Assembly (NCBI GenBank): GCA_017431255.1 | Contig: JAFRLI010000278.1 | Coordinates: forward strand, 1 to 32,060 | Source of the DNA: Victivallales bacterium | GTDB taxonomy: Bacteria > Verrucomicrobiota > Lentisphaeria > Oligosphaerales > Oligosphaeraceae | DNA: 32,060 nucleotides | Reading direction: 5' to 3' | Shown: piece by piece, positions 1 to 32,060 of the stretch | Layout: the number at the start of each line of letters is the position of its first letter | How positions within the stretch are numbered: position 1 is the stretch's first letter | Translations under genes and position numbers: made by a program | The notes under the pieces: generated by a model | What the model was told of the DNA's origin: nothing | The model's database searches: none | What the model saw: the letters and a program-made list of their open reading frames with translations, nothing else

Positions 1-667
1 AGTTGAGCCAGGTAATGAACCGCTTCCAGTCGAGTTTCGCGAGATTGACAGCGTAGTCGCGAGGTTCGACCTGGTTCCAGTCCGTGAAGCAATGGCTCCA
101 GAACCCGCACCAGTACTGCCGATTGAGTTCCTCAAGCGTCCTGTAGCGGCGTTTGAGGAAGTCGTGGAAGGCATCGCGGCATTTCGGGCAGTAGCAGACA
201 TTCGAGAACTCGTTGTTGATATGCCAGCCCGCCAGCGCGGGATGCTTTGCGTAGCGTTGCGCCAGTGCGCGGTCGATGGCCGCCGCCTTCGTGCGAAGAA
301 TCTCGGAGGAATAGCAGCAATTCTGCCGGGAATCGTAGTGTCTGCGCACGCCGTGCTCGTCCATATCAGCGGTTTCGGGATATTTCGTGGCAAGCCAGGA
401 GGGCCGTGCGGCGGTCGGCGTGGCGAGGAAGATTTTCTTGCCATTGGCGGCGGCACGGTCCATAATGTCGTCCAGCCAGGCAAAGTCATAGACACCTTCC
501 TGCACCTCAAGTTTCCCCCAGGAGAAGATGCCGACAGAGAAGGTGTTGCAGTGCGCCAAATCCATCAGGCGGAAGTCCTCGTCGATGATTTCCGGGGTTT
601 CGAGCCATTGGTCTGGGTTCCAGTCGCCGCCGTGCAGGATGTGGGGATAGTTGGGAAGAATTGGCAT
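1..667 (-). CDS. GH42 beta-galactosidase, N-terminal part (runs off left edge)
   Basis: The frame is open from ATG at 667 to the window edge, giving 222 residues of a protein usually about 650-700 long. It begins with the GGDWNPDQW signature near residues 13-21 that is typical of GH42 (usual form GGDYNPEQW). It continues through the first part of a TIM barrel to HINNEF, where Glu153 is in the position of the family acid/base. The Cys cluster NVCYCPKC (157-163) plus the Cys pair near 117-118 match the zinc-binding cysteines of many GH42 enzymes. The expected reaction is release of terminal beta-galactose from oligosaccharides. No signal peptide is present, so the enzyme is probably cytoplasmic. 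It starts 15 nt after the GntR regulator stop and is the last visible gene of the operon. No good Shine-Dalgarno is seen, so translation may depend on coupling. The nucleophile Glu lies outside the window. Confidence 0.9.
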   Translation of the reverse strand, partial: MPILPNYPHILHGGDWNPDQWLETPEIIDEDFRLMDLAHCNTFSVGIFSWGKLEVQEGVYDFAWLDDIMDRAAANGKKIFLATPTAARPSWLATKYPETADMDEHGVRRHYDSRQNCCYSSEILRTKAAAIDRALAQRYAKHPALAGWHINNEFSNVCYCPKCRDAFHDFLKRRYRTLEELNRQYWCGFWSHCFTDWNQVEPRDYAVNLAKLDWKRFITWLN

Positions 668-682
668 GGTGGGAGGTATAAG

Positions 683-1741
683 TCAAGGGGTGACGGGTGG
701 CCATTGTTCCACAACGATGTCGCGCGTCTGGACAAGGGGAGGCAGGGAGGGAGAAGTCATGCGGCGTTCCAGAAGTTCCGCCGCCGCTTTGGCTAGTTCC
801 TGATACGGGGTCCGGACATACATTCCCCTGTACGGGATGGTGTGTTGTTCTGGATCGCTGGTAGAAAGCGTCAGAATCTTTTCCGTGTCCAAACCGTGCT
901 CTTCAACCAGACGAACGTACCAGGGCAGCCATTCCTGGTTGAGAATGAACAAGTCGGGCGGTTCCGCAAGGAAAATCTGGTCCAACATCGCCTCCATGTT
1001 ATGGTCCAGGGGTTCGAAAGCATCGACCGTCCCCTGGAACCCGATGCCCTTCAGGTACTCCTTCCAAGACGCGATGACACTCCGCGCCTGCAGGATGAAA
1101 ACCCGTTGGCAACGACGATGCGCCAGGAGAACCTTAAGACGCTCATAGACAGTATTCCGCCCCACCACGCAGTCAAGTCCAGCGGGCGGCGGTGGCGACG
1201 CCAAAGAGGTGGAGACCGAAACCACGGGGAACTCCTTCCCCAGAACAGCCAGCTTGTCCATCCAAGGGAAGTCCCAGGCGATGATTCCGTCCAAGTGGTA
1301 CAGTTCGATGTCCGTCTTGAGTTCCTCGAGCTTGCTCCCCCCGTTGTCAAGGAGACGTACGAAGAGACCGCGGTCGTAGAGAGCGAAACCCTGCGCACTC
1401 ATGATTTCCCATTGCCTGCGCATGCACAGGAACTGGTCCCCGCTCCCCACCTTGATCCCAATGATCTTTCGGGGCGCGACCTTCGGCGGCGACGAGAACT
1501 GCAGGGGATTCAGATAGGTTCCTTTCCCGTGCACACCGATGATGTACCCCTCCCTGGACAGCTGCTCCAGCGCTAGTCGCGCCGTGCTTCTGGCGATGCC
1601 GAAACGGGCGGCGATTTCCCGCGACGAGGGGATCCGCACGTTGGGGTTGTGGTTGTGGTAGAGAAGGTCCATCACGAAGTAGCGAACCCGCAGGGTGGCA
1701 GAGATGGATGTCTTGCTGTTTTTGGAGAAACTAGACTTCAT
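683..1741 (-). CDS. GntR-family transcriptional regulator with LacI-type sensor domain
   Basis: 352 residues. The N-terminus carries a winged helix-turn-helix of the GntR type (about residues 12-75). It includes RIPSSREIAARFGIARST and the wing GYIIGVHGKGTYL. The C-terminal two thirds, from IIGIKVGSG onward, look like a periplasmic-binding-protein-fold ligand domain of LacI/GalR type (ELYHLDGIIAWDF, FPVVSVST). This hybrid architecture is known from AraR-like sugar regulators. The start at 1741 is chosen because its ATG lies inside the last codons of the metallophosphoesterase gene (11-nt overlap), which suggests translational coupling. A longer frame beginning at 2098 would be buried in that gene and adds no recognisable domain. 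It is the likely local regulator of this operon, possibly acting at the 11-bp repeats near 12846-12893. Inducer unknown. Confidence 0.85.
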   Translation of the reverse strand: MKSSFSKNSKTSISATLRVRYFVMDLLYHNHNPNVRIPSSREIAARFGIARSTARLALEQLSREGYIIGVHGKGTYLNPLQFSSPPKVAPRKIIGIKVGSGDQFLCMRRQWEIMSAQGFALYDRGLFVRLLDNGGSKLEELKTDIELYHLDGIIAWDFPWMDKLAVLGKEFPVVSVSTSLASPPPPAGLDCVVGRNTVYERLKVLLAHRRCQRVFILQARSVIASWKEYLKGIGFQGTVDAFEPLDHNMEAMLDQIFLAEPPDLFILNQEWLPWYVRLVEEHGLDTEKILTLSTSDPEQHTIPYRGMYVRTPYQELAKAAAELLERRMTSPSLPPLVQTRDIVVEQWPPVTP

Positions 1742-3509
1742 AACGCTGTAACGAGGTGTTTTCGGAAAGGAGTGTTCCGTCGTCGGAAACCTGGAACTCG
1801 TCAAACACGGCACCGGTTGAGTCGAGTCCCTGAACCTTGCATACGCCTGGTGCGATGTCCGCGAGGAATGCGGAGGTCTGGGGGCATCCGCCCGGAACGG
1901 CGCGGTGCGGACCACTGATCGCCGCGACGGTGTACTTCGCGTCGGGCGAAGTGGCATAGGCGGGCTTGTGATCCCCGAAGGAGCGAATCGCACTCGTTCC
2001 TGGGATGCTGCGCGTGTAGAGGTGCGTGTGCCCACACAGCCAGAACGCCAGCGGATGCAGCGGATGTGCCCCGCCAAACAATCGTTCCACCGGTCCACGG
2101 AAGTTGTCCGTCATAAAATGAAAGACATCCTCCAGCGAGAAGTATCCGTAGTGGCTCAGAACGATGCGGCGTGCCGCCGTACGAAACTCCTTGGTGCGGA
2201 CGGCACGGAAAAGCCACTGGCGTTCGGCGGAAATGAACGCCTCGTCGTCGTTTAATGTGCAATAGGGGTGCATCTTCGGGTCGTACATGGCAGGCTTGTC
2301 CTCCCAGGCATCGAGCACGAGGAACGCAGTTTCGCCGTAGCGGAACTGGTAATAGGTGTTGCCAGAGGGATGGTGGAAATATCGTCCCCACGCGACGCGG
2401 TCGTCGCCGCGTAGTTCGTGGTTTCCGCGCACAAAAACGATGGGCTGCTCGCCTTTGGTCAGTTTGGCGAGAAACTGGAGGTAGTCGCGTGCGACGTCGT
2501 TTTCGAAGTCGCCGATGCCGTCGTTCATATCGCCCAGGGTGACTATAAAGTCGCATTGGGCGCCCTTGCCATTGCGGTAGAAGTCCTCAATGAACTTCAG
2601 GCGTTGCTCGCGTGGAAACTGCAAGTCGCCGAAGGCCAGATATTTGCAGGTTTTCGATTCGCGGTCTGGCACGCGGAACGTCCGGAAGGCGGTCTTTCCG
2701 GGAAAGAAGGTCTCCTCGCGCGTGGCAGGATCACGAAGGAAGACGCGATAGTCGTAGCGTGCGCCGGGCCGTAGACCCGTCAAATCAATTTGGTGATGCT
2801 CGTCGCGCGTGATGAGGTGTCCGCATTCCTGATGCCAGATGCGCTTCCAGGGCTGCCTGCTACCATGAAGCCGCAAATCCACGCCTCCGGGCTGGATTCC
2901 GTGCGAGATAAATGCAATGCTCATACGACCGACATCGGGATTCATAAGCCAAGGTCCCGCCAACAGTTGCGGAAGCGGTTTTCGCAGAGAGCGCAAAGTC
3001 TGGATGGGCGATACAGCCTCAGTGACGTCCGCGCCAGGACGCGGTGCCCAGGCGAAGCGGAAGCCATTGCTGCCGCTACGGGCATAGATGGCAACCAGGC
3101 TGCTCCCGGCGCGAAACGGGACGTCGATGATGTGGTTGTCGGGGCCGACGTTTTCGCAGCCGTTTCCCGTTCCAAGCCGATTTATCACACATTTGCCGTT
3201 CACGTAGACTGCATACCACCAATCTCCACCCACACCCAGACGGAACAGACCCTCCTTCGCGCAATCCAGTTCGCAATATGCCATCGCAAACTCCATCGCC
3301 GTCCCTCGTTTCAAACCCAGCACTGGTAGAAAATCCAGAACCCCGTCCTTCATCGCAATGGCAACGGGCTTCGTCCTGCCACCTTTCCCGTCCGTCATCG
3401 AATCAGGGATCTTTCCGCAGAAATCCTGCGGCTGCGCCAACGGCCCCAGCCCCAGAAACACCTTCCACAAGACCTCAAATCCGTTCCAATCCAATTGCTT
3501 CCTTGACAT
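1731..3509 (-). CDS. Calcineurin-like metallophosphoesterase with N-terminal beta domains
   Basis: 592 residues. The five metallophosphoesterase blocks are all visible: FGDLQF (about 294), LGDMND (about 326), RGNHEL (about 362), LSHYGY (about 452) and CGHTHLY (about 494). The dinuclear metal site should therefore be intact. The first roughly 120 residues (FRLGVGGDWWYAVYVNGK) resemble a PA14/jelly-roll-like beta domain. Residues about 170-280 (HQIDLTGLRPGARYDYRVFL) resemble the fibronectin-III-like domain in front of purple acid phosphatases. The start at 3509 is chosen over an in-frame ATG 24 nt upstream because AAGGAGAG precedes it at the right spacing. No signal peptide is evident. It overlaps the GntR gene by 11 nt, so it belongs to the glycan operon although separated from the esterase gene by a 480-bp gap. 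The substrate cannot be read from sequence; a phosphomonoester or phosphodiester on a glycan is possible. Confidence 0.8.
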   Translation of the reverse strand: MSRKQLDWNGFEVLWKVFLGLGPLAQPQDFCGKIPDSMTDGKGGRTKPVAIAMKDGVLDFLPVLGLKRGTAMEFAMAYCELDCAKEGLFRLGVGGDWWYAVYVNGKCVINRLGTGNGCENVGPDNHIIDVPFRAGSSLVAIYARSGSNGFRFAWAPRPGADVTEAVSPIQTLRSLRKPLPQLLAGPWLMNPDVGRMSIAFISHGIQPGGVDLRLHGSRQPWKRIWHQECGHLITRDEHHQIDLTGLRPGARYDYRVFLRDPATREETFFPGKTAFRTFRVPDRESKTCKYLAFGDLQFPREQRLKFIEDFYRNGKGAQCDFIVTLGDMNDGIGDFENDVARDYLQFLAKLTKGEQPIVFVRGNHELRGDDRVAWGRYFHHPSGNTYYQFRYGETAFLVLDAWEDKPAMYDPKMHPYCTLNDDEAFISAERQWLFRAVRTKEFRTAARRIVLSHYGYFSLEDVFHFMTDNFRGPVERLFGGAHPLHPLAFWLCGHTHLYTRSIPGTSAIRSFGDHKPAYATSPDAKYTVAAISGPHRAVPGGCPQTSAFLADIAPGVCKVQGLDSTGAVFDEFQVSDDGTLLSENTSLQRYEV

Positions 3510-3610
3510 GAACTCTCCTTGCATTGTTTTCAAATCTCTTCTCTAATGTAACTCCTTCTTCGCCTCCTGCAAGTCCCCCATCCCCAATAGCAACAGCAGA
3601 ATTGCAAGGA

Positions 3611-3751
3611 AATTGCAAAACTCTCCTCCCAACCGCCTTCACGACACGGCGCGATGGACTCATTGCTCAAACCCGGTGTGGCACCACACCGCACCTTTGC
3701 TCTTCACCCTCGCTTGCGGCGTCTTGGCGGTTGAACGGTAGTTTTGCAATT
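3611..3751 (+). repeat. Palindromic 141-bp repeat element, copy A (MITE-like)
   Basis: Begins AATTGCAAAACT and ends with its exact inverse AGTTTTGCAATT. A second nested pair, AACCGCC with GGCGGTT, lies inside, and at the centre is a hairpin GGTGTGG-CA-CCACACC (3675-3690). Read in reverse, the element at 13371-13512 is nearly the same sequence, so this is a dispersed element and not a chance palindrome. It contains no credible coding frame. The termini extend to GGTAATTGCAAAACT when the right end is read inward. It lies in the gap that splits the glycan operon into an upstream and a downstream half. Mobility is inferred from shape; no transposase is encoded in the window. Confidence 0.8.
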
Positions 3752-3992
3752 ACCTCTTGCGAAAGTGTGCAATGCCTCCGTCACAGACATTGGCGTCACA
3801 TAGGATAAAAATGATCGCCCGTGCTTGCGCAGGATCGTCCTCCGGGCAGCAAGCTCAACGAGTGCGATTTCCAACCACAAGCAGGGCGGTCCACGCAGCG
3901 CGGGCGTCCACTTCCGTTCCATAGCACACCAATGTCAGTCCGTGAATTTTGCAATAACCTCCAAAGCATTCACTGTCATTCCATGTCCCCAT
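3752..3992. other. Non-coding gap with a degenerate repeat end
   Basis: No credible gene. GACATTGG near 3787 and CCAATGTC near 3929 are inverted to each other. GCAATAACCTCC (3951-3962) resembles the right end of the palindromic elements (GCAATTACCTC). This looks like a decayed relative of the neighbouring element. The short stretch 3510-3610 before copy A also lacks a gene but carries an extra AATTGCAA at 3600-3607. No clear promoter for the downstream metallophosphoesterase gene could be fixed. Confidence 0.35.
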
Positions 3993-5984
3993 TCACTCGG
4001 AAATGGTAGGCGCAGGGAGACCTGTGTCGTTGGTGAGGTTGCCATTGGGCCAGCACGCCCAATTGTACCGTACACGTTGCGGATTCGGGACGGACTCTGC
4101 AGAGACAAGGAGGGTATTCCCGTCAATGAAGACATTGGCGGAGACGAAATGCCCGTCCGGTCCGGCGATCTCAAATCCGCGGATCGGCTGATCGTCGGAG
4201 GCGTGCAGGTTATCACTCCAATCGAAGAAAAGCCGAAGGCATCCTTCTGCGTCTGTGTGCGATGAGCGAAATCGTGGTCCTTCGGGAACGATGCTTTTGT
4301 CCCCGTAGACGTAGTGGAACGCAAGACGTGCGAGTCGGATGGCGACGGAGCGTTTGTCGTGCGGGTGGATTTCGTGTTCCTCCCCGAGGTCGGTGACGGT
4401 GCACAAGGCACAGTTCGGGAGGCGTTGTGCGACCAGTCGCTGCTGATTCTGGATGGCAAGCCAGTTCTGTTCGAACTTGGTGCTTTCCGACGAGGTTGGA
4501 AGGCGGTAGTTTGCCAGTTGCACGATGAGAAACGGAAGTTCCCCCATTCCCCAGCGAAAACGCCAGTCCTCTATCAGAGCCTGCAGCTTAAGACCGTAGT
4601 CTTTGGAATAGTTCTCGTAATTGGTGTCGGTCTCCCCCTGATACCAAAGAACGCCTCGAATGGGGAACGGAATGACGGGACGCACCATCCCGTCAAACAG
4701 GCAGTGCATCGCATTGAAGTTGAAGGGATGCGCATCTCTGGGCAGCCCTGCATTCCGTGCGAACGTCAGGACTTTCGGAACGATGGTATATTCGGCATGC
4801 GCAAGCCACCTCCCTGCCAGAGGGAGCTTCCGCCCGTCCGCCTCATCCGCCAACTCCAGAAAATACTCCTCGGAAAGTCCCGTGAAGCCTCCGCCGAAGA
4901 AAAAAGAGAAGCCACGCACTGCCACCAGGTGCTCGCGGCCGCGCGTAAGTTCCTTCGGAATGACGTAGTGGCGCGTTTCGGCCCAATGGCACTGCTCAAA
5001 GCCTGTTCCCGTAGCACCGACCTGCATTCCGTCGAAATAAGTCGTGTCGTGCTTATCCACGCCGCCAAGATGAAGAATCAGGGGCTTGCCCTCCCATTCG
5101 ACGGGAATCGTGACATGACGACGGCACCAGGTCGCGCCCAGACCATTGACACGCTGTTCCATCCAGGAGCCAGGAACTTGCATGGAAGCCCAGTCGGAAT
5201 CGTTGAAGTCAGGACGGGCCCAACCGCGCTCCACGCCTTGGTTTCCGGAGTCGGGGGAGGTGACTGCGGCGAAGTTCAATTTTGCACCGCTAGGAGGCTG
5301 GCGTTTCAGGTCCAGGCCCGGCATTCGCCAGAAATCAGGACTTCCAATGCGATTTTCCAGTTCCAGCAACTCTGCTCTGCAGCAAGGAAGCTGGAGGAGT
5401 TTTTCGTGGCTGATCCAGCTGTGGATGTGGGTGCCACCCCAGTTGCAGCTCACAATCCCGACAGGCACCTGGAGGTGCTTTCGCAACTGCAAAGCGAACC
5501 AGGCTCCTACCGCTGTAAATGCAGGGGCGTTCTTGGCGTTCGAGCATTTCCATTCCACCGACACGGTCTGCTCGACGGTTCCAAGGGACTGCTGGGCAAC
5601 CTCAGCCAGCCGCAGAAATGGATCGTCGCCGCCCTGGCGCAAGTACTCCTCTGTCTGCGCCAATGGATCTCCCTGCGTAAATGTTTGCAGCGGATATTCC
5701 ATATTGGACTGCCCGCCCGCCAGCCACACCTCTCCGATGAGCACGTCTGTTACTCGGCACTCCTCCCCCGATGCCTCCGCCGAGACCGCCAGTTCATAAG
5801 GCCCCCCCGCCTCCATCGGCGGAAACCGCAGCAGAAACTCCCCTTGCCAACTCGACGGTGCCGCAATCTTCACTCCCGCCAACTTCCCCTCCACCAGGAC
5901 GCGTGGCGCACACCATCCCCAGACCGCCAGTGAACAGCCCCGCTGCAACACTGCCCCATCCGTAAACAAACTTGCCAAGCGCAT
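3993..5984 (-). CDS. Sialate O-acetylesterase-like SGNH hydrolase
   Basis: 663 residues, the usual length of the bacterial sialate O-acetylesterase (SASA) family. The nucleophile block AGGQSNMEYPL lies near residue 92, GVLWYQGETD near 448 and IHPHDK near 540, giving Ser, Gly/Asn-type oxyanion and Asp/His positions of an SGNH esterase. Between the first and second blocks lies an inserted beta domain (about 230-350) resembling the sugar-binding domain of GH2 enzymes, common in this family. The expected role is removal of O-acetyl groups from sialic acid or other acetylated sugars so that glycosidases can act. No signal peptide is seen. AGGAG is well placed before the ATG, 15 nt after the alpha-galactosidase stop. 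Specificity for sialate rather than acetylated plant glycans is not decidable here. Confidence 0.88.
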   Translation of the reverse strand: MRLASLFTDGAVLQRGCSLAVWGWCAPRVLVEGKLAGVKIAAPSSWQGEFLLRFPPMEAGGPYELAVSAEASGEECRVTDVLIGEVWLAGGQSNMEYPLQTFTQGDPLAQTEEYLRQGGDDPFLRLAEVAQQSLGTVEQTVSVEWKCSNAKNAPAFTAVGAWFALQLRKHLQVPVGIVSCNWGGTHIHSWISHEKLLQLPCCRAELLELENRIGSPDFWRMPGLDLKRQPPSGAKLNFAAVTSPDSGNQGVERGWARPDFNDSDWASMQVPGSWMEQRVNGLGATWCRRHVTIPVEWEGKPLILHLGGVDKHDTTYFDGMQVGATGTGFEQCHWAETRHYVIPKELTRGREHLVAVRGFSFFFGGGFTGLSEEYFLELADEADGRKLPLAGRWLAHAEYTIVPKVLTFARNAGLPRDAHPFNFNAMHCLFDGMVRPVIPFPIRGVLWYQGETDTNYENYSKDYGLKLQALIEDWRFRWGMGELPFLIVQLANYRLPTSSESTKFEQNWLAIQNQQRLVAQRLPNCALCTVTDLGEEHEIHPHDKRSVAIRLARLAFHYVYGDKSIVPEGPRFRSSHTDAEGCLRLFFDWSDNLHASDDQPIRGFEIAGPDGHFVSANVFIDGNTLLVSAESVPNPQRVRYNWACWPNGNLTNDTGLPAPTISE

Positions 5985-5999
5985 TCTTTCTCTCCTGTG

Positions 6000-7784
6000 C
6001 TATGCGGGGAAGAGCAGGTCTCCTGTATGAGGGGGAAGTTCCCGCGTGAGGAAACCATCCTCGAACGAGATGGTCCGACCCGACCAGCGCGAACACCAGC
6101 GACATGGCAGTTTACCCTGCGGAAAACGGATGACCTGCGGTTCGTCCTGAAGGTTGAAGAACCCCAGAACCGGTTGCCTCGTCCGTCTGCGGTACCCCAG
6201 CCAGATGCAGGGAATCTCCCGTTCGAAAAAGTCCACGGGGCGCATCTCCTCGAAGGCGTCAGGCTCATCCAGAAGCATCCGCGCCAATGCTAGGCGTTCG
6301 GGGGGAAGCGTCCCCATCCGGTCCGTCAGGAAGAAGGAACCACCCAGCATATAGAGCACGGAGGTCCACAGTTTCACCTCGTCTTCGGTCAATTGGTTGT
6401 TGTCCTTTCGTACGATAAGAACATCCGGGTCGTTCGTCCACAGTCGATGGTGCATGTAGTGGCGGCTGATGAGATTGCGCACGACATTGACGACGGCGGG
6501 TGCCTCGCTGTAGATGTGGTTTCCACGCTGCCAGTAGGGCGTGATGTCCGTGGAGACGCGAGTCGCGTCCACAATACCAATGGACGGGCCGGGGAGTGCG
6601 GTTCCAGCGAGCAGGAAGACATCGTCGCCGAGACCGTCGCGGATGGTCTGCAGGCCGCGTCGGTAGATTTGGCAGCGTGTGGCGTTGCGGTCATGGAAAA
6701 CGGCGTTCGATGAAGCGCAGAGGTGCGCCATGAAATCAAGTTTCACATAGCGGCAACCCGCCTCGCGGAATTGACGGAAGGTAGCTCGAAGCCATTCCTG
6801 GGCCTCGGGGCGCGTTACGTCCAGCAACCCCGTCCCGTGTCCTTCGCGCCATTGGTCCTGAACGAACAGTTCGCCCTCCGGAGTCCGAACCATATACTCG
6901 GGATGTTCCTGCCAGAGGCGCGAGGTCACTTCAATGCGGAACGGGGCCAGCCAAATGCCTGGCTTGAACCCCGACTCGGCGATACGCCGAAGCACAGGCA
7001 GAATGCCGTGCGGGAACCGGGGGGACGGAAGGAACCAGTCCCCGAGCGCGGGCTGGTAGCCGTCGTCTATCTGGAAATACTCAATGGGATACTCCTCACG
7101 GTGCTGCCGGAAGAACTCAAGATTCTCCAGCACGTCGCCCTCCGTGAGATTGGCAAAATAGGAATACCAGGAGCACCACCCGACGGGAATCGGATTGGCG
7201 AGGCGAGCACCCATACGCCTCCCCCAAACCGAGGCATACTCCTCCAGCAGCACGTATCCGTCACACCCATGAAGAACCAACAGCTCCTCCGAAACAACGT
7301 TCTCCCCAGACGCGACCTCAATTCCGTCCCCGAGAACATGCGCCTCCAGTCGCTGAATGCCTTCCGTTCCTATCTTCACCTCAATGCGGTTGAAGAAGTC
7401 ACCAGTGGTGACGAATCCCAGGAGAAGGCTCTCCCCGGCGGATGCATTTCGCAGAACCAGGACGTTTTCAGCGCAGAAGTGGTTCGGGGAATCTGCCTGG
7501 CGCGCTTTGGGTTCGGCAAGAAAGTATTGCAAGTACTTGGGGTTACCTAGGAAGTCGCATTCACCATAACGGTGCGTCCCAACGGCGGAGACGGTGTTCC
7601 ACCCGTCGCTGTAGACCTGCAGGTCCTCGCCCTTCCCCGGAAACGCAAAACCAGAAAAGACGATGCGTTCGAGGCGCAGGGAATGGCTGGCGGGATTCGT
7701 AAAACGGGCCCGTACGGTCTGCCCAAACTCCAGGGAGACATCCCATCGGCATCCGTCGGCGATGGCGTAGGCTTCAATCGGCAT
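6000..7784 (-). CDS. GH36-like alpha-galactosidase (clan GH-D)
   Basis: 594 residues. An N-terminal beta-sandwich (about 1-190) is followed by a TIM barrel that opens with VGWCSWYSYF and FQIDDGYQ (about 241). RYVKLDFM places the nucleophile Asp near residue 348, and DATRVSTDI places the acid/base Asp near 412, the pair expected in clan GH-D. A short C-terminal beta domain ends the protein. The expected reaction is hydrolysis of terminal alpha-galactosides; a related alpha-N-acetylgalactosaminidase activity cannot be excluded. No signal peptide. The start overlaps the end of the upstream gene by 11 nt and is preceded by GGGGAGG. It is shorter than classical GH36 enzymes (about 700 residues), which fits the smaller GH36/GH27-like subgroup. 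Confidence 0.87.
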   Translation of the reverse strand: MPIEAYAIADGCRWDVSLEFGQTVRARFTNPASHSLRLERIVFSGFAFPGKGEDLQVYSDGWNTVSAVGTHRYGECDFLGNPKYLQYFLAEPKARQADSPNHFCAENVLVLRNASAGESLLLGFVTTGDFFNRIEVKIGTEGIQRLEAHVLGDGIEVASGENVVSEELLVLHGCDGYVLLEEYASVWGRRMGARLANPIPVGWCSWYSYFANLTEGDVLENLEFFRQHREEYPIEYFQIDDGYQPALGDWFLPSPRFPHGILPVLRRIAESGFKPGIWLAPFRIEVTSRLWQEHPEYMVRTPEGELFVQDQWREGHGTGLLDVTRPEAQEWLRATFRQFREAGCRYVKLDFMAHLCASSNAVFHDRNATRCQIYRRGLQTIRDGLGDDVFLLAGTALPGPSIGIVDATRVSTDITPYWQRGNHIYSEAPAVVNVVRNLISRHYMHHRLWTNDPDVLIVRKDNNQLTEDEVKLWTSVLYMLGGSFFLTDRMGTLPPERLALARMLLDEPDAFEEMRPVDFFEREIPCIWLGYRRRTRQPVLGFFNLQDEPQVIRFPQGKLPCRWCSRWSGRTISFEDGFLTRELPPHTGDLLFPA

Positions 7785-8511
7785 GGTTCAGCCTCCCCTG
7801 CGGAACGTCGGGAACGACGGTCACCACGAGTTTGCGTAATTGAAGACTCCCCGTGAAATCTTGGAGTCCGATGGAAAGATGCCCCTCGGTAAGTTCGAAG
7901 CTCAACTGGCATTCGAAGACCAGTGGCTGCCAGCCGGAATCGTTCGGATTGACTGCGATTCCGTGCCACTTGCCACCCTTGGGGGTCTTTTCCAGAAACA
8001 TCACCTTGCCACCCCAGCCGCCTCGCGCCTGCGGGACAGGGGTGCCATGAAGACGGCACTCACAGGAGACGCGGATACGCCGCCCGCAAATGGTGGAAAG
8101 CGGCAGATGGCGGGTCCACATCCCTTTCGTGATTTCCAGCACCTGTCCTTCGGGGCTATCCTGAAGGAAGGAAGTGCACCGCTCATCGTTCGGTGGTCGA
8201 AAGCCTTTGCCGAAGTCCTCGGCATAAAGCACCATCGGCAACCCCGTCGTCCGCTTCCCAATCGCAGAGGATGGCCTGAAGTTGCCACCCCGAATCTGCG
8301 ACAGAAGGTCTTCCTGGATGGCGACCAGCGTCCCGAAGGTCTCCGCAGCCTGCTTCTTGCGGGCAATCTCCGCCTCCAGAAGCTCCGACTGCTTCTGCAA
8401 CAGCACCATTTCCTTCTCCATCGCAGACATTTCCACAAACCGAGCATCGTCTTGCTCATACGCTAGAAGAACGCCTGAAACAATGCTCAACAACAGGATG
8501 TTTTTCTTCAT
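7774..8511 (-). CDS. Secreted protein of unknown function with coiled coil and beta-rich C-terminus
   Basis: 245 residues, not recognised as a named family. The first roughly 17 residues (MKKNILLLSIVSGVLLA) form a signal peptide. Residues about 28-75 are a charged heptad-like stretch (MEKEMVLLQKQSELLEAEIARK) expected to form a coiled coil. The rest (about 90-240) is beta-rich with aromatic and Gly positions (GGWGGKVMFLEKTPKGGKWHGI) reminiscent of a carbohydrate-binding jelly roll, but no diagnostic motif is visible. Its ATG overlaps the GH2 stop as ATGA and has an AAGGAGG site. The neighbouring GH2 protein also has a coiled coil near residues 352-415, so the two exported proteins may associate. 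That is inference. Confidence 0.6.
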   Translation of the reverse strand: MKKNILLLSIVSGVLLAYEQDDARFVEMSAMEKEMVLLQKQSELLEAEIARKKQAAETFGTLVAIQEDLLSQIRGGNFRPSSAIGKRTTGLPMVLYAEDFGKGFRPPNDERCTSFLQDSPEGQVLEITKGMWTRHLPLSTICGRRIRVSCECRLHGTPVPQARGGWGGKVMFLEKTPKGGKWHGIAVNPNDSGWQPLVFECQLSFELTEGHLSIGLQDFTGSLQLRKLVVTVVPDVPQGRLNHAD

Positions 8512-11500
8512 TCTTGTGCCTCCTTCCCAGGCAGGGTAACCCGGAGAATCCGGTCAAATCCAGGGCGACTCTGGTAGCGTTCCTTGCCAGGTATCACGAC
8601 GGTACGGACAAGACCCTGCGAACGTACACGGTACGTGCCTGCACGGGGGACATTCAACCAGGCTCGCCCGGCTCTGTCCGCCTTCACCGCATGGCGGAAA
8701 AGACCGTCTTCGACGGATTCCACGTAGACGAACGCTCCCGCTCCCTGCGGCCCCAATTCCACAATGCACTCCGCGTCAGGCGCAGGCACCAGAGGCGGCT
8801 GCGGGATGAGATTGTCGCGGTAGGCGTCGTTGACCGCATTGCGGACGTGGCTGGGAAACCGCTCGTCAAACCAGTTCTTATTGTTGTTGCAGGCGGTCAT
8901 AATATCGATGTTCTTGTATTCATCATGCGGACCAAGACCAGAGGCGGCGGGCCACTGGATTTTCGTCCAGGGATACCCCGGGAAGTTCCTGACGCTCCCC
9001 GCATTGTGCTCGGAAAGACGGATGCCGAACGGATTGCCCTGCCCGGAATCGTCCGCGACGGAATATCCGTCGCTGGAGGGACCGACATAGATGACGCCTG
9101 GCACGCACCATTCGCGGTTGAGACGCACCTGGAATCGGACGGTATTCGCCTTTTGCAGCACCTTCGAGGGAAGAGGTCCGCAGTACTTGTCCCAGGCACC
9201 GTAGGAGTAGTAGAGGGTTTCGCCCCAGATGGCGGGACGGAAGCCGTAACGGACGGGCCAGTTGCAGATGAGTTCCTGCCAGCCGAAGTCGGGATAGTGG
9301 TAGTTGGCAGTGTCACAGGAAGGAATGTCCTGCTGGCGGTCGGGAAGTCCCCAGGTGCCAATGTCTCCGTCCCGCGTAAGCACCAGGTCGGGATCGAGGC
9401 TCTTGACGAAGCGGTTGTAAAGCGCACCCAGCGCGTCATTGCGCTCGTTGTGACGGAGCTTTTCGGGCTTGTCCCAGGCTTGTGTGTAGATTTCATTATC
9501 GGTCGATACAATGACCACGGAGGGATGGTTTCGGAAAAGACGGTGCCAGGCGCGGTAGTTGTTGAGATTAAAGCGATGCAAGGGATGCCGCAGCCACTCT
9601 CCCAGCGGGAGGAACTTGTCGGGCGTGTGATAGCCGCGCACGAAGAGCATCGGGTACATATTCACGTAGGCAAGCATTCCCATCCGGTCACAGCACTTCA
9701 GGTATTCGGGAGACCAGAACGCACTGTCGTGGTTGCGGAAGATGTTGATATTCTCCCGACGGTAGACGGGCAGGAATACCTCCAGGAACTTGCGCGTGTC
9801 GAGGTTGTCGTTGCCGCCGTCGCCCTGAAGCAAGATGTGCTTGCCGTTCAAGTAGAAGTCGCAGCCCGAAATCCAGAACTCTCGAAAGCCGAACCGTTCG
9901 ACGTGGCGGTCGCGGAGCGTACCGTCCACATAGATGTCCGTCACAAGCTGATAAAGCGTGGGGGAGCCGTATGCCCCGCCCGGTCCCCAGAGTTCCGGGT
10001 TCAACCAGATTCCGGATGCCTGCGACGTTCCTCGACCGTTCGCAGGAAGCGACAACCTTCGCCGTGGCAGTCGATACTGCACGCTCCCGTTCAAGACACA
10101 GGACTGCTCAAGCTCGCACTCCACGGGATGGGCAGCCCGGTTCTCCACCTCCGTCATGACCTGGAGCGTTCCCTTCCGCCAGGAGGTCTTGACCCAAACA
10201 TTCTCCACGAATGTGGTAGAAGGGATGGACTCGATGAGCAGGTTGTCGCGGATTCCGAAGCGCCGGTTGTTGAACTGGTCCCAGCTGTTGGTGATGCTCT
10301 CAATGTCCCGATACCGGAGTTCCAGGATGTTCCTGCCGCGCTGGACGTGCGCGAGCGGAATGCGGACTTGCCCGACTACCCCCTCGTAATCGCCTTCGTG
10401 CACCCCGTTCAACCAGACTTGCACTCCCCCAAGGATATTGTCACAGAGGAAATTGTAGGAACGACCAGACGGCTCTTCTTCGATTTCGACATCGGTCTTG
10501 ACGCGGAAGGCGTTCCAGATGAGGCTCTCGTCAAAGGACTCGTTTTCCCAGCCCGGTAGCGGGACTTTCGTCGCGCTGTGGGGCTGTTTGGGATCGGCGT
10601 GCCGGACAGGCCAGAAGACGGGCAGCTTGTAGGCGATGGTGGAGACGCGCGGAAGACGGACGTTCCGCCACTGCTCAGCAGTACCGTCCTTCGGGGGATT
10701 CGTCCCCTTTGCGATGCGCCAGCAGTCCCCATTCAGGAGCATCATGGTGCGAAGTGCCTGCGGTGCAGCCCGCAATGGTTCCGGTGAAAACGGCTTGCCT
10801 GGATATGCTGCAAGGATAGACTGCCGTTGCGCTGCAAAGGCGGCCTCGATTTCCCCGTAGAGCGCTGTATGGCGAGCGGTGTTCCGCGCATATTGCGCCT
10901 CCAGATTCCGCAGTGCCTCACGGTCCTGCGCCAGTTTCTCCTGCAAGCTCTGCCGCTGCTTCCGCAGTGCCTCCAGACGTTCCTGGCACTCCTGCCCGGA
11001 TACCACCTCGAACGGGATATCCAGAGAATGCCTGCCTCCGTCCACTTCCAGCATAACGCGATGGCTCCCGGATGTCATCTCGGTCGAATTCACCTCCGCA
11101 ACAAACCGCTCCAGCCGTCCCGCGACAAAGTCCAGCTCACGCCTCTTTTCCCAAATGACCTTCTCCCCCGCGAGAATCCGTAGAACGCAAGCATGCCGGC
11201 CAACGATTCCTCCCACCGCGAGAGGGAGGTCTTTGAGCTTTTCCCGTACAACCTGCCTCGGCATCTCCAGCCAGCCGCATAAACCGTCATCCCAGGCGTC
11301 GGGGCTTGTGGACTTGCCGTAGGTGGCCGCCAGATTCCGCACGGGATTCTCCATCAGGATGTCCACATCCGTCACCGGCGCACCCGACGGGTCCTTGAGG
11401 TCCAGACAAAACCCAAACCCATTTGTGTAGTCCACAACCTTCACTAGCAGGATATTGAGTCCTCTCCGCAGCACGGCGGGATAGAGTACCGTGTCAGGCG

Positions 11501-12035
11501 TGATTCCACGAGAGCCGCGCAATTCCCCGACCTTCTCGCCGTTCACATAGACGCGGTTCTCGTCATCGCTACCAATTCCAATTTGCACGGAACGCGTCCG
11601 TCCGCTCACCACGTAGCAGACCGCATAGGCTGTGACGTAGTCATCAAATGGCGTGAACATCCCGTCGAAAAAGAGATACGGACGCTCCTCGATGCAATGC
11701 ATCTCCCGCCAGGTGACGGGTTGTACCTTGGTTTCCGTGAAGCCCCATTCATTGGTGGAGCCGATCCCCGCGATCAGTTTCGCCTTGACCGCAGGGAACT
11801 CCACCTGCCCCGTCATTCCCGACCAAGGCCGAAGCGCCGCCTCACCGCCAGGCACCCCCGTGTAGTCCTCGTCCAGACCATGTACGATACCATCTCGCAG
11901 CGGTGCAGGATACGGACCACCGACCAGCCAATCGCGCAGGTATCCCTTCGCGTCAGGATGGCGGACCTCCTTCCCCACCAGTGCCGCGCCCAGACACAAC
12001 ACCAAACACAGCAGAATGCTCGTTTGCCCCTTCAT
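8508..12035 (-). CDS. Large secreted GH2-like glycosidase with coiled-coil insert
   Basis: 1175 residues. A signal peptide (about 1-21, hydrophobic core ILLCLVLCLGAALVG) is followed by an N-terminal beta domain. Residues about 352-415 are a strong coiled coil (ECQERLEALRKQRQSLQEKL). GH2-type sugar-binding and immunoglobulin-like domains follow (NILGGVQVWLNGVHEG, about 540). The barrel carries HPSVVIVSTDNEIYT (about 845), matching the GH2 acid/base Asn-Glu, and AIWGETLYY (about 938), the probable nucleophile Glu. A C-terminal beta domain (GAGAFVYVESVEDG) ends the chain. Family members are beta-galactosidases, mannosidases or glucuronidases; the exact specificity is not readable. It is the main exported enzyme of the operon and so probably makes the first cut outside the cytoplasm. 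GGAGGG precedes the ATG, 18 nt after the prepilin stop. Confidence 0.82.
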   Translation of the reverse strand: MKGQTSILLCLVLCLGAALVGKEVRHPDAKGYLRDWLVGGPYPAPLRDGIVHGLDEDYTGVPGGEAALRPWSGMTGQVEFPAVKAKLIAGIGSTNEWGFTETKVQPVTWREMHCIEERPYLFFDGMFTPFDDYVTAYAVCYVVSGRTRSVQIGIGSDDENRVYVNGEKVGELRGSRGITPDTVLYPAVLRRGLNILLVKVVDYTNGFGFCLDLKDPSGAPVTDVDILMENPVRNLAATYGKSTSPDAWDDGLCGWLEMPRQVVREKLKDLPLAVGGIVGRHACVLRILAGEKVIWEKRRELDFVAGRLERFVAEVNSTEMTSGSHRVMLEVDGGRHSLDIPFEVVSGQECQERLEALRKQRQSLQEKLAQDREALRNLEAQYARNTARHTALYGEIEAAFAAQRQSILAAYPGKPFSPEPLRAAPQALRTMMLLNGDCWRIAKGTNPPKDGTAEQWRNVRLPRVSTIAYKLPVFWPVRHADPKQPHSATKVPLPGWENESFDESLIWNAFRVKTDVEIEEEPSGRSYNFLCDNILGGVQVWLNGVHEGDYEGVVGQVRIPLAHVQRGRNILELRYRDIESITNSWDQFNNRRFGIRDNLLIESIPSTTFVENVWVKTSWRKGTLQVMTEVENRAAHPVECELEQSCVLNGSVQYRLPRRRLSLPANGRGTSQASGIWLNPELWGPGGAYGSPTLYQLVTDIYVDGTLRDRHVERFGFREFWISGCDFYLNGKHILLQGDGGNDNLDTRKFLEVFLPVYRRENINIFRNHDSAFWSPEYLKCCDRMGMLAYVNMYPMLFVRGYHTPDKFLPLGEWLRHPLHRFNLNNYRAWHRLFRNHPSVVIVSTDNEIYTQAWDKPEKLRHNERNDALGALYNRFVKSLDPDLVLTRDGDIGTWGLPDRQQDIPSCDTANYHYPDFGWQELICNWPVRYGFRPAIWGETLYYSYGAWDKYCGPLPSKVLQKANTVRFQVRLNREWCVPGVIYVGPSSDGYSVADDSGQGNPFGIRLSEHNAGSVRNFPGYPWTKIQWPAASGLGPHDEYKNIDIMTACNNNKNWFDERFPSHVRNAVNDAYRDNLIPQPPLVPAPDAECIVELGPQGAGAFVYVESVEDGLFRHAVKADRAGRAWLNVPRAGTYRVRSQGLVRTVVIPGKERYQSRPGFDRILRVTLPGKEAQE

Positions 12036-12053
12036 TGCAATTTCCCTCCGCCT

Positions 12054-12761
12054 CTAGTTCGCAATCCCGGGATATTCGCCCACACGTGCATCGTGCGGTT
12101 TCAGAGTCGCATCCCATTTCCCCTCGAAAGAGGGCATATACTTGACCGTCTTCGCCGAGCCATCCGCCAGCATCACGTTGAAGTTTCCTGAGTGCACAAT
12201 GGCAATCTTCTGATAGTCGTTGTCGTGTACTGGCTTGTACCCAACCAAGAAAGTGTACTTCTCACGGTTCCAGTACTCCATGTAGCGGTTAGACGCCGTG
12301 TCCATCACCATCACTTTCTTGCTAGGCAGTTTCAGGTTCACCGTCCAGCAACCGTCAATCCCGCCGTTGCGCACCGGATTCCCATTTGAGTTCAACGCAT
12401 ACGCACCGTCCCCAGGCTTCCCCGCCGACGGACATTTATAGATCCCGTCCGGCCCCCATCCCCCGTTTAGACGACTGCTCGAATACCCCGTGTAGTATAG
12501 CGCATTCGGCCAACCCTCGTTCGCCCCATGCTTCACATCCCACGCGGTCTTGAATATGTGACCTTCGTTCTCCTCCAAATATAGGAACAACCCAAGATAC
12601 TGCTGTTTCAAATTCGAAATGCACTTGATGCAACGCGCCTTGTCACGAGCCTTCGACAATGCCGGCAACAGCATCGCCGCCAGAATCGCAATGATCGCGA
12701 TCACCACCAGCAACTCAATCAGTGTGAACCCAACAACCTTCTTCTTCTGTTCGCTTGTCAT
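12054..12761 (-). CDS. Prepilin-like protein with H-X9-DG motif, first gene of glycan operon
   Basis: 235 residues. The N-terminus has the type IV prepilin signature: charged leader, Gly at -1, then [16 protein letters not shown] with Glu at +5, and a long hydrophobic helix ending [14 protein letters not shown]. The C-terminal part has the H-X9-DG motif [12 protein letters not shown] (about residue 198) of the DUF1559-like family greatly expanded in PVC bacteria. A prepilin peptidase would cut after the Gly, leaving a protein anchored by its N-terminal helix. It is the promoter-proximal gene, AAAGGAG precedes its ATG, and a GH2 glycosidase gene follows at 18 nt. Its role is unknown; as leader of a glycan operon it may help display or export the enzyme or bind substrate. 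Confidence 0.88.
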
Positions 12762-12845
12762 CTTCTTGTCTCCTTTGTTGTCCTAACTCACCAACTCAAA
12801 CAATCAAACTCAAAAAAAACTTCTACAAACTTGAATGCACCCACC

Positions 12846-12893
12846 ATCGGCCCACTTTTCCAAAAACCGAAATCAGCCCACTATCAGCCCACT
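12846..12893 (-). promoter_or_regulatory. Operator-like 11-bp repeats upstream of glycan operon
   Basis: On the plus strand ATCAGCCCACT occurs twice in direct tandem (12872-12893), and a one-mismatch copy ATCGGCCCACT lies at 12846-12856. The 11-bp period puts neighbouring units on the same face of the helix. They lie between the probable promoter and the prepilin start. They could bind the operon's GntR-type regulator, but these are direct repeats while that family usually binds inverted half sites, so the binder is open. Confidence 0.45.
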
Positions 12894-12894
12894 T

Positions 12895-12930
12895 TTTATA
12901 TAAACTAATGCCCTCTATCCCATTTGTCAA
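12895..12930 (-). promoter_or_regulatory. Probable promoter of glycan operon
   Basis: On the minus strand TTGACA (12925-12930) is a perfect -35 box. An AT-rich TTTATATAAA stretch follows around 12895-12904. TAGTTT at the ideal 17-nt spacing is a weak -10; TATATA is a better match but sits about 22 nt away. It reads toward the prepilin gene about 130 nt downstream. Confidence 0.45.
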
Positions 12931-13083
12931 ATCAACTTTGTTTTTTTTTTCAACATTCAACAAAAACAGAGAAACAGAGCCGTCCCATCACAGCAGAGAA
13001 CCAATGATTACAAGGTTCAGTCAAGCATGGGAGTAGTGCTCAATCTTCCAAGTGCCCGATTTATGAGTAGAATCATTTGAGCA

Positions 13084-13119
13084 GGAAAAAGCCGACCAGT
13101 CGAAAGTGAGCTGGTCGGC
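13084..13119 (-). terminator. Rho-independent terminator (minus strand)
   Basis: Read on the minus strand, GCCGACCAG pairs with CTGGTCGGC (9 bp perfect, 11-nt loop), followed directly by TTTTT. It points away from the epsC operon and ends transcription before the glycan-operon promoter. Confidence 0.75.
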
Positions 13120-13190
13120 GGTCTCCGAATCGTCTGCTTCCGTTCCTTGAAGAAGACCTCCACGCATCGGCACTGGGGGGGCGGCGACGT

Positions 13191-13301
13191 TCATTTCCCA
13201 CCAACGCGCTGCCCGTGCTGTCCTACAGCTTCATGTAGTTTATCGGATATCCAGCCTGCAATCCTAGGCAAGAACGGCCATAATATGTTTCGGGGGGTCA
13301 T
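13191..13301 (-). CDS. Possible 36-residue small protein
   Basis: A short frame from ATG at 13301 to TGA at 13191, preceded by ACAGGAG at good spacing and followed, about 70 nt on, by the terminator at 13084-13119. The product starts MTPRNILWPFLPRIAGW and is amphipathic and basic; I do not recognise it. The same frame stays open after the stop for about 55 further codons, so this may instead be the remnant of a longer decayed gene. Otherwise the gap 12931-13370 holds no gene I can support. Confidence 0.25.
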   Translation of the reverse strand: MTPRNILWPFLPRIAGWISDKLHEAVGQHGQRVGGK

Positions 13302-13370
13302 GGCATCTCCTGTAGTCGCCTTGGTAAACTTCCATGAAAATGCCATAGACCCGCAGTTATTTCAAGAGGG

Positions 13371-13512
13371 AATTGCAAAACTACCGTCCAACCGCCAAAA
13401 TGCCGCAAGCGAGGACGAAGAGCGAAAGCGAAGCGTGGTTACCACGCTGAGTTTGAGCAATGAAGCCATCGCGCCGCGCCGTGAAGGCGGCTGGGATGAG
13501 AGTTTTGCAATT
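13371..13512 (-). repeat. Palindromic 142-bp repeat element, copy B
   Basis: Ends in exact inverted AATTGCAAAACT / AGTTTTGCAATT, extended on this copy by GAGGG / CCCCCCTC. Its reverse complement matches the element at 3611-3751 along the whole length. The central hairpin here is AGCGTGGT-T-ACCACGCT. Relative to copy A, two stem pairs have changed on both sides so that pairing is kept. It lies 46 nt after the epsC stop and may also act as a transcript-end hairpin. Confidence 0.8.
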
Positions 13513-13558
13513 CCCCCCTCTAGTCTGCCATTCGGCTATGGGACGGCTGTGCTCAATT

Positions 13559-14533
13559 TCAGTGTTTTTTAGGGGTGACGGTGACCTTGGTTGGTTCGAT
13601 GGTGACCTTGCTGTAAGGGGGGACGGATTCCGTGAGCCAGGTATTGCCGCCGATGACGGAATGGTGGCCGATGGTGACATTTCCAAGGATGGTGGATTCC
13701 GCGTAGATGGTTACGTCGTCCTCGATATTGGGATGTCGCTTGGTTCCCTTGATGATGTGCCCGGCGGCGTCCTTCGGGAAACTGAGCGCGCCCAAGGTCA
13801 CGCCCTGGTAGAGTTTTACATTGTCGCCAATGGTGGTGGTTTCGCCGATGACGACGCCGGTGCCGTGGTCGATGAAGAAATGCCGTCCGATGGTTGCGCC
13901 TGGATGGATGTCAATCCCCGTGATGGTATGCGCATATTCGCTCATGATGCGTGGGATGAGAGGGACGCCGGCGCGATAGAGTTCGTGTGCAATGCGATTG
14001 ACGGCGATGCACTTGAATCCGGGATAGGCGAGCACGATTTCATCGAGGGAGGAAGTTGCGGGGTCGCCGTCAAGAGCGGCATGTGCGTCGTCCCAGAGGG
14101 TATCGCGGAGACGAGGAAGGGAATCGAGGAGGTTGATGGTGATGGTGCGGGCGTGTTTTTCGCAGAGATGTTCGCATTCGCCATCGGGGCAAAAGTACGA
14201 CATGGCGCGGGCAATTTGTGCGGAGAGTCCCTGAAAGACGTGCGTGAGGAGGTTTCCTGCGATGAAGAAGGCACCTTCTTCGGTGAAGCCTTGGCGTCCC
14301 GTGTAGCCGGGGAACAGGAGGTCGTAGAGACCTTCGAGCATCTGAATGACGACATCCCGTTCGGGAAGTGGGCGAAGGTCGCGGTAACTGACCCCGTAGC
14401 CGAGGGCATAGCTACGGCAGAGGCGTTCCGTGATTTCGTTGGCGGTTTCGGAATCCCAGGTGCGGACCGGGAGGCTGCCGCAGCCTGTTTGCAATTTTGC
14501 CGGCTTTGCGACCTTCTTGCTTTGCTTTTTCAT
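13559..14533 (-). CDS. epsC: Serine O-acetyltransferase, EpsC-type
   Basis: 324 residues, the long form found in Bacteroidota and PVC bacteria rather than the roughly 270-residue CysE. An alpha-helical N-terminal domain (about 20-190) precedes a left-handed beta-helix of hexapeptide repeats. The repeats start at [23 protein letters not shown], where the His near residue 222 is the conserved active-site position, and continue through [16 protein letters not shown] and [16 protein letters not shown]. It transfers acetyl from acetyl-CoA to L-serine, the first step of cysteine synthesis, in the cytoplasm. It overlaps dtd by 4 nt (ATGA) and is the last gene of a three-gene operon. The C-terminal tail ([16 protein letters not shown]) lacks the usual C-terminal Ile for binding cysteine synthase, though this is only a weak argument. 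Confidence 0.92.
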
Positions 14534-14976
14534 AGGTGTTCCTTTTCCAGCAGAATGGTGGCAGGTCCATCGTTGATAAGCGCGACCTTCATGTCGGCTC
14601 CGAATCGCCCCGTCTCCACTGTGAGACCGCGCCCCCGCAGGTTCGCCACGAAATATTCGTAGAGCGGTTCGGAGATGGCGGGCGGCGCGGCGTCAATGTA
14701 GGAGGGGCGCCGTCCCTTGCGGGCGTCGCCGTACAGCGTGAACTGACTCACGACGAGGAGTTCGCCGCCGACGTCGTCCAGCCCGAGGTTCATCTTGCCG
14801 TCTGCGTCCTCGAACATCCGCAGACCATGCAGTTTTTCCGCGAGCCAGTCTGCCTCCGCCTGTGTATCCGTAGTACGGACCCCAAGCAGGACAAGATATC
14901 CCTTGCCGATTTTTCCAACGACCTCGCCGTCAATCGTCACAGACGCTTCCGTGACTCGCTGCAGCAGTGCTCTCAT
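14530..14976 (-). CDS. dtd: D-aminoacyl-tRNA deacylase
   Basis: 148 residues, normal length for DTD. It starts [13 protein letters not shown]. It carries the two family signatures: [15 protein letters not shown] (about residue 77), and NDGPATI near the C-terminus (about residue 134), in the place of the usual NxGPVT. The enzyme removes D-amino acids (and glycine from mischarged tRNA-Ala) from tRNA in the cytoplasm. Its start overlaps the esterase stop and its stop overlaps the epsC start, each as ATGA, so all three are translationally coupled. The pairing with an esterase looks incidental rather than functional. Confidence 0.95.
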
Positions 14977-16148
14977 TTCGCCTGTTTCTCCAACGACTTC
15001 ATGAACTCGACCAGCACTTCCCAGTCGCGCGGAGTGACATCGTGCTTGCCTTCGCGCAGTTCGTAGGCGACGCGGTCGCCGATGACTGCCTCGTTGGGAG
15101 CGGGGAATTGAGCATCGTCTGGCAGACCGTGGGCACCGAAGAGGCGGTAGACTTCCCCGACTTGCTTGGCGCAGCGGAACTCGTTGAACGGGTCTGCCCA
15201 GACGTCCTCGCTGGCACTGGCAATGAGTACGGGGCGCGGCGCGGTCAGGGAGACGAGCCAGTTCATGTCAAACGGCATTTCGTCTGCGCGATTCACCCAT
15301 TGATCGAACTTGGCGACGAACCAGCGGTGGAAGGTCCTTGTAATGCGTTCAAGGTTCTCTGCATTTGCATGGTGGTCACGTTCGATGGAGGCACCGCAGC
15401 AGCCGGAATCGTTGGAGACGACGCCGGCGAATCGTAGGTCATGAGCACCGACCCAGAGGGCAGTCTTGCCGAGGCGAGAGTGTCCATGGACCCAGACGCG
15501 CCGTTCATCGATGCGCGGGTCGGTGAGCGCAAGGTCGAGGAGACGGGAATATCCCCAGGCCCATGCGGAGATGGCGGTGTATTCGCGATGTTCGGGGGTA
15601 AGTTCGGCCTCTTTGTGGAAGAGCCGGAAGACGCTGCCATAGCGCCCTGCCTCGGAGTCTGGGAAGAAGTCATTGCGAGCGGCAGTCAAGCAGGAGATAC
15701 CCTGCTCGAGAAGATACTGGTAGGACCAGCGGCGGACTTGCCAGCCGCGCTCTTTGTCAGCCTCGGAGGCCGGCTGATAGATATCTGGGTCAAAGGAAGT
15801 GCCGGCATTGCCACAGAAGTTCAAGGCGCAGACGCAGGGGACGCGGTCACCTTTGGCGGGAAGGTACCACAATGCCTTCAGTTCCAGTTCGCGGTCCTTT
15901 ACACCGAAGCGCATGTTCACCTGGCGGCAAATACCCAGCCCGTCAAACACAGGCTTCTCCCAGTCCACCGAGAACGACATTCGCTCGGGACGCGGCGGAA
16001 TCCGGCCATACATCTCTTCTTCCAGATATCCTAAAATGCGACGACGACGCGCCTGCCAGTCTGCCGCAGTTTTCACACCTTCCAGCACCGACGGAACCTT
16101 CGGCATCCCCGAACGTCCCGCCACCAAATCCATTTGTTCTTCTGCCAT
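14973..16148 (-). CDS. CE15-like alpha/beta-hydrolase (glucuronoyl or acetyl-xylan esterase type)
   Basis: 391 residues. The nucleophile elbow [11 protein letters not shown] (about 218) and the following [14 protein letters not shown] match bacterial glucuronoyl esterases of CE15 and their annotated acetyl-xylan-esterase relatives. [11 protein letters not shown] (about 315) and a late His (GKHDVTP, about 370) complete a Ser-acid-His triad. CE15 enzymes cleave esters between glucuronoxylan and lignin; other ester-linked polysaccharides are possible. No signal peptide is visible, which is odd for an enzyme of polymers and suggests action on imported fragments. AGGAG stands 8 nt before the ATG. 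It is the first gene of the operon with dtd and epsC and lies divergent to the moxR gene. Confidence 0.8.
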
Positions 16149-16313
16149 GTTCTACACTCCTGGTGATTTCATCCCCTGCCTTCCTCTCGCAAACACATTT
16201 CTTTTTACTGTAACCTCTGATGCTCCCTTTTCAATCCCGCTCCTAGCAAAAAACAACCCAGATTCCACGGGCACTCTATTCGCAAAGTGCCTTTCGAGGT
16301 ATTATATTGAGGG

Positions 16314-16340
16314 AATTGCAAAACTCTCATCCCAACCGCC
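16314..16340 (+). repeat. Isolated left end of palindromic element
   Basis: AATTGCAAAACT followed by CTCATCCCAACCGCC, the same as the terminal 27 nt of copies A/B, but the inner part and the other end are missing. It lies in the 248-bp divergent gap, 57 nt before the moxR start. Just upstream, TTCGCA and TATTAT/TTATAT (about 16280-16306) could be a weak promoter for moxR. Nothing else is recognised in 16149-16396. Confidence 0.6.
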
Positions 16341-16396
16341 TGTTGGTAGTCGGTGCTTGCCTTTGGGAATGGCAGTTCAGGAAAGGAAGTCTAGAT

Positions 16397-17377
16397 ATGG
16401 AAAACATGACAATAGAAGAAGCAGGTCAGATTCTGGAGCGGTTGAAGTCGGAGTTAGGGAGGGCGGTGATTGGTCAGCAGGAGGTGGTGGAACAACTCGC
16501 GGTGTGCCTGTTTGCGGGGGGTCATGCATTGTTGACGGGCGTGCCCGGGCTTGGCAAGACCCTTTTGGTGAAGAGCATCGCGCGCCTATTTGCGCTGACG
16601 TTCCGCCGCATCCAATTCACTCCCGACCTCATGCCGTCCGATATTTTCGGCACCGAAGTCCTCGAAGAAGACCCGCAAACGGGCAAACGGGACTTCCGTT
16701 TCCTGCCAGGTCCCGTCTTTGCCAATCTCGTGCTTGCGGACGAAATCAACCGAACTCCACCCAAGACCCAGGCCGCGCTGCTGGAAGCCATGGGCGAGGG
16801 GCATGTTACCGCAGGGCGGCAGACCCGCGTGCTGGAACAACCATTCTTCGTGCTCGCCACGCAAAACCCCATTGAACTCGAAGGAACCTACCCTCTGCCC
16901 GAAGCGCAACTTGACCGATTCTTGCTCAATATCGTCATGGACTATCTCCCGCAACAGGACGAGGTCACCATGGTCAAGCAAACCACCGCGCTCGGCGAAC
17001 CCGATTTGAAACCCATTCTCGACGCTCCAAAAATCCTGGCGTTGCAGCAACTCGTGCGCCAAGTCGCCGCGCCCGACAACGTGGTCTCCTACGCCGTGCG
17101 CCTTTGCGCTGCCACGCGACCGAATACCGACACGGCGTCGCCCGAGGTCCGCACGATGGTGCAGTGGGGAGCCGGTTCCCGTGCCTCGCAGGCAATGGTG
17201 CTCGCCGGCAAGGCGCGCGCCCTTCTTGCGGGGCGCTACAACGTCGCCTGCGAGGACATCCGCGCCCTCGCCATCCCCATCTTGCGCCACCGCGTCATAC
17301 CGAACTTCCGAGCCAGCGCAGAAGGCAAAAATGCCGTCAGCATTATCCAAACGATCCTGAAAACCGTCTCGGAATAA
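16397..17377 (+). CDS. MoxR-family AAA+ ATPase (first copy)
   Basis: 326 residues, normal for MoxR. Walker A GVPGLGKT at 48-55, Walker B LVLADEIN at 111-118, and the family sequence ATQNPIELEGTYPLPEAQLDRF follows. The start at 16397 is chosen over an upstream in-frame ATG (16307) because GAAAGGAAG lies 7 nt before it and homology begins there; the longer form would be translated through the repeat end. MoxR proteins are cytoplasmic chaperone-like ATPases acting with VWA-domain partners. This copy has no VWA gene beside it: a MATE gene follows at 24 nt, then murC. A second MoxR copy is with the Bat genes. Confidence 0.92.
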   Translation: MENMTIEEAGQILERLKSELGRAVIGQQEVVEQLAVCLFAGGHALLTGVPGLGKTLLVKSIARLFALTFRRIQFTPDLMPSDIFGTEVLEEDPQTGKRDFRFLPGPVFANLVLADEINRTPPKTQAALLEAMGEGHVTAGRQTRVLEQPFFVLATQNPIELEGTYPLPEAQLDRFLLNIVMDYLPQQDEVTMVKQTTALGEPDLKPILDAPKILALQQLVRQVAAPDNVVSYAVRLCAATRPNTDTASPEVRTMVQWGAGSRASQAMVLAGKARALLAGRYNVACEDIRALAIPILRHRVIPNFRASAEGKNAVSIIQTILKTVSE

Positions 17378-17401
17378 TCTACCGTTCTTGTTTGCATCCT
17401 T

Positions 17402-18793
17402 ATGGTTTCCTCTGTTTTGAAACGACATCTGGACGGAGACGGCGGCATTCGGCAACTGCTGCCCATCGCCGTGCCTATGATTTTGACGAGCGTCTTCGAC
17501 ACGTTGATGACGTTCATTGACCGCGTGTACCTGTCCTACGTGGGAAAGACGGAACTGTCTGCCTCGTTTTCGGCTGGCATCACGAGTTGGATGTGTATCT
17601 GCCTGTTCGTAGGTCTCATCGGCTACACGGGTGCGGTCGTGGCGCAATTCTACGGAGCGAAGCGATACACGGAGTGTCCGCACGTTGTGGAACAATCGTT
17701 GCGCCTGGCGTTCCTCTGTTATCCGCTCTGCCTACTGACGTGCTGGCTCGGCGCATTCACGTTCGGCGGCGAAGGACACGATCCCGAACAGGCGCGTCTA
17801 GAGCGAATCTACTTCTGGTACCTGTCATTCGGGTGCATTGTCGCACTGTTGCGTGGTGCGTACTGCGGCTTCTTCGCAGGGATTGGCAAGACGAAAATCA
17901 TTATGGTCGCGAACTGCGTGGCACTGGTTGTGAACCTGACGGTGAACTACGTCCTGATTTTCGGAAAGTTCGGTTGTCCTGCGATGGGGATCCGCGGCGC
18001 CGCCATCGGGACAGTGCTGGCGGGACTGGCGATGGCGCTCATTGTGATGTTCCAGTACTACCGTGAAATCCGCAAGCCTCCCTTTGTCGGCACACCCTCC
18101 GGCTTTGACTGGGGGAAACTGCGGACTCTGGTGGTGTACGGCGCGCCAAGCGGGGTAGGACAGTTGCTGGGAATGGGCTCCTTCGTGGTCATCGTCTACC
18201 TGCTGAACGCCTACGGCGCGGATGTCGCCGCCGCCACCACTATCACCTTCAACTGGGACAACGTCTCCTTCTTCCCTCTCATCGGCCTCCAGACAGGCGT
18301 ATCTACGCTGGTCGGCCAGTTTATGGGGGCGCAGAAACCCGAACTCGCGGAACGTTCGGCCTATTCGGGTTTCAAGTTGGCGCTCTCCTACTCCATCTGC
18401 GGCGTGTTTGCATTCTGCCTCTTCCCGCACATCCTCGTGGGAGTCTTCACGCCGGAGGGCGAGGGACTTGATTATGCACAGGTCCGCACCATCGCCATCC
18501 CCATGCTTCGCGCCGCCGCGCTCTATCTCCTGTTCGACGCAATCCATCTCATCTCCTCCGGCGCACTTTTCGGAGCAGGGGACACCCTCTGGACCACCGT
18601 CCTGAATGTCTGTCTAAGCTGGATTGGCGCCTTGGGGCTCTGGGTGACCATACGCATCCTGAATGTCTCCCCAATCCAGGCGTGGATTACCTTCGTGTTC
18701 TTCGTTATGTTCCATAGCGTCATCATATACGTCCGATTCCGTCTAGGCGGCTGGAAGAATATTCGTATGATTCAGGACAAAGAGAGGGGATAG
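17402..18793 (+). CDS. MATE-family efflux transporter
   Basis: 463 residues with about 12 hydrophobic segments, as expected for the MATE family. LLPIAVPMILTSVFDTLMTFIDRVYLSYVG is the typical first-helix region. VVAQFYGAKRY and VSTLVGQFMGAQKPELAE are the two matching loop motifs after helices 2 and 8, showing the internal two-fold repeat. It is expected to export cationic drugs or metabolites in exchange for Na+ or H+ across the inner membrane; the substrate is unknown. No strong Shine-Dalgarno precedes the ATG at 17402. It lies between moxR and murC in one probable operon, with gaps of 24 and 3 nt. Confidence 0.92.
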   Translation: MVSSVLKRHLDGDGGIRQLLPIAVPMILTSVFDTLMTFIDRVYLSYVGKTELSASFSAGITSWMCICLFVGLIGYTGAVVAQFYGAKRYTECPHVVEQSLRLAFLCYPLCLLTCWLGAFTFGGEGHDPEQARLERIYFWYLSFGCIVALLRGAYCGFFAGIGKTKIIMVANCVALVVNLTVNYVLIFGKFGCPAMGIRGAAIGTVLAGLAMALIVMFQYYREIRKPPFVGTPSGFDWGKLRTLVVYGAPSGVGQLLGMGSFVVIVYLLNAYGADVAAATTITFNWDNVSFFPLIGLQTGVSTLVGQFMGAQKPELAERSAYSGFKLALSYSICGVFAFCLFPHILVGVFTPEGEGLDYAQVRTIAIPMLRAAALYLLFDAIHLISSGALFGAGDTLWTTVLNVCLSWIGALGLWVTIRILNVSPIQAWITFVFFVMFHSVIIYVRFRLGGWKNIRMIQDKERG

Positions 18794-18796
18794 GGA

Positions 18797-20077
18797 ATGG
18801 AACAGAAGATTCATTTCATTGGAGCAGGTGGCGTGGGGGTTGCGGGATTGGCGCACCTCGCCGCCGACCTCGGGATGGAAGTGACTGGCAGCGATGTCGC
18901 AGATTCCGCGATGTTGCGTTCGTTGCAGAAGCGCGGGATTTCCACGTGGCTGGGACATTCGCCCGAGCGGATGGGTTCCCCTGAACTCGTCGTATACTCC
19001 GCGGCCGTCCCCGAAAACGACCCCGAACGTGTCTTTGCCAGGGAACACGGCATTCCCGAAATGCGGCGCGGCGCATTCCAAAACCGCCTTGCGCTCGCGT
19101 TTCCCGTCCGCGTCGCCATCTCTGGTTCCCATGGAAAGACCAGCACGACCGCGATGCTTGCCCATATCCTCCGGGAGACGGGACGCGAGCCGGCGTACCT
19201 CGTCGGTGGCATCGTCAACGGCTGGGAGCGTTCGGCGGCAGCGGGGGCGCGGCAAATCTTTGTCACCGAAGTCGATGAAAGCGACGCATCCCAGTCTGAT
19301 TTTCCGGCCACTCTCGCCATTGTCCTCAATGTTGACGACGACCACTGCTGGGGCCTCGGTGGCACCGCCGCCCTCGAGCAAACCTTCCTCGACCTCTGCC
19401 GCCCTGCAAGCAACATCCTTGCCTGGCACTCCCCGACCACCGAACGCCTCTTTGCCACCGACTCCCGAACGGTCTTCCTGGAGACGCCGCTCGCGGCCTC
19501 CCCAGAACTGCCCCTGCACGGCTGGCAGTTCCGCCAGGACGGTGCTGTCGCCATCGCGGCCGCTGTCCAACTCGGCGTGCCCGAGACAAATGCATTGGCT
19601 GCCTTGCGGACGTTTCCCGGCGTTTCGCGGCGTATGACCGAACGAGCACGAAGTGCAGATGGCGCGCGCGTCCTTGTCGAGGACTATGCGCACCATCCGA
19701 CGGAATTGCGTGCAACGCTGGATTCGTTGCGCGAGACCTATCCAGGACGCCGGATTCTCGTGGTATTCCAGCCGCACCGAATGGAACGTATCGAACGCTA
19801 CGGAGAGCAGTTTGCGCAGTTGCTTTCGAGCACGGACTGGTGCGGGCTGGTCGAACCCTTTGGTGCCTGGCGAACAGATGGACATCGCGCCGACGCGCGT
19901 TCCCTCATCGCCGAACACGTCACCGCCCCTTGCGTCTGCCTTCCCAACGATCCCCGGTCAATCGCGAATGCCGCGACTCCAGTCTGGCTTGACGGTTCCC
20001 CCGCCGTCCTCGCCGTCATCGGCGCCGGGGACGTCACACAGGCCGTCCCCCTCCTTCAAAAAAATGTTGAAAAATAA
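18797..20077 (+). CDS. murC: UDP-N-acetylmuramate--L-alanine ligase
   Basis: 426 residues. The N-terminal Rossmann segment FIGAGGVGVAGLAHLAADLG is typical of MurC/Mpl. The ATP loop GSHGKTSTT is at 110-118, EVDESDAS at 158-164, and DYAHHPTELRATL at about 296-308 marks the C-terminal ligase domain. It adds L-Ala to UDP-MurNAc in peptidoglycan synthesis in the cytoplasm. It is about 30-60 residues shorter than most MurC, mainly in the central domain, and the usual xxxDH motif reads NVDDDHCWGLGG. Mpl (murein peptide ligase) is the alternative but is less likely. GAGGGG/AGGGA precede the ATG, 3 nt after the MATE stop. No other mur gene is adjacent, which is unusual for murC. Confidence 0.88.
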   Translation: MEQKIHFIGAGGVGVAGLAHLAADLGMEVTGSDVADSAMLRSLQKRGISTWLGHSPERMGSPELVVYSAAVPENDPERVFAREHGIPEMRRGAFQNRLALAFPVRVAISGSHGKTSTTAMLAHILRETGREPAYLVGGIVNGWERSAAAGARQIFVTEVDESDASQSDFPATLAIVLNVDDDHCWGLGGTAALEQTFLDLCRPASNILAWHSPTTERLFATDSRTVFLETPLAASPELPLHGWQFRQDGAVAIAAAVQLGVPETNALAALRTFPGVSRRMTERARSADGARVLVEDYAHHPTELRATLDSLRETYPGRRILVVFQPHRMERIERYGEQFAQLLSSTDWCGLVEPFGAWRTDGHRADARSLIAEHVTAPCVCLPNDPRSIANAATPVWLDGSPAVLAVIGAGDVTQAVPLLQKNVEK

Positions 20078-20089
20078 GGACGTTATGAC

Positions 20090-20117
20090 TTGATTTACCC
20101 CCCCGAATGGTTATATT
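20090..20117 (+). promoter_or_regulatory. Probable promoter of prepilin gene
   Basis: TTGATT (20090-20095), a 16-nt spacer with a run of C, then TATATT (20112-20117). It lies about 68 nt before the prepilin ATG and after the murC stop. Confidence 0.5.
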
Positions 20118-20184
20118 TGTTATATTGAATTGCATTTTTACAGGTTATCCATTCATTTCACACCAAAAACAAAAGAGAGAGACC

Positions 20185-20985
20185 ATGAAAAGAACATTCA
20201 CCTTGATTGAATTGCTGGTTGTGATAGCCATCATTGCGATTCTTGCCGCGATGCTGTTGCCGGCGTTGGCGAAGGCACGCGAAAAGGCACGCGCGATTTC
20301 CTGCCTGAGCAACCAAAAGCAGTGCCTGCTGGGAGTGCACATGTACCTGCAGGACTACCCCGAATACATTGTCTACAGCAACTACTACACCCAGTGGAAC
20401 CAGTACCTCTGCGGTGCCGCGATGAAGGAGTACAAGTCCGCCTGCTACAACGCTGGCGAATATGGGGACTACATCCCCAGCCGCAATGCCTGCATGTGCC
20501 CCGGTTTCGCCCCCTTCAAACCCACGCCTAACAACTATGCGGCAGGCGGCAAGACTTACATCGGACGCCACACCAGCACTTTCGGTTTCATCTGCAGTAG
20601 CTTGGAACTTCTCCACTCCAACTTTACGGATGACACGACGGATGAAAAACTGGCGGAATGGCGTGCGCAATTCAGGTTCACTGGCGATACCACTGGCAAG
20701 ACCCACGTCTACCGCCCCGTTTACGACCAGCGACCCTCCAACTATCTCTTCCTGATTGATGAATACTACTCCGTCACCGAGACCCAGTGGTACTGGTACT
20801 CCATCACCGGCACCCAGAATACCATCCACTTCCGCCACAACAACCGTTGCAACATCGCCTTCATGGACGGACATGCCGAACAGTGCACCTACCAGGAATT
20901 CGGTGCCAAGAACAAAATGTGGAAGAAGAAGCGTTTCTGCTACTTTGACTCCCTCTGCACCCCCCTCAAGGCCTACGGCGGCTGA
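20185..20985 (+). CDS. Stand-alone prepilin-like protein with non-Gly cleavage site
   Basis: 266 residues. It starts [20 protein letters not shown] with Glu at +5 of the helix and [17 protein letters not shown] after it, as in other PVC prepilin-like proteins. Residue -1 is Thr, where the canonical prepilin peptidase site has Gly. [20 protein letters not shown] near the C-terminus holds the conserved Asp-Gly of the H-X9-DG region. Several Cys and many Tyr/Trp ([23 protein letters not shown]) suggest a compact extracytoplasmic domain. The ATG at 20185 is preceded only by a weak purine run (AGAGAGAG). An upstream ATG at 20107 would overlap the promoter and is rejected. Flanking promoter and strong terminator make it a single-gene unit. 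Function unknown; a surface or pseudopilin-like role is inferred. Confidence 0.88.
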
Positions 20986-21007
20986 GTATAATTCCTAAAC
21001 TTTCCTT

Positions 21008-21047
21008 GCGCCGCGAGTGCGTCCCACATTCGCGGCGCGTTTTTTTT
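21008..21047 (+). terminator. Rho-independent terminator of prepilin gene
   Basis: GCGCCGCGA pairs with TCGCGGCGC (9 bp, 13-nt loop), followed after one G by eight T. It lies 22 nt after the prepilin stop. Confidence 0.9.
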
Positions 21048-21087
21048 CGGGAACAATTCGGGAAAGGGAGTGTCAAATAGAAGAGTG

Positions 21088-21266
21088 AATTGCAAAACTC
21101 TTTTGAAGTCCACAGAACACACAGAATACACAGACCTGTTTGTCCGCGCCAGCGCGGCCAAACACTTGATATAAAACAAAATACAAAGTGCAAGACGCCG
21201 CGAAGCGGCGGATTGCATTCTGTGTGTTCTGTGTGTTCTGTGGACTCAAAAATGAGTTTTGCAACT
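21088..21266 (+). repeat. Composite inverted-repeat element, copy C
   Basis: Outer ends AATTGCAAAACT (21088-21099) and AGTTTTGCAACT (21255-21266) match the ends of copies A/B. The inside differs: 27-nt arms beginning AGTCCACAGAACACACAG (21107-21133) pair with 21220-21246 with one mismatch. The centre holds small hairpins (CCGCGCCAGCGCGG, GCCGCGAAGCGGC). A further AATTGCAAAGCTCAC follows at 21290. The element fills most of the gap between the prepilin terminator and the second moxR gene, where a promoter would be expected. Confidence 0.75.
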
Positions 21267-21313
21267 ACCTCATAAGAGTGAATTGCAAAGCTCACACATT
21301 AGGAAACGCAGTC

Positions 21314-22306
21314 ATGGACGGAAATGTTAAGCAGATAGGTGCGCGCATCAAGGAAGAGAGTGCCTTGTTTGCGCGTGTGAAGGCGGAGATGGGACGTGTT
21401 CTGGTAGGGCAGGAGGCACTGGTGGAGCGTCTACTGGTAGCGTTGCTGTGCAACAACCACGTTCTCACCGAAGGTGTGCCAGGCTTGGCGAAGACCCTGA
21501 CGGTCAACACCCTCGCCAAATGCCTGCAAGCGACCTTCCACCGCATTCAGTTCACTCCCGATTTGCTGCCGGCGGACGTGGTCGGCACCATGATTTACAA
21601 TCCCAAGACGGGAGACTTCTCCACCAAGAAAGGTCCCATCTTTGCAAATATCGTGCTTGCAGACGAAATCAATCGCGCTCCCGCCAAGGTGCAGAGCGCG
21701 CTGCTGGAGGCGATGCAGGAGCGCCAGGTCACCGTCGGCGACGAGACCTTTGCTTTGCCCGATCCCTTTCTGGTGCTGGCGACGCAGAATCCCGTCGAGC
21801 AAGAGGGAACCTATCCGTTGCCGGAGGCGCAGGTAGATCGTTTCCTGTTCAAGTTGCAGGTGACCTATCCAGACAAGCAGGACGAACTCAAAATCCTGCG
21901 CCGCATGGCAACCACCTCCCCGAATCTGGACATTTCCCCCATTCTGATGCCTGAGGATGTCCGCCGTCTCCGCGAACTTGCGGACGAAGTGTTCCTGGAC
22001 GAAAAAATCGAAGGATACATCGTAGACCTTGTGGAAGCGTCGCGACACCCAGGGGAATATGGGCTAGCGGAACTGCAGGAGTACATCCGCTATGGTGGTT
22101 CGCCGCGCGCGACGATTTTCCTCGCGATGGCCGCAAAGGGACAGGCAATGCTGGAAGGTCGCGGATACGTCACTCCGCAGGATGTGAAGTCGATTGCAAA
22201 GGACGTCCTTCGCCACCGCGTCATCCTCACGTACGAGGCAGAAGCGGAGGAGATTTCCTCGGATGACATCGTTCAAAAACTGCTCGACACCGTGAAAGTC
22301 CCATGA
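21314..22306 (+). CDS. MoxR-family AAA+ ATPase (Bat-operon copy)
   Basis: 330 residues. Walker A GVPGLAKT at 54-61, Walker B IVLADEIN at 113-120, then ATQNPVEQEGTYPLPEAQVDRF, all standard for MoxR. In this copy Ala replaces the second Gly of GLGKT, which is common in the family. The start at 21314 has AGGAAA upstream; a longer frame from 21188 would lie within repeat C and is rejected. It overlaps the DUF58 gene as ATGA. MoxR with DUF58 and VWA proteins forms the well-known aerotolerance/Bat arrangement, in which the ATPase probably remodels or activates the VWA partners at the membrane. Confidence 0.94.
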   Translation: MDGNVKQIGARIKEESALFARVKAEMGRVLVGQEALVERLLVALLCNNHVLTEGVPGLAKTLTVNTLAKCLQATFHRIQFTPDLLPADVVGTMIYNPKTGDFSTKKGPIFANIVLADEINRAPAKVQSALLEAMQERQVTVGDETFALPDPFLVLATQNPVEQEGTYPLPEAQVDRFLFKLQVTYPDKQDELKILRRMATTSPNLDISPILMPEDVRRLRELADEVFLDEKIEGYIVDLVEASRHPGEYGLAELQEYIRYGGSPRATIFLAMAAKGQAMLEGRGYVTPQDVKSIAKDVLRHRVILTYEAEAEEISSDDIVQKLLDTVKVP

Positions 22307-23175
22307 TTTCCAAGGAACTTGCCAAGAAAATCCGCTACATCCAGATATTCACCAGCAAGACCGTCAACGACGTGCTGGCTGGCGAATACCAGAGCGCATT
22401 CAAAGGCTCGGGGATGGAGTTTGATGAAGTGCGAGAGTACCAGCCGGGCGATGAAGTACGTTCCATCGACTGGAATGTCACGGCGCGGCAGGGCCGTCCC
22501 TACGTCAAGCGATTCCACGAGGAGCGGGAGCTCACTGTGATGTTCCTGGTGGATTTGTCGGCCTCGGGCAAGTTTGGCAGCAGCACGCAGACGAAGAATG
22601 AACTCGCGGCTGAACTCTGCGCCTTGCTTTCCTTCTCCGCCGTCAAAAGCAATGACAAAGTCGGTCTCATCCTCTTCACGGACCGCATCGAACGCTTCAT
22701 CCCGCCCGCCAAGGGAACCACCCATGCGCTTCGCATCATTCGCGAAGTAATGGGATTCCATCCCACGGGAGGCCAGACCGACATCGAAGGCGCACTCGAC
22801 TACCTTGGGCGCGTCATTCGGAAACGTTGCGTCGTTTTCCTCATTTCCGACTTCCAGGGAGAGGGTTTTGAACGGCGTGCGCGCGTTGTTGCCAAGAAGC
22901 ATGATTTAATTGCCGTAAGCGTTGCGGACAAGCGAGAGATGGATTTGCCAGATGTCGGTTTGTTGGAATTGGAGGACGCGGAGACGGGAGAGACCGTGCT
23001 CATCGACACGGGGTCGGCTGGCATTCGCGGGCAGTACGCTGCATTCGGCGAGGAAGAACGCCGTGCCTTGCGGAACCGATTCCGCGGGATGGGCGTGGAT
23101 TTGCTGGAACTGCTCACAGGCGAGAACTATGCCAAGAAACTAGTGCAGTTCTTCCGCAGGAGGGAACACGCGTGA
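22303..23175 (+). CDS. DUF58-family VWA-like protein
   Basis: 290 residues. The DUF58 hallmark REYQPGDEVRSIDWNVTAR lies at 44-62. A VWA-type metal-site motif DLSAS follows at 84-88, with TGGQTDIEGAL near residue 150 as the later part. No transmembrane segment is evident, so it is probably cytoplasmic or peripheral. DUF58 proteins are almost always encoded next to MoxR and are thought to be its partner. It overlaps both neighbours by 4 nt (ATGA upstream, GTGA downstream), so the downstream gene's GTG start at 23172 looks like the native coupled start. Confidence 0.92.
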   Translation: MISKELAKKIRYIQIFTSKTVNDVLAGEYQSAFKGSGMEFDEVREYQPGDEVRSIDWNVTARQGRPYVKRFHEERELTVMFLVDLSASGKFGSSTQTKNELAAELCALLSFSAVKSNDKVGLILFTDRIERFIPPAKGTTHALRIIREVMGFHPTGGQTDIEGALDYLGRVIRKRCVVFLISDFQGEGFERRARVVAKKHDLIAVSVADKREMDLPDVGLLELEDAETGETVLIDTGSAGIRGQYAAFGEEERRALRNRFRGMGVDLLELLTGENYAKKLVQFFRRREHA

Positions 23176-25274
23176 GATGCCTGGCGTACATCCTAGAGAT
23201 ATGGAGACGGTTTCAGCTGCCGAGTCTCCTCTCCCTCATTTGTCTTCCTGTCTTTGTGGCAGCCAGTCTCCTCTCCCTCATTTGTCTTCCTGTCTTTGGA
23301 GCAGCCAGTCTCCTCTCCCTCGTTCGTCTTCCTGTCTTTGGGGCAGCCTGTCTCCTCTCCCTCAATCGTCTGCATGTCTTTGGGGCAGCCTGTCTCCTCT
23401 CCCTCAATCGTCTGCATGTCTTTGGGGCGGCCTGTTTCCTCTCCCTCGTTCGTCTTCCTGTCTTTGATGCAACCAGTCTCCTTTCCCTCGTTAGTCTTCC
23501 TGTCTTTGTGGCAGCCAGTCTCCTCTCCCTCATTTGTCTTCCTGTCTTTGGGGCAGCCAGTCTCCTCTCCCTCATTCGTCTTCCTGTCTTTGTGGCAACC
23601 CGTCTCCTCTCCCTCGTTCGTCTTCCTGTCTTTGGGGCAGCCAGTCTCCTCTCCCTCATTTGTCTTCCTGTCTTTGGGGCAGCCATTCTGCTTGCCTGTC
23701 TACGGTCATTACGGTCTTTTCTCGGGTGCGCGCGCGAGGGAGGATGGATCCCCCACCCGGTGGGAACCCAGCCAAATAGCGCACAGCAAATATCGCATGT
23801 TTCCATCCAGGTTTCAAGCATTTTTCCCGAAAAATGGCAACTATCACCAAATACGCTATGTTTCCGAGAATATTTTTCTTCTATTTTAAGAAACCTTAGG
23901 GGGGTGTTCCAGGGAACGTGCCTTCCTGCCTGTCTACCCTGGCGCGGGAGTGAGCGCGAGGGAGGATGGCATGTCGAACGCGATGCTACCCATCCCGTCG
24001 AGGGGTGGCGCGGGCGCGGGCACGCGCGCGAGGGTGCGCCTGGCGGACAAGGTGCTCTGCCGCGCCGGGGGTCGCTCGGGCACGGGCGCGCGCGCGTGGG
24101 AGGATGGATCCCCCACCCGGTGGGAACCCAGCCAAATAGCGCACAGAAAATATCGCACGTTTCCAGCCAGGTTTCAAGCGTTTTTCTCGAAAAATGGCAA
24201 CTATCACCAAATACGCTACGTTTCCGAGAATACTTTTCTTCTATTTTGAGAAACCTCCGGCAGAGGTTCCTTGGGAATTGTCTGTCGCCTGCCCGTTGCG
24301 TCCTGACGGTTCTGCTGTTCTGTCTTGCGGCGGGGGCAGAGGAAGCGAAGCGCGACCCGGTCCCGTATACACGCGAGTTCCGCTCTGGAACCGCCACGGT
24401 ACGCCTTGCGCTCGACCGGACGGTCCTGGGACTGGACGAAACCATCACCCTCACCCTGGAGGCGGAGGCACCCGAATCCTACATCATCACGCTGCCTGAA
24501 CTGCAAGACGGGGTCAAGCAGTTCAAATGGGAACTTCTCTCCACGGAAGGGCCTGCACTCACCGCCAACGGAACCATGCTCGTGAAACGTTCTCTTCTGC
24601 TGGAACCCATCTTGATTCCCGAACAATCCCGCATCGGGCCAATGGTCGTTCGATTCCAAAACCGTGCGGATGGCCAGGAACTCCCGATCGAAACCGAAGA
24701 GGTCCCCCTCGATATCCAGAACCCGCCACCGGAATACTGGCAGAACCTCACCGTCGATGAGTCTGCCACCGCCACGCCGATGGACCGCCTCGCACCGCCA
24801 CGCCGCCGCTTATGGCCATGGTTTGCGCTGGCGGGCGTCCTCCTGCTGGCTGCCTTTGCCGTCTGGTACTTCACACGTAAGAAAGTGCTCCCGCCACCGC
24901 CGCCGCCAGACCCCTACGAGGTCGCCATCGCGGAGTTGCGCGTACTCGTCGAGCAAAAACTCATCGAAAACGGCGAAACGATGGAGTACTACAACCGCAT
25001 CCAGCAAATCTTGCGAAACTACATCGAAGGACGCTTCGCCCTGCATGCACCCGAACGCACCACCGAGGAGTTCCTCACCGAAATCACGGGACGCCCCGAA
25101 CTCGAACCCTACCGCGTCCTCCTGCAAAACTTCCTCACGCATTGCGACCTCGTCCGTTTTGCCAAGCACAATCCCGAACTTGCGGAAATCGACGCCACCT
25201 ACGACGATTGCCTCAAGTTCCTTACGAAAACCCGTCCCGCCGAATTGCCAGCCCCCGAGAAGACCAATGCCTAG
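23172..25274 (+). CDS. BatD/DUF4381-like membrane protein with 1.1-kb in-frame repetitive insertion
   Basis: The frame is 700 codons, GTG start overlapping the DUF58 stop. Residues about 375-700 look native. They comprise a hydrophobic segment RCVLTVLLFCLAAGAEE (end of a signal peptide), a beta-rich extracytoplasmic domain (SGTATVRLALDRTVLGLDETITLTLEAE), one transmembrane helix (WPWFALAGVLLLAAFAVWYF, about 552), a Pro run, and a helical cytoplasmic domain (EYYNRIQQILRNYIEGRFALHAPERTTEEFL) as in DUF4381/BatD tails. Residues 4-376 are unlike any Bat protein: eleven 14-residue hydrophobic repeats and then low-complexity sequence. Joining codons 1-3 directly to Val377 gives MRCVLTVLLFCLAAGAEE, a clean signal peptide. 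The insertion (about 1119 nt, 373 codons) keeps the frame. Whether the long form is made is unknown; TTG at 24246 is an alternative start. Confidence 0.75.
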   Translation: MRCLAYILEIWRRFQLPSLLSLICLPVFVAASLLSLICLPVFGAASLLSLVRLPVFGAACLLSLNRLHVFGAACLLSLNRLHVFGAACFLSLVRLPVFDATSLLSLVSLPVFVAASLLSLICLPVFGAASLLSLIRLPVFVATRLLSLVRLPVFGAASLLSLICLPVFGAAILLACLRSLRSFLGCAREGGWIPHPVGTQPNSAQQISHVSIQVSSIFPEKWQLSPNTLCFREYFSSILRNLRGVFQGTCLPACLPWRGSEREGGWHVERDATHPVEGWRGRGHAREGAPGGQGALPRRGSLGHGRARVGGWIPHPVGTQPNSAQKISHVSSQVSSVFLEKWQLSPNTLRFREYFSSILRNLRQRFLGNCLSPARCVLTVLLFCLAAGAEEAKRDPVPYTREFRSGTATVRLALDRTVLGLDETITLTLEAEAPESYIITLPELQDGVKQFKWELLSTEGPALTANGTMLVKRSLLLEPILIPEQSRIGPMVVRFQNRADGQELPIETEEVPLDIQNPPPEYWQNLTVDESATATPMDRLAPPRRRLWPWFALAGVLLLAAFAVWYFTRKKVLPPPPPPDPYEVAIAELRVLVEQKLIENGETMEYYNRIQQILRNYIEGRFALHAPERTTEEFLTEITGRPELEPYRVLLQNFLTHCDLVRFAKHNPELAEIDATYDDCLKFLTKTRPAELPAPEKTNA
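23223..23684 (+). repeat. Minisatellite, eleven 42-bp units
   Basis: Eleven units of exactly 42 bp (starts at 23223, 23265, ... 23643) with no indels, differing by scattered substitutions, mostly at a few fixed positions. In the reading frame of the surrounding gene each encodes a 14-residue unit of the pattern SLLSLICLPVFGAA, with Ile/Val/Asn, Cys/Arg/Ser and Pro/His variants. The plus strand is extremely pyrimidine-rich. There are no spacers, so it is not a CRISPR array. Confidence 0.95.
23721..23930 (+). repeat. Direct-repeat module, copy 1
   Basis: Matches 24081-24290 at a constant offset of 360 nt. The core, from GCGCGCGCG through GGAGGATGGATCCCCC to GAGAATATTTTTCTTCTATT, has only about eight differences over about 165 nt, and similarity fades after GAAACCT. 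It begins with a palindromic GATCCCCCACCCGG-type patch and ends AT-rich. In frame it encodes GGWIPHPVGTQPNSAQ... on both copies. Confidence 0.9.
24081..24290 (+). repeat. Direct-repeat module, copy 2
   Basis: Second copy of the module at 23721-23930, offset by exactly 360 nt (a multiple of 3). The copies are separated by a very GC-rich stretch (about 23935-24080), itself containing a third GCGCGAGGGAGGATGG. The copy ends just where native signal-peptide coding sequence seems to resume (24300). Confidence 0.9.
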
Positions 25275-26010
25275 AATCTGCCTGCTGACCATCCTATGCG
25301 CGTTGTCCCTGCTGGCCGCCATCCCGCCTCGCCCGGCAGAACAAACCTTCGTGTTCGACTATGCAGATTGCCTCGCGCCCGAAGACGCGCAGGCCATGCG
25401 CACCGTCGCCGCCAAGTTGTGCGACAAAAGCGGTGCGGAAATCACCGTCGTCACCATTCCTTCGTTGGATGGGGCTTCCCTGGAGGAGTATGCCAACGAA
25501 CTCTTCAATTCGTGGGGAATTGGGGACAAGGAGAAAAACCTTGGCGTGCTCCTGCTCGTCAATCGGGAAAACATGGTGGCGGCTCGCCCTGGACGCGTCC
25601 GCATCGAAGTCGGCTACGGTTTGGAAGGATGCCTGCCCGACGGCAAATGCGGGCGCATTCTTGATGATTACGCGCTGACTGCCTGGGAGAAGAAGGAGTG
25701 GTCGCGCGGCATTCGAGACACCTTTTTCGTGCTTGCGCGGGTGGTTGCGCAGGAGATGCAACTGGATTTGACACAGGACGGGCTTCAGGTGCTGGCAGAT
25801 GATTCCTACCTGCCTCCCCGGCAGGTCGAGCATCCAGTCAGCTGGGGAGACAGGATTTTCTTCTTTGTTATGCTCCCGCTCCTGCTCATCCTCCGCATCT
25901 TCCTGGGTGGAGGCGGACGCAGCGGTGGCGGACGTCACTACGGCGGCGGTTTCGGCGGCGGACGCAGTTTCGGCGGCGGACGTTCCGGCGGGGGAGGCGC
26001 ATCACGATAA
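25267..26010 (+). CDS. TPM-domain (DUF477) membrane protein with Gly-rich tail
   Basis: 247 residues. A signal peptide (MPRICLLTILCALSLLAA) is followed by a TPM domain (about 27-170) with VFDYADCLAPEDAQ, SGAEITVVTIPSLDG, NSWGIGDKEKNLGVLLLV and RIEVGYGLEGCLPD, all typical. A transmembrane helix (IFFFVMLPLLLILRIFLG, about 197-215) precedes a Gly/Arg/Ser-rich C-terminus (GGGFGGGRSFGGGRSGGGG). TPM proteins include YgcG and plant photosystem II repair factors. Here it probably sits in the membrane with its TPM domain outside the cytoplasm. The start at 25267 overlaps the previous gene by 8 nt; a long frame upstream is a shadow. Its place inside a Bat locus suggests a shared envelope function. Confidence 0.9.
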   Translation: MPRICLLTILCALSLLAAIPPRPAEQTFVFDYADCLAPEDAQAMRTVAAKLCDKSGAEITVVTIPSLDGASLEEYANELFNSWGIGDKEKNLGVLLLVNRENMVAARPGRVRIEVGYGLEGCLPDGKCGRILDDYALTAWEKKEWSRGIRDTFFVLARVVAQEMQLDLTQDGLQVLADDSYLPPRQVEHPVSWGDRIFFFVMLPLLLILRIFLGGGGRSGGGRHYGGGFGGGRSFGGGRSGGGGASR

Positions 26011-26029
26011 GACAGGGATTTTACTACAT

Positions 26030-26218
26030 AGTCCACAGAATACACAGAATACACAGAATCGATTTTGCCAGAGGTCCTTACGGACCGTGATGGTCTCTAT
26101 TGTCCCCGAGGACAATCCGAACCATCAGCACTGCACAAGCGCGTCTGGCAAAATCACGTGGAAAATTTACACACATACACTTTGTTCTTTTCTGTGTATT
26201 CTGTGTATTCTGTGGACT
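26030..26218 (+). repeat. Large inverted-repeat element D with cloverleaf-like core
   Basis: Perfect 29-nt arms (26030-26058 and 26190-26218), the left one beginning AGTCCACAGAATACACAGAA. Inside, GATTTTGCCAGA (26061-26072) pairs exactly with TCTGGCAAAATC (26144-26155). This closes a core with hairpin GGTCC-TTAC-GGACC (26073-26086) and a second stem GATGGT/ACCATC (26089-26126) that encloses ATTGTCC-CCGA-GGACAAT (26099-26116). The arms resemble those of copy C. It fills the 250-bp gap between the TPM gene and batA, otherwise empty, and could attenuate or process the transcript. Confidence 0.85.
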
Positions 26219-26260
26219 CAAATTGAATAATCTGAATGGATAAACGTTCTTCCAACAACA

Positions 26261-27325
26261 ATGTTCCGATTTGAAACACCATTTGCCTTGCTGCTGGCAC
26301 TCCTGCCGGTCCTGCACCTGCTGTGGCAACGCTGGCACCGCGCGCGCCGTGCGGCTGTAGGGTTCTCTTCGACTGCGAACGTGCGTCGCGCCGGCAAGTC
26401 GTGGCGGCAACGCCTTCTCTGGTTGCCGGGAACCTTGCGCTGGCTTGCGATTGCGCTGCTGGCGGTTGCGCTGGCGCGTCCGCAATCTGGTCGGGAGGAT
26501 ATCCGCGAAGTCACGCAGGGAATTGCGATTGAGATGGTGCTGGACCGTTCGGGTTCCATGGGTCTCTGCCTGGACTTCGAGGGACGGATGCAGGACCGCC
26601 TGGAGACCGCCAAGACCATCTTCTCGCGATTCGTGTTTGGGGACGGAAAGACGCTCCAGGGACGCACGGGCGACCTCGTCGGCATGGTCGCATTTGCACG
26701 CTATTCGGACACAGTGTGCCCGCTGACGCTCAGCCATTCCGTGCTCAAGCCATTCCTCAAGACCGTTGCGCTCGCTGAGGAAGACGAGGACGGCACTGCC
26801 ATCGGGGACGCAGTCGCGCTGGCGGCCGCGCGCCTGCACACAGTCGAGGAAACTCTGGCGAAACAGAACCGCAAGGAACCGGCATCGTACCAAATCAAAA
26901 GCAAAGTGATGATTCTGCTGACGGACGGTCAGAACAACTGGGGGCGGCGCACCGTCGCTCAGGCGCGGGAACTTGCCAAGCAGTGGGGGGTCCGCATTTA
27001 CGTCATTGCCTTCGCGGGCGGGGACGTCTACCAGAGCGTTCGCACTCCCTGGGGAATCCAGCATCGACGCGTCTACGAGCGTGAAATGGACACGACTGAA
27101 ATCCGTCGACTAGCCGAGGAGACGGGTGGTCTCTACCGTGCTGCCAAGGACGCGCGTTCGCTGCAGGCCGTCTACGAGGAAATCGATTCTCTGGAGCGCA
27201 GCGAGGTGGAATCCACCCATTTTGTCGATTACAGCGAGCTATACGCGCCCTTTGCGCTGGCGGCGTTCCTGGTTCTCGCGCTGGAACAACTGCTGGTCTG
27301 CACGATACTGAGGAGGCTTCCATGA
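26261..27325 (+). CDS. batA: BatA, VWA-domain membrane protein
   Basis: 354 residues. Two N-terminal hydrophobic segments (about 6-24 and 56-73), then a VWA domain with the metal-site motif DRSGSM at 95-100 and DGTAIGDA near 192, and a last transmembrane helix near 325-345 (FALAAFLVLALEQLLVC). The charged spacer after the first segments and ALARPQSG are typical of BatA/BatB. No obvious Shine-Dalgarno precedes the ATG. It follows element D and overlaps batB by 4 nt (ATGA). In Bacteroides, Bat proteins were linked to oxygen tolerance; in other bacteria they form membrane complexes of unclear function. The VWA domain is expected on the periplasmic side. Confidence 0.92.
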   Translation: MFRFETPFALLLALLPVLHLLWQRWHRARRAAVGFSSTANVRRAGKSWRQRLLWLPGTLRWLAIALLAVALARPQSGREDIREVTQGIAIEMVLDRSGSMGLCLDFEGRMQDRLETAKTIFSRFVFGDGKTLQGRTGDLVGMVAFARYSDTVCPLTLSHSVLKPFLKTVALAEEDEDGTAIGDAVALAAARLHTVEETLAKQNRKEPASYQIKSKVMILLTDGQNNWGRRTVAQARELAKQWGVRIYVIAFAGGDVYQSVRTPWGIQHRRVYEREMDTTEIRRLAEETGGLYRAAKDARSLQAVYEEIDSLERSEVESTHFVDYSELYAPFALAAFLVLALEQLLVCTILRRLP

Positions 27326-28326
27326 TTTGGCAATCTCTTCCCTATCTGAATCTACTCTGGCTCCTGCCCGGGTTCCTGCTTCTCTTCGCATATGCAGGAT
27401 GGCGACGACGACGCGCGCTCGCACGCTTCGCAGACCAGGCGGTTCTGGCACGCTTGACGAAGGCGGTCAGCCTGGCACGCCGCCGCTGGAAGCAAGGAAT
27501 GGTGCTGTGCGCACTGGGCCTGGTCATTCTGGCGCTGGCGCGACCCTGCTGGAACCCTATTGAGCAGAAGGTTTCGCGCACGGGGCGGGATGTCGTATTT
27601 GTGCTGGATGTGTCCCGTTCGATGCTGGCGGACGATTTGAAGCCGACGCGGCTGGAACGCGCAAAACTCGCCATCAGCGATTGCCTGGAAGTGATTCGGG
27701 GGGACCGCGTCGGCCTCGTCATTTTTGCGGGGGACGCCGTCCCGCGCTGTCCCCTCACGCTTGACTATGGGTTCTTCCGCATGATGCTTGCGGACGTGGA
27801 ACCGCGCTCCGTCGGGCGCGGCGGCACCAACATCGGGGACGCGCTCCGCACCGCGCTCAAGGACGTCTTCGATTCCCAGGAACGCCAGTACAAAGACGTC
27901 ATTCTCATCACAGACGGCGAAGACCAGGGAACCTTCGCGCAGGAAGCCGCCGAAACCCTCGGCAAGGCGGGCATTCGATTGCTCGCCATCGGCCTCGGCG
28001 ATGAACAGGGCACTCCCATCCTGGTCGCCGACGAGGACGGAAAACGCGACTTCATCCGCGACGGCGGCGAACTGGTCCGCAGCAAACTCGACAGTGCGTC
28101 GCTCCGCAAACTGGCAGCCGCCACGCCGGGCGGACGGTACCTTCCCGTCGGCACAGGAAACTTTGATTTGGGTGCGGTTTATCGTTCCCTGGTAGCCAGC
28201 GCAGAGCGGCGCAAACTGGAATCGGAAACCATCAAGCGCTACGAGGAGAAGTTCCAGATTTTTGCGCTGGGTGCGTTGCTCCTGCTTCTGTGCGAACCAT
28301 GGATTTCCGAACGGAGGCGCGTATGA
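27322..28326 (+). CDS. batB: BatB, VWA-domain membrane protein
   Basis: 334 residues. N-terminal hydrophobic segments at about 8-26 and 58-74 (MVLCALGLVILALARP), a VWA domain with DVSRSM at 96-101 and GGTNIGDAL near 170, ITDGEDQGTF near 193, and a C-terminal hydrophobic helix (IFALGALLLLLCEPW). This matches BatB, which pairs with BatA. Overlaps both neighbours as ATGA, so the stoichiometry with BatA and BatC is probably fixed by coupled translation. Confidence 0.93.
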   Translation: MIWQSLPYLNLLWLLPGFLLLFAYAGWRRRRALARFADQAVLARLTKAVSLARRRWKQGMVLCALGLVILALARPCWNPIEQKVSRTGRDVVFVLDVSRSMLADDLKPTRLERAKLAISDCLEVIRGDRVGLVIFAGDAVPRCPLTLDYGFFRMMLADVEPRSVGRGGTNIGDALRTALKDVFDSQERQYKDVILITDGEDQGTFAQEAAETLGKAGIRLLAIGLGDEQGTPILVADEDGKRDFIRDGGELVRSKLDSASLRKLAAATPGGRYLPVGTGNFDLGAVYRSLVASAERRKLESETIKRYEEKFQIFALGALLLLLCEPWISERRRV

Positions 28327-29435
28327 AACGCATTTGGACCTTGCTGATATTGACCGCGTTCACACTCGCGGCTGCAGATTTGCTTCATCAAGGCAATGCG
28401 GCATTGCAGGGCAGTGATGTGAAGGAAGCGTTGCGTCTTTACGAAGAGGCTCTCAAAGAGCGTCCTGACAATCCCTACCTGCATTTCAACATCGGGCTCG
28501 CGCACTATCGTCAAGGGGGCTTTGCCAAGGCGCAGGAGGCATTCCGCGCGGCAGTGGAGAAGTCTGCGCTGCAGGAGCGTCCCGATCCGCCGTTCACGCT
28601 CCAGGCGCAAATTGCGCTGGGAGACGCATTCCTGCGACAGGCACAGGCAACTCCCGATGAGCAACTCGCCCAGGCCGAAGAACCCCTCCTGCACGCCATC
28701 GCCGCCTACGACAATGCCCTCGCGCTGGACGCCAAAGCCACCGCCGCCACCCAAAACCGTCACGTTGCCCGTATGCTCCTGAAACGGGTCCTGGGATTCA
28801 AATACGAACAGGAAAAGCAAAAGCAAGAGCAACAAAAACTCGCTCAAAAACTCCAGGAACTCGCACAAAAGCAACAGCAGGCCGCCGAGCACAATGCGGA
28901 ACAGCAAAAACAACCGCAACCTCAGACCCAGCAACTTCAGCAGGAACAGGAAAACCTCTCCCAACAAACGCAAGACCTGGCAAAACAACCTCAGGCACAA
29001 CCGCTTCAGCAACCCCTCGAACAGGCTGGACAACACCAGCAAAAAGCGCAGGAACTCCTCCAACAAAACAAACTCCCCGAAGCTGAACAGGAACAACGCG
29101 AAGCAGCAAAAATCCTACAGGATATGACAAAACAACAAGAACAACAGAAAAATCAACAGCAACAACAGCAAGAACAGCAGGAACAGAAGCAGGCAGAACA
29201 GCAGCAACAAAAGCAAGAGCAGAAGCAGGAAGGACAGGAGCAGCAGCAACAAGAGCAGAAGCAGGAACAGCAACAGGAGCAGGGGCAGGAGGAGCAGGAG
29301 GGGAAAGAATCTCAGGAGAAGGCGACGGAGGAGGAGGCGAAGGAGATACTCGGTCAGGAGCGTCAGGACCACGCGGAGCGCGAGAAGCAGAAAGCGCGTC
29401 GCGGGGTGTATCGTGCCGTTCCGAAAGACTGGTAG
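28323..29435 (+). CDS. batC: BatC, TPR protein with long Gln/Glu-rich tail
   Basis: 370 residues. A signal peptide (MKRIWTLLILTAFTLAAA) is followed by TPR repeats (about 18-95: HQGNAALQGSDVKEALRLYEEAL, LHFNIGLAHYRQGGFAKAQEAF). From about residue 160 to 350 the chain is almost only Gln, Glu, Lys, Ala and Leu (QQEQQEQKQAEQQQQKQEQK) and should form a long helical or coiled-coil rod. The last residues (RRGVYRAVPKDW) are ordered again. Low-complexity regions are usual in BatC, but this one takes more than half the protein. The DNA behind it (28800-29340) is a CAR-type microsatellite that may vary in length. The start at 28323 makes the ATGA overlap with batB; an upstream ATG at 28290 is rejected. 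Confidence 0.88.
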   Translation: MKRIWTLLILTAFTLAAADLLHQGNAALQGSDVKEALRLYEEALKERPDNPYLHFNIGLAHYRQGGFAKAQEAFRAAVEKSALQERPDPPFTLQAQIALGDAFLRQAQATPDEQLAQAEEPLLHAIAAYDNALALDAKATAATQNRHVARMLLKRVLGFKYEQEKQKQEQQKLAQKLQELAQKQQQAAEHNAEQQKQPQPQTQQLQQEQENLSQQTQDLAKQPQAQPLQQPLEQAGQHQQKAQELLQQNKLPEAEQEQREAAKILQDMTKQQEQQKNQQQQQQEQQEQKQAEQQQQKQEQKQEGQEQQQQEQKQEQQQEQGQEEQEGKESQEKATEEEAKEILGQERQDHAEREKQKARRGVYRAVPKDW

Positions 29436-29446
29436 CGGAGGCAACG

Positions 29447-31273
29447 ATGAGAAAGCATGCGATAGTCTTGATTTTGGCAATGTTGCCATGGATCTGCCTG
29501 GCGGCGGGCCGTGGCGACGCCCCGGTGCGTGTCGGTGTGGACAGCCAGGAGGTCTCCCTGGGCGAAGTCATCACCTTCCAGATTCAGGTCGAATCCAAGG
29601 AGGAAGTGGAAACGCCTGTCTTCCCGAAGACGGACGATTTTACCGTCACGGCACAAGCGCCTTCCCGCAACTCCAGCACCTCTGTGCAAATCATCAATGG
29701 ACGGGTAACGCGCGAAGTCCACAACCAAACCCTCTTCAACTACCAACTGATCCCGAAACGTACAGGGCGACTGCAAATCCCGCGCATTGCCGTGACGGTC
29801 GAAGGCAAGAAATACATCACGGAGGCGATTCCGATTCGCGTCGGCGAGGCGGAAAAGGTACACGGAATCGAACTGGAACTGCAACTGTCTTCGCAGGTGT
29901 GCTACGTCGGGCAGCCCGTGGTGGCGACCTGGAAATGGTATGTCAGCCAGGATGTGCGCGACTACAGTTTCTCCTTGCCTCTTCTGGCAATGCCTGAGTT
30001 CACACAACCTCAGCAGGACTTGAAACTCGACAAAAGCGGACGCATCAAATACCAGCAAATCCCCCTCGCCAGCGGCGAACGCCTCATCGGAATCCTCACC
30101 GAAGAACGACGCGAGGGCATCCGCACCACCTGCATCACGTTCCAGAAACCGCTCATCCCCAACAAACCTGGAAACTACTTGCTCGACGCGGGCACCGTCA
30201 CTTGCCAAATCCCCGACCCTCGCCTGCGAAGGCGCTCCCGTGACCCGTTCTTTGACAGTTTCTTCTCCACCGTCCCCACCCGAACGGTCGCCGTCACCGC
30301 GCCGTCCGTCACACTGGAAGTGCGGGAACTTCCGTCGCAGGGGAAGCCATCGAACTTCACGGGACTCATCGGAAAGTGCCACCTGCAAGTGACGGCAAAA
30401 CCGACGGATGTAAATGTCGGGGACCCCATCGTGCTCACCATTCGCCTGGAAGGTCTTCCCTATCCCGACAATGCACGCATCCCCGAACTCGCAGAACAAC
30501 CCTCCCTTGCAAAGGCATTCCGTGTCTCGGACCAAGACACGGGCTCCGTCCAGGACGGCGCAAAAGTCTTCCAATGCACGCTGCGAGCCACCACTCACAA
30601 TGTCACGGAAATCCCACCCGTGGAATTGCCTGTCTTCGATTCGGAGGCTGGCCAATATGTTGCCGTGCAAAGCAAGGCCATCCCCATCCAGGTCCATGCC
30701 GTCAAGACCATCACGGCTTCCGACGCACAAGGCGTCACCCCCGCGAATATCGAGGCCCCTGCCGGCATCGATGTCAAATCCAGCGATTCCGGGATTGCGC
30801 ACAACTACGAGTGGAACCGACTGCTTGCCAACGAACGCCTCTCCGTCGACGCCTGGCTGCACTCCTGGAAACCCTTCTACTGCGCGGCATTCCTTGCCCT
30901 CTTCCTCCTTTGCGCCGCACTCCATGCCTTCCTTGAGTGGCGCAACGCCGATCCAGCCACGAATCAGGCTCGACACAATGCTACACGTGCCTACCATCGC
31001 ATCCTCTCCCAGGAACCGCTCTCCGCCGACGCCCTCTCCGAAACCCTCCAGGACTTCCTACGCGCTTCCCTTCGTCTCGCACCGGGCACCGTTACCTTTG
31101 ACGATGTGCGGCCCGCTCTCGAACAAAAACACATCCCTCCCGAGACTCTCTCCCGCCTCCAATCTCTCTTCGACGAGTGCGATGGCGCACGTTTCGCCGG
31201 TCAAAACGATCATGCCGAACACCTCCAGGCAAAGGCCCGCGAACTCCTCATGACCCTCCGTAAATCCCTTTGA
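29447..31273 (+). CDS. batD: BatD, oxygen-tolerance family membrane protein
   Basis: 608 residues. Signal peptide (MRKHAIVLILAMLPWICLAAG), then tandem beta domains, the first with VRVGVDSQEVSLGEVITFQIQV and DFTVTAQAPSRNSSTSVQIING, both typical of BatD. A transmembrane helix near 480-500 (FYCAAFLALFLLCAALHAFL) leads to a helical C-terminal domain (AYHRILSQEPLSADALSETLQDFLRASL) resembling the tail of the protein at 23172-25274. CGGAGG stands before the ATG, 11 nt after batC. Most of the protein should lie in the periplasm and bind other Bat components. Confidence 0.92.
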   Translation: MRKHAIVLILAMLPWICLAAGRGDAPVRVGVDSQEVSLGEVITFQIQVESKEEVETPVFPKTDDFTVTAQAPSRNSSTSVQIINGRVTREVHNQTLFNYQLIPKRTGRLQIPRIAVTVEGKKYITEAIPIRVGEAEKVHGIELELQLSSQVCYVGQPVVATWKWYVSQDVRDYSFSLPLLAMPEFTQPQQDLKLDKSGRIKYQQIPLASGERLIGILTEERREGIRTTCITFQKPLIPNKPGNYLLDAGTVTCQIPDPRLRRRSRDPFFDSFFSTVPTRTVAVTAPSVTLEVRELPSQGKPSNFTGLIGKCHLQVTAKPTDVNVGDPIVLTIRLEGLPYPDNARIPELAEQPSLAKAFRVSDQDTGSVQDGAKVFQCTLRATTHNVTEIPPVELPVFDSEAGQYVAVQSKAIPIQVHAVKTITASDAQGVTPANIEAPAGIDVKSSDSGIAHNYEWNRLLANERLSVDAWLHSWKPFYCAAFLALFLLCAALHAFLEWRNADPATNQARHNATRAYHRILSQEPLSADALSETLQDFLRASLRLAPGTVTFDDVRPALEQKHIPPETLSRLQSLFDECDGARFAGQNDHAEHLQAKARELLMTLRKSL

Positions 31274-31282
31274 GGTGACACT

Positions 31283-32060
31283 ATGCGCAAAATCCTTCTT
31301 CTCCTGACAACGCTCCTCGCTTTCCCTCTCCTCGCCCTGGACCGCACCGAGGCCGCTATCCTCGCGCGCGAGGCCGAACAGCTCTTCAATGAAGCAAATG
31401 ACCTCTCCCGTACCGACCACGCCGCCGCAATCCAAAAATGGCAAATGGCCGCCGCACGCCTCGAACGTCTCGACAACGAGGGAAAACTCTCCAATGGCCC
31501 CCTCTTCTACAATCTCGGCAATATCCACTTCCGACTCGGTCACATCGGCGACGCTATCCTCTACTATCGACGCGCCGAACTCTATACCCCAAACGATACA
31601 AATCTCCGCGAAAATCTCGCGTTCGTTCGACGCTCCCGCCAAGACAATATCCCCGAACAAGAGGCCAAACGAGTCCTCAAAACCCTCTTCTTCTGGCATT
31701 ACGACTTCGCTATCCGTACCCGAGAAAACATCACAATCCTCCTCTTCGGAATCCTATTCTCCCTCCTCACATTCCGACTCTTCCACCACCGACGATGGCT
31801 CACCGCACTCTCACTCACCGTCGCCGCCTTCACCCTCGTCTCCACTGCCTCCATCACTATCTCCCTCTACTCCTTCTACCATAACCGACCAGGTGTCATA
31901 ACCGCTAACGAAGTCACCGCCCGAAAAGGCAATAGCAACTCCTACGAACCCGCCTTCGAAACCCCACTCCACGCCGGAACCGAATTCACACTCCTCGAAC
32001 AAAGACCACAATGGCTCCATATCCAACTCCCCAACGGCCAACAATGCTGGCTCCCTACCA
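31283..32060 (+). CDS. batE: BatE, TPR protein (cut by right edge)
   Basis: 259 residues visible, no stop before the edge. Signal peptide MRKILLLLTTLLAFPLLA, a TPR unit FYNLGNIHFRLGHIGDAILYYRRAELYTPND (about 83-113), two hydrophobic helices (about 151-167 and 172-192), then the start of an SH3-like domain (TARKGNSNSYEPAF...GTEFTLLEQRPQWLHIQLPNGQQCWLP), the usual BatE layout. GAGGTGA precedes the ATG, 9 nt after batD. The coding strand is strikingly poor in G, with CTC, ATC, CGA and GGA chosen over G-ending codons, unlike batA and batB. Confidence 0.9.
   Translation, partial: MRKILLLLTTLLAFPLLALDRTEAAILAREAEQLFNEANDLSRTDHAAAIQKWQMAAARLERLDNEGKLSNGPLFYNLGNIHFRLGHIGDAILYYRRAELYTPNDTNLRENLAFVRRSRQDNIPEQEAKRVLKTLFFWHYDFAIRTRENITILLFGILFSLLTFRLFHHRRWLTALSLTVAAFTLVSTASITISLYSFYHNRPGVITANEVTARKGNSNSYEPAFETPLHAGTEFTLLEQRPQWLHIQLPNGQQCWLPT

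Follow-up and report, generated by a model that had tools for sequence, protein, structure and literature searches.

The Break Upstream of batA

The window (the whole 32,060-nt stretch that was analyzed, from a Victivallales bacterium) carries a bat operon whose neighboring genes overlap or nearly touch. The only large break in this gene row, as the first-pass annotation had recognized, is a gap of 250 nt (26011–26260) between the stop of a gene with a TPM domain (26010) and the start of batA (26261), the latter identified by its Pfam BatA and VWA matches. The gap holds the palindromic element described here. No terminator-like site (a GC-rich stem followed by a run of T) occurs within 25900–26400, nor did a scan of the same interval reveal a promoter-like site. 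ARAGORN finds no tRNA or tmRNA gene in the window; the window has no Rfam match at the gathering score, and the element has none up to E = 1 (window, L109, and L122). Several genes give the impression of being similar to genes of Lentisphaeria.

Two features of the reading frames in this region may be mentioned. The long ORF at 23172–25274, upstream of the TPM gene, contains a 42-bp unit repeated in tandem eleven times (23223–23689, 90% match) and in frame. A 143-codon ORF (25799–26230) stays open through the entire element, the 9-nt unit of which is free of stops in that frame.

Architecture of the Element

The element is framed by a perfect inverted repeat, the arms of which (26030–26058 and 26190–26218) are 29 nt long and 100% complementary. 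On the forward strand the left arm consists of AGTC and three 9-nt units, CACAGAATA (period 9, 2.9 copies, 100% match), and the right arm, its perfect complement, is composed of the units TTCTGTGTA. Inside the arms lies the cloverleaf core (26061–26155, forward strand), in which a perfect stem of 12 pairs, 26061–26072 with 26144–26155, surrounds three hairpins. Hairpin 1 (26073–26086) is GGTCC-TTAC-GGACC on the forward strand, and in ten other aligned copies it takes the form GGTYC..GRACC. Hairpin 2 (26088–26127, same strand), the most length-variable part between copies, has an inner stem of 7 bp with a CCGA loop (ATTGTCC-CCGA-GGACAAT), nested in TGATGGT/ACCATCA. Hairpin 3 (26128–26142, same strand) is short, with a GC-CT stem; other copies have a CGCG-rich hairpin at this position. 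A spacer that is mostly unpaired in the fold (26156–26189, forward strand) leads from the core to the right arm.

The calculated RNA fold has an energy of −97.3 kcal/mol on the forward strand and −103.5 kcal/mol on the reverse strand (z = −12.9 and −13.2, respectively), none of 200 dinucleotide shuffles being equally stable, and the DNA fold of the element gives z = −13.6. The first-pass annotation had described the perfect 29-nt repeat, the 12-nt stem, and the nested hairpins, and had judged that random DNA would not give such a fold; every one of these features is found where it was placed, and the shuffles (0 of 200 at z = −12.9) uphold the judgment.

The element extends farther to the right than 26218, where it had been taken to end. 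A degenerate end, CTGAATGGATAAAC, at 26232–26245 appears to be part of it; on the reverse strand this end reads GTTTATCCATTCAG, which may be compared with GTTAYTRTTCAGAA, the terminal inverted repeat of full copies in this genome, the match being weak because the end is degenerate. The left terminal repeat is absent from the window copy. The 8-bp sequence GTTCTTCC (26246–26253) occupies the place expected for the right target duplicate, and its partner was not found upstream, so that a duplication is not demonstrated. Because a degenerate right end is all that remains of the termini and GTTCTTCC is unpartnered upstream, the copy in the window is interpreted as truncated on the left.

Copies and Termini

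An initial DNA search recovered two copies with similar cores, C39:4618–4801 (78%) and one on contig C83, together with many matches to the arms only. The C39 copy is the one nearest to that in the window (77–78% identical). The cores of the three can be aligned, and four compensatory pairs are seen among them in the central stem. Direct DNA searches of related genomes matched the arms and not the core, for which a covariance model was needed. Model R1, built from the three aligned cores (26059–26161 in the window), detected additional copies here as well as four in G207, a genome from another genus of the same family. A refined model, R2, gives 26 matches in this genome, six distinct loci in G207, and three in G177, which represents a third genus of this family; the class sample contains 96 other genomes, which together yield one marginal match (E = 0.009). 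Since some matches are fragments at contig ends, and since the window, C39, and C83 copies fall below the R2 threshold, the copy number is put at about 25–29 in this 3.5-Mb assembly. The search for further copies proposed in the first-pass annotation has in this way been productive, both here and in two related genera. Full copies of the family are 228–351 bp long and have no transposase gene inside; the core, with its conserved strings CAAAAGGTYC, GRACCG, and CAGCGCGTTTTG, and the arms occupy their interior.

Terminal inverted repeats of 14 bp bound the full copies and read GTTAYTRTTCAGAA in this genome and GTAWCTATTCAGAA in G207. The two ends of a copy are identical at 10–13 of 14 positions in 14 full family copies, and the 9-nt arms lie about 50 nt inward of the ends in the full copies examined. 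At one mismatch or fewer, the GTTAYTRTTCAGAA end has 69 matches in this genome. An 8-bp target duplication, again allowing one mismatch, is present in 11 of the 13 full copies with both flanks, as against a mean of 0.8 for shuffled flanks; the 228-bp C39 copy has AAAATAAC on either side. It had been suggested that the structure might resemble MITE elements, and the many copies, the terminal inverted repeats, and the target duplications all speak for that suggestion. For the window copy itself, which has one degenerate end and no target duplication, mobility is deduced from these related copies. The 14-bp ends and 8-bp duplications suggest that the elements move, or have moved, as DNA through the action of a transposase supplied in trans. 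No candidate for an autonomous partner, in the form of two ends 0.8–3.5 kb apart, occurs among the matches listed in this draft assembly, and visual inspection of the ORFs adjoining two lone ends revealed no obvious transposase.

Conservation of the Fold

Alignment A6 contains ten copies found with R1 and leaves out the three copies from which R1 was made. An earlier alignment, A5, gave higher covariation and was set aside; it held reverse-complement matches of two copies. In A6, 92.1% of cells pair, a value favored by the fitting of the copies to the model, and the covariation score is 0.375, as compared with 0.068–0.121 when the partners are slid. Changes on both sides are found at 15 of the 35 pairs, with 48 compensatory cells, a count that exceeds the number of independent events since the copies form two main lineages. 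Because these compensatory changes occur in ten copies that played no part in deriving the structure, the four-way junction is, on comparative sequence evidence, under selection for pairing. The junction fold proposed from the window alone is thereby borne out in other copies. G-U and A-C cells number seven and three, counts that do not separate RNA from DNA.

The Arms and a Second Element

The arm pattern TTCTGTGTNTTCTGTGGAC, with up to two mismatches, occurs 345 times in the 3.5-Mb assembly, and a reversed control pattern gives 0. Most such arms are accounted for by a second element, class A, which is about 190 bp long and has 9-nt-period arms of the same kind, with ends (GAGGTAATTGCAAAAC) unlike those of the cloverleaf element. 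Exact 4-bp duplications flank 26 of 48 class A copies, where 1.1 would be expected. The class A alignment has a covariation term of 0.35 and one pair changed on both sides, its copies being too alike for selection to be judged. Within 0.97 Mb, 72 of 73 arm elements lie between genes, as delimited by a simple ORF caller. One class A copy with such arms is found in the window (21083–21271, forward strand), where its flanks, AGAA and ATAA, form no exact 4-bp duplication.

Several other arrangements of class A sequences were seen. Lone, partnerless sequences resembling its ends occur in the window at 16309–16326 (GAGGGAATTGCAAAACTC) and 21276–21293 (GAGTGAATTGCAAAGCTC). At L142 (contig C138 of the same genome, 16882–17086) what looks like nesting is seen, a class A element lying within an additional, outer pair of inverted arms (AGTCCACAGAATACACAGA ... 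CTGTGTATTCTGTGGACT), and at L150 (contig C183, 9894–10247) two class A–like elements with identical right flanks lie about 100 bp apart.

Arms of the same kind surround other cores in G207, and a scan of named genomes finds arms in many phyla among the matches listed. An inverted partner lies within 170 nt of 28 of the 70 listed arms and of 31 of 350 random stretches. A Bacteroides primer that shares a similar string (PMC3090145) concerns an invertible promoter.

Genes Associated with Inverted Arms

Some of the cross-phylum arms enclose genes of the GxxExxY family (L211 and L237), which corresponds to TIGR04256 and Pfam PDDEXK_3 (PD-(D/E)XK). Among GxxExxY loci from genomes of this phylum (L242–L271 and L385–L404), inverted arm motifs are present on both flanks at 18 of 45, and at 0 of 71 controls (Fisher p = 3e-9); an inverted repeat of any kind is found at 26 of the 45, and at 0 of 21 ParE loci. 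A second set of 18 GxxExxY loci gave the same result as the first. The flanking arms have a period of about 9 nt, with units CACAGAGGA and variants thereof. The sole GxxExxY match in the present genome is a pseudogene, C43:6158–6499, which has 9-nt arms and a cloverleaf copy (C43:5762–5891) in its vicinity. In the window copy, which comprises just arms and core, no GxxExxY gene lies between the arms.

Genes for four-helix-bundle proteins (TIGR02436; L272–L301 and L405–L424) show a comparable arrangement: 21 of 50 loci have inverted repeats, and the flanks contain tandem units whose period is mostly 7 nt. These 7-nt units agree with the heptamers that precede S23p in Coxiella (PMC4990558). Apart from those heptamers, no account of GxxExxY or four-helix-bundle genes between such inverted repeats was found in open-licence papers. 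It is possible, if some way short of probable, that inverted arms made of fixed-period tandem units constitute a widespread, as yet undescribed class of mobile hairpin units in bacteria, with period 9 for GxxExxY PD-(D/E)XK genes and period 7 for four-helix-bundle (S23p/IVS) genes. On this view the period-9 kind would have the cloverleaf and class A MITEs as its carriers or non-coding relatives, and the arms or the fold might be what the GxxExxY protein acts on. If such units are truly mobile, roles would be suggested for two common families of unknown function.

Interpretation of the Window Copy

The structure upstream of batA is very probably a left-truncated copy of a non-autonomous MITE with a selected fold, carried as a passenger in the bat operon. 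Intact copies would be moved as DNA by a transposase in trans, through their 14-bp ends and with 8-bp duplications. Inside the ends, the inverted arms with their 9-nt period would pair as a long stem, with the four-way junction (one stem and three hairpins) on top. Since pairing in the junction is kept by compensatory changes, the element may at some stage function in the form of a folded single strand, which could be RNA co-transcribed with neighboring genes or, in the course of transposition, single-stranded or cruciform DNA. Any effects on the batA-E mRNA, such as cleavage in the 29-bp stem or polarity, would be by-products. No description of this MITE family or of its arms was found in open-licence papers. 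The family appears to be new, and its interior, a four-way junction selected for pairing, makes the fold of a bacterial MITE something that can be tested rather than guessed. Its arms point to a wider pattern, in which nuclease-like GxxExxY genes lie within period-9 and four-helix-bundle genes within period-7 inverted arms.

A fold of great stability, placed in the one large gap of an operon, might instead be a regulatory RNA particular to that operon, an attenuator, processing site, or stabilizer, and a 29-bp stem would be a substrate for RNase III. The presence of copies at many other loci, the lack of a terminator-like site, and the lack of an Rfam match tell against this proposal, as does the situation in relatives. 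In the same family, most batA genes have no recognizable TPM gene just upstream; the TPM–batA order is shared by two genomes of one other genus, G189 and G212, and in both the element is absent from the junction. In its place, their gaps (L334 and L335) contain tandem repeats of 7 nt, GCTGAAT and CATAATT. Since these gaps have other repeats and not the element, the gap seems to be a permissive site at which the element is not conserved, and the window copy is most likely a tolerated passenger. The first-pass annotation had entertained termination or stabilization of the batA-E part of the operon, a suggestion that does not fit with the absence of a terminator-like site or with the same junction in two relatives without the element. 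Of the two signs of passive insertion that it had named, even RNA coverage and absence from the same site in relatives, the latter is seen in G189 and G212. A conserved role of the element in the operon thus appears unlikely, and we regard an operon-specific regulatory RNA as improbable. The likeness to REP/BIME-type repeats, which would be moved by a RAYT tyrosine transposase, extends to palindromic structure, intergenic location, and multiple copies; size, the paired terminal inverted repeats of full copies, and their 8-bp duplications set the family apart, and this affiliation is very improbable. Given a draft assembly of 352 contigs with many copies at contig ends, an assembly artefact or chance palindrome might also be considered, and is scarcely tenable in view of a fold with z = −12.9 and of copies in three genera that show covariation; that reading is already refuted.

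A further proposal concerns origin and is compatible with a MITE. The arms may be the original mobile unit, a cross-phylum element whose coding form includes the GxxExxY PD-(D/E)XK protein, with short hairpins, the ~190-bp class A element, and the cloverleaf MITE as non-coding derivatives or carriers. This accords with the frequency of GxxExxY genes between such arms (18 of 45 against 0 of 71) and of any inverted repeat at these loci (26 of 45 against 0 of 21 for ParE), with the occurrence of arms in many phyla, 28 of 70 listed having an inverted partner nearby, with the C43 pseudogene beside both 9-nt arms and a cloverleaf copy, and with the sharing of arms by two MITEs that have unrelated ends. 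However, MITE ends and target duplications suffice for the mobility of the copies here, one adjacency in ~29 copies may be due to chance, and the GxxExxY unit is a candidate only as regards mobility. We therefore hold this origin to be doubtful, though worth entertaining. The 7-nt period in the G189 and G212 gaps is the one seen beside four-helix-bundle genes.

Relation to Known Repeats

Among described elements, the NEMIS/Correia repeats of Neisseria share with the cloverleaf family small size, multiple copies, mainly intergenic location, terminal inverted repeats with target duplication, and a long stem-loop, which in NEMIS is found in structured transcripts (PMC2229807). NEMIS have terminal repeats of ~24 bp, TA at their ends, and lengths of ~107–155 bp (PMC2229807), whereas the present copies have 14-bp terminal repeats, 8-bp duplications, lengths of 230–350 bp, and period-9 arms that carry a conserved four-way junction. 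The fold of ERIC RNA has been proposed to affect the stability of mRNA from upstream genes, and both NEMIS and ERIC are proposed to act as RNA co-transcribed with neighboring genes (PMC2229807). RUP elements are 107 bp long, have a TA target, and are linked to IS630 (PMC2229807). ERIC/IRU and RUP are MITE-like repeats, as here, but differ in ends and sizes, and for the cloverleaf element an RNA effect would be conjectural.

The 23S rRNA intervening sequences with S23p/four-helix-bundle genes have ends that form a long stem and, in Coxiella, heptamers before the ORF (PMC4990558). A long end-formed stem and short tandem units near a small gene are thus common ground; here the period is 9 rather than 7, the location is outside rRNA, and the window copy has no gene. 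REPs are hairpins of 20–40 bp tagged GTAG or CGTC (PMC3733652). The cloverleaf copies, likewise palindromic and intergenic, are ten times longer and have pairs of terminal inverted repeats and target duplications. Ends of the IS66 type begin 5'-GTAA and are flanked by 8-bp duplications. The cloverleaf family shares duplications of this length, and GTAA starts one end of the G207 copies, whereas copies in the present genome start with GTTA.
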